Positions 1 to 64,000 of a DNA stretch of 64,000 bases are shown in pieces (position 1 is the stretch's first letter; each line of letters opens with the position of its first letter). The notes under the pieces were generated by a model. The model saw nothing but the letters and a program-made list of their open reading frames with translations, made no database searches and was not told the DNA's origin. The translations under genes were made by a program, and so were the position numbers. This DNA comes from Allomyces arbusculus (lineage: Eukaryota; Blastocladiomycota; Blastocladiomycetes; Blastocladiales; Blastocladiaceae). Where the stretch lies: assembly GCA_027604705.1 (NCBI GenBank), contig JADHYV010000006.1, forward strand, positions 434,001-498,000, written 5' to 3'.

Positions 1-1867
1 GTCCGACGAGCCTAAGTCGCTCGCGGACATGGTCGCGGGGACGGCAGCTGTGTCGAAGTTGTTTGGCTTCAAGTCGGATCAGCTCGAGCTCGTGGAAGTC
101 AAAAACGCCCTGAACGACAAGGGTGAGAGAGTCACGGTCGAGTTCATTTTCCTGCCGCAACCGGCGGTGCTGCTGGCACTGAAAAACTCGCATCCGTACG
201 GGTACCTCGACGCACTCTTTGCAATTCTGGGCTTGGCCTACCGCGATAACGGCGCGCTCTACGGCCTGTTTTACGTGACCGAGTACGCTGCCATTTTGTC
301 CCCCTGATCGACGCGCGTGTGCAGACAGAACTCTGTCTCATGTTTGCCACCTCTGTGAAGTTATCAAACCAGCCAAAACGAACTCGCGTTGACCATGTTC
401 GTCGACCAATTCGCGTCGCTGTGCCCAAACCTGACCTACATCATGGCCAACTACGAGCCGCGCACCGTGATCATGGACGGCGGCGCCTACCTCGACGTGC
501 GCCAGCGCATCGCACCCATCCATGCCCTGCTCGATGCGCGCAACGTCACCCTGACGGCGATTCCTGTGACCACGACGCGGCCTCTTGTCGACCGGCCGGC
601 GCGCACGGCCTTCTACTACCAGCAACTCGGCCGGGTCATTGATATTCTCATCGGGTTCAACCGGCTCGATTCGGCCGTCTCGGCGCACACGGCCAAGTTG
701 TCGATGCCGCCCGCGCTGGAAATGTGGACTCCCGTACGCTCTGTTGCCTCCTCCGCCAACAAGAGCTAGCGAGAGTATGCGTGATCTGACGCTGCCGTGT
801 ACCAGCAGGCGCTCTTGGACTTTCTCGACGCCGGGTCCAAACTCTTCAATGAGAAAAGCCAAGGTTATCGGCAGCAGCGCGTCGCGATTGACCAGAGGAT
901 CAAGGAGTTTGACCAGCGCATCGCTAAATGCACAGAGGCGAAGGCCACGGCCGACGCCGCCATTAAGCGGCACGAAACGGTCAAGGTCTACGTGCCCGGC
1001 CTCATGGTCGTGGTCGTTGGCATCACGTCCGTGGCCGTAAACCATTTTGGCCCCGTCGTCACAGTCTTGGCCGTGTGCATGCTCGCGGCTGGCACGATTG
1101 GGCTCATGCAGGTGAGCGAGAGAAAGGCGCAGCAGCTGAAAGCCACGCGCGACAAGGCCGAGAAGCAGTTGCCCGAGTTGGCAACCGAGAAGAGCAAGGT
1201 TGGTGGTATGCTCCCGGAGGTGGCGGTTAAGATCAAGGCTGTTGCCAACTGGCAGGCTATGCTCGAACTCGTGCGCAACGCGTGTCCGACGGGCAAGGAC
1301 GTGTCAGTCGCAGCGCTGATCCCGTTGCGCAAGCCGCTCATCAGTCTCTGTTCTCGAGCGGCATCGGATTCGCCCACGCTCAACGAGGACTTGGCCGACC
1401 TTGCCATGGCGTTCCTCGGCACCACGGGCGATGACGCGAAACGGGTGCGCTCTTTCCTGTACTCGCTCGCCACACAGCTCAGGCAATCACGGGCCGAGAG
1501 CTCAAGCAGCGCGGCAGTGCAGCGCGAGCTGGCTGTCGAGCCACTCACGGAAGAGCCGCCCGAACCGGCCGCTGCACGTCCGGTCGGCAAGATCGTTGCG
1601 ATGCCGGTCATCCTCAGGCCAGGGAATGACGTGCCGAAGATCGAGGAAGCGCGTCAAGGCCCTCCGGTACCCGACGCTGACTATTTGGGCGTCACATTCG
1701 AGGAGATTATGAGCGAGCACGACCATGGACTGGTGATACCAGAGTTGCCTCCTCCTCTCCTGGTGATGCCAGGGTTGCCTCCTCCCCTGGAATTGGTCGA
1801 ACCGGGTCCTGTGGATCGGGCGGCCAAGCTGTCTCATCAAAGTCAGGAGGCCGACGAGTTGCTCTGA
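1..1867 (+). CDS. AIG1/GIMAP-like P-loop family protein with coiled-coil/membrane tail (5' end cut by window)
   Basis: Proposed exons <1..282, 373..733 and 806..1867. Introns have GTACGC donors and AG acceptors and all phases agree. The P-loop lies before the window. What remains aligns by eye with the intact relative at 28.5-30.3 kb: the strand pattern after G3, a hydrophobic strand ending in LFYV, then a helical block with the motif FYYQQL. The first intron has the same position and phase (2) as in that relative. The G3-like site reads LPQP, not DxPG, so GTP hydrolysis may be lost. The third exon encodes a helical region with two adjoining hydrophobic stretches (about 988-1110) flanked by charged, coiled-coil-like helices. 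The tail is Pro/Glu-rich and holds an imperfect 30-bp tandem repeat (PELPPPLLVM / PGLPPPLELV). A membrane-anchored GTPase-like protein is the best guess; substrate and role are unknown. Confidence 0.6.
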
Positions 1868-4345
1868 TTTCGGCGGAGACGATTTTGATCCAACCGACGT
1901 GGATGATCATTTTGTTGCTGTGACCCCATATGGATCTGTTGCATGGTGCGGTTTTCTCGGCACTCTTTGTACATACATACCGATTTTTTGGGTCATAAAG
2001 GCATGACCTTTTCTGAGCCTGATGTACACGGCTGAAGGAATCCTTTTCATGTGAAAAGTGAATCAGCCCTCCATTTATTGTTGTCTTCCTGACCCGGCAA
2101 ACATCATTTCGCATCGATGGTGCGCTGCATTCTTCCGTGGACGTTTCTTCGGTGTGTTGCTACAGCGCGACAATGTACGGCGCGACAATGGAGAGTGCGG
2201 CGAGGCCTGGGTCGTCGTCGGTGAGCGACGTGGCAGGTATCGCAATGACAGCGACCAGCGCATCCGCCAGTCGCCAAAGTTGAGGGCAGGGATCCGGCCC
2301 GGCATCGGCAGTGGGTGGAAGTGGATCGGGGACGGGTGGAGATGTAGCCGATGCTGGTGGCCGCGAGGGAATGCCGACGGGGGCTGGGGTCGAATTTGAT
2401 GGTGGAGCGGTTGAGTCGATTGCTGGCGGGGCCACATCGTTCGGCGAATCTGCAGAATGCGCAAGTGCGGTCGAATTGCCTGATGCCTCCTCTCGCCCAT
2501 TCCAGGATGGCGCGGGTGGAGAAGGATCAGTGGGCCGTACTCGTCAAGGTTGGGCTTGGTGGCGCTTCCAGATCTGCGCCAAAGCCCGAGTGCATAGCAG
2601 GTCGCGGACAAGCCGTGGATTCAGGAGATGGCAGGTGGCGCAGAGCCGAGTGCAACTGGGCGGAATCAGAGAGCGGTACAGGGGACGAGAGATCAGCACC
2701 GGTCGACGCAATGTGAGCTGTGCTCGATCCAAATCGACACGTGAATCGGCACATGAAAGGTCTTTTTGGCCATCGTGGCCTGTAGATGCCGCTGGCCAGT
2801 GCGAGCCGGATTCGGGGGTGTTCTGGGCAGATCCCCAGGTCGAGTTGATACCGCAGCTGCAACAGAACCAAAAGGGATGAAAGGATGCGCGAGCAGCGGT
2901 CTGGTCGGTGCAGTCGTCAATAGCGTCGTCATCAAAGAGTCCAAAGCCCCGTGCGCACGTTTTTCCCCGCCAGTTGCAAATGACACGCCAGGAGAGAGCA
3001 CTCCAGAACCAGGCGTGGCCGATGATAGGGATGCCGTCAACAGTGGCGGAATCGACTCGGTGGACAAGCTGTATCGCTGATCAGTGGGGAACTGGCATGG
3101 TGGGCGGTGAGATCGGAGACCACGAAGCACTGTCAGGCGTGTGGACAGCAGGATGTGGTGGATGAGTGAGCACGGGGGTGAGGAGGGTCTGGAACAGACG
3201 GCCCATGGGCAGCTGGCCGCAGCGTCAAGATAGAGGTGGATGGTGGCGGGGTCATTGCAGAATAATCTGGGCTGACGTTCTGGATCTAATTGGCCAATAT
3301 TGCGGACAACAAGAGCGTGAAGGATTTGACACGCGTGGTCGACGGTGGCGGCGACGCTGGATCTCGCGCACCGTACGTAGCCATCATGGTCAATGAAGAT
3401 TCAGAGCTCTCCTTCAGAAAGCACCGTCAGCTGCTGTACGCGTCTCAGATCGCGAATCATGTCGCTCTCACTGCCCATAGCCCAAGTAAGACGCACCGCT
3501 TCCATGACTGCCATCGCTTTAACGTTGAACCGCACACAAACGGGTTCTCAATCACGTACGGGCCAATGTACTGACGCACCCACCCCGAGTCGATGTGGCC
3601 TTCCATCCAGCCAGCAATCGTGTCGTCGATCCACCGTGCATCATGTCGCACACAGCAGCGCGAACAGGAAAAGATAGGCACTTCAGTGGACCCGCCGTCG
3701 CGATACCAGGACGCACTACACGCACGAACAGAAATCCGTCTTTGGTCGGCCGCACTTTTGGCCCGGCATGTCCATTGCGGCCAAGATGAATGGCCTTGAC
3801 TGTCAGGCTGAATTGTTCCTCGACGCGGGAATAAACCAGGCTGATGGTCGCGTCATGCGCACCAGAGGTATCAAATAGCCACTCGTCGGCTAGGTGAGCA
3901 TTGGCCGAGTGCGACGCGCACAGCGCAGAAATAGGTGCTCGCATTGCAACCAACTGATGAGCACGGGTAGCGTCAAGAGCGGCTGGTGCGCTGACACTCC
4001 GCATGATGGTCGGTTCGTGTTGATGTTGACGTCGTTGCTCGCCGTTCATGATGATTGCTTTTGGAAGGCCGCAGATGTCGCTGCCGCGGTTCGTGGCACG
4101 TCCTTGCGCCAGCGTGACCGTATCGCGCGCAAATACACGAGGGCTTGACAATGAACATCTTGCGGGGAGTGCAATGGCACTCTGCAACAGCGCCTGGGAG
4201 TCGATGTTGCGCGCCTGACTTGCCTGATCATGGTGTGAGCTTGAACCACGCAAGATCTCACTCGAGGTTGACCACACACAAATCGCTTGAAGTACATGGC
4301 ATTCTTTTTCGCTAAAATGCGACGCTATGTCCGCCGTCATGTCAC
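1868..4345. other. Gene-poor stretch with unassigned minus-strand coding-like fragments
   Basis: No gene can be built with confidence. On the minus strand, 2160-2435 reads as a Pro/Ser/Thr-rich peptide ending in a hydrophobic segment, 2693-3130 is Ser/Pro-rich, and 3457-4340 holds two overlapping open frames. One of these includes a stretch of protein-like composition around 3690-3880 (FSLTVKAIHLGRNG), the other one around 3490-3640 (YIGPYVIENPFVCG). The switch of frame near 3600-3680 and the lack of a start with strong context suggest a decayed gene or a multi-exon gene I cannot resolve. I recognise no family. Confidence 0.3.
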
Positions 4346-4950
4346 TGCGATTCAGACATCCTGTTTTGCCGAGAAGCTCGTGACGCCACGTCTACAATTA
4401 TGCTATATGTTTGGAAACGACCGGGATCATATCTGGAGAGTCGCTATATGTACATCAGGAATTCGGTCATACTTTTCTATCCAAATCTCTCTCAGCGCGA
4501 TCGGTGGGAGGGAAAATCAAGACTTTTTCAACACGTGTCAGTCATCAAACATCCTCTGTCGCGTCTAGTGCTGCTTTTCGCCGGGACACGAAGCCGGCAA
4601 GGGTGGCGGGCCTGGAATGTGGTTTGTGCGGCCGGATGTGTAGCGCGGTTCGCCTGTGGTGCTGGGCTCTAAGTGTGCAGGGTCGACCTTAGAGAGCAGT
4701 TGCTGTCGCTTTTGCTGGCCACTGGCTGGCGGTGTTGAATTGGGATCGGATCATTTTGTCTTTTTGGTGTGGCCGCGGCGCTGGAGAAATGGCAGCAAAA
4801 AGCGCGAGATGGGAAAAAGAGGTTGTTCGTGATCGTTCACAAAAGATCTGCCCGCAAACATCTCTTTACATAACTGACGACAGTGTCGTTTTGTATGAAA
4901 CTCTCATCCACCACATGCCCTCCACGAACCGCTGAATCGCGCCCATAACC
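4346..4950. other. AT-richer intergenic stretch
   Basis: Base composition is visibly more AT-rich than the surrounding coding DNA. Both strands carry only short open frames of unbiased composition. No recognisable gene, repeat or RNA was seen. Confidence 0.4.
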
Positions 4951-4954
4951 ACCT

Positions 4955-5100
4955 CTCACCCACGCATGACGTCGCCGCGCACGAATGTGCCAACCACCTT
5001 TCCTGCGCGCACGTCATCGCAAAGCTCCCCTTGCGGCACCACGGGTGCATGGCAGGATCAAACGCGCCCTCCCTCTCGCGCTGCTACACGAGCACCTGTG
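4955..5100 (-). pseudogene. Duplicated fragment of the cPLA2-like gene (C-terminal exon)
   Basis: The DNA at about 5005-5080 matches about 7143-7218 with only a handful of differences, including an uninterrupted shared run through the codons for FDPAMHPWCR. Weaker similarity reaches back to about 4955. The source is the last exon of the minus-strand cPLA2-like gene some 2 kb away, and the fragment has the same orientation. It is far too short to encode a lipase and lacks the catalytic blocks. The divergence, partly at third codon positions, suggests a moderately old local duplication and not an assembly artefact. Confidence 0.75.
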
Positions 5101-5769
5101 TCAGTGACCCGGAATATCGACTGTGACGCTCTGTGCCGCTTTCTTTGCTTCCTCGGTCGCAAAATCCGACCGATCGCATTGTGACGGCTTGGAGATGGGG
5201 CGCGAACTGCATGGGATAGCCCCTCGCGGAGCGGGGTATATACTATGTACGACTGTCTTTGAGCCAATCATCGAGTTAGACGCGTTGGGGAGCGCTCGTT
5301 CAGTTTCATGTTAAATTCGGGTCGTGTTTTTTGCGCCACCGTCCATGCACACGTAAGTAATGACCGAGAAATGACGCAGAGATGGACCGATCTTGTCCAG
5401 AAAATGGCCAGTAGCGACCTGATCGCGCTGCCGACGCGTCCCAGTGCATCGCACACCCCGATGCTGTGGCCACGCTGATCTCGACCTCTCCCACGGCGCG
5501 GTGCGCGGCCCACAAAAGGCGCGCTCTCCCTCGTCGAGACCACCGTCAACGCTCCTCGACCAACTACAACGACGAGCACCTTTCATTCGTGAACGACAAC
5601 GCTGTTTTGCCAGCAGGTTCGTCCGCACCGTTGCCTCGCTTGTCGCACAGAGATATCGCACAGCTCGCGCCATCTCTTTCGGACGTTTATCTCATTCGCG
5701 CCCTGCACCTTAACCACCCGTCCTCGTCTCCGTCTCGCAGTCGAATCGACCCCAATCGCCATCACCAAC
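5101..5769. other. Intergenic region upstream of the orphan gene at 5770
   Basis: No convincing coding sequence on either strand. The last 200 bases are pyrimidine-rich on the plus strand and end in a CCAACATGA start context, as expected for a promoter and 5' UTR of the next gene. Confidence 0.35.
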
Positions 5770-6810
5770 ATGATCTCGCCCCAGTCCATCCCCGTCCGCG
5801 ACCGTGGCGTCCGCACTGATCCCGCCGCACCGTCGATGCCGCGCGGGTCTCCTCTGCACGAGAAGAAACCACCCAGCAGGATGGACCTAGCGGCTCGCGT
5901 GCTCGCCGCGGCGGACGCCATTGCGCGGCACCAGCAGAAGGAAACGCATGAGGCCGCCAGTCCGGAGAACGACGACGGCTGCGTCACGACCGAGTGCCAG
6001 ACCAAGAACAGGACGGGCAAGGCGGTGGCCAAGACGGTGCCCGACGCGTCGGCTTCGAGCGCGTCGCAGTCGGCGACAGGCCGCGCTGGCGCCAGCCAAG
6101 ACCCTGCGCGCGCGGCCACCGCCTCGACCGGTGCAGCAAAGACACGCGCAACATCGACGCGCAACTTGGTTCTGCAGCGCGTGATGCAGCCCCCAACACC
6201 CGCCCAGCCGGCGATCGACGAACCCGCGTTGTCGACGTCGAGCGACTCGACAGTTTGCGCGTCGGTGCCTACGGGCCTCAAGAAGCCCAACGACGTGGTG
6301 CCCAAAGCCGAGTGTCGCGACATCTTGAAGTTCATTGGCCCCAAGGCGGTGCACATGAAGTACGAGGTCGGCGCGCACCTGCCGGCGCACATCCCGCGCG
6401 AAATCGAGCTGTTCATCAAGGACGTGCGGACGTGTGTCAATGATTGGCCGTCGTACACGAAGACGTGGCTCCACTGCGTCGAGTACCACAGCGGCACCTG
6501 GTTCGTGGCTGCTGGGTTCTTTGCTTACCTGCACCGCACGGAGAATGACAAGGGTAGGCGGAACCACGCCGGCTACGAGGCCGTGCGCGAGGAAATTCAG
6601 AAGCTGCTGCTTAACTTGAAGAAGGTCGGCAAGCTCCATAAGATCAATGTCGGGAACGACAAGCTCGCGCCGGGCCTTGAAGCTGGAAAGGGCGGGAACA
6701 ACGGTGGCAAAAACGGCACGTGGTTTGTGCGTCCGGACGTGGACTTTGCGGATCTCGCTGAGCGCGCCAAGCTCGCCGCGGTGCTCGCCAAGCCCGCCAG
6801 TCGCGGCTGA
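5770..6810 (+). CDS. Orphan protein with a conserved-looking globular C-terminal half
   Basis: A single open frame of 346 codons with the GC-rich codon bias of its neighbours; no intron is needed. Residues 1-170 are Ala/Ser/Thr/Pro-rich and probably disordered. Residues about 180-300 look globular: alternating helical and aromatic segments (LKFIGPKAVHMKY, TWLHCVEYHSGTWFVAAGFF) followed by a basic amphipathic helix (EIQKLLLNLKKVGKLHKI). A Gly/Asn/Lys-rich linker precedes the last helix. There is no signal peptide and no membrane segment except perhaps the short hydrophobic FVAAGFFAYL. I do not recognise the family and assign no function. An overlapping frame on the other strand is a codon-bias shadow. 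Confidence 0.65.
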   Translation: MISPQSIPVRDRGVRTDPAAPSMPRGSPLHEKKPPSRMDLAARVLAAADAIARHQQKETHEAASPENDDGCVTTECQTKNRTGKAVAKTVPDASASSASQSATGRAGASQDPARAATASTGAAKTRATSTRNLVLQRVMQPPTPAQPAIDEPALSTSSDSTVCASVPTGLKKPNDVVPKAECRDILKFIGPKAVHMKYEVGAHLPAHIPREIELFIKDVRTCVNDWPSYTKTWLHCVEYHSGTWFVAAGFFAYLHRTENDKGRRNHAGYEAVREEIQKLLLNLKKVGKLHKINVGNDKLAPGLEAGKGGNNGGKNGTWFVRPDVDFADLAERAKLAAVLAKPASRG

Positions 6811-7009
6811 GCAAAGTGGGGCAAGCGGGGCAAGCGGTCGGCCTCCCGCTGGTAAAGTTGAACTGGGATTTGTTCATATATTTCTTGTGGTCGCGCGAAA
6901 ACGAGAGGGGCGGCGATTGAAGAGAGCAGCCGCGAGATGGGAAATTATGGTTTTTTTGTCAATTTGATGGACCCGGTTACATCCATTGACACAAATTTCT
7001 CCCTTTAGC

Positions 7010-10000
7010 TCACTCCACCGTCTCGTCCTCCTTCCCCTCTGCAACATGACCTTCCACGACCCGCTCAATCGCATCGACAATCGCCTCGCGCCCACGCACG
7101 ACTTTGCCGCGCACCACCTGCGCAAGTTGCCGCGCTTGCGCGCGCGTCATCACAAAGTTCCCCGTGCGGCACCACGGGTGCATGGCAGGATCAAACGCGC
7201 CCTCCCCCTCGCGCTCCGGGACGAGCGGCACGTACACGAGCACTTTCCCGTTACGCTCAATCACGTACACCGACCTCTCCACCCGCCCATCCGCGACTTC
7301 GACTTTGGAAAACAGCGTGTCGAGCGGGAGGTGCGGCACGTCGAGCTGCCACTGGTCCACAAAGGCATTGTACCGCGCGGCGTTGCTGCGCGAAATCGCA
7401 CCGAAAATATCGGCCGAGGCGTCGAGCAGGATTAGAATGTCGGGCGGCGATGCTCGCGCAGTCGGGTGCGCGAGTGACGGCAGGGGGTAGTTGAACGCGA
7501 GCCCAGCGTCGGCGAGTGGGAGCGTCGGTTGAGCGTGCAGATGCGAGCGGGAGGTCGCATCCGGGTCGTACCACGGATTCGGGACGGTGGTCGGGTCGAT
7601 GGGATGCACGTGCGCGATTTCCTCCTGGATGACGGCGGTAGTGGATGAGATATGCGAAAAATGGAGGCGATGTGTGAGTTCGGATTGGGCGTACCTCGGC
7701 GACGAACCGTTCGATCGTTTGCCGTAGGTCGTCGGGGAGCGCAAACATGCCCTTGATCTCGTCCCAAGCGTGCGAGATAGTACCGGCAAACGCCGACCCC
7801 CACAGGCCCATAAGGAGCGGAAGCGGCATTTCGGGCAGTTGTCTATCGAGACAGTTCAGGTCAGTATGCCGGCCAGTGCGAAACGCATTTACAACAAACT
7901 GCAACGTACTCTTGACTGACCCCGTGCACAAACTCGCGCCCAAGCCCCCACACCGGCACACGCGCCGTCACGTCTCTGCGCTCCGGATCAAAATACGCGA
8001 CATCTACATGCTTCGTATCCCACGTGACCCACGCGTACTCGTGCTGCCGCGGGTCATACGTGACGGCTGCAAACAGTGGCCACGGATGCACGTGCGGGTC
8101 GAGTTGCACGTCCGACAGTTTCGGGTAATATCGGAGACGCCGGTCCGTGCGGCGGTCAATGGGCGCGGGCAAGCCAGCCATGTCACGCAACTTGTCGATG
8201 GCGCGCTTAAGAGGCGGCGGACGGGTTGCGAGTGCGGTGGGGGTGACAGAGAGCGGGAAGTCGACCATGTCGGCGAGCAGCTGGTGCGCGACGAGGACGC
8301 CGAAAAAGTCGGCGACGGCGACGGGTTTGGCGAAGAGTTTCTTGTGCACAATCGGCGTCATCAGCGCCATGAGGTCGGTGGGCGCGAGCGTGATGATCTT
8401 TTCGATGGTGAGCAGGTCGGCCTCGAGGGTCCCGCCGAGATGGTCGAGCACCGAGTCGAGGTTGAGGTCCACGAGGAGCCACTGGGCGAGCGTGTAGGTG
8501 CTGCCGGAGAGCCCACCTGCGACGAGCCAAATGCAGCGGTGAGTATAGTTCCAGCGGTTGGGGGGGGGGGGGGGGGGCGAGGTGCGCAGCACATACAGAC
8601 ATATTGCGACGCTTGCAGAACGCCAATATCTTGAAGGCCTTGCAAGAAGCCGACGGCCGCGACCATGGCGCGATACCCGCCGCCGCTACACGGACGAGTC
8701 AATACCAAGTGAGCGTTTTGCACACGTAGCCTCGGATCAGTGTAACGCGCGTACCTCATGGCGATCGCAATCGACGGCGTGTGGTGAAGGTCGAGCCACG
8801 ACCGGTGCGGCACGAGCTCCTTGAGCGCCTCCTTGACGACGCGCTTGCGCTTGCGAATGTATTGCTTTTCCTCGCGCGACGGTCCAGTCTCCTCTCTGCA
8901 GAATTCATGAAATTAGACTCAAATCGCCGTCCGGCAGCAGAAACTCGAATCACGTACGTCGCCTCGGCTGTCCACTTGGCCTCCGGGAACCGTTCCATAT
9001 CGTCGACGAGCACGCGCTCCATGTCCTCTATCAATCCTGAACTCAACCACCGCGACCCTTCGTCCACGACCTCGCGCGTCCACTGCGCGAGCCGGTCCTC
9101 GAGCCCGCTCACCGCCTCGATCCGGCCCGTCTCGGGCCGCCGCCGGAACACGACGTCTGCGACCCAATCGATCCCGAACACGCCGACGGTCACGCGGGGC
9201 GTCAGTGCGCGGGACGTCGTCGATTCGGGTGTCACACCACCATTGGCCACGGCTTGCGCGAGCGCCGTCCTCGACTCGCTGAACAGCAGCATTTCGTTGA
9301 AGCAGATCAGCGTCGGCTGGTCGAGCAGTGGGGACGGCGGGATCGTCGCAGTCGTGCCGGGCGCAATCTCGTGAATTTCGAGATGCAATTGCCGCTCGCC
9401 CGCGCGGTTTGACAGGTCGCACTGGTCAATCGCCGACGCAAGCAGCGCCTTCCATGCATCGGCTGGTGCGGATGGCGTCAACGGTGCGGGCGCGTCCGGC
9501 ACGGGCTCGCGGGCGCGGTCGCGGACCAGGTCGACGAGTACGCGCCACAACTCCTGTGGTGCCGTCATCGTCGTCGGCCTCCCCGCGACCGGCGCACTGC
9601 TGCTCTTGACCACTTCCCCGCCGTCTGCAGCGCACCAAGCTGCTGGCAGAACCCCCTTCGGCACTTGCGCAACGACAAGCGACCACGCCTGGTCGACGAG
9701 TGCAGTCACTTTCTGCCACGACGGCACGTCAAGAACGACATCATGGTACCGCGTGACGTAGACGGGCCGCGCCGACGCGTTGGTCACGGCGAGCGACTGC
9801 GCCTGGCGCCCGAGCCGCGGGACCTCGGGCATTGCTGGTGCTGAGACGACTTGCACGTCCGCGCCGTCGTCGCGCTCGTTACCGGGATCGATCCGGCGCG
9901 CCCACGCCGTGCGCGCGCGCGCCGCCCAGTCGCGCCACTTGGTGGCGACATTTTGCCACGCGTCGTTGGCGTCGGACGCGAGGTTCGGGTTGATGCCCGT

Positions 10001-10336
10001 CTCGAGATCGGCCGTGGTCGAGGTTTGCACAGCTCCGGGATCCGCATCAACGGCGCGACGCGCCTCCTCTTTGGCTTGCTTTCGGCGCTCCTCCTCGGCA
10101 CGCAGCTCGTGGGGCTTCTTCTTGGGTTCGTCTTGGGACAGGGCAAGTGCAAAAACAGCCGCAGCGAACGCGACTGTTGCCCATTTGCGTGCGGACGATG
10201 GGTGGTCGAGGAGCCAAATGGCGCGGTCTGTAGGGCCCGCGTTATAGGTGGCAACTTGGGGCCGGAAAGCGTTGCGTGTTTGCAGGTGCACTGGTGGCCG
10301 TCGTCGTGTTGCTGCCAAGATCGCGGTAATGGTCAT
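7010..10336 (-). CDS. Cytosolic phospholipase A2-like (cPLA2/PLA2c-type) lipase with N-terminal anchor
   Basis: Proposed CDS complement(7010..7624, 7695..7842, 7910..8516, 8597..8685, 8755..8895, 8958..10336), 992 aa. All five introns are GT-AG and 62-80 nt long, and every phase closes. The Ser-Asp dyad expected of this family is visible: an oxyanion block SGGGYRAM (about 507-514), the nucleophile elbow GLSGST (Ser about 540), a MGLWGSAF block, and LLDASAD carrying the likely catalytic Asp (about 856). The N-terminus is Arg-rich and followed by one hydrophobic helix (about 52-68) and a charged linker, so the protein may be mitochondrial or anchored in another membrane. No C2 domain is recognisable. 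The family releases fatty acid from the sn-2 position of membrane phospholipids. Fungal phospholipase B relatives are secreted; this one has no clear signal peptide. Confidence 0.88.
8560..8577. repeat. Homopolymer of 18 G (C18 on the coding strand) inside an intron of the lipase gene
   Basis: Eighteen consecutive G on the plus strand, within the 80-nt intron 8517..8596, which separates the oxyanion block from the nucleophile elbow. On the transcript it is a C-tract between the donor and the branch region. Confidence 0.9.
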
Positions 10337-10590
10337 TGTGCTTGCTGAATGTTTGTTGATGGTGGTGTTGAAGGGAGAAAAGGATGCGCGCGCGGGCCGG
10401 GGATCGAACCGGCGGACGCGAAGCTGCGGTGAGTTCAGGCGGGTGATCGACCTGCCACAACCATCCTTTCAGGAAGCCCAGCTTGCCCAAATCATTGTGC
10501 ACGTCGACGAAGCTGACCTGTTGCGCACGAATCCCGATTCATTCGACCCTTGGACCAGCACCCACGACTCGCTGCAATTCGTTCCCAATC

Positions 10591-11357
10591 ATGTCGTCGA
10601 CAGTCAAGAAAGTGATGGTCCAGCCCATTGTATGTCGCGACCGAAACGGCGCCTTTTGCCCTTGCGATCACGAATGATCCCGAATTCTCGCGCGCTCACG
10701 CAACATGCGCTCTTTCTGTCAAGGCGGTGGTGTTCAAGCACCTGCAAAACGTACTTGTCCAATTCTGGTCCCATTGTCGCGGCCACTGATTCGGCGCAAA
10801 ACCGCAGCGTCGAGCGCTGCTGTCCTTCGACGGCAGCGTTCATGCCATGGCCACTCCCCATTGATGGCCGCAAAATGCGCACGCCTTCCAGGCGCAACCA
10901 TTCCACTCGACTCGCCGCGCTCTTGCTCCGACCCGTTCGCACCACCACCACGCGACCACTCCACTCACGACGATGCGAACTCTTTCTGCTAGAAACAACG
11001 CGTGTCGGTGTGGCTCTTTGAGCAAGACGAGATGCGCATCGAGGGCGTGATCAACGTACGCCTCGTATTCGCTTCCCCCGAAACCGTCCTGCCGCCGCTT
11101 CTGACCGTCCTCCTGTGCCAGGGCTTCGACGAGTTTATGAATCTGGTCCTGGACGACGCCGAGGAAGTGCACTACAAGAAGGGCACACGGCAGGTCGTGA
11201 ACCGCAAGCCCCTGACCCGCATCCTGCTCAAGGGCGACAACATCACCCTGTACGTGGCGTGGGCATTGCTGGAGGAGGTCGGGACCGAGTTGACGGTTTT
11301 GTTGCGTGTAGGTTGCAACCGGTCGAGTCGGCAGTGGCGGTCGAGGCATCGGCATAG
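10591..11357 (+). CDS. SNRPE: Small nuclear ribonucleoprotein Sm-E
   Basis: Proposed exons 10591..10629, 10724..10750, 10993..11055, 11122..11249 and 11312..11357, 100 aa. The protein starts [11 protein letters not shown], continues through KHLQN and [15 protein letters not shown] (Sm1 motif), then [16 protein letters not shown], and closes with the Sm2-like [13 protein letters not shown]. All are diagnostic of Sm-E. It belongs to the heptameric Sm ring that assembles on U1, U2, U4 and U5 snRNAs in the spliceosome. The length fits the family, with a short extra acidic/Ala tail. Four introns in about 300 coding bases, one of them 242 nt, make it the most intron-dense gene here. It lies divergently from the lipase gene, with 254 bp between the two start codons. 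Confidence 0.95.
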
Positions 11358-12017
11358 GTTATGTATGGTATGGCGAGGGTAGGGGGCAGCCCTCATTTGT
11401 GTATAAAGAAAAGATCAACGGTTAAGGGACGAGCTGATGGATTTTCCATTGTTCGATATGTTTCGATGTGTTGGTTTCTATCCTGCAGTCTCCATGAACA
11501 TTGCATGGGCATTTTGCTGAATCCAAGTTTTGAACAGCAGCAGCTCGGCTTTACAGCAGACAGTGTGCGCACGCACCACTGCTGAGATACAATCGATCAT
11601 GTCCCCATCACTTCCAGACACCGCTATGCACACCTGATTTGCAGGTCAGGCCCGCATCTTCAGTCATGGGGGGGGGGGAGGGGGGGGGGCAACACGACTA
11701 GATGATGCATCGGATTCTGCTGGTCCAGGTCTGCACCGTCATTTTCAATGATGGGGCGCTGCTTATGACAGCTCATGCCTGACCATTATAGCGACCATAC
11801 ACCAAGCGATCGACTTCGTTCATTTTGGTTTCGCGGTTTTCACGTTGCGCACAGTTCGCGCGTGTTTCTTCACTTGGTGTGTTTGTTGTCGCGCATCTGT
11901 TGGCAGCCATCCGTTGGAAAAAGTGTCACGGAACGTAGCTGGCAATTTCACCAATGCAGTTTATGATGTTGATTAACACATGTGAGACGCCAACTGGATC
12001 ATAAACCCGTCCACAAA
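11358..12017. other. Intergenic region with G-runs
   Basis: No gene seen. Contains a long purine tract at 11668-11689: eleven G, one A, then ten G. The region lies between the 3' ends of two convergent genes. Confidence 0.5.
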
Positions 12018-12713
12018 TTAATACAGGACGATGCGCGGGCGGCGGCCATCGGATCGCCCGCCGGTGGCGACCGGACCGCTCGCAGGCGGTGCGGAAGCAG
12101 CGGGTGGTGCCAGTGATGCTGCTGGCGGTTCAACCGCAGCAGCAACGACTGGTTCGGCGGGCAATGACGGCGCTGCGGGTTCATTAGTCGCACCGCTCCT
12201 TGATGACCGCAACCATGCCGGCCACCACGACGCCAACTCCTTGCCCTCCGCGTTCGCATCCACCTTCTTCACCACCTCTGCCACCGGCGCTGCAAGCGCC
12301 CGCTCCAATTCTTCGCGCAGCGCCCTCACCTCATCCAACTGCCGCGTGAGCCGCTTCACGCGAAACTTGGTGTCCTCGTTGAGTTCGTCACGCTCCTGCC
12401 GCGTCCACATGAGGTTGAGCGCAATTGACCCGACGGTGGTCCAGATCAGGTACAAGCGAACGTAGTGGCCATAGCGCGACCAGAAGTGGGCCATGGTGCG
12501 GCGTGTCGCGACCCAGGGGTCCGGTGGGGCGGTGATGGTGCTGGTCGAGCGTGGTGCGGAAGTTGTTGCGGCGGCGCGGCGCGCGATGGCATGGGGTTGG
12601 CTGGTAGAGCAAAGGACAGGTATCGGCGTGGTTGGCCTCGAGATTGCGGCATCGGCGGTGCGGGCCGCGGCCGCAGGCATGGCGGGGAGCTTGATGGCGG
12701 CGCGCGCGAGCAT
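12018..12713 (-). CDS. Small mitochondrial membrane protein, DUF5321-like
   Basis: A single open frame of 231 codons. Residues 1-60 are rich in Ala, Arg, Ser and Thr and nearly devoid of acid, as in a mitochondrial presequence. Residues about 85-103 (LYLIWTTVGSIALNLMW) form one membrane helix. It is followed directly by a charged amphipathic coiled coil (about 104-150), then an Ala/Pro-rich tail. A YLIWTTVGSIAL segment followed by a coiled coil resembles a small fungal mitochondrial family of unknown function (DUF5321-like); this is from memory and not checked. An inner-membrane location is inferred from the layout. It is divergent from the helicase gene at 13234, with about 520 bp between the starts. 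Confidence 0.65.
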   Translation of the reverse strand: MLARAAIKLPAMPAAAARTADAAISRPTTPIPVLCSTSQPHAIARRAAATTSAPRSTSTITAPPDPWVATRRTMAHFWSRYGHYVRLYLIWTTVGSIALNLMWTRQERDELNEDTKFRVKRLTRQLDEVRALREELERALAAPVAEVVKKVDANAEGKELASWWPAWLRSSRSGATNEPAAPSLPAEPVVAAAVEPPAASLAPPAASAPPASGPVATGGRSDGRRPRIVLY

Positions 12714-13233
12714 TGCGGCGAGTGTCGAAGTGTTGGTCGAGCTGGACGAAGCGGGAGCGTGTTGTCGACGATCTGGTTGGGAAAGTCGAATCGTGTTTGA
12801 TCAAACACGCATGTCAACGTGCCACGTGCACGCACGCGCGAGTGACATGGTCGATCAGCTGGCCGGCGAACGTCCGGCAAACGTCCGACAGAACGCCCGC
12901 CCACCCGCCCACTGACGCCGACCAGACCAACGCGACGCACTCCGCAGGTCGCCACGCCGAGCGCCATGCCGCCGCAACAAGACGACGCCGACCACGCCGA
13001 CGCGACGCCGCTCTCCAGCTGCACCCGGGTGTCGATGACGACGTGCCGTCGCCTGCCGCTGCTGTCGCTCCTCTCCGTCACGGCACGCACCAAGGCCGGC
13101 GCGCTCTCCGCCGCAGTCGCTGCACCAGCACCATCAACATCAACGCCTCAAGACGCTCGCTCAACAAACAAACGTCGAGCCAGCCTCCGCCCACCAAGTC
13201 CTCTCCACCGCATCACTGCGCGCCGCCTGCACC

Positions 13234-16200
13234 ATGCTCGGCGCACCGAACCGCCGGCCGGCGCGGACCCGCGCACCCGCGCAGCCGCAAGCGCGCGCCG
13301 GCGTGAAAATCTGCTACAACTTCCAGAACACGGGTTCTTGCAAGCGGGGCAACAACTGCCCCTTTGACCACATTGGCGGTCCGCGCAATGATGGTCGCGC
13401 GCCGTCGCCCACGGCGCGGTCGGCCGCGTCGTCGTCGTCTTCGTCTTCGTCTTCTGCTGCGACACGGACCCTGGGCGGCCGCGACAATGACCGGTGGAAG
13501 TCGCGCACACGTACGTTGTTTTTTGATTGCAGCGTGGGGTGCGTGGATGGTAGTGGTGATGCAGATACTGATGGTGTTTGGAAATCGCGACGGTAGAGTG
13601 TCCGTATTTCTTCAAGGACGGCTCGTGCCGCGACGGTGACCAATGCCCGTTCTCGCACGGCGACGACGACGACTTGGCCGTCGAAAAGGGTATGGATGCA
13701 ACACATCAACTGCTGCTGGATGGACGTAACTGACAACTTGTTACTTTTTAGTCCAGCTCATCTGCCCGCGCATAGCCAAGGGTCTGCCATGCGTTTTTGG
13801 CGCCAAGTGCCGCTTCTCGCACGACCTGAGCACCATGGCGTCGTCTTCCTCATCGTCCTCTTCCCCCTCACCGGCCGACGCGACCCGCGCTCTCCGCACC
13901 AGGGTCGAGACCGCGCTCACCTCGTCGGCGCTGACCATGTCCATCGACTCGCTCTACATCCACCAACAAGTGACGGGCATGCCTGAGGCCGACAAGGTGC
14001 TCGACGACCCGCGCATCCACTTGCCAACCACGCGACTCAACGAACGCGCCGTTACCAAAGTCCTTGCCGCGTGCCACGCGTCCCTGCGCGACCGGTCGCC
14101 CACGTTCGTTACGAAAATCGCGCACCGCGACCCGTTACTCGCGCTCATCCGCACGCTCGTCGCCTGGCCCACCTACAGCTTGGCCGCGGGCATGCCGCCG
14201 CGGTACGAATCGCAGCCGGGGTCCGAAATTCTCTCGTTCCAGCGCGTCCTGCTCCCGCTGCTGTATGTGCTCGCGCACACGAGCATTGAGACGTCGACAC
14301 AGCGGCACCCGGCGAACCAGCTGTACAATACGGTCCCCGATGCGATCGACGAGCTGTTGCTCAATGTGATCACGTGCGTGCAGGACGCGCTCGATTCGAA
14401 CGGTGCCGACCTCGCGGACCGCGGGTTTACGGGTGCCGTCAATGACCCGCGCGCGTTCGTGCCCGTCTCGCTCGCGCAAGTCTTTGCGCCGCTGGTCCAA
14501 GTGCTCGACACGACGTTCAAGCGGTTCCCGTCCGTCACGATGAGGCCGCTCGTGCAGCAGGCGTGTAAAGCGATGGATGGGCTGTTAAATGACTGGGCCG
14601 CACGGGTCAACGCGAAGACACTGGCCACGGTCGAGTCCCCGTTTGCCGTCGAGGTCGTCATGGGCCGGTGGCGCCGCGCGCAGCGTAACCTGCACACGGA
14701 GCAGCCATCGCTCGCCGACATGCTCGAGTCGCGGCGGCAACAGGTGATTGCACACGAGCGCACGCGCGCCGCACGCGGTACAACCGCCGAGTCGGCCGGC
14801 GGGGACGAGTGGCCCGACGACCAGCTTCGCGCCCCGTCGGGCGCGCACGACAACGATCCCGCTGTCTACACGAAAGTCGCAATTATTCCGACGATGCAGG
14901 AAATCATGTCCCCCGAGGTGCCCACGTTGCCTGGCAATCTGCAGTGGCACCCGTACGCGCACTGGCTCGATCCGGGCGCATTGCGTCTGCTGGACACGCA
15001 TTTCCGGCTCCTCCGGCAAGACATGCTCGCGAGTTTGAAAACCGGACTGCGCTTGTTCCTCGAGGCGGTCTCGACGAAACCGGAAGTCGCGAGCGACCGG
15101 TTCCGCCGCCGCCAGGGCGCAAATCAGGTGGACTTGATGGTCTATGTCGGCGTGGACGTCGGCGGAGTCGATTTTCACCAACACGCCGGCGTGTGCGTGG
15201 ATGTGTCGTTCATCTTACCGCGCCGCGCGTTGAGCGGGGCGATGCGTGCCAAGTTCTGGGACAATTGTCTCCGGCGCGACGCGCTGGTCGCGCTGATCTG
15301 GCCCGTGTCGACAGCGCACGCGGATTACCCGTACAAGGTGATTTTCGCGACCGTCGCGGAAGCCGACGACAAGCAGCAGCCGACTGACCAGGGGGTTGTG
15401 CGGATCAAGGTCGGGTTTGGCGGGCGCGACCTGGACGCGGGGCTGTTTGACCGCGACGTGAGCCGGCCGGCGTACATGGTCGAGGCGCGCACGCTCATGT
15501 TCGAGGCCTACCGGCCGGTGCTCCGCGCGTTGCAGGAAAAGGTCCCCGCGGACCTGCCGTTTGCCGAGATTTTGTGCCCGCCGACGGCGCCCACGGAGGA
15601 GGTGGTGCATGTCGCGGTGCCGATGTTTGCGCGGACTCCCGGGATGCGGTTCGATTTGAGCTACTTGGTCGCGGACGGCACCGACATGGGATTGGCGCCG
15701 CCGCTGTACTTGTCCCCGACGACCATCGGCGACTCGGAGCGCGTTGCGGCCGAGTTGGTCCTGCGGTCGACGCTCGACGCGTCGCAGGCGCGCGCGCTCG
15801 TCGGCGCACTGTCGAGCGAAGTCTGCTGTATCCAGGGCCCGCCGGGTACGGGCAAATCGTTCATTGGCGTCAAGTACGTCGAGGCGCTCTACAAGCTCGG
15901 CGACTCCACGATCTTCCCGGTCCTGGTCCTGTGTTATACGAACCACGCGCTCGACCAGTTTCTTGAAGCCCTCTTGGATCATGGGATCAAGTCCATCGTG
16001 CGCGTCGGCAGCAAGCCGTCGGACCGGTTGCGCGAGTACACGCCCAACTTGTGGCGCGACCGCGGGATGGTCGCGGCGATCAAGCAGAAGGAGGAGGCGC
16101 TCAAGGAAGTCGGCGAGGAACTCAAGGGCTTGCTCGCGGGCGGTGGGGTCTCGGATTTCACGTCGCGCGCGGCGTGGGTGGCTATGGAGCAGGAGTTCCC

Positions 16201-19200
16201 ACATATCACTCGCATGATTCGCGAAAAGGGGATTGCCTGGGAAGTTAAGGGCAGCTGGGCGCGGTTCTGGCTCGAGGGGCGCGATTTGAACGAGTGGCGC
16301 ACGGTGACCGGCGGCGGGAAAAAGAGCAAGGGCAAGAGCAAGGCCAAGACCGCGGCGGCGGCGGCCGCGGGTATCGCGGCGCTGCAGCGCGTCCAGCCGC
16401 CGCCGGCGCAGCCGCAGGCTACGGGCAAGTCGCGCAAGGGCCGGAATAAGGTCGAAACGGTCGCTGACGATATGGCGCGGCTCGCGCTGGGAGGTGCGGC
16501 CGTTGACGACGTGCTCGATGACGACCCGGCCTACAGCGGCGCCGACGTGCTCGCCGCGTACGGAATCGGCTTGGACGAGGAAGAGCCCGAGCAAGTGCCG
16601 GCGGCCGCGCACGATCCGGACGCGTGGGTTACGTTGATCGATAACCCACACGCGTCGAGGTACACGGTCTGGGATTTGGACGTCGCGCAGCGCACGCAGC
16701 TTGCAGATTACCTGACGACGTGTTTGCGCGACGTGCATGCCCAGCACGTCGACCGGCTGCAGCGCACGGCGCGAACGCTCGCCGCGCAGATTAACGAGAT
16801 GCGGTCGGCGTGCAAGGTCGAGGCGATGCGGCAAAAGAAGATCATTGGGATGACGACCACGGGCGCGGCCAAGTTCCAGGACACGCTGCGCGCGCTCGCG
16901 CCGAAAGTGCTTTTGTGCGAGGAGGCCGGCGAAGTGCTCGAAGCGCACGTGCTCGCCGCTCTGTCGCCGTCGGTCCAGCAGCTCGTCTTGATTGGCGACC
17001 ACAAACAGTTGCGCCCAAGCACGACCGAGTTTGGGTTGCGGATGGAGTCGCGCGAGGGCGCGCGGTACCGGCTCGACGTGTCGATGTTTGAGCGGCTCGT
17101 CAAGGAAAACAAGTTGCCGGCGTACACGCTCACGGCGCAGCGGCGCATGAAGCCGATCATTGCCCAGTTTGTGCGCCGCACGATTTACCCGGAACTGACG
17201 GATGGGCAAGGGACCGACGGGCGCGAGCGCGTGCGTGGTGTGGAAAAGGACGTGTTTTTTGTTGCGCACACGAACCCGCAGGATGGGGGGTCGCAGGAGG
17301 CGTTTGCGGCCGCGGCGTCGCACTCGAATGCGTTTGAGGTTGAGATGATTGTCGCGCTCGTGCAGTACCTGCTGCGGCAAGGGTACTGCACCGATCAGCT
17401 CGTCGTGCTCACCCCGTATGTCGGCCAGCTGCTCAAGATCCGCACGGCGCTCGCGAAATTAAACCACTTGACGGTGCTCAGCGAGCGCGACGAGCAGTTG
17501 CTGCTGCTGAATGCCGATGAGGACGACGTGCTCGATGTCGCATCCAGCAGCGGTGCCAACGGTGGCGGCGGCGCGGGCAAGAAAGTGGCCATCAAGGAAG
17601 AAAACCTGCGGCAGTGCATCCGCGTCTCGTCGATCGACAACTACCAGGGCGAGGAATCCGACTTTGTCCTGATCTCGCTCGTGCGTAGCACGTTGCCCAA
17701 GGGCGTCGACGCCGGGATCGGGTTCCTGAAGACGGAGAACCGCGTCAACGTCATGCTCTCGCGCGCGCGGCTCGGCATGTACCTCGTGGGGAATGCCGAC
17801 ATGATGCGCAAGCACTCGCCGATGTGGACCAAGGTGCTCGCGCTCATGGAAAAGCAGGAACTGGTCGGGCCGGCGCTGCCGCTTTATTGCCAGCAGCATC
17901 CGGACGACGTGCGGTGGGCGGCCACGCCCGACGAGTTGCGGCGGTGTTCGCCCGATGGCGGCTGCTTGCGGCCGTGCGAGGGCCGGTTGCCGTGCGGCCA
18001 CGCGTGCGAGCGCAGCTGCCACGCCGACGACCGCGAGCATGTCCTCGTCAAGTGCACCAAGGACTGCGCCCGCGTGCACGACGGGTGCGGCCACCCGTGC
18101 CAAAAGGTCTGCCACGAGCCGTGTGGCCAATGCACCGAGCGCGTCGATCCGGTCGTCCTGCCCGGATGCGGCCACACGTACTCAGCGCCGCGGTGCTACG
18201 AAATGGCCAATCTCGCATCGGTGCGGTGCACGACCAAGGTCACGAAACGCCGTTTCTGCGGACACTCGATGCAAGTGGCCTGCGGCGACGACGTCGATGC
18301 GCGCGCGTGCCCGCAAGTGTGCGGGGACCTGCTGTCCTGCGGGCACAACTGCGCGAGCAACTGCGGCGCGTGTAAGCCGCGTCCCGCAGCCAAGTCAGAC
18401 CCGGTCGTCGCTAGTCACGCGCCGTGCAAGCGTGCGTGCGGCCGCACGTTTGCGTGCAAACATACGTGCCCCGTCACTTGCTCGACGCACCCGGAGAATG
18501 GGTGCCCGCCGTGTGCCGCGTCGTGCGACGCGACCGCGTGCGACCACGGGCGGTGCCGCGGGATATGCAGCGACGCGTGCGTGCCGTGTATCGAGCCGTG
18601 CACGTGGAAGCCCTGTGCGCACGTCAAGGAATCGTGCCCATTACCGTGCGGCGCGCCATGTGTCCGCGTTCCGTGCGACGTGCGGTGTGAGGAATTGCTC
18701 GAGTGTGGCCATCAGTGCCCGTCGGTGTGCGGCGAGACGTGCCCGCCGAAGAGCTACTGCCGCGAGTGTTGCAGCGATGCGCGCATCACGGACCAGCTCG
18801 TGGATCTGATCATGGGCGAGACGTATGCTGAGGTCGATTTGGACGCGACGCCTGTCATCAAGCTCGGGTGTGGGCACATCTGTACGGTCGAGACGCTTGA
18901 CGGCTACCTGTTCCTCGAAAAGTACTACCGCAAGCTCGGGTCGCAGTGGGTCGGCGTCAAGGACATTGTCCACCCGGAAGACGGGCTCGAGGTGGCCAAA
19001 TTGCCGACTTGCCCGCAGTGCCGTGCACCGATTCTCGCCAGTGTCACCAAGCGGTACGGTCGCGTCATCAAGGCGGCGGCGCTGACGGTCACAGAAAAGC
19101 ACTTCCACTTGCAGATGCTGCGCCAGTGCGCCGCGGTCCTCGTGGAGCTCGACAAGTTTGGAGACCTCGCGCAGCGGCCGTTGCCCACGGCGCCCGAGAT

Positions 19201-20233
19201 TCTCGACGCGCGTGCGCCCAACATGCTCGTTCGCGCACAGCGCGAACGCGAGGCGGAACGCGCGGCTGCGATCAAAGCGCTGTCGAACGGGTGGCGGCTC
19301 GCGTTGAACGCGGTCAAGAAGTACCGCAATGCGATCCGCACCGACCCGGTCCGCGCGCTGCACGGCGCCGGCGCCCGTGCTGTGGCACTCCTCCGTGAGG
19401 CAAATCCGGGTTTGCGCGCCGAGTTTGACCGGACCATGGCCGTGACACAAGACTTTGTCGAGGACGGCCGCATGCAGTTTATCGAGGCGCGGCTTGCGCG
19501 GCACCGGCTCGCCATGGATCATAAACTCGGCAAGTCGATTGCTGATCTGCAGAGCGGGATGCAGCGGGCGCGCGACCACCTGAGCAACGCAATTGCACGG
19601 TTCGTGCAGGGGGACGCGCGGTTCCGTGTCCTCGAAGCGCGCGTCGAGCTGTTGGCCGTCTACAAGTTGTTTATCGGTGCGGCACTCGATGCGCGTCGCG
19701 ATGCCAAGGTGTTCCGCGTGCTCGAGGTCGAGGACCAGGAAAAGTTCATTGCCGCGGTGCTCGAGCACATCAACGCGGCGTGTTCCGCGGCTGACGAGGC
19801 GTTGCGCGCGGCGCGCGGCATGCAGGCGGACGGGAACGAGGATGCGGGGACGCATATTGCCTCGGTCGTGCAATACGTCGAGTACTTTGCCGAGGCGCGC
19901 GACGCGGTCCGCACAGGCGTCTCCCCGCGTGACTACGAGATTGCACAAGTCATCATGGCCGTGGCAGCGACCGAGGGCACGACAGGCCACTGGTACCGGT
20001 GCCCGAACGGCCACATGTATGTCATTGGCAACTGTGGCATGGCCATGGAGACCGCGCGGTGTAACGAGTGCGGCGCCCGGATTGGTGGTGGGTCGCACCA
20101 ACTGCTAACGACAAACCAGCACGCGGACGAGATCATTTTGAACGCGCAACAGGCGACGCGGGATGAGCAGGCGGCGAGGGCGCCAGAGGCGCGGGGAATT
20201 GCGGCGCGCGTGTTTGGTAGGTTGTTTGGATAG
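13234..20233 (+). CDS. ZNFX1/NFX1-type SF1 RNA helicase with three N-terminal CCCH fingers and a C-terminal RZ finger
   Basis: Proposed exons 13234..13510, 13597..13689 and 13752..20233, 2283 aa, phases consistent. Three C-x8-C-x5-C-x3-H fingers lie near residues 27-46, 94-113 and 128-147; each is the core of one exon or exon start. The Upf1-like helicase core has GPPGTGKS (about 819), TNHALDQF, a Walker B variant LLCEEAGE (about 1178), GDHKQLRP, TAQRRM, DNYQGEE and NVMLSRAR. A basic, low-complexity insert lies between motifs Ia and II. Residues about 1520-1795 are a Cys/His-rich array of NF-X1 fingers. Near 2204 is an RZ-type finger (WYRCPNGHMY, ending CNECGARIGG), as in ZNFX1 and RNF213. 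ZNFX1 relatives act in small-RNA inheritance, heterochromatin and antiviral RNA sensing. A role in RNA silencing is likely here, by family only. Confidence 0.93.
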
Positions 20234-21091
20234 AAGAGGCAGCATGGAGAAGCGAGAGGCGGAGGAAGCGCGATTGTAGGTATTTGTGGACACCGAGTCG
20301 TGGGTGGATACATTTTCATTTTGGGTCAAAACCGATTGCTCTCCAGGCTCAAGATTGATCTGCAGGGGCAAGCGTGATTTCCGCTTGATGCCGGGTCTCG
20401 TCTGGAAAGATGCACTCGCGCATCGCTCTGCACGACAAATCAATATCGTAGCGTGGTGAATGGATGATGCTGGGGGAAAGTGATTGCGTTGCTCACGCTC
20501 ATGATTATCGATTGTCACAATCGCGTTTGTTTTATCGAAGTGCCCACGTCCTCCATCACAGTCGCCTTGCCGCTGTTCTCTGACCCTGCCCTGCGTGTCA
20601 GGTCCAACGCAAGTTACTCGAGGGCTTGCCTGTCGACAATGAATATGCTGATGATATGTGGTCGGAAATCTGACGTTCTCAAGGCGTCACCAGCTGTGAT
20701 TGAGCACACGCTGCGCCAGTCTGGATCAGGTCGCTGCAATATCAGCGCAACATTGCCTGCCTGTTCATTTGACGGACAATTTGTCCACGCGAATCATCGT
20801 CAAGTCTGGTCGCCGTTCGGACCCGTTCCAGTCTGTCCTCGAGTTTCAGCACTATTACTTGTCGCCGCTCCATGCGCCGAATCTTCAATGCTGAAGAGTC
20901 GTTGGGTCATGGCAGCCCAGTTCCGCGCTGCGCAACCGCTGTTCGGTATCTGAACAGCGGGGTTCCAAGATATTGAGACTTGTGACTGAGTCACACTGGT
21001 GGTCAGCGAAACCAAAGATCGGCTTTTCGCTCGCGACTTCCCGTCTGGACCATCAACAGCGACCCTTGTCGACCCTCAACTTCCAGCAAAC
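20234..21091. other. Intergenic region
   Basis: 3' flank of the helicase gene and 5' flank of the MYND gene. Only short frames of unbiased composition are seen. No RNA gene or repeat was recognised. Confidence 0.4.
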
Positions 21092-21974
21092 ATGCCTCAA
21101 CCGTGCGCCGTGTGCCAAGCCGACGCGTCCAAGAAGTGCGGCCAGTGTGGGGCTGTGCACTACTGCTCTCGCGAGCACCAGAAGGAGCACTGGAAGTCGC
21201 ACAAGAAGGAGTGTGCCAAGCTCGCTAAGGACAAGCCTGCGCCGACGTCCGGCGCGTCGTCGGGCAGCAGCGGCGGGTCGCGCTCGTCCGCGTCGTCGTC
21301 TGGCCGCGGGCCGCAGGGCGGATACGGCCACGGCCCGCCTCTTGGTGTGGGCCAGCCTTCGACCCGGTGGGCCGAGGGCCTGACGCCCGCCAAGGCCGCC
21401 GAGTGGTTTGTCGACTGCTTCCGCATGCGCATGGACGACGATCAGGTCCGTGACGTCTCGTTTCTGGGCTCTGATCGCGCTCGTCGAACAGTGATCTGAG
21501 ACGAGCGGTTCTCCCACGATCTAGGCGTGGTGCGGGGCCGAAAACCATGCCATCTACTTTAGCTCGCCGCTACACACTGTGCGCGAGTTCCTTATCTTTT
21601 GCAACATGGCCGTCGACCGCGGCGTGTTCCCGTCGACAATTCCGTGGACCAAGGTGCTCGAGCAGGCCGATGACCTGCTTGTCTACGCGTTTGAAAAGGC
21701 TGACGCGCAGGACAAGTATGGTAGCGAGAACGTGTTTGCCGAACTGACGGGTGGGCGGTCCCTGCGCGCAACGGGTGTCGCGATTTATGCGTTTGGTCCC
21801 AACGGCGAGCCCGCGAGTGCCGAGTTCAAGGCTGCGCAGCGCAAGTACCCGGACGACAATACGTTGTTTGATGACGCGACGCGGTTCTCGCGCGTCGGCG
21901 GCATCGACAAGTGGCGCGCGCTGTGCGCATCGCTCGAGCGCAAGTTCCCGCTCAATGGCCGCTTTTGGGATTGA
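21092..21974 (+). CDS. MYND-finger protein, first of three tandem paralogues
   Basis: Proposed exons 21092..21445 and 21525..21974, 267 aa, one phase-0 intron of 79 nt. Residues 5-43 are a MYND zinc finger: CAVC, then CGQC, HYCSREHQ and HWKSHKKEC. A Ser/Gly-rich linker leads to a C-terminal domain shared with the next two genes: KAAEWFVDCFRMRMDDD, the intron, SSPL..VREFLIFCNMAVDRG, KYGSENVFAEL, GGRSLRATG. I do not know this domain; it has alternating helices and no recognised catalytic motif. MYND fingers bind proline-rich peptides, so a protein-binding adaptor is a reasonable guess. An upstream in-frame ATG at 20999 exists, but the one at 21092 starts just before the finger and is preferred. 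Confidence 0.8.
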
Positions 21975-22157
21975 GAGATCAGTGGGCGTGATGCGCCGTG
22001 TACATCAGGGATGGCCGCGCTGGCCGCGTTGTGATTGTTTGTTGCCGCTAAGAAATTTTCAGATTTGTGAATGAACATGTCGCGACGTGGATTGGTGCGG
22101 TGGAGCCGACACGTGTGTCAGTGTGCTGCATTCGGTCATGAAAGGGACAAGGTTCGT

Positions 22158-22232
22158 GGACGATTTGCACGTGTCTCCTCAAGCTGCTCCGTTCATGAAC
22201 GATTTGCACGCGTCTCCTGGAGCTGCTCCCTC
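22158..22232 (+). repeat. Two-copy tandem repeat of about 37 bp upstream of the second paralogue
   Basis: GACGATTTGCACGTGTCTCC... is followed by the near-copy AACGATTTGCACGCGTCTCC..., each ending in GCTGCTCC and a TCAT. It lies about 180 bp 5' of the chosen start of the second gene, where it may be transcribed leader or promoter. Confidence 0.6.
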
Positions 22233-22413
22233 ATCCTCTCCACCAACGTTTCCGACGCGCCGCCATGCTCCAATCAAATAATATCAGATCCGTTGCCTCG
22301 TCTTCCACTGTGCACCGCGTGCAGCAGCCGCTTTGTTCGCGCGACGCGTCGCGCTCCCGACAGCAGCTCAATTGGCCCTGCCTGCGCACGTGCTGCAGTC
22401 GACGCGTCGCGGC

Positions 22414-23132
22414 ATGTCTCAATCCAACGCCCTCTTTTCGTCCAAGCCGCGCAAGCACAAGCGCACGAAGCAGGCCAGCCCTATGATGAGCTCGCTACCC
22501 GTTATAAATCGTCCATCAGCAAAGTGGACCGACATGACGCCCGACGAGGCCGCCGAGTGGTTTGTCGACTGTTTCCGCTTGCGCATGGATGACGACGCGG
22601 TATGTCGACAGTTCTACGTCCTCATCTACTCGGCAATCTGCACCGAGTCTGACTGACTTGCTGTGGTGGTGACGGACAGGATTGGGCCCAATGCGAGTAT
22701 CACAGCGTCTACTTTCGCCCGCCACTCGCGACCGTGCACGAGTTCCTCGTCTTCTGCACCCTCGCTGTTGAACGCGGCGTGGCTCCGCCTTACCTGCCAT
22801 GGCCGCTGGTGCTCGCCGAGGCCAACAAGATGCTCGTGTTTGCGTTTGAGAAATCCGACGCGGCAGAAAAGTATGGCAGCGAGCACGTGTTTGTCGAACT
22901 CATGGGTGGCCGGTCGCTGCGCGCAACGGGCATTTCGATCTACGGGTTTTGGTTTGAGGATAACGAACCGAGCACCGTGTTTGAGGAGGCCAACTGCCGG
23001 TTCCCAGAGGACGCGTCGCTGTTTGACGATGCCACGCGGCTTGAGCGCGTTGGTGGGATCCATTGGTGGAAGCAGTTGCTTGCGTCGTTGGAGACAGAGT
23101 TCAGTAAGCATGGGCGGCGGTGGGACGAGTGA
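22414..23132 (+). CDS. Second tandem paralogue, MYND finger absent
   Basis: Proposed exons 22414..22599 and 22680..23132, 212 aa. It has the shared domain (EAAEWFVDCFRLRMDDD, intron at the same place and phase, LATVHEFLVFCTLAVERG, KYGSEHVFVEL, GGRSLRATG) but no zinc finger. Upstream of the chosen ATG the same frame reads RRVALPTAAQLALP, clearly similar to the N-terminus of the third paralogue, yet it has no ATG. The ATG at 22265 that matches the third gene's start (MLQ) is in another frame. So either a frame slip has removed an N-terminal extension or translation now starts at 22414. Confidence 0.75.
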
Positions 23133-23753
23133 AGTTGTCGAAACAGGTTCAGACGGTCCCAATGGTTGAATGGATCATGTTTTGACTTGGTTTTGGACGG
23201 TTATTATTTGGCGCTCGGAAGGTCAACTCATAACGATTCCACATCGAACTGGCCGTGCAGTAGAGAGCGGTGACGTTATGGTCAAAGAACAACTGTGGCA
23301 GAGCGCCACTCATGGCAGCCTCGCGGGGACGGCTTCATCGTGCGTGTGGCGGGAATTAAAGTGTGAGAACGCTCCCATTTCCCAAAGGCGCAAGATCTCG
23401 GATAACAACCGCGTCCATTTTCGAGAAGCCCCGACGAGAGTGGGTGGCATGTGGGAGTGGAAGGGCTGGATTCAAAGCATTTGGTTGTGCAGCAGTGTCA
23501 ACAGTATCAGGTCTGAGTCCTGCAAGAACAAAATGCAGCAGCGTCAAACTGCAACCACGAAGCAGAACAAAGCGTGATGTCTTGCCAGTGATGTGTATTG
23601 ACTTGCGGCGGAAGGCAATCATGCATTTGCGTCGCTTTTGGCTCCATCTTCGGCAATGAACAGGACATGCTGGCCACGGCACAAAAGAGTGCGCTTTAGC
23701 TCCTTTTCCCTTCCTCTCCGTCACTCGGTCTCCATCAATTTGTTCGGGACGCC
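23133..23753. other. Intergenic region between tandem paralogues
   Basis: No gene seen. Short frames only; the last 100 bases are pyrimidine-rich, as expected just upstream of a start. Confidence 0.4.
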
Positions 23754-24609
23754 ATGCTCCAGCCAGCACTGTACAAGACTCGCTCCCTCGCCGTCCGGCG
23801 CGCACCTGTAATCGCGGCTGTCGCGCTGTTCATGCCACGCGTGGTGCTGCCCACCGCGTCCCATTTGGCTCTGCCCGTCCACGCACTGCAACCGGCGCGT
23901 CGCGACATGTCGTTTCTCGGCTTCCTCTTGGCGCTCCCGCGGAAACTCCTCAACCCCATGGCGGACGTGCCGCCCGGCGTTGCTCGACCATCGACCAAGT
24001 GGGCTGATGGCATGAAGCCGTCCAAGGCCGCGGAATGGTTTGTCGACTGTTTCCGCATGCGCATGCACGACGACGTGGTGCGTCTTGGTCCCAACATCAG
24101 CGCTTTGCGCGCCAACCGCGTCTCATCAATCAGATGGCAACGAAATCTGTTAGGTCTGGGCCAAATCTAAGTACCACGATTTCTACTCGCGCTCGCCGCT
24201 TGCCACGGTCCGCGACTTCCTTATCTTCTGTAACCTGGCCGTTGACCGCGGCGTCGTCCCGAAAAATCTGCCATGGTCGGTCGTGCTCAACAAGGCCGAC
24301 GAGACGCTCGTGATTCCATTTGCGAAACGCGACGCCAAGGTCAAGTATGGCGACGAAAATTTCTTCGCTGAGCTCCAGGGTGGGCGGTCACTGCGCGCGA
24401 CGGGCACGGCCGTCTACGCGTTTTGGTTCCAGGAATTCTGGCCGAGCGCCGCGCAGTTCAAGGAAATCAATCGCGCATTCCCAAACGACGCGTCGTTGTT
24501 CGATGACCGGTCGCGGTTTGCGCGCGTTGGCGGGGTCAAGCGGTGGAAGCAGCTGCACGTGTCGCTCGAGATGCAGTTCAAGAATCGTGGGCGGCAGTGG
24601 AACGAGTGA
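23754..24609 (+). CDS. Third tandem paralogue, MYND finger replaced by a presequence-like N-terminus
   Basis: Proposed exons 23754..24077 and 24154..24609, 259 aa, phase-0 intron of 76 nt at the same position as in the other two copies. Residues 1-50 are rich in Arg, Ala and hydrophobics with no acids (MLQPALYKTRSLAVRRAP...), typical of a mitochondrial targeting signal or an N-terminal anchor. The shared domain follows: KAAEWFVDCFRMRMHDD, LATVRDFLIFCNLAVDRG, KYGDENFFAEL, GGRSLRATG. There is no zinc finger. Compared with the first gene this looks like a duplicate relocated to another compartment. Function unknown. Confidence 0.75.
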
Positions 24610-26330
24610 AATTGTCGAGAGTGCGGTTGTGTGAGTGCATCGTGGGGACATATTAGTTCGTCATTCGTGGTGGGTGGTGTGACAAATGCAGCACATGTTT
24701 GTAATTGGATCAAAAAGGGCAAGAGCTCTCTCACCTGCATCAGCGCTGGAGAGGTGATTTTACATTGCGGAAAGACGCACGAACAAAATCACTGTTTAAA
24801 TTTCCAGGAGCTCTGGAAGCAACGGCGCCAACTGTGGGCGGTCGAGGCGCGACGCCCGCGATCAACAGCAGCGTGTTATTGCACCCTCATTCATCAGAAG
24901 CGCATCACTGGCTTGCAGGCGGCTGCAGGATCAGCGAGATGGTGGTTGTGGGTTCCCTTCGTTCGCGGCCGGGTGAAGGGTGAAGGGGCCCCACTGCGTG
25001 CCACCCGTGACCAGCACGTGCTTCACGTCACACGCGCCTTGCCTCTCGGCCAAGCAGCGGTTCGATCTGCGCGCACAGTTCGCCCTTCGCCGCACCCGCG
25101 GCGGCGGTTCCTTCGGCAACGCTTTGGCAAGTGCGGTTGGTCCTTCCCAAGCACACTTGATCGCGTGGCGACTTACCGCAGGGCCCACCAGCGCCCCATT
25201 GACTCCATGCAAGCGGCGAGCCGCCGCAGCGCCCAAATTTGCGACGAAACGGCCACCATCATGTCAAATCCTGCGATGCACCGCGACATATATTATCCAA
25301 CACGGAATCGATCGCGTCAGCTGGGCCCTTGCTGCAGGCAACGGCACACCGCATGGATTCGGCAACGGCCGGTGCAGCGCCGGAGCTTGCCGACGCAATG
25401 ACGGTGAACTCGCGCGCACGACACTTGGGTGTGTCGAAAAAAATTGTTGCCATCGCGCGTGTGCCGCAGCACGACACAGAACCCACAGGTTGAGAGCGCG
25501 GGAGCGCGGACCAGAAGCTGTTCGCTGCTGGCCGCCCCATCTCGCCACCGCGGGCACGGGCGGCCAGTGTTCGACGAGCGGGGCGCCACGAAAACACGGG
25601 CGGCGCTCCAGTGCCATGATCCGGCCAAGGTCGGCGCGCCGGGCGCAGTGCGCGCGGACGTTCACGGCGTCTGGCCCGGGCGCGCGCTGAGTTTTTTCTT
25701 CGGTAGAAATTGGAACGGCGAGCGTTTGGGCCTTGGAAACCTGAACGCAAAACGCGTGCCCCTTCCTTTTGCATAGGATCCATGTGTTTGTCCGCGATGC
25801 CTGCGCGGGCAACACAAGGTGCTGCGAAGCGCAGGCCATGCGAGCAACATCTTTTCATGATGACGAGGATCACGCCGCCCAAGTGTCACTCTCCAATCTC
25901 TATGCCGCCAGCGTGCTGGGCAAAAGTGGGCGCGCGCCAGGGGCGGCGCGTTGGCTTTTTGGCGCCGCCGAACCAGCATCTTGCGTACAGCGGGGTGCAG
26001 GCACTGGGGGCGCGTCGGACACTGTCGGCCCGGCCAGGGCGGGCGAACGTACGCAGCGAGGCGACGCCATGGCCGAGGGCAGCGTCAGTCATGGCGGATC
26101 ATCGCCGCAAGTCGCACACGCACGGACCTGGGACGATGGACGACCGGTGCGGGACCTTCGTGGCCGTCTCTGCTCTGATCCACGCTGGAACGTACGTCTT
26201 TGCTGGCTCCGGGTCCATACAAAAGGCTGGCCCGTCGCCCGCGCCCGCGATCGCTCCTCAACACCCAAGAGTACCAAATCAACCTTCTCGTACCCATCTT
26301 GCCCCTACGCTTCTCTTTGCTCAAGTGGCC
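24610..26330. other. Long intergenic region, possible decayed minus-strand gene
   Basis: No confident gene. On the minus strand 25259-25540 has protein-like composition (TPKCRAREFTVIASASSG, then AVAESMRCAVACSKGPADAI), and similar texture continues in shifted frames to about 24930. This could be a decayed gene. I could not match it to a family, and no splice pattern restores one frame. The last 300 bases upstream of 26331 are probably the leader of the aquaporin gene. Confidence 0.3.
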
Positions 26331-27687
26331 ATGACCAACAGCAGCCCGAACCGCACCGTGGTCGACCTCGAGGTGGGCCTTGCCGCCGACGCGGAGACGC
26401 TCACGCGCCAGCCGGCGCCAGCACTCAAGATCGACACGGCCGCGGCCGCTTCATCCAGCCCGGCAACAGCGCTTATGCGATTCCAGGCCACCTACCGCGA
26501 GTACCTCGCCGAGATTCTCGGCACCTTCATGCTCGTGCTCATTGGCGAGGGCTCCGCCGCGCAGTCGGTTCTCTCGAATGGCGCAGCAGGCGATGCTCTT
26601 TCTGTGTATGTCTGACTTTATCTTCCTCTTCGATCGTGAGTGGTGGACGAGCGAGGGAGCGATGTGCGAACACGGAATCACCGAATGCTGACGATGGATG
26701 GTTCTCCTCCCACTTTTTTCTTCTCTTCTCTAGTCGCGTTGGGTTTGCTGCGGGCATCTTTCTCGGTACGCGCGTTCATGTTCGCGATGCATGCTTGGAC
26801 GCTGGTTCATGACGCGTGTCACTGATGTCTCGCATACCACACTTTTCTCCACTCCACAGGCGTCCTCCTCGCTGGAGACATCTCCGGCGGCCACTTGAAC
26901 CCGGCCGTGACGTTTGCGATGGCCGTGCACCGCGGGTTCCCGTGGCGCAAGGTCCCGTTCTATATTGTCTCGCAAGGCATTGGCGCGTTCCTCGGCTCGC
27001 TAGTCGTCTACCTGTGCTACCTGAATGGCATCCAGAACGCCGACGGCGGCATTCGCACTGTGCCCGACTGGAAACTCGAGCCTGGATCGCCTGCACCGAC
27101 CGCTGGCATTTTCGCGACCTACCCGGCACCCTACATGTCGACGGGCGGTGCGTTCCTGGTGGAGTTGGTGGGCACCATGGTGCTCGTCCTCGGCATTCTC
27201 GGCGCGACCGACCCGCGCAACGGCATGGCCAAGAAGCTCTCGCCGCCTGTTGCCGTCGCGCTCTCGATCTTGGCCGTCGGTGTCGCGCTCGGTGGCGAAA
27301 CATCGTTTGCGATTAACCCGGCGCGCGACTTTGCGCCGCGCGTCATGCTCGCCTTGGCCGGGTATGGGTCGCAGGTGTGGGCCGCGTGCAGGTACTACTT
27401 CTGGGTACGTCATCGTTGTCGTCATTATTCTCGCTTCGCGCTTTCCACGTTCTCGTTCGCTCACCTCAACATTTCTCCACCACTCCCAGGTGCCGTTCAT
27501 TGCCCCGTACGTTGGCGGCACGCTCGCCGGATTCATCATGCAGTTCTTCTGCTCGTGGCCCGCCGCCGAGTCTATCGAGTCGCCCACGACCGCCGTCGAC
27601 GACCACGCTGCGACCGCTATCCTCAAAGCGCCGCTGCTCGGTAGTCTCGAGTCTTCGGCGCTCGAGGAGACGGTCGTGATTCCCTAA
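26331..27687 (+). CDS. Aquaglyceroporin (MIP family)
   Basis: Proposed exons 26331..26605, 26734..26765, 26860..27404 and 27490..27687, 349 aa, all GT-AG and in phase. Exon 2 is only 32 nt. Both half-helix pore motifs are present: SGGHLNPAV in the first repeat and SFAINPARD in the second. The Asp after the second NPA box and the following residues (FAPR) mark the glycerol-conducting branch. Six membrane helices are discernible. The N-terminal 65 residues are hydrophilic and cytosolic, and a Ser/Glu-rich tail follows the last helix. It should conduct glycerol and water across the plasma membrane or an internal membrane. In fungi such channels adjust turgor under osmotic stress. Substrate choice cannot be proved from sequence alone. 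Confidence 0.92.
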
Positions 27688-28549
27688 GTTTTTGTTTTCG
27701 TTGCACGCAAGTCGAGCGCGCGTGTGAGTCGCGCGATCATTCTTTCATTACCACCACCACCACCCTCATCATTCCCCCGTCGAAGCTGCTGGTGACGCGT
27801 CCCATACCCCAGCGGTCATGACGGGGGGCCATTTACATTTGCTGTTTTGCCGCTTGCGCAGTCGTTTGCCGTTTGCTGTTGCGTGGGTTTGTGTGTTGTT
27901 GCCGTTCTTGCTTTGTTGTTTGGGTGCGGATTTTACAGAGAGACATCAAGACGAAATCATCTTCTATCCATTTGAAACCTTGCGCGAAGCTCGCGTGCAT
28001 GCACACGCCCATTGGTTGGAAAGAGCATTCATGTTCGTGCAGGCAGGACCCAATCCAACCATTCGCACCTGGTGCCCTGTCTTTGACGCGTGGAATAAAA
28101 TGCGGCCGTGTGTCGCTTCGCACTGTGCGTATCACGCAAGCGATGCCCGGCCGGCGCATCGACTGAACAAGAAGATTTCTGATCGTGACCCCGAAATGGC
28201 CGCCGGCTCCGCATCAAAAACATGCTGCGCATTGCTTCGAACTGGCTCGATGCTCAGCTATGTGTGACGAACAATCGTGAGCATTTTTGAGACTATTCCA
28301 GCCCGTACACAACAACGCGCACGCCCCAGAACTGACGACGACCAAAAAATCCAGGGAGACTAACGAAGGGAGAGTATCTATCGGCAACTCGCTGATCAAC
28401 AATGCAGGCCGTCCTAATCACGATTGAAGTGCCAGGACATCAGTCGCCAAGTCAATTCATGTTTCGCGTCACAAAATCGCGGCATGACACCTGTGATTAC
28501 CAAGAACCTGATAATATTGAAAAGACAATTCAAAATGACGATGAAGATC
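27688..28549. other. Intergenic region between convergent genes
   Basis: One open frame of 149 codons (27818-28267) begins with a hydrophobic stretch, but its composition is unlike the local codon bias and its second half is irregular. I do not call it a gene. Otherwise nothing seen. Confidence 0.35.
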
Positions 28550-30341
28550 TCAAGATTGGTGGGCCATGTTGAAGATCTGTAAACAGAAGCAGTGTCAGCA
28601 TATCACAACGGGAGAACCAGCGTCCGAGTGTGGACCAACATACATCCGGGCAATCCTGGTCAACAGCGACCCTGAGATACTTCATCCATGTCCGTCCCGT
28701 CGTTTCGCTCGTGACGCGCGCCAGGATCTCATTTGCGCCATCATACCACAGCTCCAGCAAAAACGACGGCATCGCCACGGCACCCGGATCAAACGCATCG
28801 ATCTTGATTTTTCCCACCAGGTTGCATTCGCTTACGCCCAGCAGTCGCATAGTCGCTGGGGAGGTGGTCGATGCGTAGATGGAGACGGTCATGAAAGGCT
28901 GCATTGCGGCGCGTGGGTAGAGTCCCTGGCGCTTGAAGATGACGCCGTTGGGCGGCACGGGCTCTCGCTCGATGACCACGCAGTAGACGGACGTGTTGGC
29001 TTCGGCCATGGCCTTGGTGTTATCGAACCCGGTCGTGTCGTCCCATGCAGCGTTTGTGGGATCAAAGCCATCGCGCACTCCGATGCCGATTGTGTAGGTC
29101 GCGCGGTCCTGGAAAGGGAAAGCGGGGAGGAAAAAAGTGAGAAAAGAACAATGCGATCTCATGACCGAATCATGTTTGGGGTGTCGGACGGACCTGAATC
29201 ACAGGATACAAGACTGGTGCATCAATAGCACGAAGCAGGTGCGCAGGCGACGAGGGCATGTGTATCGGCACGCTGTCCGACCGAACCGGCTTCCACTGCA
29301 ACGGTGGACGGCGCGAATATGGGATTGAGCGCGCTGAGAAAAACGCTAGGTCCGACTCCAAGGCACCAATCGACCGGACCGTGGTCTTTGATGCGATCGT
29401 GCTGAAACCCAGCACGTCGGTGAGCAACTTTTGCATCACTTGCAAAAACTGGGCGAGCTGCTGGAAGCAGAAAGCCGTCTGGGTTGGGTAGGCATGCTCG
29501 GGTTGAGGCAACTTGTTGTTCATGGCAACATGAATCGTCATCAAGTTGTCGGCAAACGATTGCGCGTGCAACCACTCGTCATACGCGGAAATGTGGTCGG
29601 AGATATCGAGGTACGGCCGGGCGTGTTCGACGGCGAGGTGCGGGATGTAGTGCGAGTGCACGACAATAACGTACTTGCAGTCCAGCGACAGGGGTGACAG
29701 ATACGACGTGAGTGGGTCGAGCAGTTCAGACGTTAGCGGAACGGGCTCCCTACACTCACAGTGTCAGATCGGTCGCCCATTGTGACTTGGAGTACCAACA
29801 AATGAGAAATGTACTTGACAACCACAACGACTGCATGGGCGCCGCCAATGCCGTCAACTTTGGCAAGCACGTCGTCCACTTTTCGCTGGTGATCCGGATC
29901 CGGATTGTTGGCCGAAAACAGTACTCCTGGCGCATCAATAATCTCGAGACAGATGCGCTGCCGCCCAGGCTTGGCAGTCGGCGCGGGCGCCAACGTGAAC
30001 CGTCCAGGTGGTGGGTCCAACACGTCGAGCAGTGCACAAGACAGGTCCTCGCTCGTCATTTCGACGGTCTTTTCAGCAACATCAATCCAATGAGCGAGTG
30101 GGTGCGGTGGGCTGCAGTTGCGCACCAGCCCGTCTTTCTGCAGCGTCGCAGAATCAATATGGAGCCGATGCAATTCAGCATGCTGCGTGCAAGGGCTGAT
30201 CCCGTTCCCAACAATTAGTGGCTTCAGGGGTCGATAATCATTGTCTTGGTCGGCGAGAAATTGGATGAGCTGAGTCTTGCCGGCCTGCACAGGGCCGATC
30301 AGCACAAGTCGTGCAGCAGGAACGCTGCAGTCAGCAGTCAT
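28550..30341 (-). CDS. AIG1-like GTPase fused to an Hsp70-type substrate-binding domain
   Basis: Proposed CDS complement(28550..28576, 28644..29108, 29194..29749, 29815..30341), 524 aa. All introns are GT-AG, 65-85 nt, and phases close with no internal stop. Residues 10-175 form a P-loop GTPase head: GPVQAGKT (16-23), then IDAPG (136-139) and a GGAHAVVVVVK strand, the layout of AIG1/GIMAP proteins. Residues about 176-361 are helical and hold the family motif TAFCFQQL. Residues about 362-516 resemble the beta-sandwich of Hsp70/HSPA12-type proteins: YTIGIGV, YCVVIEREPVPP, MTVSIYAS, LVGKIKIDAFDPG and ARVTSETTG. The Hsp70 ATPase domain is not present; the phrase before the junction (APVLYPVIQ) faintly recalls its end. 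A nucleotide-switched, client-binding protein is conceivable. Function unknown. Confidence 0.75.
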
Positions 30342-31563
30342 CACGGTAGCTAGCGGATTGTTCGTTCGTCGAAAATCAAGCGACTGCAAGCGATTGGGAT
30401 TGGAAGATTCGTCGTCGCAGAGAATGGTCGCTGATGGTCGCGAACGGCCGCGGAGAACGCGGCAACCAGCGAGCTTGAGAGTTCAGGTAGCCGTGGTGAG
30501 TGTTGCGCCCAGCTACGCAAGCTGACGTGGAAGGCGGAGCGGCAAGAGAGTAACCCGTACATACTTGTACAGACCTCGAAATCACTGTCTCGTGTATAGC
30601 TGGCAAAATGTCTGTCACCTTCACCGCTGAAACTCTTACGTACAGCTGGATTGGTTCATACAACAAACAGCAAACGGCAGTGGTGCATTTGACATGTTAT
30701 CGAATGAGCGCCTCATATCAAAGATTCGTTCCTATATCGCACATTCATTCGCACCCTAGATCGAGATTTGGAGCCGCAGACATCGGGGTATGATCATGGG
30801 TCAGAAACGCGAACCGAGTCTCGATTGAGGAATGGAATGCTTTTCGAAAAGCTCAATTGCTGCCGCCGCGTCTCTTTGAAGTAGTCTCTGTGCTCCCGTT
30901 ACCTCAAAATGCCGAAAAATGAGGGGAATTGCGCCAGCAATTTTGATACTTTGCTCACGTTCACTCTCCCCAATCTGGACCAAGTTAACTTGCAAATGAC
31001 GGACCAGGCGCAGGCTCTCGCATCCGGGCAAGCTGGGGCGTGCTCACAATGTGAGCGCGTGTTCTTGCGTTGTGGCGATGGAACGGATGACCAGGATCAA
31101 ATTTCTGAGCCTACCTGTCGAGCTTGCGCATATGTATGTAACAGATCGCCAAGCATCTATTGTCCACGACAACCAGTGTTGTTGAGTTAATTTCCGTGCT
31201 CCAGCCCTTCCCCATCGAAATGGATCTGCACAGTCTCTCTGGTCCCCTCTGCACTTTTCGAACCTTCCCTAAAATGAAGATGTTGATGGCAACCATTCGC
31301 CCCGGTATTACCGTCAAGTCAAGGCGCATCCAACGGACACACCACCAGACGAGACGGAGTGTGCCATGTGGCGAAACAAAAACGAGCGTGTTGGTGGGGC
31401 TTCACCATCACAAGCATCAAGCCGTGACTTGACCCGTTGCCACCACAACGTCGCGCGTGCTGGAACCCCACTTCACCATGCTTGCAAGTAGGCGCATTCT
31501 TCTCTCCGGGCGCGCTTCCTCTCTCTCAGCCCGTCCTGCACCTCCACGAGGGACAAATCCATC
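30342..31563. other. Intergenic region between divergent genes
   Basis: About 1.2 kb between the start codons of the GTPase fusion (minus) and the aminopeptidase (plus). Only short frames. The base composition is lower in GC than the flanking genes. It presumably holds both promoters; no specific motif is identified. Confidence 0.4.
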
Positions 31564-34500
31564 ATGAGCACTTCCGACAATGCTGCCGCGAGCGGCCGCG
31601 AGATCCTGCCGGCCACGGTCGTGCCCGAGCACTACACGCTCGAGCTGACGCCTGACCTCGAGTCCTTCACGTTCGACGGCATCGTGCACGCCGACGTCAA
31701 GATTGTGCACGCCACGTCGACGATCGTCGTCAACGCGCACGAGCTCGACATCAAGACCGCGCGCGTGCAGCTTACGCGCATCAAGACCGAGTCGACGCTG
31801 CCCGCCTCGAGCATCACCTTCGACGAGAAGCTGCAGCAGGCGACGCTGCATTTCGACCAGGAGCTGCCCGCCGACGCGCAGGCGCGCGTCACGATCGAGT
31901 TCCAGGGCATCCACAATGACAAGATGGCCGGGTTCTACCGGTCGTCGTACGCGGACCCGGACGGCACCAAAAAGTACTGTGTGACTACCTTTCTCTGCCG
32001 TATGTTGTCGGTCTTTTCTTTTTGATCTGACCTGTTTAATTCCGTCGCGACGCTCCATTCTCATCTCTGCAAGGTTCATGGTTGTCACGCAATTTGAAGC
32101 CACCGACGCGCGCCGCTGCCTCCCGTGCTGGGACGAGCCGGCGCTCAAGGCCACGTTTGACGTGATTCTGAACGTGCAAAAGGACCTGTCGGCACTGTCC
32201 AACATGAACATCATTTCTGAGGACGCGCACCCGACGCTCGCCTCGCATAAGACGGTCAAGTTTGCGCGCACGCCCGTCATGTCGACCTATGTACGTCCAT
32301 GTCCTTATTTCCTCGTTTCGCCGCGACATCAGAAACTGACGCGCTCTCTTTCGTTAATTTTGTCGTGATCACAGCTGCTTGCCCTGGCCGTTGGTGATTT
32401 CGAGTACATTCAGGCCAAGACGGCACCCAACTGTCCAGCACTCCCCAACCAGGTCACGGTCCGCGTCTACACGACGCGTGGTCTTTCGAACCAGGGCAAG
32501 TTTGCGCTCGGGTGCGCCGTGCGCATTCTCGAATACTTTTCGGCCGTGTTTGGCGAGCCCTACCCGCTCCCTGTACGCTCTCGTGTTCGCTTCAGGAAAC
32601 GGAAAAAATGTGCTGACTTCAGATCGCCTGCAGAAAATGGACATGATGGCCGTGCCTGATTTTTCGGCCGGCGCCATGGAGAACTGGGGGCTGGTCACCT
32701 ACCGCACCGCCGCGATTTTGTTCGACGAGAAGAAGTCGACGGCGCTCGCCAAAGAACGTGTTGCGGGGATTGTCTCGCACGAACTGGCGCACCAATGGTT
32801 TGGCAACTTGGTCACGATGTACGCCTGTCCGTCCGTCCGCAACTGGTTTCCGCGTCCATAGGCTCACTCTGATTCTGCGAGCGTAGGCAATGGTGGAACG
32901 AGCTCTGGCTCAACGAGGGCTTTGCCACGTTCGTCGGGACGCTCGCGATCGCGCGACACTTGTTTCCGGAATGGGACTCGTTTGTCGCGTTTGTCGGCAA
33001 CGATATGGCGCGGGCGCTCACGCTCGACGCGATGCGGTCGTCGCACCCGATCGAGGTGCCCGTCAAGTCCCCGGCCGAGATTTCGCAAATCTTTGATGCG
33101 ATCTCTTACTCCAAGGGCGCGTCGGTCATTCGCATGCTCTCGTCGTGGCTCACCGAGGACGTTTTCCTCGCCGGCGTGCGCAAGTACATTCAGCGGCTCA
33201 AGTACCGCAATGCCGCGACCACGGACCTGTGGGCTGCGCTCTCAGAAGCATCTGGCATGGACGTGGGCGAGTTCATGACGCTCTGGACGCAGAAGGTCGG
33301 GTACCCGGTGATCTCGGCTGAGCGCCAGGGCAATGCCGTGACGGTCAAGCAGGCGCGGTTCCTGTCGACGGGCGACGCGTCGGCCGACGAGGACGGAACC
33401 GTCTGGTGGTGCCCGCTCGCGCCGTTCGTTGGCGGCGAGCCCACCAACTCCGCGTCGGTCGTGCTCAAGCAGAAGGAGGGGACTTTTGCGCTGCCTGCCA
33501 AGCCGACGGCCGTGCCCGTCGACTTCTACAAGCTCAACCTCGACCAGGCCAACTTCTACCGCGTGCAGTACGCGGCCGCCGACCTGGCACGTCTCGGTGA
33601 GGCTGTCGAGCATGGCCTTGTGCCGACGGCCGACCGTGTCGGCCTCATCAGCGACGTGTTTGCTCTGGCCGCGGCGGGGTACTCGTCGACGGTCGACGCG
33701 CTGGCCCTGCTCTCGCACTTCAAGGGCGAGCAGGAGTATGTGGTCCTCGAAATCATTGCTGCCAAGCTCGCGCAGGTCAAGACCGTCTGGGCCATGGAAC
33801 CCGAGACTGTCGCCGACCAGCTCGCGGCTCTGCAGCGCTCGATCTTTGCGCCCACGGCGCACGCCATGGGTTGGGAGTATCCCGACGGCGAGTCGCACCT
33901 CGACGGGCTCAAGCGCCAGCTGGCCATTGGCCAGGCCGGTATGGCCGGCGACAAGGAGCTCGTCGCGCAGGCCAAGGCGCGGTTTGCGCGGTTCATCCAG
34001 GGCGACACGCACGCGATTCACCCAAACCTCCGTGGCGCTGTCTACGCGATTGTGCTCCGTCACTCGTCGGTCTCGCCCGCGGCCAAGGGCGGCGAGCCGC
34101 ACTCGGCTGAGCTCGAGGCGGTCAAGGCGATTTGGGAGAACGAGTCGACGCCCATGGACCAGCGTCTCGCGGCGCTCGGTGCCCTCGGCCACGTCCAGGA
34201 CTCGACCCTCCTCGCTGGCCTGCTCGAGTACGCCATGGACGAGTCCAAGGTGCGCCCGCAAGACGTCATGTACCCGCTGCGCTCGGTCGCCGCCAACGCG
34301 CGTGCTGGTGGCCGCGTGCTCGCGTGGAAGTTTGTTCAGCAGCGCTGGGACGAGCTGCATGCGCGGTACCAGCAGTCGCTGTCACTGCTCGCGCACTGTG
34401 TCTCCATTGCCGGCGACTTCGCGTCAGCCGAGTTTGCCGAGACTGAGGTGGAGGGCTTCTTTGCCGGCAAGGACACCAAGGCCGTCGACCGCGCGCTGAT

Positions 34501-34594
34501 GCAGACGCTTGAGAAGATTCGTGCGCAGGCCGCTTGGCTCGAGCGCGATCGCGCGCCCGTGCAGGCGTGGCTCGCGGAGAACGTGCAGAACTAG
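31564..34594 (+). CDS. M1-family zinc aminopeptidase (puromycin-sensitive aminopeptidase type)
   Basis: Proposed exons 31564..31973, 32074..32290, 32375..32572, 32634..32818 and 32887..34594, 905 aa, phases consistent. The exopeptidase motif GAMEN lies near residue 288 and the zinc site HELAH near 324, with the third ligand in NELWLNEG 18 residues on. [16 protein letters not shown] and the C-terminal ERAP1-like helical domain complete the standard four-domain M1 layout. Length and lack of a signal peptide fit the cytosolic puromycin-sensitive/Aap1/Ape2 group, which trims N-terminal residues from peptides released by the proteasome. The start is the first ATG after the pyrimidine-rich leader. 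It reads [13 protein letters not shown] soon after, as in relatives. Confidence 0.95.
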
Positions 34595-34600
34595 GAGTAA

Positions 34601-34690
34601 GAAAATGATGCAGTGCGGTATTGTACGGGTGGAGACGAATAGGAAGAAAATGATGCAGTGCGGTATTGTACGGGTGGAGACGAATAGGAA
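34601..34690 (+). repeat. Perfect 45-bp tandem duplication just after the aminopeptidase stop
   Basis: A 45-base unit starting GAAAATGATGCAGTGCGG and ending GACGAATAGGAA occurs twice head to tail without a mismatch, starting 6 bases after the stop codon. It must lie in the 3' UTR. Perfect identity means a very recent duplication or an assembly join. Confidence 0.95.
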
Positions 34691-35170
34691 GAGCAGCATA
34701 TGCTAGCGGTTCTGCCAAGAGGGTTGATTGACACAACTTCATTTTTCTGTGTTCACCTTGATATCTTAGCCAACAAAACAGTTGGCCTTCATTGATATTC
34801 CCGGCCAGGGAAAGCATGCCAAATTTCGTGCGTCAGAAACCGAGGGGAAGCTACGTCTCGATCCGCCTTCCTCCATGATTCGAGCAGCTGTCTACATGCG
34901 GCCACACGTTATTAACCTCGATCGCAACCTCAATCACAAACGACGGCCAGCGGTGGTGACAAATCTTCCGTGTCTCGGTCGGCTGACAGCTCCAAGCTCT
35001 CCGCGTTTTCGTTCGCGTCGGACCATGAGTTGTGCCACATTCTAGCCGCAAGTCCGGAATTTTCTAATGTTTGGGATTCCCGCTAAGCTTCATGGACTTT
35101 CACGTCCGCCAAATTGATCACGTTCGCTCAGATATCAATACCTCAACATGACCAGAACAATGAAGAAGCC
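34691..35170. other. Intergenic region
   Basis: No gene, repeat or RNA recognised. Confidence 0.4.
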
Positions 35171-35175
35171 AAAGA

Positions 35176-35760
35176 TTAAGTTGTATTGGCACCATCGATC
35201 CGAAACGACAAGATGGCAAACTCTAGAAGAAATCTAGGCAGCCGAGCACGCGCAAGCATCCCGCCTGCACGCACCAATTCATCACACTGAACCTGCACAT
35301 AATTGGCCGGGAACATGCTCAAATGGCCTTTACACTGGCCGACCCACCACTGGTTCTGCGAGGAACCGCGTTTCAGAACCGTGATCGGGTCACCCTTGCG
35401 GAACGGTAAATCACCAGGCTGTTGCGCGTCAGAATCAAACAGTGCCAATGCCGTAACCGGTCGCGTCGCACTAGGCGATTCAGCAGGAGCAGCCATGGAC
35501 GGCGACGAGGGTGGGGGCGATCGCGCAGCAGCTATGTAGTTGGACAGGAACCAACCCACATGGTCGTTGCACTGGCCAAGCCCCCCACTGGTCGTCCTTG
35601 TCCTTGCCCCGCTTCATAAATTACAATTATGTCCTTTGCGGAACGGCAGGTCGCCCGGCTTCTGCGCGTCGAAATCAAATATGGCCACGCCCATGTCCAG
35701 CCGCGTCGGAAGCGTGCCATCATCCAAGACCACAACCTTGTTAGGGTTCGCCGGAATTAC
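35176..35760 (-). pseudogene. Tandem SH3-domain fragment, probably broken
   Basis: Reading the minus strand, one complete SH3 domain is clear: ALFDSDAQQPGDLPFRKGD, then NQWWVGQCKGHLSMFPANYVQ (about 35290-35440). Just upstream is a second SH3 whose opening (IFDFDAQKPGDLPFRKG) and closing (GQCNDHVGWFLSNYIA) parts lie in different frames, so the first domain is frameshifted. The two domains share about 15 identical residues in their first halves and arose by internal duplication. A Pro/Ser/Ala linker joins them. The fragment lies about 250 bp downstream of, and on the same strand as, a broken GTPase copy, so it may have been its tail; no continuous frame proves this. An alternative is an independent SH3 adaptor gene in decay. 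Confidence 0.6.
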
Positions 35761-35999
35761 AAAGGGGCCGACGCGTGTCTACGTGACCGAATCGGGCTCC
35801 GCGGTAGCGCCCACGCGCGTTGAAGACACTGCAGCCGCATCCAGGCGCGGACTCTACGTGGTCACAGTGGCTGGTCGCGGCGCGGGAGAGGGCAGTGCCA
35901 GATCGGCCATGGGCATCATGAGGGACAACACGGCGGCATTTCGGTTCGGTAGAATGAACGGCCCCAGACTACGCGGCTCGGCGTGGTTCACAGACAGAT

Positions 36000-36530
36000 C
36001 CTGAGCACCATTACCCCAGCGTACACGCCGCCCACGTCGTGCACCTCGGAAAGCACATTATCCAAGGCCTTCTTGTGCATCCCCTTGCTCTCATTCATGG
36101 TGCCAGGAGTATCGATAAATTCAAGGAGCGCACGCTGCGTCGAATCATTGTCCGTGTCGGTGTCCCGTGCAAGCAAAAACCGTCCAGGTGGCGGGTCAAG
36201 GACGTCGAGCAACAATTGAGTACAGTCCTCGCGTCATTTCCGCCATCTTCTTGGCCGCATCGATCCGGTGGTGCAACGTGTGTGGAGGGCTGTTTCCCCG
36301 CACGGCATGCGCGTGTTGGTTCAAACAAGTTCGATCGACAGGAACGCGATGCAGGACAACTTCGGTAGTACACGGATTAAATCCATCGCCAATGTTCGTG
36401 GGCTCAAGCGGCACAAAATTGGCAGCTTGATTGGCAAGGAACTTGATTAACTGTGTCATGCCAGCCTGGGCTGGGCCAAAGACGACAAGTCGCACGACTG
36501 GGATGGGACCCACATCGGCTATCGTCATGA
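36000..36530 (-). pseudogene. Broken AIG1-like GTPase copy with altered P-loop
   Basis: The minus strand from about 36530 reads VVRLVVFGPAQAGMTQLIKFLANQ and continues with clear similarity to the intact gene at 28.5-30.3 kb, to LLDVLDPPPGRF and FIDTPG. Two defects are visible. The P-loop Lys is Met (GPAQAGMT). A short deletion after AEMT, relative to the intact copy, shifts the frame within the head domain. No helical middle region follows in frame. It is a paralogue that has lost nucleotide binding and probably coding capacity. Confidence 0.75.
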
Positions 36531-36899
36531 GCAGAGTTGGAATCGGGACCAATCAGTGCGTGAAGTCGCGCTTTCGGTTGTTGAGCAAGCTGGAGCAGGA
36601 GGGAGGAGAAGGAGAGAGAAGAATGGATGCGTTTGGAGCAGAAGCGCTGCACGTTGGGGTTGTTGGAGTGGTTTCCATCAGCCGTGACTTGGAACGACAC
36701 AATCACGACTCGAGTCTCGGGACCTCTTTCGCGAAACAAAGCGGAAGCGTCCAAAGTGTAAAACTAACGGCGAATATGATGCGCTGCGATTTGGGCATAC
36801 TGAAATGTGTCAAGAGCAGTGCAAACATGAGCCGCAAGAGCAAGAACAGCAGGAACATTAAAGAGCTGCAGAACGAAGCGCTACTATGTGCTGAGCTGG

Positions 36900-38765
36900 T
36901 TAATGCAAGGAACGGATGCTGTGTAAAAGTGTGGTGTAAGTGAGTGCAGGTCGCATTGCTTGTTATTTATCTGCTGGGCGATGGCGTGGATGAGATCGCG
37001 CCTTGCGCAATTTTTGGACATCACGATCTTCACAAAAGTGTTGGTAGATGGGTGGAACGTTATGATTTTGAGAAATGGCACTGACGTGCCAACCATAGTC
37101 CTCTAGAACTGTACGATGGCCACCAACCACAATCTTAAAGACCACAATGGCCAAGTTTCCAGACAACCGCGCTTGGATCAGCTATGTCGTCAACCTTGCC
37201 TGCTCAGAACCATAGACAGGGACGCGGCGAGGAATCAGCTGAGCGCCAAGCGTGAATGTGAACAACAATTCTTCAGTTACTCCACCATAGTCGCATGCAC
37301 GCCCATGCGCCTCGACAGCAAATTCAGGGCGGCTGACAGGCGAGGTCAGGGCATACCCATCACAGTACTGTGGCAATAGGGGCAGGAACCCAACGAATAT
37401 CTGTGCACCAATCAAAGCAAGGGAAGCTTGTACATTGTGATGCAACCTGTGGGTTAACTTGTCGTTGGCACTGATGACCACAACAGCAGTTAGAGGAAGC
37501 AATCAAAAATCGCCTCAGCAAGTCTCTTTGAACACACAGCACCTTCAGAATGTGTGTCAAAGGCAGCCATTGTCACAGCTTCCTGCAATGTTGGCTTGGC
37601 AGTATCAATGGCGACCACATTGAGCCACATGAGGCAACTGACATGCATGTGGTTTGGTCAATGATGGTGACAGACGTGTGGCGCCCTGCAGACAATGCGA
37701 AATTGCCTGCAGAACGCGCTTTGAGCTTGACAATCATCCACCAGTTGGCAGGTCATGGAAAGAAGTTGGCCACCAACACTTTCAACTTACACCTTTACAG
37801 GTGCAAGTTGAAATGATGGGACTACCTTGTCGAGTTTGCTCACCAAAAGCGAAGATGGAGCCAAATAGGTCGTAAGAACTGGCCCATTCAAGGAGCCAAA
37901 AGCGTTTCAATGTGTGGATAGAACCATGCTCATGACTGACATGCCCATCAGCTGCATAAAGTCAATGAACGCATTGAGCTGCTGGTAGTAAAAGGCAGTT
38001 TGCACCGGATAGTCCCTTGCCCAATGCAGCAACTTGTTATGACAATACGCGTTGTCAGTGTTTGCCCACCATTGAGCTGCCCCCTGGAGCCAAGTATTGA
38101 ACACTGCACTGTAGTCTGTCAATCAAGGTGTGGCCGCCCAGCCTCCACAGGTACAGTCGGAATGTAATGCGAGGGAAGACAACGATGCGCTTGCAGTGTT
38201 GCAAAAACGGCGCCATGTAAAGAGCAAACAGATCAAGAATCAAACGTGTCAGTGCGGCTGCCTACACAAGGGTAAGAATGCACTCTGTGCGCGAAAACCA
38301 TCAAGGAGATTGAATTGCAATAAAACGAACTTGAGGACAACCACAATGGCATGGACACCACCAATGGCATGCACCATGGCCTTGATGACAGCAACTGTTT
38401 GCTCAAGGTTTGGGTCTTGCTCCAAAGTCACATTTTGCACGCCTGGCATGTTGATGAGCTCAAGAACAACTGGCTGACGACTGGGCTTATCAGAAATCAG
38501 TGGAGCAAGCGAAAAATGGAGTGTGTGGCAAGCTGCCATTGCAAACCATCTGGTGGATCTTGTGGAGTAGCAGGGTCAATATGAAGCTGGTGCAAAACAG
38601 TACTTGTTGTGCACAAGCCAGTATCGTTTTCAACACATGTGGCACGAGTGGGAGAAAGTGAGGGTCCTGGTTGGCAAGCAACTTGATGAGCTGTGTTTTG
38701 CCAGCCTAGGTGGGGCCAAGTAGGAAGAGTCGTGCAGCTTGGATTGAGTTGGTGGTCATCTTTCA
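36900..38765 (-). pseudogene. CpG-depleted, decayed copy of the GTPase/Hsp70-tail gene
   Basis: From about 38760 the minus strand reads AARLFLLGPT-stop-AGKTQLIKLLANQD: a TAG interrupts the P-loop where the intact copy has CAG. Further on, in changing frames, come ELINMPG and GGVHAIVVVLK (about 38330-38480), CKRIVVFPRITF (about 38190) and TAFYYQQLNAFIDFMQ (about 37960). These match the GTPase head and helical middle of the intact gene in order. At 37180-37500 and 36900-37170, phrases such as LLFTFTLGAQLIPRRVPV and LSGNLAIVVFKI resemble the Hsp70-type sandwich of the intact gene, though weakly. Several frame breaks and stops make it non-functional. CpG is strikingly rare here while TpG and CpA abound. 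Confidence 0.7.
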
Positions 38766-39178
38766 AGATTTTTGAAATTGAGGTCAAGGGAGTCCTTGTT
38801 GGTGTGGAGGACAGTGAGAGAGGGAGGGAAAGAAGTGGTCAAGGTGAAGAGGTGCTACAATCTGAAGAGCTTGATGCAACTGGCGCAGGTGAAATGACTT
38901 GGAAGCTGTGGTGAACTTGAAGTGACATGAGAGGACCAATGGGACAAAGTCTTGACAAACCCTTTGCAAGCAAATAGCACCGACCTTCATTATGTACGTT
39001 GTTGTCCGCTCATCTCCAACGCCATGGGAAGGGGACCTTCAATTGGTGCCATTTCCCAGCCGGAACACAACAGCAAAAGCCCATGGCATTTTCTCATGCT
39101 CATTGCTGAATCAATGTATTTCCACGCCAAGATCCCTTCATATTGGGGTACGACTGCACAACCGTGCACCCACCCCTT

Positions 39179-40258
39179 TTAGCGGCCCTTGTACTGCGGC
39201 ACGCGCTTCTCGGCAAACGCCTTGAGCCCTACACGGTTCACCCATCACGTTCATCAGTCCCCCCTCCACCCTCTCCACCCCACCCCCGAAACCTAGCATA
39301 CCTTCCAACCGATCCTCGGTCGGAATCACCTGCGCATAACACGTCTGCTCAAACGCGAGCCCCGACGCCAAATCCACCTGCGACCCACGGTCCACGGCCA
39401 GCTTGGCCATGCGCACAGCGATCGGCCCTTGGGGCACAATTTCGCGCGCGAGGGCCAGGGCGCCGGGAACGGCAGAGTCGTCGGCGGTGCGCGACACGAC
39501 ACCAATGGCGAGCGCGTCGACCGGGGACAGGACGCGGCCAGTGAAGATGAGTTCCTTGGCCTTGGCGGGACCGATGAGCCGCGGGAGACGCTGGGTGCCG
39601 CCGGCACTAAGTTGCAGTGGGTGGAGCGAGTGAGCGACCCGGTTCGTGACCACATGGTGTGCGATCAGCGTCGATCGATTGCCTACCCCGGAATAATCGC
39701 GAGCTTGGTCTCGGGCAACCCGAGTTTCGCGCCGGGCCCGGCCACGCGCAAATCACAACACAGCGCCATTTCCAGCCCGCCACCGAGCGCAGCACCATCA
39801 ATTGCGGCAATCGTTGGCATCGGCAATGCTTCCAGCTCCGAGAACGCGGCGCGCAACGACGAGACAAACGCTGCGACTTCGGTCGGGTTCATGGTCGCGC
39901 GTTCCTTAAGGTCAGCGCCGGCGCAGAACACGCGGTCGACGAGCGACCGCACAACGAGCACGCGCGTATCGGCATCGAAGCGGACCGCGTCGAGGCATTC
40001 GCGGAATTCTGCGAGAAGTTGACGAGACAGCGCGTTCTTGGCCTTGGGACGGTTCAGGGACAAGATCGTGATGCCCGCGTCAGCACCCGCGAGTTTCTCG
40101 ATGTAGGCTTCGCGCGCGGTGTCGGTCACGGCCGGGGTCGAGGTCGAGGCGAACCGGAATGCGGAGGGGACGGCGCGGATGGCCGCGAATCGGGTGGCCG
40201 TTGGTGCCGGGCGGGGGACAGCGGCGCGCAGGAAGGTGGTGGTGAGCGAACGGATCAT
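39179..40258 (-). CDS. AUH: Methylglutaconyl-CoA hydratase (AUH-type, mitochondrial)
   Basis: Proposed CDS complement(39179..39228, 39302..39606, 39687..40258), 308 aa, phases consistent. The crotonase fold is clear: [45 protein letters not shown] (first catalytic Glu in the loop), [18 protein letters not shown] (second) and the C-terminal [17 protein letters not shown], ending [10 protein letters not shown]. The last three phrases fit AUH better than the short-chain enoyl-CoA hydratase ECHS1. Residues 1-45 are rich in Arg, Ala, Thr and Ser and look like a mitochondrial presequence. The enzyme hydrates 3-methylglutaconyl-CoA to HMG-CoA in leucine breakdown. It starts back to back with the CaaX-protein gene, with about 495 bp between the two ATGs. 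Confidence 0.92.
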
Positions 40259-40753
40259 GGTGTTGGTGTTGGTGCTGATGCTCAACGTCGAGACGGCGCG
40301 CGACAGCAAGGACGAGAGTCGGTGATGGGTGCGAGTGATCAGCGCTTCACCAAGGCGGTCCCGCCAACGGCCCCCCAACTCGCACGCGTCCATCACATGG
40401 TGCGGTGGGTGCGGTGGGTGCGGTGGGACTGAGGGCTTTCGAAGCGTCTGCTTCCTACGTTTCAGCCCAGGTCGCATGTGATCGTTTCGGAACGGGCGTG
40501 CAACTGCGCAGACATGCGCCGCATGCGACTTCTGCAAGTGGCTGGCGGCGCGTGTGGCGTTGCCCTTGGTGATCAAGGTCGCGTGCCGACTTGCAGCAGC
40601 CAGGCTTTTCTTGCAGCATCTCGCGTTGGCTTTCTCCTCTTCTCCCCACCTCCCCGCACTCCAAACCGCTCCCAACCGCTCCCGTCAAAACCAGCACGCC
40701 GCGCTCGACCAGCATTTGCGCGCCGCTCGGCTCTCCACCCAACGATCCGCGCC

Positions 40754-42232
40754 ATGACCGCGGCCCTGCTCGACCCGCGACCCACCACCACCTCCATGTC
40801 GAGCATAACGTCGGTCCCGCTCGACGCGCTCGTCAGCTTCGACTCGCTCGCCGCTACCGTCAAGTCGCCGCCAGCTGCGGCACCCAAGCCCCCACGCGCC
40901 GCTTCTGTGCGGACACCTGCTCCTGCCACCACCGTCGGTACACCACGGAACCGCAGCGCGTCCACGAGCAGTTCCTGCGTGACCGCCGTGCCGCTTCCGC
41001 TCCCGTCCGCACAGCCGATCCCACCATTGGTTCCGGGATCTGATCGCAGCCAAGAGAATCCGCTTCCGTCGCCGGCAGCATTCGAGCACGATGCGTTCCC
41101 GCTATCGACGCTGTGCCCGCTACCCGAGGCCGGAACGCCGCACCTCGCGCGAGCTGCTGGCGCTAGTAGTACCAGCACGAATTGCAATACCGCCATTGCC
41201 GGGGTCGTGCCTGATCGCGAGTCGGACGGCGACGTGCTTCTCCCCGGTGTCTCCGTCCCACTCACGCACCTACCCGCCGCCCAAGAGGATTTGCGCGCAT
41301 TGCACCCAAAACCGCGCGCCAACCTGTACATTCACGGGCTCTTGCTGAAACTGCTGGCTGCACACGACAAGTCGCTCGACGAGACCGATACCCGCGCGAT
41401 CATGTCGTGCCGGCTGTACACGCACAGAAATGACGATTCGGTCCTATATGCGGTTCGTGCGCCGGAACCGGCGAGTTCAACGCGCAGGACGTCGACCGGG
41501 TCGGAAGTTCCCGTCTCCCTGCGCAGGACATCGACCAGATCGAACATGCTCCGCGCACCGGATCTGCGCGAACGCTCGGCGTCGGACTCTGCGACGCTGC
41601 CTGTGACACGGCGGTGGTCGGATCCACCGCCCTCGGTGCAACGGCGTGCGTCGGCGTCGTTCGCGACAGTGGCGGGATCCGACGCTGTTCCCCCGCTGTC
41701 CCTACCGCTCCCGACTGCACCCACGACGACGCGCCGCCTGCGTCGTCTGTCATCGACCGCGTCCGTGTCGTCGCTGAGCGCGTGTGACGCTCCCCAATCC
41801 TGCGACCCGCCTGCGGTCGCGTTCGTGTATCCGTCCCCACCCGACTCCCCGCGCCCGTCACGCAGCACAGTCTCCTCCTCATCCACCCGCCCGAAACCCA
41901 CCCCGGTCCGGCTCGAATCCCTTGCCGACCTGGCCCTCTCCACGCCCATCTCCCCGATTGTGCGGCAAGCCACGCGCACCGGTCCGTTACTCGCGGCCCT
42001 GGTCTTGCGGCCGGACTTGCACGCATTATGCCTCCCGTGGCGCGCGCACGCGCTCGTCTTGGACGCCGGCACGGACCCACACGTGGCGGCCGTCGCAAAG
42101 GACTTGCAGGTGTGGTTCCGTGTGGCCGTGTTGGGCGATTGGGCGGCCGAGGCAAGGGCCGTGGCACAGACGGCGCGGCACGTGTCGTGCGCGGAGGTGG
42201 AGAAGGCGCGGGGGTGTTGTTTGGTGATGTAG
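40754..42232 (+). CDS. Low-complexity protein ending in a CaaX box
   Basis: A single frame of 492 aa from the ATG at 40754. Most of it is Ser/Pro/Thr-rich and probably disordered, with many RRTS/RRxS-like sites that basophilic kinases could use. Two stretches look ordered: about residues 180-220 (ANLYIHGLLLKLLAAHD) and the last 75 residues ([36 protein letters not shown]). The protein ends in GCCLVM, a CaaX box (C-L-V-M; Met favours farnesylation) with a further Cys just before that could be palmitoylated. It is therefore predicted to sit on the cytosolic face of a membrane, perhaps in signalling or polarity. No known domain is recognised. An in-frame extension upstream to 40478 is judged to be 5' UTR. 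Confidence 0.65.
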   Translation: MTAALLDPRPTTTSMSSITSVPLDALVSFDSLAATVKSPPAAAPKPPRAASVRTPAPATTVGTPRNRSASTSSSCVTAVPLPLPSAQPIPPLVPGSDRSQENPLPSPAAFEHDAFPLSTLCPLPEAGTPHLARAAGASSTSTNCNTAIAGVVPDRESDGDVLLPGVSVPLTHLPAAQEDLRALHPKPRANLYIHGLLLKLLAAHDKSLDETDTRAIMSCRLYTHRNDDSVLYAVRAPEPASSTRRTSTGSEVPVSLRRTSTRSNMLRAPDLRERSASDSATLPVTRRWSDPPPSVQRRASASFATVAGSDAVPPLSLPLPTAPTTTRRLRRLSSTASVSSLSACDAPQSCDPPAVAFVYPSPPDSPRPSRSTVSSSSTRPKPTPVRLESLADLALSTPISPIVRQATRTGPLLAALVLRPDLHALCLPWRAHALVLDAGTDPHVAAVAKDLQVWFRVAVLGDWAAEARAVAQTARHVSCAEVEKARGCCLVM

Positions 42233-42685
42233 GCCGTTAAGCGGGAGGGAGGAGGGGGGGGAATGGGTTGCACGCGTTCGTTTTGGCTGGCGGGCTGGCC
42301 AGCGGTGCGGAGCAGGCATTTTTGTATATACCACGACGATGACAAGGAGGAGAGCGGCGAGCGCGCGAGCGCCGTATGTATTATATGTTTCAATATGTGC
42401 GCTTTTGCCTTTCTTGGGTCATCCTGATCGACTTGGTCGAGCGAGACGAGCGAAACGATTGGCAACCCACGTCAAGTCTGCGCAATTTTGACACTGTTGT
42501 CTTCGGCTCACGTGGTCGCGTCGTTCTCCTCTCTTTCTCTTGGCGTGTCGCTCGCGAACGCTGATCCTGTTGCAGCCTCGGCCACAATGTCATTGTCAAC
42601 GACGTCGACTTTCCAGCGCACCTCCACCACGACGCCGTGCGCAAGCGCAACCTGCTGCAATCGATTGAACCAACCACCTGCCACC

Positions 42686-43219
42686 ATGTCGTCGCCGTTC
42701 CCGGAAGCCGAGACGACGTTGCCCGCCAAGGACCTGGCCGCGTTCCGCAAGCAGTACGAGGCCGAGATGCCGCACCCGTCTGGTATCTAGATACCTCCCC
42801 GCTTCATTGAAATCGGCACCACGCATTCGACTACAGCAAGCCGCTGACGCACCCCATCGCCGTCTATAGCCGACACCACCTTCAACCTCGCCTGGGGCCT
42901 CGTGCACTCCCCCTCGGCATCCGACATCGCCGCCGGCGAGAGACTTCTCCTGGAGCTCCACAAGACCGCGCCGCACCTGCGCCGCGACGTGCGGTACTAC
43001 CTCGGCTTGGCCGCGTTCAAACAGGCCAAGTTTTCCGATGCGCGGACGTACGCCGAGGCGCTCTTGCGCGACGAGCCGCAGAACACGCAGGCGTTGGCGT
43101 TACTGGACGCGGTCAACCAGCAAGTCCAGCGGGACGGACTGATTGGGATGGCGATTGTCGGCGGCGCCGTCGCGGCCGTCGGGTTGGCGGTGAAGATCTT
43201 GGCGTCGTCGCGGCGGTAG
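42686..43219 (+). CDS. FIS1: Mitochondrial fission protein Fis1
   Basis: Proposed exons 42686..42782 and 42870..43219, 148 aa, one 87-nt phase-1 intron. A short N-terminal helix is followed by the TPR-like bundle typical of Fis1: TTFNLAWGLVHS, LLLELHKTAP, DVRYYLGLAAFKQAKFSDA and ALLRDEPQNTQALALLDAV. One C-terminal membrane helix follows (GLIGMAIVGGAVAAVGLAVKI) and a short basic tail ending SSRR. This tail-anchors the protein in the outer mitochondrial and peroxisomal membranes, where it recruits the dynamin fission machinery. The ATG sits in a strong CCACCATGT context. Length equals that of yeast and animal Fis1. Confidence 0.95.
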
Positions 43220-43944
43220 GATGAGGACGAAGGGCGCGCGGAGCGGCGGCGGCGGAGGCGGTAAAAGCGGGGGCCGACGCGCCGCGTTCCGGGCCGAGGA
43301 GAACGAGCGTGTGTGGCCGTCACGAATGCGGCCGTTTGTAAGTGTAAGGAGCGAGAGCAGATGGGAAATGTGGAATGGAACAAGTGGTGGACGGCGGGCG
43401 CAGGCTGCCTGTCGCCCGTGTATTTCTATCGAGTCTGTTGATTGCCCATGTCCGGACCGAGCCGTTGAACAGGATAGGTACGGGACGGCACCGAACAGGC
43501 AAGAGAGCGTTCAACCATCACGATCAACAGGATAAGCCAGCCGGGACCACGACCGCCCCGCCGAGCGCGACCGCGCCCATCTTCTTCACCCGGTCCCGAA
43601 GCGCAAACGGTGGACGGAGGGAGGACAGGAGGAGCGGGGCAGAGGAGTTTGATGGTGAATAGCGGCCTCGTGCATGGCGTTGGAAGCCGTGAACCGGTCA
43701 AAGCGAGATGCACGAGACAGGCGATGTAAAGGGCAGCTGCACTGCTGGATGTATCTCTCAAATCATTATCCTGGCCGAGACAAAGTAAAATGGATACGGG
43801 ACGGTATGTAACTGGAAACGAACCAAACAAAAGCACTCGACTGTCATCAACAAAAACCAACCATCAACGAAATCCAAAACCATGGCCACCATGCCGCGTC
43901 ACCACATCGCCTGCATCGGCACGCACCGTCTCCATCCTTGGCGT
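43220..43944. other. Intergenic region between convergent genes
   Basis: A Gly/Arg-rich frame just after FIS1 is a codon-bias shadow. No gene seen. Confidence 0.4.
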
Positions 43945-46935
43945 TCACTGCACACGCAACTTCTTGATCGCCGCATCGGCCTCGCTCTACACACACCCCA
44001 TCCCATTCCATCCAAACGAGTCAGTTCTCCATTCTCCACCCGATCCCAACTCGTCCCCGCCATCACAATTATCAAACGTACCGCCGGCGTCACACTCCCG
44101 TCCCTCCCTTCGGGTGGACTCCGCGCGCGCTTCACCCCACCCATTGGCGACCCGGCTGCGCGTTTCGCGCGCGCCTTGGCGCATGCGCGATGGTAATACA
44201 CCCCGTCCTTCACGGTCGCCGACCGGACCACCCACTCGTCGCCGTCCGCGTCGTACCCGGTCTCGAGTTGCTCGTGGCACACGCCGCACGCGAGCAGCGC
44301 CGGGTTGGCGGGCACGGGCACGCGCTCGTCGGTATCGGAGTCCGACTCCGGTGCCGGGGTGCCGCCGGAGGCGGTGGGGACCGAAGAGGCGTTGGTGGAG
44401 AAGAATTGCGGGCCGGTTGGGGTGTCGAGCACGGTGCCGTCGAGCCAGTCCTAGACCAACGATCAAGTGATTCCTGTCAGTTTCGCTGTCGTCCCCGTTC
44501 TGATCCACCGAACCATGGCAAACATGAAAAAGAAAAAGAAAAAGAAAAGAAACGGTCCATACTTGTTCAGTCCCGAGCCATAGCCGCGACTGCATGACGG
44601 CGCTCGCGCCACGCGCTTTCCGGTTCATGCGGAAGTGCCAGTCCATGTGGTCGGCGACGCGCTTCTGCAAGGCCGACGTCTTTTCGCCAGAGCGTTTCCG
44701 GATCCGGTGGCCGCACTGCGCGCATTTGGTCGCGTCGGTCGGGTAGATGAGGGCGAGCGCGGCCGGATCGAGGCTATGGACGGTGGAGAAGTGTCGCGGT
44801 TCAGTTTGTGATTTGGACAGCATGGATACGTCGGGATGAATGAAAAACAAAACAAAAAAATGAGTTGGCAAAATGGTGGGGGGATCGTGGAGGGTGGAGA
44901 AGGACAGGGGGACATGGAGGAGAATGAGGAGGCGATGTCGTCGCCGCCGCGACTGTGAAGAGCGCAAACCGGTAGGGATGAATGGCGTTGACGACAGCTG
45001 TCAGACTTTGCTGTGCGGCATCGACACGATGAAGTTGACGTCGTCCATCTCACAGCGACCGCCAAGGTCGATACAGAGAGTTCAAACGCAACTGGGCACC
45101 GCCAACCCCCGCTCCGAGAAAGCATGCAGGGTCGCGGCACTGCGACCCGCGCCGTGACCGCGCAAAGTATAGCAAATTATGTGCCTATGTCCGTCGATGG
45201 ACGCTTCCTCATCCTCGCGGAGCTCCGCCACTGCGAGAGTATGTTGTGCATGGAGGAAAGATTTGGGGAGCGCCGGAAAAAGTGTCGACAAATACGAAGC
45301 AAAAATAGATGTGCAAAGTGCGCTGAGTCCTCCACTCCATACTAACCATTCCGTGTCGAGATCCGTTGTGTCGACGACCGGCGTGGCGACGTCCACCGCC
45401 TTCTGCGTCGCGGCACTCGTGTCGGGGGCCGGGACTGTGATGGTCGGGAATCCTGTCGGCAAGTTGATGGTCGGGATCGGCGACGCAGTCGTGGTCGGGG
45501 TTAGGCCGGGAATCGCAATGGTTGGAATTGTGGTGGCGAGGGACGTGGTCGTTGCTGTCGTCGGGAACGCGATCGAGATGGCAGGCATGGTCGTGGCCGT
45601 TGTCGGCGGCAACATGCCGGTCAGCGCGGTCGGGATCGTGGGAACGGCGACAGGTGCCGGTACCAATGGCGCTGCTGGCGTCGCGGCGGCGTTGAGTTCC
45701 GCGGCCATGTGCGCGACTTGAGACCGGATGACCTCGAGGTGCGCCGGGCTGAGCGTGCCGCCCTGGACGAGGGTCTTGAGCTATCGATCGGTGTCGACAT
45801 GCGTCAGGAACTGAACATTGGAGCTGAAATGTAGACGAAGCATTCAACAGAGCCGTTTGTGTACCTGTTCAAGCGTGCCGAGCTTGGTGAGATTGGTCAT
45901 GTCGAGCGGGTGCACGGCCTGCATGGCCTTGCACGTGGTGATGAGCGCGTTGAGTTCGACGGTCAGGGATTCGGCGAGGACAACGTGTGGCGGCTGGGCG
46001 GGGAGGGAGTGGGAGGGGGTGGAGACGTTAGTCGCCGAGACGTCGAATGGAATGGAGCAAGAAAATTGATTAAAAGCAAGGATTGGAGAGAGCACTGAGG
46101 AACACTGGCATGAACAACGACTTGATCAGAATTCGGCTCACGAATCCCGTCTGGCGAAGCGACTTAGAGCCATGGTGCAAGAGGTCGAGACCAAAAAGAG
46201 AGCCAAACCAACGCGAGCGGCCCGTAGCACTCCTCGTGCGACGAGCGAGTCCAACAAGTGTATTTTTTTCTCTCCCAAAGTTGATGCTTTTCGTTTGCTC
46301 GCGCGCGACGCGCGACCCCCATTTAACTCCAGTGCAACAGCTGTCGTGCCAGGGCGGAGAGAGAAGAGAAGAGAGAGAGAGTGGCTCGACCAGCCAACCG
46401 TGTGTAAGCGTACCTTGGGCACCGACCGCACAAACGCGTCAATCTGGTCGAGCACATGCGTGGGCACAATCGGCTGCGGGTGGCGCCACATGTAGAGCAC
46501 TTTTATCAAGCGATGCCGCGTGGGTTCGTCGGCATGGATAAACGCGTCGGCAAAGACTTGCGGTAACGACGCCGCAAGCAGGTGCGGGTAGGCGTTACCA
46601 ATGTTTTTCATGACCGAGTCCATGAGGTAGACGACGGGCAGCTTGTGCGCGGGCGAAGCGGACAGCGCGCGCTCGACGAGGGCTGCGGCAATGGCGGGAG
46701 CGGTACCGGCCGCGAGCGCGTCGCCAGCGAGCATGGTCAGGTGGCGGATCGTCGGTAAGGCCGTGTCGGTCAGCGCGTGCAGCGCGGCGAGGTAGGCGTG
46801 GCGCGCGGCGTGAAGGTCCGGCTGTTGCTGGTGCTGTTGCTGCTGCATTGGGGCGACGGGGAGGCCGGGGAAGCCGGTGGGCTGCAGACGCAAGGCCGGG
46901 TGCGCCGGCGCGCCAGTTGTGGGCGGATGGAACAT
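43945..46935 (-). CDS. PCF11: Pre-mRNA cleavage complex II protein Pcf11
   Basis: Proposed CDS complement(43945..43986, 44082..44450, 44563..44773, 45347..45780, 45865..45993, 46414..46935), 568 aa; all joins are GT-AG and phases close. The N-terminal CID (about 30-170) carries KLPVVYLMDSVMKN and the helical repeats that bind the RNA polymerase II C-terminal domain. A Thr/Pro/Ile low-complexity stretch follows. Then come two zinc sites that bracket the Clp1-binding region in Pcf11: CAQCGHRIRK...HMDWHFRMNR, and CGVCHEQLETGYD...EWVV...YYHRAC. The protein couples 3'-end cleavage to transcription termination. The 573-nt intron 44774..45346 is the longest I propose, and the join across it is the least certain. 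An ATG at 46935 is the first in frame. Confidence 0.88.
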
Positions 46936-47789
46936 GGCGACTTGGGGTCGAATGGGGCGGAGCGAACTGCGTGGCACTTGGCGGGCGGAATGCGGCAAGT
47001 CGCGCTTTCGGTCGACTTGGGTGCAATTGGTGGTTGTCGAAGGCGACGGCGGCGGAGGGAGAGAGGGAGGATTGGATGGAGTTCAACCAGTCGCCGGCAA
47101 CGAGAGCGAAGCCGCAACACGAGCGGATGCGTGCGCCGGGGAATTGGCAGGGGCCTCACGTGTCGCGATCCGGAGCGCTCTTTCAAATGACGGTATCATG
47201 CTGGTCATTTTGAGGTTTCATGAACAGGCGTCCCCTTTTGCAACGGCCCTGCGGTAAAGTTGGCGTGGCTTGTTTCAGGCCAGGTCACCGTCTCCAGCCG
47301 CACCGCGGCGCAGCGTGAGTGGCTTGCGACGGACGCCTGGCTCCGGTTTTGACTTTCGCCGGTGTCCTTCCCACGCGACACCGGCTTGCTCCCCACCACC
47401 GTCCACCAACGACCAAGCACAGCGGCCGCCATGGCCGTGATCCCCTCCCTCTCGCCAGCGCGCCCTCATTCGACACGCTGCACGCACACCGACCTGCAAT
47501 TGGCCGCGCCGCCCTCGCGAATCGACGACGACGACGACGACGCGCTCCTGTCCGCACGCACGAGCGACTCCCCGCATTCGGCTCACGGCGACGCCCACGA
47601 CCGCCTGCACCGTGTCGCCGCGCCAAGGTCGCCCTGCCGACCAACGCAACGCACAAGGACCTGCGAACCTGCGCCCAGTCGGTAACAGCGCGGCGCGCCG
47701 CTTGCCCGACCACCCAGCTCCGACACGCGTCCTCACGCCCGTTCCAGCACGCGCATCAAGCTCCACCAGCGTGAATTCACGGCACCGCC
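46936..47789. other. Bidirectional promoter region between PCF11 and the FHIP gene
   Basis: About 850 bp between two divergent start codons. A plus-strand ATG frame (47431-47685; MAVIPSLSPARP...) with an Asp-run lies upstream of the FHIP start. It could be an upstream open reading frame or a missed 5' exon, but no donor in phase with the FHIP start was found. Confidence 0.4.
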
Positions 47790-50700
47790 ATGTCCGGCTT
47801 CTTTTCGCGGCTCCTGAGCCATTCGGCCGCCGACGCGCCTGCGCCCGCCAAGCAAAATGCGGTCCATACCGCACCGCTGCCCGCCGCGCCCATGTCGGCC
47901 TTTGCCGCCAGTATCCCGGCCTTGCCGCGCGAACCCGCCGCGTCGCTCGCTGCCACGCTCATGCGCACGGCCTCGGCGGCCACGGCAGCGGCCACGTCCG
48001 CGGCCGCGTCGACCACTAGTCGCCCAGCGTACCGGCTCGACAAGTTTCATCGGTGCTGGTCGTCGATCCAGGTACGATTGTGAGAGAACGCGGGACCACA
48101 GCCGCAGTGAATTGAACAAGGGACTTATTTCTGGACGCATGTACATCTAGTCACGCGTCTACGACAGCGGCAACGCCAGCGACGCGTCGTCGGCTACGGG
48201 CGACCTACCCGTGAGTCCGCGCATCCACGACGAAGGGCTCGCCCACTTGGAAGATGCGGCCCTGGCTGCGCAGCAGGTGCAGGTACGCCGTGCAACGTAT
48301 CGCATGCATAATGCTTTCTCATCCCGCCCTGTCCGCGAGCAACGCTCCAACTGAAAATTTTACTTATAACCAGATCATGATCGACATTCTCATCGAGGAA
48401 ACGCAAGACTCTCTCAAGCACCAAGGACGTACCCCGGCCACCTCGACCATCCCGTCGCTCGGGTCGCACGCCGGCCCCTGCCTCGAGTACTTGCTCGACA
48501 ATGCCGTGCTCGACCGCCTGGTCCAACTCGCCGCGCCCGACCGACCCGTCGGGTTCCGTTCCGCCGTCCTGACAGCACTGACATCGCTCCTCGCGCACAT
48601 GGACGACCGCTTTCTCGCGCAAAACGCCGTGCACCGCGCGACCCTAGCCCTGACCCGCGCTTCCATGCACGCCGTGGCCGCCGCTGCGCGCGACGGGCTC
48701 GTGCACCACGACGAAATGCCGCTCTTGCAACTGATTCACGCGATTGCCGAGCGGATTGACCGCGCGCCCGAACTGCTGTGGATTGTGTTCCAGGACAAGC
48801 GTGGGTGGCGCCGGCGCAGGTCGTCGGCCTCATCCTACCACGCGTCGGCGGCCGCGGCTGCAGCCGCGGCAGCGTCGATGCTCGGCACGTCGCCGTCATC
48901 AACAACATCGACCAGCAAGCGGCGGTCCGGCCGTCCCGTGTCGATTTCAGGGCACAAGGCGAATGCGGTTGCGCCCATGCCGCCGTCGGCCGCCGAGACG
49001 AACAAGCGCAACTACCGCAACAGCGCCATGGCAACGACCGCGCCGTCGCCGGCCCTGTCGAACGCGACTTTTCCGGATTCGGCCGTCGCTTCGGAAAAGC
49101 CCGACCATCCCGATTTTGATTTCCCGCTGTTCAAGTTCTTGCTCGGTTACATTCACCGCGACGGCGCCGTCGGCGACATTGCCCGAGCGGCGCTCCTTCT
49201 TCTGTTGGAACACGCGACGGGCCCATTTCGGGAGTACCTGCTCACGCAATCGGAACTGGTCGACAAAGTCTCGGCCGCTCTGTGTGCGCTGTTCGCTGAC
49301 CTCTACACGACTACGGCGCACCCGAGGTCGCGCGCATCGACCCCCGTCGGGCCCACCGACGAGCGACATAATCCGCGCCGTGACCTGTTCCACAAGCTGG
49401 TTCTGTTTGTCCAGGCCCTGGTCGTCCGGTGCCCATCGACCCGGCTGGTTCTCGCTCTGCTCGCGCGGATTCGGCACGTGTTCCTACAAGGTCTCGTGGC
49501 CCCACTGCTCGTGCGCCCGCTCGACGCAACCCAGGACCTGCGTGCGTTCCACGCGACCGTCGCCAACTTGACCACCATGCTGTCTCTCTTGACCGGCGGC
49601 GGGTCGGACGTCTGCGGTGGCCCGCTGGCCCGACTCGTTGTCGAATTCCTGTTTTCCGACGCGGACCACCCGCCGCTCGTCGAAACCGCCGCGGCCAACA
49701 ACACCGACGACGTGACCCCCGCCGAACTGATCGAGAAAGTCGAGGGGATGCTCGAGGACGAGGCGCTCGCGCTCGACATTGACCCGGCGGCCCACCTCGC
49801 ACAGTCTAACCTGAAGCGGATGATTTCCTTGGCCTCGCTCACGACCCTGCCCAACATGGCCGCACCTGATCCGGACCCGGCGCCGAGCCCGCGCGCGGCA
49901 CTGTTGGCCGAGTTCCGGCGCGTCGTGCGCGGCGAACCGGCACCGCGCAGTCGTGCACCGTCCCCGCCACCGCCGTCCTTTGACGGCCCCGCCCATGCGG
50001 ACCCGGACCTGGCCCCGCTCGCGATCGTGACGCTGATCGACACGGTCCTCACGCACCACTACGTCTACGCGCTCCCGCTCTTGGCACCCGCACTCGTCGC
50101 GGCCGCCGCCGACCAGCGCGCCGTTCCAGACTTGCGCACGGCCCTGTCGGCACTCGACTTGCACGACCCGCACGCGGCGGTGCCCCCCACGATGCGCGCC
50201 GCGGCGAAACCCAATACGGTCAGTATCACCGACCATACCCGTCGTGCGACCGCGTTCGTGCGCGCTGCGGAAGCGCTCGTCCCGCCGCCGGCAAGACGCG
50301 AGTCCAAGATGTGGTCCGGGTCTGGTGTAGGGTTAGGGGACACGATGGCGCTGTACGTCCGTGACGCGGCGGCCGCGGTCGCCGCATGCCCGGACCCGGA
50401 CTGGGTGTTGTGGCGGCAAGTCACCGTTCCCAGCCGCTCGGCATCGCCGGCTCGCCGCCGCACGTCGGATGAGGGCACCGCGTCCCCGACCAAACCGCAC
50501 CGTCCGCTGTCCACGTCCACGCTCCGCGCCTTACCCACCTCCCGCCCGTCCTCATGGCTGCTCGACGACGACGACCGCCCGCTGATGCCGCCGGGTTACG
50601 TTCCGACGGACCACGCCGATTTGGCGGAGACGGTCGTCGGCGACTTGTTGCATGCGCTGCACCGGTTCCATTCCAACACGCCGGTCGTGAATTTACTCGT

Positions 50701-51217
50701 GACGGGCGCGTTGACGGCGCTCGCGCGCGTGCCCGTACCCTACGTCGCGCACCGGGTGCAGGATTTGGCGTTGGAGGTGGTCGCATACTTGAAGGCCTTG
50801 GAGCCGACGACGCCCGTGGTCCCGCCGGCGGCACCGGCGCCAGTGGTCAGTGGAGGGGCCGGAGAGGCGGGTGGCGTGGTTGCGGCGGCCGCCAGGCGGC
50901 TATCCCGGCCGCTGAGCATGTCGCTCGCGTCACTCCCATCGTTCTCGTCCATCCTCGGCGGGTCTGGGAACAGCAGTACCGGCGGGAGTACGCCGCCGCG
51001 CCGGCCGATTTCGACCGTGCTCGAAGAAGACCAGGTGGGGTTGGTGGGCAAGCGCGCGTCGTCGGCGTCGAGTATTGCCACGACGACGAGTTCGGTCGGA
51101 AGTCATGTGGGTGGTGGGGAGGCCGAGAATCGGCGGATCTTGGGCGAGTTTGTCAAGGAGTTGGCGGCCACGTTTTTGGTGCAGAGCTACCGGAATGATG
51201 TGGTCTTGTATGTTTGA
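47790..51217 (+). CDS. FHIP/RAI16-family protein (FTS-Hook-FHIP dynein adaptor)
   Basis: Proposed exons 47790..48071, 48151..48282 and 48374..51217, 1085 aa, all phase 0. The conserved block starts near residue 90: a long helix (LDKFHRCWSSIQ), IMIDILIEETQDSL, then GPCLEYLLDNAVLDRLVQLA and DRPVGFRSAVLTALTSLLAHMDD, as in FHIP/RAI16 proteins. HFPLF-like core phrases (DFDFPLFKFLLGYIHRDGAVG) and a C-terminal helical block (TVVGDLLHALHRF, NLLVTGALTALARVPVPYV) follow. Ser/Pro-rich linkers separate them. FHIP, with Hook and FTS, links early endosomes to dynein; in filamentous fungi it is needed for endosome movement. The function here is inferred from the family. Confidence 0.85.
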
Positions 51218-52116
51218 TTTGGTTTGGTGTTCGGTTTGGGCGTGTAAAGCAGCGAATTTCATCCAGATTTTGGTTTTTTTTTTTTTTTTGTTTGGGTCGT
51301 GTTGGGCCTCCTTGGTGTGGGCGGGGGGAGATCGATGCGACGCGGCCGGAAGGTTGCCGCTTCGTTGGGTGCTGGGGCCAAGCGCGGTCGTTTCCATTCG
51401 AGGAAGTGGACTGATCAAATGGGGCCGAGACTGACCTGATGGCTGCGACGTAGTGTGCCTGATACTTGCTCTGCATCAGCGATGTGGGCGCTGGCGTGGG
51501 CAGCGTGGCACTGCGGTGTGACTCGGGCGCTGAGTCTGCTCAGAATGAATCCAATTCATGTCAACTGTCCACCAGGTAATAATCACAACAAGCCAATGTG
51601 TACTTCTTGCCTTTTTCCCGCTTCAACCGTTAGTGAATCCCCTCAACCCACCGTCAGCTTCCTCATCATCGTTGTCGTCGCTCAGGCTCGCAGCGGCATC
51701 CGCTTCCGCACTCTCCTTTCCGTGCAAGCTTCAAGCCGAAACCAACAGACATGATCATGAGCAATCTGTCAGTTCTCTTCACTTTCTGTTGAGCGCTGAG
51801 CATCAATCAGCCTCCATTAAATGAATGACTTTCCTTCCGGTCACCTCAGTCCAATCCATTTCCCAGCGCTTGTGCTGGTGTGGAATGTCTTTGCAACCCT
51901 CCATCGATAGAGGCGATGAACTCGGCCGCCATGACTGTCTTTTCGCCGACCGGCAGCTTCCCGCGATTCGCTTGAAGTTCAACCCCACAACGGGGCCGAA
52001 GACTTGGTGCATTTCCAGGGTTACCCGATATTCCTTCAAAATGCGGCTGCCGCCATCGACACTGTTGTTCCCAAGTCCGGTGCTGGCTGATATCGACCAT
52101 AACTTGTCGCAAGAGT
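51218..52116. other. Intergenic region
   Basis: 3' flank of the FHIP gene with a long T-run near 51273-51288. No gene recognised before the Aim32-like start. Confidence 0.4.
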
Positions 52117-53052
52117 ATGCACGCTGTTCGCAACGCCTGGGTGCAAGTGTCGCGCCGCCCAGTTGTCCGATGCGCTTGGTCTGCGCACGCCCCCATCGAC
52201 GCTCGTCGCACCTTCTCCAAATCCACCACTGGTTCGTACTCCCTCCATGCTCCCCCGATTCATACCGCCAAGTACCCTCACCCCACTCTCCACCACCTAA
52301 CAGCCTTCTCCACCGACTCCGGCTGTCCGTGCGACCCGTCCACCCCGTGCACGACGCACCCCAACTACTCTGCCCGAACCGCATCCAAAATTAGTTCCGC
52401 GCCACTCGCCAACACCGTGCAACCGCTCGCGGCCGCGCTGATCCTCTGCACGGGCACCGGATCGGCCCCCACCTGGCCCGCACGACTCACCGACGCGCTC
52501 GCGCGCGCCATCGACAGTGCCGCCACCGCCGTCTCCGCCGATCTCGGCGGACCCGTCCGCGCAGCAGCCTGTGACGCCGACCCGGCCCCACACAGCGCGG
52601 CCGCGGTCATGCTGATGCCGCAGAACGTGGTCCTGCACGGGGTCACCGTGGAGAACGCGACCGACGCAATCCGAGCCGCGATTCTCGGCACTTCCCCGCT
52701 GCCGGAGGGGACCCGCATCGAGTCCCGCGGTGATCGTGCGGCGGTGCTCGTGTGCGCACACGCCGCGCGCGACGTGCGGTGTGGCGAGGCTGGGCCGCTG
52801 CTGGTCCGGGAAATGAAGGCGTATGCGGCGCGGCACGGCGTGGCGGATGTGGATGTGTTTGCGTCGAGCCATTTGGGCGGCCATAAGTTTGCGGGAGTGG
52901 TTGCGGTCTGGCCGTTTGGCGATTGGTATGGCCGTGTGCGCGCGTGCGATGTGCCGAGGATGATGGAGGAGGCGGTGAGAGGGAAGCCCGTCGAGCATGT
53001 GTGGCGGGGGAGGGCGGTGGAGGAGGTGGCGAGGAAGAAGAAAGACGAGTAA
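52117..53052 (+). CDS. Aim32/Apd1-type sucrase/ferredoxin-like protein
   Basis: A single exon of 311 aa. Residues 1-40 are basic and free of acids, as in a mitochondrial presequence. A CPCD motif follows near 70. The C-terminal half is a thioredoxin-like ferredoxin fold: VLVCAHAARDVRCGEAG (two Cys, about 212-222), then VFASSHLGGHKFAGVVAVWPFGDWYG (His pair near 252-256), the Cys/His pattern that in Apd1 and Aim32 holds a [2Fe-2S] cluster. Yeast Aim32 is a mitochondrial matrix protein of the same length, implicated in redox quality control of imported proteins. The mitochondrial location here rests on the N-terminus only. Confidence 0.82.
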   Translation: MHAVRNAWVQVSRRPVVRCAWSAHAPIDARRTFSKSTTGSYSLHAPPIHTAKYPHPTLHHLTAFSTDSGCPCDPSTPCTTHPNYSARTASKISSAPLANTVQPLAAALILCTGTGSAPTWPARLTDALARAIDSAATAVSADLGGPVRAAACDADPAPHSAAAVMLMPQNVVLHGVTVENATDAIRAAILGTSPLPEGTRIESRGDRAAVLVCAHAARDVRCGEAGPLLVREMKAYAARHGVADVDVFASSHLGGHKFAGVVAVWPFGDWYGRVRACDVPRMMEEAVRGKPVEHVWRGRAVEEVARKKKDE

Positions 53053-53136
53053 ATAGTAGTGTATTAATGAGATAGAGGATGGTGCGGCCAGCACGGATCG
53101 ATCATATCAAGTCTCTCCAGTATGCAGTCAGTCAGT

Positions 53137-55035
53137 TTACCGTCGCGCGTCGGTGTGCTTGCGGTTCAGCGACTCGGGGAGAAGCACGGCGTGCGCAACC
53201 TGCACGACGCACACGCTCGCGAGCAGCACCCAAATGAGTTGGTGATCGAGCGGGAACGACAGCCCACTGCTCAATGACCACGCAAACACGGTGGTCCCGA
53301 GCGCCGGCCCGATCCCGCGGACGGCGGCGGCCGCGGTTTGCCCGAGCCCATTAACGCGGCCGAGGTACTCGGTCGGCGCCGAATTGTTGATCTGGAGTGT
53401 CAGCGAAATCAGTTCTTGCCCCAAGTCAGCAAACACAAATCTTAAAGCCGTGTACCATGACCATGACCGCCGTGAACCCCATCACGCAGCACACGAGCCG
53501 CGCGGCAAGCGCCAGGAGCACGCCCGTCCACAACACCACATCATGGTACACGCCCCAATCCCGCGCGTCCAAGATCATCGCGACCATCGGAAACATGGCG
53601 TACGCGACCGGATACCCGACCAGCGCCCACGCATACACTTTGCGCAGTGTGAACCGGCGCGCGACCGCCGGGTAGGCCGTCAACTGCAGGACCATTTCCA
53701 TGCACCCCATGACGGCCAGCGACGTGCCGACCTGTGCGGGGGACATGGCGAGCCCGCCGCGCGCGAGCGGCTGCACGGCAAACAGCGCATAGACTTCGTC
53801 GAAGATGATCGTGTGTAGTGCGATCAGGGCGTACCCGACGATCGCGTGGTAGGACGCGGCCGAGATACCGGCGGCGGGTGGTGGAGCGAGGGTCTCGCTG
53901 CTGTCGCGACTGTCGTGCAGGAGCGGCACGCGCTCGTCGTGGTGCGACGCGGCACGAACGCCTGGGTGCGACTCCTCGAGGAAGAGGAAGCCCATGATGA
54001 ACCCGACAAGCGAGACGATCGCCGAGACGAGGCACGGGAGGAAGTAAGGGTACTCGGCGAGGAACGGGAACGCGGTCCCGAGCCACGGCCACCGCGTGGC
54101 CGGGTTCGAGAGAAGCCCACCAATCATCGGACCCACTACCGTCGCGACATGTTAGCTTGGGCACATCAAAGGTTTGGGAGCAGCGTGCGAACGCGTACCG
54201 ATCCCGCCCATCCCCCACCCGAGCCCAAACAGCGCAAACCCGTCGTCCATGTTGGTCTCGTCGCAAATCTCGCCGAGCACGCATTTCGCGACGCCAATGT
54301 TGCCGTTGAGCAGCCCGCATACGAGCCGGCTCGCAATGGCCCACGTCAGGTCGCGACTGAGCCCAAACGATAGCATTGAGAGCGTGTTGCCAATCAGGCC
54401 GATGAGCAGGACCGGCCGCCGACCCCACTTGTCGGACGTCCACCCCCAGAGCGCCGAGGTCACTATTGGAGTCGGAACGAGTGAACGGGTGTGGAAAAGA
54501 GCGCAAGTCGAAGCACGGAGGGCCAGCGTACAGAATTGCGCAATTGAGAAGCCCGACGCGAGAAAACCGACATAGTACCCGAGTCGTGCCTCGTCATCGG
54601 TAACATGAAAGTCGCGCACCTGTCCCCGCAGCAGCACATCAGCCAATATCTTTCTTCACCAGCGTGGGTCATCCGCGGTCCAACAATGACGACGATCCGT
54701 ACCATAAAGTAGACAAACGGGAACAACACCGACAAGCTGAACGGCTCCGACAAGATGCACACGAGCAACACCACCATCGACCGCATCGGCAGCGGCGTGC
54801 GTTGGCACGCCGGCAATGCCTCTTCGTCTTCGATTTGTGCCGCGAGATCACCGGCCGCGTAAGTGCCGTACGTCACGGACCGGTGCGTGCGCGTCGAGCA
54901 CACGGTCGCCGTCCGCGATCGCAATGACGTGGGCCATGGCGGCGATATAGCGTCGAGATGGTGGTCGGTTGGCGGCGGCGAGAGCCATGCAACGGAGAGC
55001 GAGAGGGGCTCTTTTTGCAGGGCCAGCTTGGACAT
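53137..55035 (-). CDS. Major facilitator superfamily transporter (DHA1/ZIFL-like)
   Basis: Proposed CDS complement(53137..53391, 53456..54135, 54199..54462, 54532..54619, 54703..55035), 539 aa, phases consistent. Helix pairs are evident along the length. The MFS signature between helices 2 and 3 reads GWTSDKWGRRPVLLIG. A conserved RLVCGLLNGNIGV (helix 4) and a GPMIGGLLSNPA motif C-like phrase (helix 5) mark the drug:H+ antiporter-1 group, close in layout to ZIFL transporters. The central loop is long, acidic and Ser-rich (LLHDSRDSSET). The N-terminal 75 residues are hydrophilic. Substrate cannot be told. The 3' ends of this gene and the Aim32-like gene converge, with only 84 bp between the stops. 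Confidence 0.87.
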
Positions 55036-55442
55036 GATGATGCTGAGCTTGATGAATGGTCGGATTAAGTAGCAACACAGTCGTTCTTGGTCGGTGCTGC
55101 CGAATGAAAAGTCGAAAATGGGCCCGATCAAAGGAGTTGGGCCGGCAGACCTGCTCGACGAGAGGATGAGCAGGTGCCTAAAGTGGCCGCGAACGCGAGG
55201 AGACAGATCATGGTGCAAGTTGGTTGTTGGCGAGGAAATGATGCGACGCTGCTTTGCTTCCGCAAATCACAGGTAGATTTTGGTATATTCTCATGTGACC
55301 CGAAAAAATACGTATGAGGCGGGAAAGATGAGGCACATTACAAAGTGCGATACAAAAGCTTGGTCCTGACAACCCGACGCCACAGCTTCAGCGCCAAGAA
55401 ATGGAGCGCAGGGCACGCGCGCGCCGTCAACTCGCGGCCCGC

Positions 55443-56818
55443 CTAGCGCGTCGGCGCCAAGAGCGGTAGCTGCGTCCCAGACCCGTTGCGCAGCGGCGGC
55501 GTCGCGTAATTCGTGGGCGCCGACGAGAGCGGGTCAAGCGACGCCGGTGCCATCGGATACGCCCCAACGACATGCTCGGCCGGGCGCACGCCCGTGCCGC
55601 CCAACGGCGTGGGCCGACCGTTCGTGTCGTCGGCCACGAGCGTCCCAAGATGACCCTCAGCGAGCAATTTCTGCACCATGTTCTCGTTGACCACGTACAC
55701 GACGTGCGGCGGACCGTTGCGCGAGGCCTCGACCGACTCGGCCGCAATCACGCGCATTTCCTCGCGCAGTTGCGCGAGTAGTCCCGTGCCGTCGGGTTCG
55801 ACGCTCGCATTTTCGCCGTAGAGCGCGTGCCGCAGCATCGCCGAGACCGACGCTTGCTGGGCGAAACCGGGAATGTAGAGCCGCGCGCACAGGTACGCGC
55901 AGAAGGCGCCGAGAATGAAGCCCGTGAAGACGTCGAGCCAGTGGTGCCGGTTATCGACGATGCGCGTCAGCGCAATCGCCGCGGCACCCGTCGCGGGCAG
56001 GAACGAGATAAACATGCGGCCGCCCTTAGCCTCGTCCCAGTTGGCGTCAAAGACGCGCAAAAACGACGCGAGGTAGAGCGACGTGTAGACGAGGCCCGCG
56101 GCACTCACTGGAAAACGGAAAGCAAACCAAGTCAGTCAAGCATTGAAAACGGCGCCTTTGCTCAACATGAGCGCGACACGCACCCGACGAGTGGCCCGAC
56201 GGAAACGAGCGGCGGCCTTCGTTGACGATGCTCACCTCGCCCGTACACTGTGTCAGGTCCTTTGGGTTGGGTTTGCACCGGTCGAGGAAGTCGGGACGCA
56301 GACCGCCGACCAGGTTCTTGAGCGCGCCCGTGACGAGCAGCGCCAAGCCCGTCGACACGAGCAGACCCAGGACGGGCCGCCCTGCGCGCGACCGACCAAG
56401 GAGGAAGATGAAAATGAACGGCACGACGACGACGAGGACCTACTTGATCACACTGCGTAAGTTTCTCGCGCATGATGTTCATCCAATGCCTACGAGAAAA
56501 AACGTGCAAACGCAAGCCATTCCGGCACCGTCTGCTCGCGCATCGGGTTCTGAAGCGTAATGTCGTTGACATTGAAGGTCCTGGTGGTGGATGGCGTGGA
56601 TCAATCAACCTTCGGTTCGCGATGAAAAGTCGGCGCCGCGAGCGCGAAACGGGAAAGGACCCGTACCGCTTTTGCGGCGGCAGAATGTTGAGCACGCCGC
56701 CAATGGCCCAAAACACTACCAGGGCGAGAATTTCGAGGCCGAGGTGGCGGCGCTGGCCCGGGTTGATGAGCGAGCGCGGCGATGCATTGGCGCCGATACT
56801 TGGCAAGAAGGCTGCCAT
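55443..56818 (-). CDS. PAP2-family lipid phosphatase (LPP/DPP1-like)
   Basis: Proposed CDS complement(55443..56107, 56184..56439, 56508..56580, 56667..56818), 381 aa. The three PAP2 signature motifs are present: KNLVGGLRP, PSGHSS, and RIVDNRHHWLD holding the catalytic His and Asp. An N-terminal membrane helix (LEILALVVFWAIGGVLNIL) is followed by the FNVNDITLQNP...TVPEWLAF phrase seen before helix 2 in yeast Dpp1/Lpp1. Six helices are expected. It dephosphorylates phosphatidate, diacylglycerol pyrophosphate or related lipids at a lumenal or outer face. The C-terminal 130 residues are cytosolic, Pro/Gly-rich. The third intron (56440..56507) needs a GC donor to keep frame; with it all phases close. 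Confidence 0.87.
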
Positions 56819-58353
56819 GATTGCAGACGACGACGGGGCGGGTGCTACTGGAGTTGCTGGTGCCGGCCGAGGGGCCAAGTCGGGCGATACTCGTCAAGAA
56901 GCTTGTTGGCGAGAGCGAGGCTGTTGGTGCGGGGAGCCGGTTTGAGATGCTGGAGAGCGCGACAGTAGGTCCAAAAGCTGGTGTCGACACGAGTGCGGGG
57001 AGTGCCGCCCGCCAAGAAAGAGCGGGATGCGGTCGTCCACGGTCGCGACTGCAGCGTGGGCGAGCAAGGGAGGTGAGGGAGGACTGAGGCAACGCTCCGC
57101 CAAGAGTCCCGCGCCGGGGCGAAGTCACTGCGAGGCACTGCCTTGTTGCAACATCGCACGCGCATGCCAAGACGCGTGCACAGTGGCGCCCGAGCTTCGA
57201 ACCACACGCAACACGCAAAATTGTTTTCTGAAGCGGGGCGCAACCTGCCGCTCCGTGCTCGTTACTGGACGCTGGCGTGCCAGCCCTTTTCCGATGGCCG
57301 GTCGGTGGGTCGGCCCTGATCCCTCATTCTCGAGTTTGCTGCGTGATGATCTGGTCATCCCGACTTGAGAGCAGGGAACTGTCGTCAGCAATTGATGTGT
57401 GCTCGCTCTTCAGGCATTCTCTCCAACCTTGTTGACCTTGTTCTGCCCTCAAAACATCAAAACGTCAAAAACAGAGCAGTGTGCGATAACCGGTTCTGTT
57501 CGCTCTGAGCGGCTGGTATTCTCTCGTTGCACGCCGGTCAATCGCGGCCATAGACAGGTTAGCTGCGCGGTAGTTGGGTCTTGAGCGCATGAAGAATATC
57601 ATGGCCAAAACAATTAAAGGGACCGCTTCACCCGGGAGGAACGCCTGTCCGCTCACCAATCTCCATCCTCACTATTCCATGTGGGCTTGCAGGTGATGGT
57701 TGTGGGCAGGCCATGGTGACATGCTGAGGGAGCACCGCCCCAAAAGCGCAATGGTGCGCTGCGACCGTTTGCAAGTGATGATGTGTTGTTTGGGATCCCT
57801 TCCCCGCCTCGCACTGCACTCTTGGTGGGGGCGGTCGTGGTCAATTCTGGTGCCGGCCGTTCGGTCCTTGGTGCTTGTTTCAAGTATGGGCGGATCCCGT
57901 CTTGACAATATCAAGAGCTCTACGATTGTGTTTCAAAGGTGGTGGAGCATGAGTCTGCGTGAAGCGGGAGGGAAACATTGGTAAGGGTCGACAGCCGTGG
58001 CCAACGGTATTTATTGCCAGGAAACAAGACAAACGCAGCAACACAACGACCATCAAACACGACGCGTGTTGCGCCAGCGGACAAGGGCGGCAGCTGGAGC
58101 GAAGGCGACAGCGGGCGTCGCGGCCTGAGGACGTGGCCGTGCATCCTGTTCGTCACGGCGGATCGCAACGGACCCGCCCCAGTGCGCGGCACCCATGCCT
58201 TCACCCCCAGACAAGGATGCGACCGCTCTGTCGACTGACTGTGGCCACAGTGGCAGTGCGCGGGAGCTGCACCGCACTTTGTGTCTTCCATGGTGGAGAG
58301 AGCGTCGAGCGCCTGCGCCGTGCCAAGGGAATCCTTTTATCGCATGCATGGTA
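56819..58353. other. Intergenic region
   Basis: 5' flank of the PAP2 gene and 3' flank of the next minus-strand gene. No gene, repeat or RNA recognised over about 1.5 kb. The middle part is less GC-rich than the neighbours. Confidence 0.4.
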
Positions 58354-59100
58354 TCAATCGGTCGCAAGCACATTGCATAACACGTCCAGGACCTCGCCCT
58401 CACACGCCGGTGCGACGAGTCTCTCCACCGACCGTCGCCGCGGAAGCGCGCGCGGAGATGTTACTCCACGGCACTCCATCTCGTCCAGGGCCACGAGCGC
58501 GGCGAGAGCCTGCACCACACCAACGTTGGGCCCGTCGCGGATCTTGTTTGGCCAATTGGGCTTGACGCGATGCAGGTTCAAAGATGGCGGCGATGAGGAG
58601 GGCGAAACCACCGTCGATGCGCGCCGAGACGAACGCTCAGTCGCAGTAGAGGGCCGTGGCGACGAGTTCGACATGCGCCGTGGAGGCCCGGCCGCCCGCG
58701 CCGCTGATCGACTTGCACCCGCCCCACGAACCGGCGTCGACGCCGCCGCCCTCCTCGCTGGTCGCGCGTCAATACCAACCGCCGCACTCCACGTTCCCGC
58801 CGCGGACCGCGCCGCAGCACCAGCGACACGGTTCACGATGGCGACGGGCCACGCAATCACGCGAATGAAAGTGGCAAACGGCCACGCGATCAGGGCCCAC
58901 ACGAGTTGACGGACACGCGCGCGAAGGCGCGCACTGGTCGCGGCGGCGCGCACGTCGCGGATGACGGACGTCGCGTACGAGAGGCCGACAAGATTGGCGG
59001 CGGTCCACGCGAGTACGGCAAGGGCGAGGACCATGGCGAGCGCCGAGGGTTGGGTGGTGCCGGGCGCGGGAGCGCGGCGTGAAGAGGCTCGCGGCGGCAT
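58354..59100 (-). CDS. Possible small membrane protein, uncharacterised
   Basis: A single open frame; the ATG at 59100 gives 248 aa, and an earlier in-frame ATG at 59193 would give 279. Two hydrophobic segments are present near the start (ALAMVLALAVLAWTAANLVG and LVWALIAWPFATFIRVIAW), with basic residues between and after them. The rest is Arg/Ser/Ala-rich and likely disordered, with a more ordered end (VVQALAALVALDEME, VERLVAPACEGEVLDVL). No family is recognised. Codon bias is consistent with coding, but GC-rich DNA makes long chance frames common, so this is tentative. Confidence 0.45.
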   Translation of the reverse strand: MPPRASSRRAPAPGTTQPSALAMVLALAVLAWTAANLVGLSYATSVIRDVRAAATSARLRARVRQLVWALIAWPFATFIRVIAWPVAIVNRVAGAAARSAAGTWSAAVGIDARPARRAAASTPVRGAGASRSAARAAGPPRRMSNSSPRPSTATERSSRRASTVVSPSSSPPSLNLHRVKPNWPNKIRDGPNVGVVQALAALVALDEMECRGVTSPRALPRRRSVERLVAPACEGEVLDVLCNVLATD

Positions 59101-59193
59101 AGGGCGTGGTGGAGGGCGGACCAAGACGTCCGCGCGGTGCCGAGCAAACGGCAGGCAGGTCGATCGGCGAGAAGCTACGGCAGACTGGTCCAA

Positions 59194-60299
59194 CGAGGTC
59201 AGGATTCATGTCGACTTCGAGGGTCGTTCGACGGGGGCCCACCCACCGTGTACGGACAGAATCGAGCGACACGGGCACAATCGAAGGCCGTTGGGGCGAC
59301 GACCGAGGTCCTGTGGCTGCATCGTCGGCGGGTCAGCAAATAGTTGGGAACGGTATAACAGTTTTCGCCACGCAAAGCAGCCGGGGAGCGTGAAGGTCAA
59401 CGTGCTGCTGGTTTTCCGGCCCTGCTAGTTGGCCGTTGCTGCAGCCAGTGCCCAGCGTCGTCGATGCAGGGCGGTGAGGTCGGGGCAGGTCCAGACCGCT
59501 GCGTGTCTGCAGCAGGTTAGGGCCTCGTTCCGGTTGGGCGCGATTTCGGCGAGGGTGGATGGACCGCAGGATCGAATTGTCGAAGTGAGGAGGGCACGCG
59601 GCAGCTCGCGAGGGTCGCGAACGAGCCGAAGCGGGGTGATCAAGGCGTCTTTCGCGTGGGAATGGGCGTGGCATGTGACCGTGTCATTCGCACGTGCTGC
59701 ACCGCACCAGCCAGCGCGATCGCCGCTGCGCCACCCCACAGAGCAACGCAGCACCTCCAATCTCCCACCGAGCCAAACAGCACAGCGACAAAGTCAAGCT
59801 TGTCGGCGGTCACGACTCTTGATGAACCGCTGCCGCTGCGTGCTTTCGTTGTTCGCTGTCGCGCCGTTGATCACCATGGTTGACCCTGGCGCTGCAACCG
59901 TGTTCTCCTCCCCATCCCCACAGCGCTCCTGCTGCTCTCCTGCCCGCCAAACTCAACGGGACGCAAACCGCTGCATCTAGCAACAGCTGCTAACCGCGAG
60001 AACAATCTGGAGCTCGACCCGCCGCGTTCGCGACCGACCCCACGACGCGACCCAGCTCCGCATCCCGCCGACGCGACCAGCAATCAATTCTCCGGCTCCA
60101 GCGCGCGTGCCAGAGCTTGTCACGATCTACTAGCTCAGCCCGCGACGGTGACTGATTGGACGTGACGCTGAACGGTTGATCGCGGCAGTCGCGGCGTGGG
60201 GTCTGCTCCACCCTTGCTGCTCCCGCGAAAAGGGCGGCGTACTCTCTCCCTGCCCGACAACCTGCCTCTTTGCGCTTGTGTTCTCGACCAATATTGGCC
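59194..60299. other. Intergenic region between divergent genes
   Basis: Several overlapping open frames on both strands, all of irregular Arg/Ser-rich composition typical of GC-rich non-coding DNA. No gene called. Confidence 0.4.
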
Positions 60300-61595
60300 A
60301 TGACGGCCTCGGCAACAACAGCAACACCACCGTCGGCGCGCCGCTCGTCGACGTCGGCGGCTCTGGCGGCCGGATCATGGCGTCGGTGGTCGTGGTACCC
60401 GCGCGCGGCACGTCCCAACCACGACGACGCCCACGATGACGATGACGACAGCACCGAACACGCACACGCCGCCATGATTGCCTCCGTCAAGCGGCGCCAC
60501 CCGACAATAACCAGTTCGGCGCCCGCATCCCCTTCAGCACTGTCAATCCGCTCCACGTCCTCGTCCACGACTACGCGTGCTGGCGCTGGCGTGCAGCACC
60601 TCGTCTACCCCGCGCCGCCGCTCCCACCACCTGCACCGATCGTCCAGCCGAACCGTCGCCGCCCGATGTTGCTGATTATGGGCGCCGAAGGCATGGGCAA
60701 GTCGACCTTGGCCGTCCGTATCGCATCTCCCGGACGCGCAACTACCACGAGCCCAATCCCGCCACCGGATACGGCCACGCCGTACCTGGGCCACCCCAAT
60801 CTGCACGTCGTCGGACCAGCACGCACGCTCGTTGCTGACGTGCCGCTGTCAGCGCTCGCAGGTCCCTGCGGACCCGATTCAGTTCTTGCGCGCGCGCTCC
60901 GCACGCACCGCGCAGGCGTCCGCGTCGTGATCGCAACCACGCTCGAGCGCGACGGTCGCGTCGCACACGTACCTGACATTCGTGCGGCTCTCGCTGGGCT
61001 CGCACGCGTTCTGCATCGCGCGCCACCTGTCATGCCGCGACCAAGGTCACGACTTGCGCTGGCTGCCGCATCGGCCGCACTCGATAGTGATGGGGATGCG
61101 GACGACGACGCGCCGCGATCGTTGCGGCAGCGTGTCCAGGCCGGATGGATGCGGTGGCTCGGTGGACCGGGCCGTGGTAAGGGGCACGCGCCAGCGGCAG
61201 AGCCGTCCGACGATGGGTGGGAGTGGATGTTGCTGATCAACCGTGTGCCTGCGGCAGTGCTCGAGGCATGTCGGCAGCGGTCGCTGGACGGGGAGGAGTT
61301 TTGGGACGTGATTCATGCGCGTACGTTGTTCTTGCGTTCTTGCTTCCTAATTCGCCCCGGTTCTGACCCTCTTCACTCTGAATTTCCAGACGACCTCTAC
61401 ACGCCCGAGTGCATGGTGATCAGCGAGGACCAGCCGGGCCACGGCACGGCGTGGGCCGACCACCATGCGCCCAACATCGAGAGCATGGTGCATCGCGTGC
61501 ACCCGGTCCGCGAACCTGTGCGGTTGGGCAAGTGGGTGCACCATGCGGCCGAGGCGACCGTCGGGACGCTGCGGCGCGGTAGTAGTAAGGTGTAG
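60300..61595 (+). CDS. P-loop NTPase-like protein, uncharacterised
   Basis: Start chosen at 60300, the first ATG of the frame; 60474 is an alternative. Residues 1-120 are low-complexity with an Asp/His-rich patch. A Walker A motif, MGAEGMGKST, lies in LLIMGAEGMGKSTLAVRIA near residue 125. A strand VVIATTLERD and helices follow, but no clear DxxG, NKxD or Walker B Asp pair is visible. The C-terminal part has ordered phrases (EWMLLINRVPAAVLEAC, TPECMVISEDQ). A 69-nt stretch, 61321-61389, has a GTACGT donor and a TTTCCAG acceptor and is a multiple of three without a stop, so it can be spliced or kept without changing frame. Spliced, the protein is about 408 aa. No family recognised; a distant relation to the AIG1-like family here is not supported. 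Confidence 0.6.
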   Translation: MTASATTATPPSARRSSTSAALAAGSWRRWSWYPRAARPNHDDAHDDDDDSTEHAHAAMIASVKRRHPTITSSAPASPSALSIRSTSSSTTTRAGAGVQHLVYPAPPLPPPAPIVQPNRRRPMLLIMGAEGMGKSTLAVRIASPGRATTTSPIPPPDTATPYLGHPNLHVVGPARTLVADVPLSALAGPCGPDSVLARALRTHRAGVRVVIATTLERDGRVAHVPDIRAALAGLARVLHRAPPVMPRPRSRLALAAASAALDSDGDADDDAPRSLRQRVQAGWMRWLGGPGRGKGHAPAAEPSDDGWEWMLLINRVPAAVLEACRQRSLDGEEFWDVIHARTLFLRSCFLIRPGSDPLHSEFPDDLYTPECMVISEDQPGHGTAWADHHAPNIESMVHRVHPVREPVRLGKWVHHAAEATVGTLRRGSSKV

Positions 61596-62275
61596 CACGT
61601 CGCCGAACCGTCTATTTTTGATGCCATGTTTGCTTGTCCACCTCAATCCCGTCCATGCCTTTTTTTACCGCCTGCTCGACCTGTTTTTGCATGTGTTGTA
61701 CGACTCGTAGAACCGTTCTTGATCTTGCACATATTTCTTGGTCCGCACTGCACTCTGATCAGAAGCAGGTGGGGGATCAAGACAGAGAGAAGAGAACGAC
61801 ACCTCCGAACTCCGAAGACAAAAGGACCAGGTACGAGGCCAACGCAAGTCGCAATGCATCCGCGAGACAACACGCGCGTCTCCCACGTCTCCCACACTCG
61901 TCTTGTTTCGCTGTACGACCACTAACAACCACGGCCACTGCCTGCCACCCCGTGCGCTCGCAGGGACTGCAAAAGGGCGTCGACCGACGTCACGACTGCC
62001 CATCGGGCGCCCATTGGGAGCGGACCGATGCGTAGAGCGCGCGCGCAACTTGCTGCAACCCATTCAACGCACGGCTCGAGCTGGTGTTGGTGTTCTTTGC
62101 GCACTGCTCTGACAGTCCAGTCCGCTATCTGCCCCGTGTGCTGCCAGTTCCATCCTCATGTTCACCCGTTTTACGAGTGCCGGAAACCGATCCGTCGCCG
62201 CGTCGCTCTGGACCCCCGAATTATTCGACCGGGTCTGTCCTAACACGGCAATAGCACCGCCAGCCTGCAGCAGCC
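61596..62275. other. Intergenic region
   Basis: No gene seen. The last 50 bases before 62276 give a plausible leader (CAGCAGCCATG start context). Confidence 0.4.
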
Positions 62276-63988
62276 ATGATCGACTCGGACCGTTTTGACC
62301 GTCCCAAGCACCCGGACCCACCACATCACGCTCCGCATGGCGAAGCCCGCATTCCCGTCGTCGAGCGCGCGATGCCTGGCACGCTCACGATCCCGCCGAA
62401 TGAAGTGACGCTGACACGCGCCGTCGTGATCGTATCATGGCTGTTCAGCGTCGCCGCCATGTTCCTGGTCGTCGCCATGGTCGCCGCGCACCTCAAGTCT
62501 TTCTCGACCTTCTCCGCCCGTTTCCTTCGCCGCGCACCACGTCGTAGACGGCCTCCGGTCACCGGCACTACGCCGGCCGCGCACCTCTTCTCTGGCCGCG
62601 CCGCGCGCTCCCGCTGCATTCCCGATAGCGACGGGCGTATGGAATTGCTCCTTCTCGCGGCGTTCGGCATCGCTGGGGAAGCGACCAATGCGCTGATCGC
62701 TGTGCAGGCCGCACCGCACATCCGCATGTGGCCCGCGCACTACACGGCGCGCGCGATTCTCTTCTTCCCAATCGGCGGGATCTCGTTGCTCATTATCACG
62801 CTGCGCGTTGCCGGGCTCTGCTTCAAGTCGATATCGGCACAGCGGCGCATGTGGCACGCGGCACTGCTCGCGTTCGCGTTCCTGACCCCGCCGTTTATTG
62901 CGGGCAATCTAATTCTCGCACCGGAGAACGACTGGGACGCGCCAGGGACAGCGCAGTCGCCGTGGTGGGCGGTCCTGCTGTACGTGAATGCTGTGTTCCC
63001 GATCGCGGTCGTGGCCATGACCGCGTATAGCGTGCACGTCACGCTCGCACACCGACGGGCCCTGGGGATGCGGGGGGCCCTCGTGTCGAGGACTCCGGCG
63101 AGGCTTGGTGGAGTGATGGAGGCGTCGTCGCGACCGCACGCGAGCGTGTCGGCCGTGGATGTGACGGCCGCGGAACTCGCGTCGCCCTTCTCGCCGCCGC
63201 CGTCGCCGACGGTGCGTGACGGACCGGATCACTTACGACCGGCATCACCGGCGACGGGTGGTCGACCGATGCTGTCGAGCAGTCTCGCGGCGTCGCCCGT
63301 GGTGCCAGCGGCAGCGGCGACTGTGCCGGCTTCTGGCGGGTCCGAGAGCCCTGCAAGATTATCTGCGCCGGCACCAACTGGTCGACTGAAGCGGTCGAGT
63401 ATTCTGGCGGCTGTCCGTCCACCGGCCATGACGATTACGCCTCGTCCACCGGTCCCTCCATCCGCACCAGCACCCGCAAACGTCTTATCCCTAACGACCT
63501 CGTCCACGTCGGGACTCTCCACCACCTCGCAAACGTTATCCACCGCCACGGCAACCGACGCGGCCGCCGCTGCGCCCACACGCCGATCGACCAGCGCGTC
63601 GGTCCAGGGCGCGCTCGGCACAACCTTTTGGGTCCTGAGCACCGGGTACCTGCTCGTCTGGTTCGCGACACTCGCGTACAATGCCCTCTCCAACCACAAC
63701 GGGTTCCTGCGCATGGCCGTGACCACATGTCTCTCCACTTGCTGGCTGGTTGTCGAGGCGCTATTCAAGCTGATTGTGCGCGCGCGTGTGCGCCGGAGTC
63801 GGCGTGGGCATGCGATCAAGGCGCGCGCGGCAATGGCGCCGCCGAAACCGGCCGTGACGCCCGCGAGTCAGTGGAGTTTAGGGTCGATGGGGCAGTTGGA
63901 GGTGGTTGAGGGGGAGGGCGCGGTGGAGACGACGAAGGGAAAGGGGGGCCGTGGAGTGAGGTGGTGGAACGCGGGAACGAAGGCGTGA
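62276..63988 (+). CDS. Seven-helix membrane protein, uncharacterised
   Basis: A single exon of 570 aa. Hydrophobic segments fall at about residues 47-69, 123-143, 159-181, 195-215, 230-253, 448-468 and 480-500: seven, in a 5 + 2 arrangement split by a 190-residue Ser/Pro/Ala-rich loop. The tail is basic then Gly/Lys-rich. The loop and tail contain many possible phosphorylation sites. A seven-helix receptor-like protein with a long third cytoplasmic loop is one reading, but no diagnostic GPCR motif is seen, and a lineage-specific multi-pass protein is equally possible. Confidence 0.65.
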   Translation: MIDSDRFDRPKHPDPPHHAPHGEARIPVVERAMPGTLTIPPNEVTLTRAVVIVSWLFSVAAMFLVVAMVAAHLKSFSTFSARFLRRAPRRRRPPVTGTTPAAHLFSGRAARSRCIPDSDGRMELLLLAAFGIAGEATNALIAVQAAPHIRMWPAHYTARAILFFPIGGISLLIITLRVAGLCFKSISAQRRMWHAALLAFAFLTPPFIAGNLILAPENDWDAPGTAQSPWWAVLLYVNAVFPIAVVAMTAYSVHVTLAHRRALGMRGALVSRTPARLGGVMEASSRPHASVSAVDVTAAELASPFSPPPSPTVRDGPDHLRPASPATGGRPMLSSSLAASPVVPAAAATVPASGGSESPARLSAPAPTGRLKRSSILAAVRPPAMTITPRPPVPPSAPAPANVLSLTTSSTSGLSTTSQTLSTATATDAAAAAPTRRSTSASVQGALGTTFWVLSTGYLLVWFATLAYNALSNHNGFLRMAVTTCLSTCWLVVEALFKLIVRARVRRSRRGHAIKARAAMAPPKPAVTPASQWSLGSMGQLEVVEGEGAVETTKGKGGRGVRWWNAGTKA

Positions 63989-64000
63989 GGGGAACGATGG

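Follow-up and report, generated by a model that had tools for sequence, protein, structure and literature searches.

A GTPase-like gene of Allomyces arbusculus that probably ends in an HSPA12-type substrate-binding domain

In Hsp70-type chaperones, client binding is as a rule coupled to an actin-fold ATPase motor. A gene on the minus strand of Allomyces arbusculus contig JADHYV010000006.1 (assembly GCA_027604705.1) raises the question of whether a substrate-binding domain of this type can instead lie behind a GTPase-like module in one and the same protein. The gene (30341-28550) lies within a stretch of 64,000 nucleotides (contig positions 434,001 to 498,000, forward strand), here called the window, in whose numbering all coordinates are given. 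The initial annotation, made from the letters alone, had read the locus as one apparently intact gene in which a TRAFAC-type GTPase head, likened to AIG1/GIMAP, has replaced or stands in for the ATPase of an Hsp70. What has to be settled is whether the locus is a single gene, what its two halves are, and whether their union is a one-off replacement or a case of something more general.

Results

Four minus-strand exons make up the sequence-based gene model, and their spliced product is 524 aa followed by a stop. The features, in the direction of transcription, are:

29815..30341, minus strand: exon 1, which encodes residues 1-175 and ends two bases into codon 176, with G1 GPVQAGKT (residues 16-23) and G3 DAPG (residues 136-139)
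29750..29814, minus strand: intron 1, 65 nt, phase 2, GT-AG
29194..29749, minus strand: exon 2, the GTPase-like module continued as far as about residue 335 and including SHYIP (residues 208-212), then a linker ending in APVLYPVIQ
29109..29193, minus strand: intron 2, 85 nt, phase 0, GT-AG, donor CAG/GTCCGT, with an in-frame stop on retention
28644..29108, minus strand: exon 3, phase 0-0, residues 362-516, probable HSPA12/Hsp70-type substrate-binding beta-sandwich
28577..28643, minus strand: intron 3, 67 nt, phase 0, GT-AG, with a branch-like site GCTGAC
28550..28576, minus strand: exon 4, final 8 codons and stop

The introns are of phases 2, 0 and 0, which makes exon 3 (residues 362-516) symmetric, and their short lengths are in keeping with a fungal gene. 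The four GT-AG exons with matching phases and the 524 aa without a stop, as first described for this locus, were reproduced, and the motifs quoted with them (GPVQAGKT, IDAPG, YTIGIGV, EREPVPP, MTVSIYAS and LVGKIKID) are present in the translation. A first-order Markov model with matched composition gives a probability of approximately 3e-7 that 524 codons stay open; the gene model and the open frame together back the description of the locus as one apparently intact gene. By codon usage the called frame is the best of six for exons 2 and 3, whereas in exon 1 it is narrowly outscored by a reverse frame (-0.110 vs -0.118 for the called frame). Exon 4 comprises only 8 codons, and the sandwich-like domain is not followed by a helical lid.

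The two halves of the protein meet at intron 2, and the locus could accordingly be read as a pair of neighbouring transcripts, or as a model wrongly joined, with a 368-aa GTPase-like gene ending in intron 2 and a separate Hsp70-like remnant beyond it. If intron 2 is retained, translation runs through VRPTPQT and then stops, 7 codons past residue 361, and this in-frame stop makes a GTPase-only product of 368 aa possible. The donor is odd at +3/+4, where C/C is unusual, and the reading frame of exon 3 extends upstream across the intron without a stop. However, the exon side of the donor is good and G/T is found at +5/+6, the acceptor (CAG) is preceded by a long and strong pyrimidine tract, the phase matches at 0, and there is coding signal on either side of the intron. 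A distant plus-strand relative, described below, likewise has a phase-0 intron ahead of its tail exon. In addition, a full-length HSPA12 profile run over the ORFs of the window found no ATPase part, its best hit (E 0.31) being a short unrelated ORF. We therefore regard two transcripts as quite unlikely and treat the locus as a single spliced gene.

The head of this gene, about residues 1-335, has part of the signature of a GTPase. A motif scan of the translation placed G1 GPVQAGKT at residue 16 and G3 DAPG at residue 136, but the G4 motif that gives TRAFAC GTPases their guanine specificity, [NT]KxD, has no match across all 524 residues, which leaves GTP specificity of the head without support. 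Roughly at the expected G4 position sits SHYIP (residue 208), which is retained in one reading frame of a paralogue in the window (paralogue B, below), and the aligned place in the plus-strand relative reads NYEP. Of the GTPase head as originally proposed, the P-loop and the DAPG motif stand, and both are also expected of AIG1/GIMAP GTPases. Membership in AIG1/GIMAP, proposed at the same time, was not borne out, because [NT]KxD is missing and the AIG1 profile (Pfam PF04548) left every query without a row at E<=10, namely the complete protein, residues 1-333, each of exons 1 and 2, and four clean pieces of the paralogues, an absence qualified by the HMMER filters, which discard most rows above about 0.1.

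Neither half of the protein has a match above the curated cut-offs in Pfam, NCBIfam or PADLOC. For the head, the sub-threshold rows include P-loop families (PduV-EutP in Pfam at 0.019-0.089 and EutP in NCBIfam at 0.01). Searching the PDB with phmmer returned no match to the protein at E<=10. A profile built from exon 1 and the four paralogue pieces gave weak PDB matches (E 0.05-1.5), led by the small GTPase Rho6 at E 0.046; Rnd3, Arl3 and a septin came lower down amid chance matches such as latrophilin and midasin. The AlphaFold model of exon 1, made with the four window paralogue pieces, had a pLDDT of 34.1, and Foldseek of this low-confidence model gave no GTPase among the 50 matches listed. 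Judged by its sequence, the head is GTPase-like, a predicted P-loop NTPase that we do not place in AIG1/GIMAP.

The second half is left unnamed by the databases: residues 362-516 drew no name from Pfam, NCBIfam, PADLOC or the PDB sequence search, and the protein has no HSP70 row in Pfam that would indicate the actin-fold ATPase. Approximate query sequences for human HSPA12A/B led to HSPA12-like genes in cyanobacteria, and an HMM of nine of their C-terminal domains was used as the test profile. Residues 321-524 obtain 6.1 bits with it (E 4.7e-4 for a single comparison), a score reached by none of 5000 shuffles, and the score for exon 3 alone is reached by 2 of 5000; residues 1-361, as a control, score -2.2 bits. 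Decoys came from 613 ORFs of the fetched loci (some of which overlap), with 117 Hsp70-related ORFs removed. None of the 295 non-Hsp70 ORFs that gave a score with this HMM reaches that of the query, and once the two approximate human sequences are included, 1 decoy of the 289 scored does better than the query. When 1226 window ORFs are compared with the HSPA12 profile, the exon 3 ORF comes first, yet at E 1.2, with an unrelated short match next at 1.5.

Profile-profile comparison pointed the same way. Against an alignment of eight of the nine cyanobacterial rows plus the approximate human HSPA12A, hhalign found 131 collinear columns over residues 363-507 (20% identity, P 0.025, own Prob 1.9%), and the exon 2 control gave 20 columns (P 0.21, Prob 0.3%). 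When the approximate human HSPA12A was used on its own, 17 of 5000 shuffles did as well or better under one gap cost and 81 of 5000 under another. For a profile of the canonical Hsp70 substrate-binding domain, the score was reached by 55 of 2000 shuffles and by 18 of 288 scored decoys, and hhalign against canonical Hsp70 covered 68 columns (P 0.035, Prob 1.5%). Weak scores are to be expected for exon 3, given that even a PDB search with the HSPA12-like domains finds DnaK at no better than E 0.29. Residues 362-516 would on this evidence be related by sequence to HSPA12-type domains, a relationship that is statistically modest. By eye, the APVLYPVIQ that closes exon 2 could pass for the end of an Hsp70 ATPase or for the interdomain linker; the HMM alignment starts downstream of it, and hence this identity is not claimed.

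AlphaFold, run on exon 3 as a single sequence, gave a model with a pLDDT of 37.9 and four strands of at least 3 residues, which span residues 458-506. Hsp70 structures are part of the AlphaFold training data. Foldseek of this low-confidence model returned 477 PDB matches (E<=10, with all E-values at least 0.47), and Hsp70/DnaK chains account for 34 of the best 50, including rank 1; most of the 34 are substrate-binding-domain constructs, and many repeat DnaK entries. Among the matches listed, all with a probability of at least 0.7 are Hsp70/DnaK, and the best other is a legume lectin at 0.63. The equally poor exon 1 model, searched as a control, gave no Hsp70 chains in the 50 matches listed and no probability above 0.15. 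Structure prediction with fold search, put forward at the outset for both halves, placed Hsp70/DnaK first for exon 3 on a low-confidence model and recovered no GTPase fold from the equally poor model of exon 1. The HMM evidence comes mainly from residues 362-466 and the fold evidence mainly from residues 458-506, so the two complement each other.

These numbers have to be weighed against another all-beta domain, in which the likeness to Hsp70 would be a convergent strand pattern combined with short motifs. Such a domain would fit the silence of Pfam on exon 3, the non-significant result with the canonical Hsp70 profile, the poor AlphaFold model, the high Foldseek E-values and the low hhalign Prob. 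However, HMM, hhalign and Foldseek agree on HSPA12/Hsp70 while their controls are negative, and scores of this size are what the distance between HSPA12-like domains and DnaK leads one to expect. We consider a different all-beta domain unlikely. The evidence by which the chaperone-like part is recognised is weak but mutually consistent, and residues 362-516 probably form an HSPA12-type Hsp70 substrate-binding sandwich, in line with the original assignment of the last part of the protein.

Whether the union of the two halves is unique can be judged from the surroundings of the gene. With the protein as tblastn query, three relatives of the GTPase module were found within the window, given here together with a reading frame next to one of them:

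36000..36528, minus strand: paralogue A of the GTPase head, a pseudogene with its frame broken near 36231 and a stop soon after 36000
35290..35457 (limits approximate), minus strand: reading frame for an SH3 domain, lying downstream of paralogue A, Pfam SH3_1 1.7e-10
37931..38747, minus strand: paralogue B, a pseudogene copy of the GTPase module with several stops
371..1867, plus strand: distant relative, comprising the latter half of the module (about 371-733), a phase-0 intron (734-805) and a tail exon (806-1867)

Exon 1 matches two pieces of paralogue A at 50% and 45% identity (tblastn 7e-34), and the SH3 frame that follows this paralogue hints at a second tail type in the same GTPase-like family. 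In the region of paralogue B (37175-38747, minus strand), the single downstream piece scanned has no Pfam row at E<=1. The plus-strand relative is more distant (tblastn 3e-5; blastp 3e-6 over residues 189-302, with 21% identity), and its upstream part, 2-304, has no match to the query protein, the sequence before position 1 lying outside the window. Its tail exon has coiled-coil-like stretches together with what looks by eye like a membrane hairpin. As the module ends at 733 in this relative and is followed by a phase-0 intron and another tail, the shared module can be set at about residues 1-335, with tails that differ. A separate reading of exon 2 as a decayed Hsp70 ATPase was rejected because a portion of the exon is common to the differently tailed plus-strand relative. 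The tail of that relative also gave rows for Dynamin-like_hel_bact in Pfam (4.7e-5, below cut-off) and LeoBC in PADLOC (1.1e-4), a weak likeness to the helical domains of bacterial dynamin-like proteins that suggests a membrane-acting family member.

Two of the three window relatives are broken, and the fusion gene could in the same way be recently degenerating and functionless, like the two neighbouring pseudogene copies. Against this stand the small chance of 524 open codons, the coding-frame bias in exons 2 and 3, and the concentration of differences at third codon positions. Counted at codon positions 1/2/3 in the tblastn pieces, the gene and its window relatives differ by 33/26/60 in 90 codons, 37/22/41 in 76, 81/68/115 in 169, 32/21/47 in 74 and 58/50/68 in 117, so that the third position is the most divergent in all five pieces, though barely so in the 37/22/41 piece. 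This excess resembles that of sequences long under protein-level selection, and we consider a decaying, functionless fusion improbable.

Since three relatives in the window, not mentioned in the initial annotation, have other tails, a family with swappable tails is likelier than a single event in which the ATPase of an Hsp70 was replaced. Our best explanation, to which we give a probability of roughly 57%, is that the gene belongs to a small, divergent P-loop GTPase-like family in which a shared module is combined with an exchangeable C-terminal module, in this case an HSPA12-type sandwich carried on a phase 0-0 exon.

Relatives were also sought in prokaryotes, viruses and plasmids. Viral contigs contained no relatives of exon 3, of exon 1, of the approximate human HSPA12A/B or of a mixed HSPA12 alignment; a search of plasmid DNA found no relatives, and GTDB contigs held no relative of the whole protein. 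At E<=0.001 the HSPA12 profile matched 1 of 8 prokaryote genomes, over 68 positions only. Genome groups, named here after their centre loci, were then covered at stricter thresholds: no genome matched at E<=1e-12 in the group of a Planctomycetaceae locus (0 of 199) or of a Deltaproteobacteria locus (0 of 198), nor at E<=1e-15 in that of a Bacteroidales locus (0 of 296), these empty group searches being without a positive control. In the group of a cyanobacterial locus, HSPA12-like genes were found in 1 of 194 genomes and then in 10 of 291 (the first one included); they mostly have the ATPase part as well as the sandwich, and nine of the ten genomes gave a usable C-terminal domain. The group of a Rhizobiales locus gave weaker HSPA12 matches (5/398), which end at model position 438-439 of 571.

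The gene has an aquaporin gene (Pfam MIP 1.3e-35) as its left neighbour and an M1 aminopeptidase as its right neighbour. Elsewhere in the window, a single open frame of 2167 codons on the plus strand (13730-20230) encodes a CCCH zinc finger, an AAA_11/AAA_12 helicase and an RZ-type zinc finger, and is reminiscent of ZNFX1/NFX1-type helicases. Another plus-strand open frame (60180-61592) has a P-loop, GAEGMGKST, with AAA/NACHT rows that are all sub-threshold.

Discussion

Modular GTPases with exchangeable tails are known in kind from animal AIG genes; an Hsp70-type tail is a new partner. The AIG family of Biomphalaria glabrata comprises 91 genes with 19 domain architectures, multi-copy and partly in tandem, and the partners named in the available part of that account are coiled coil, TM, death domain/CARD, kinase, ARM fold and Hint (PMC7053062). 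The Allomyces gene resembles this family in its P-loop GTPase module and in having copies with differing extra domains, but Hsp70 is not among the partners named there, and the Allomyces protein has neither a Pfam AIG1 row nor [NT]KxD. A fungal fusion of an AIG1-type GTPase is described for Glomeromycotina, in which AIG1-Hint proteins are strongly expanded; the partner there is Hint, whereas here it is a chaperone-type domain (PMC8778642).

Hsp70 and GTPases have also been reported side by side. In bacterial GTPase-centric conflict systems, TRAFAC-clade GTPases and HSP70 occur in one predicted system, as separate neighbouring genes according to the sections available, and not in one protein as here (PMC7159879). 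Hsp70 and AIG1 families are co-expanded in a nematode and, as noted in the same paper, in oyster (PMC6872716). Among the titles, abstract openings and passages listed by a literature search thin on subscription papers, none describes a GTPase-Hsp70 domain fusion. As for the HSPA12 family itself, the alignment of the probable C-terminal sandwich with HSPA12-like domains covers almost its whole length, and it likewise has no helical lid behind it, but the actin-fold ATPase that lies in front in HSPA12-like proteins, and that was matched in the cyanobacterial ones, is absent.

For the mechanism, the sandwich would capture hydrophobic segments that misfolded or foreign proteins expose, with the GTPase-like module serving as a nucleotide-gated assembly switch. 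Client binding would thereby be coupled to dimerisation or recruitment, which would make the protein a sensor or adaptor and not a folding machine. Nothing in the results spoke for nucleotide hydrolysis in the head as the driver of client binding, and a driving role of the head is something we infer. A stronger version, which we put forward tentatively and hold to be rather doubtful, is that a client-binding domain was split from its actin-fold ATPase and put under a P-loop GTPase switch, with capture gated by GTP-dependent assembly, as one arm of a lineage-specific GTPase family that exchanges its C-terminal exon for a sensor or an effector.

An Hsp70-type tail on a modular GTPase would surprise a chaperone specialist. 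If true, it would mean that a switch other than the usual motor can drive the sandwich, or just carry it, and it would tie recognition of the chaperone type to an architecture like that of AIG/GIMAP proteins, which serves in immunity. With the same head on different tails, the modular family makes this idea testable.
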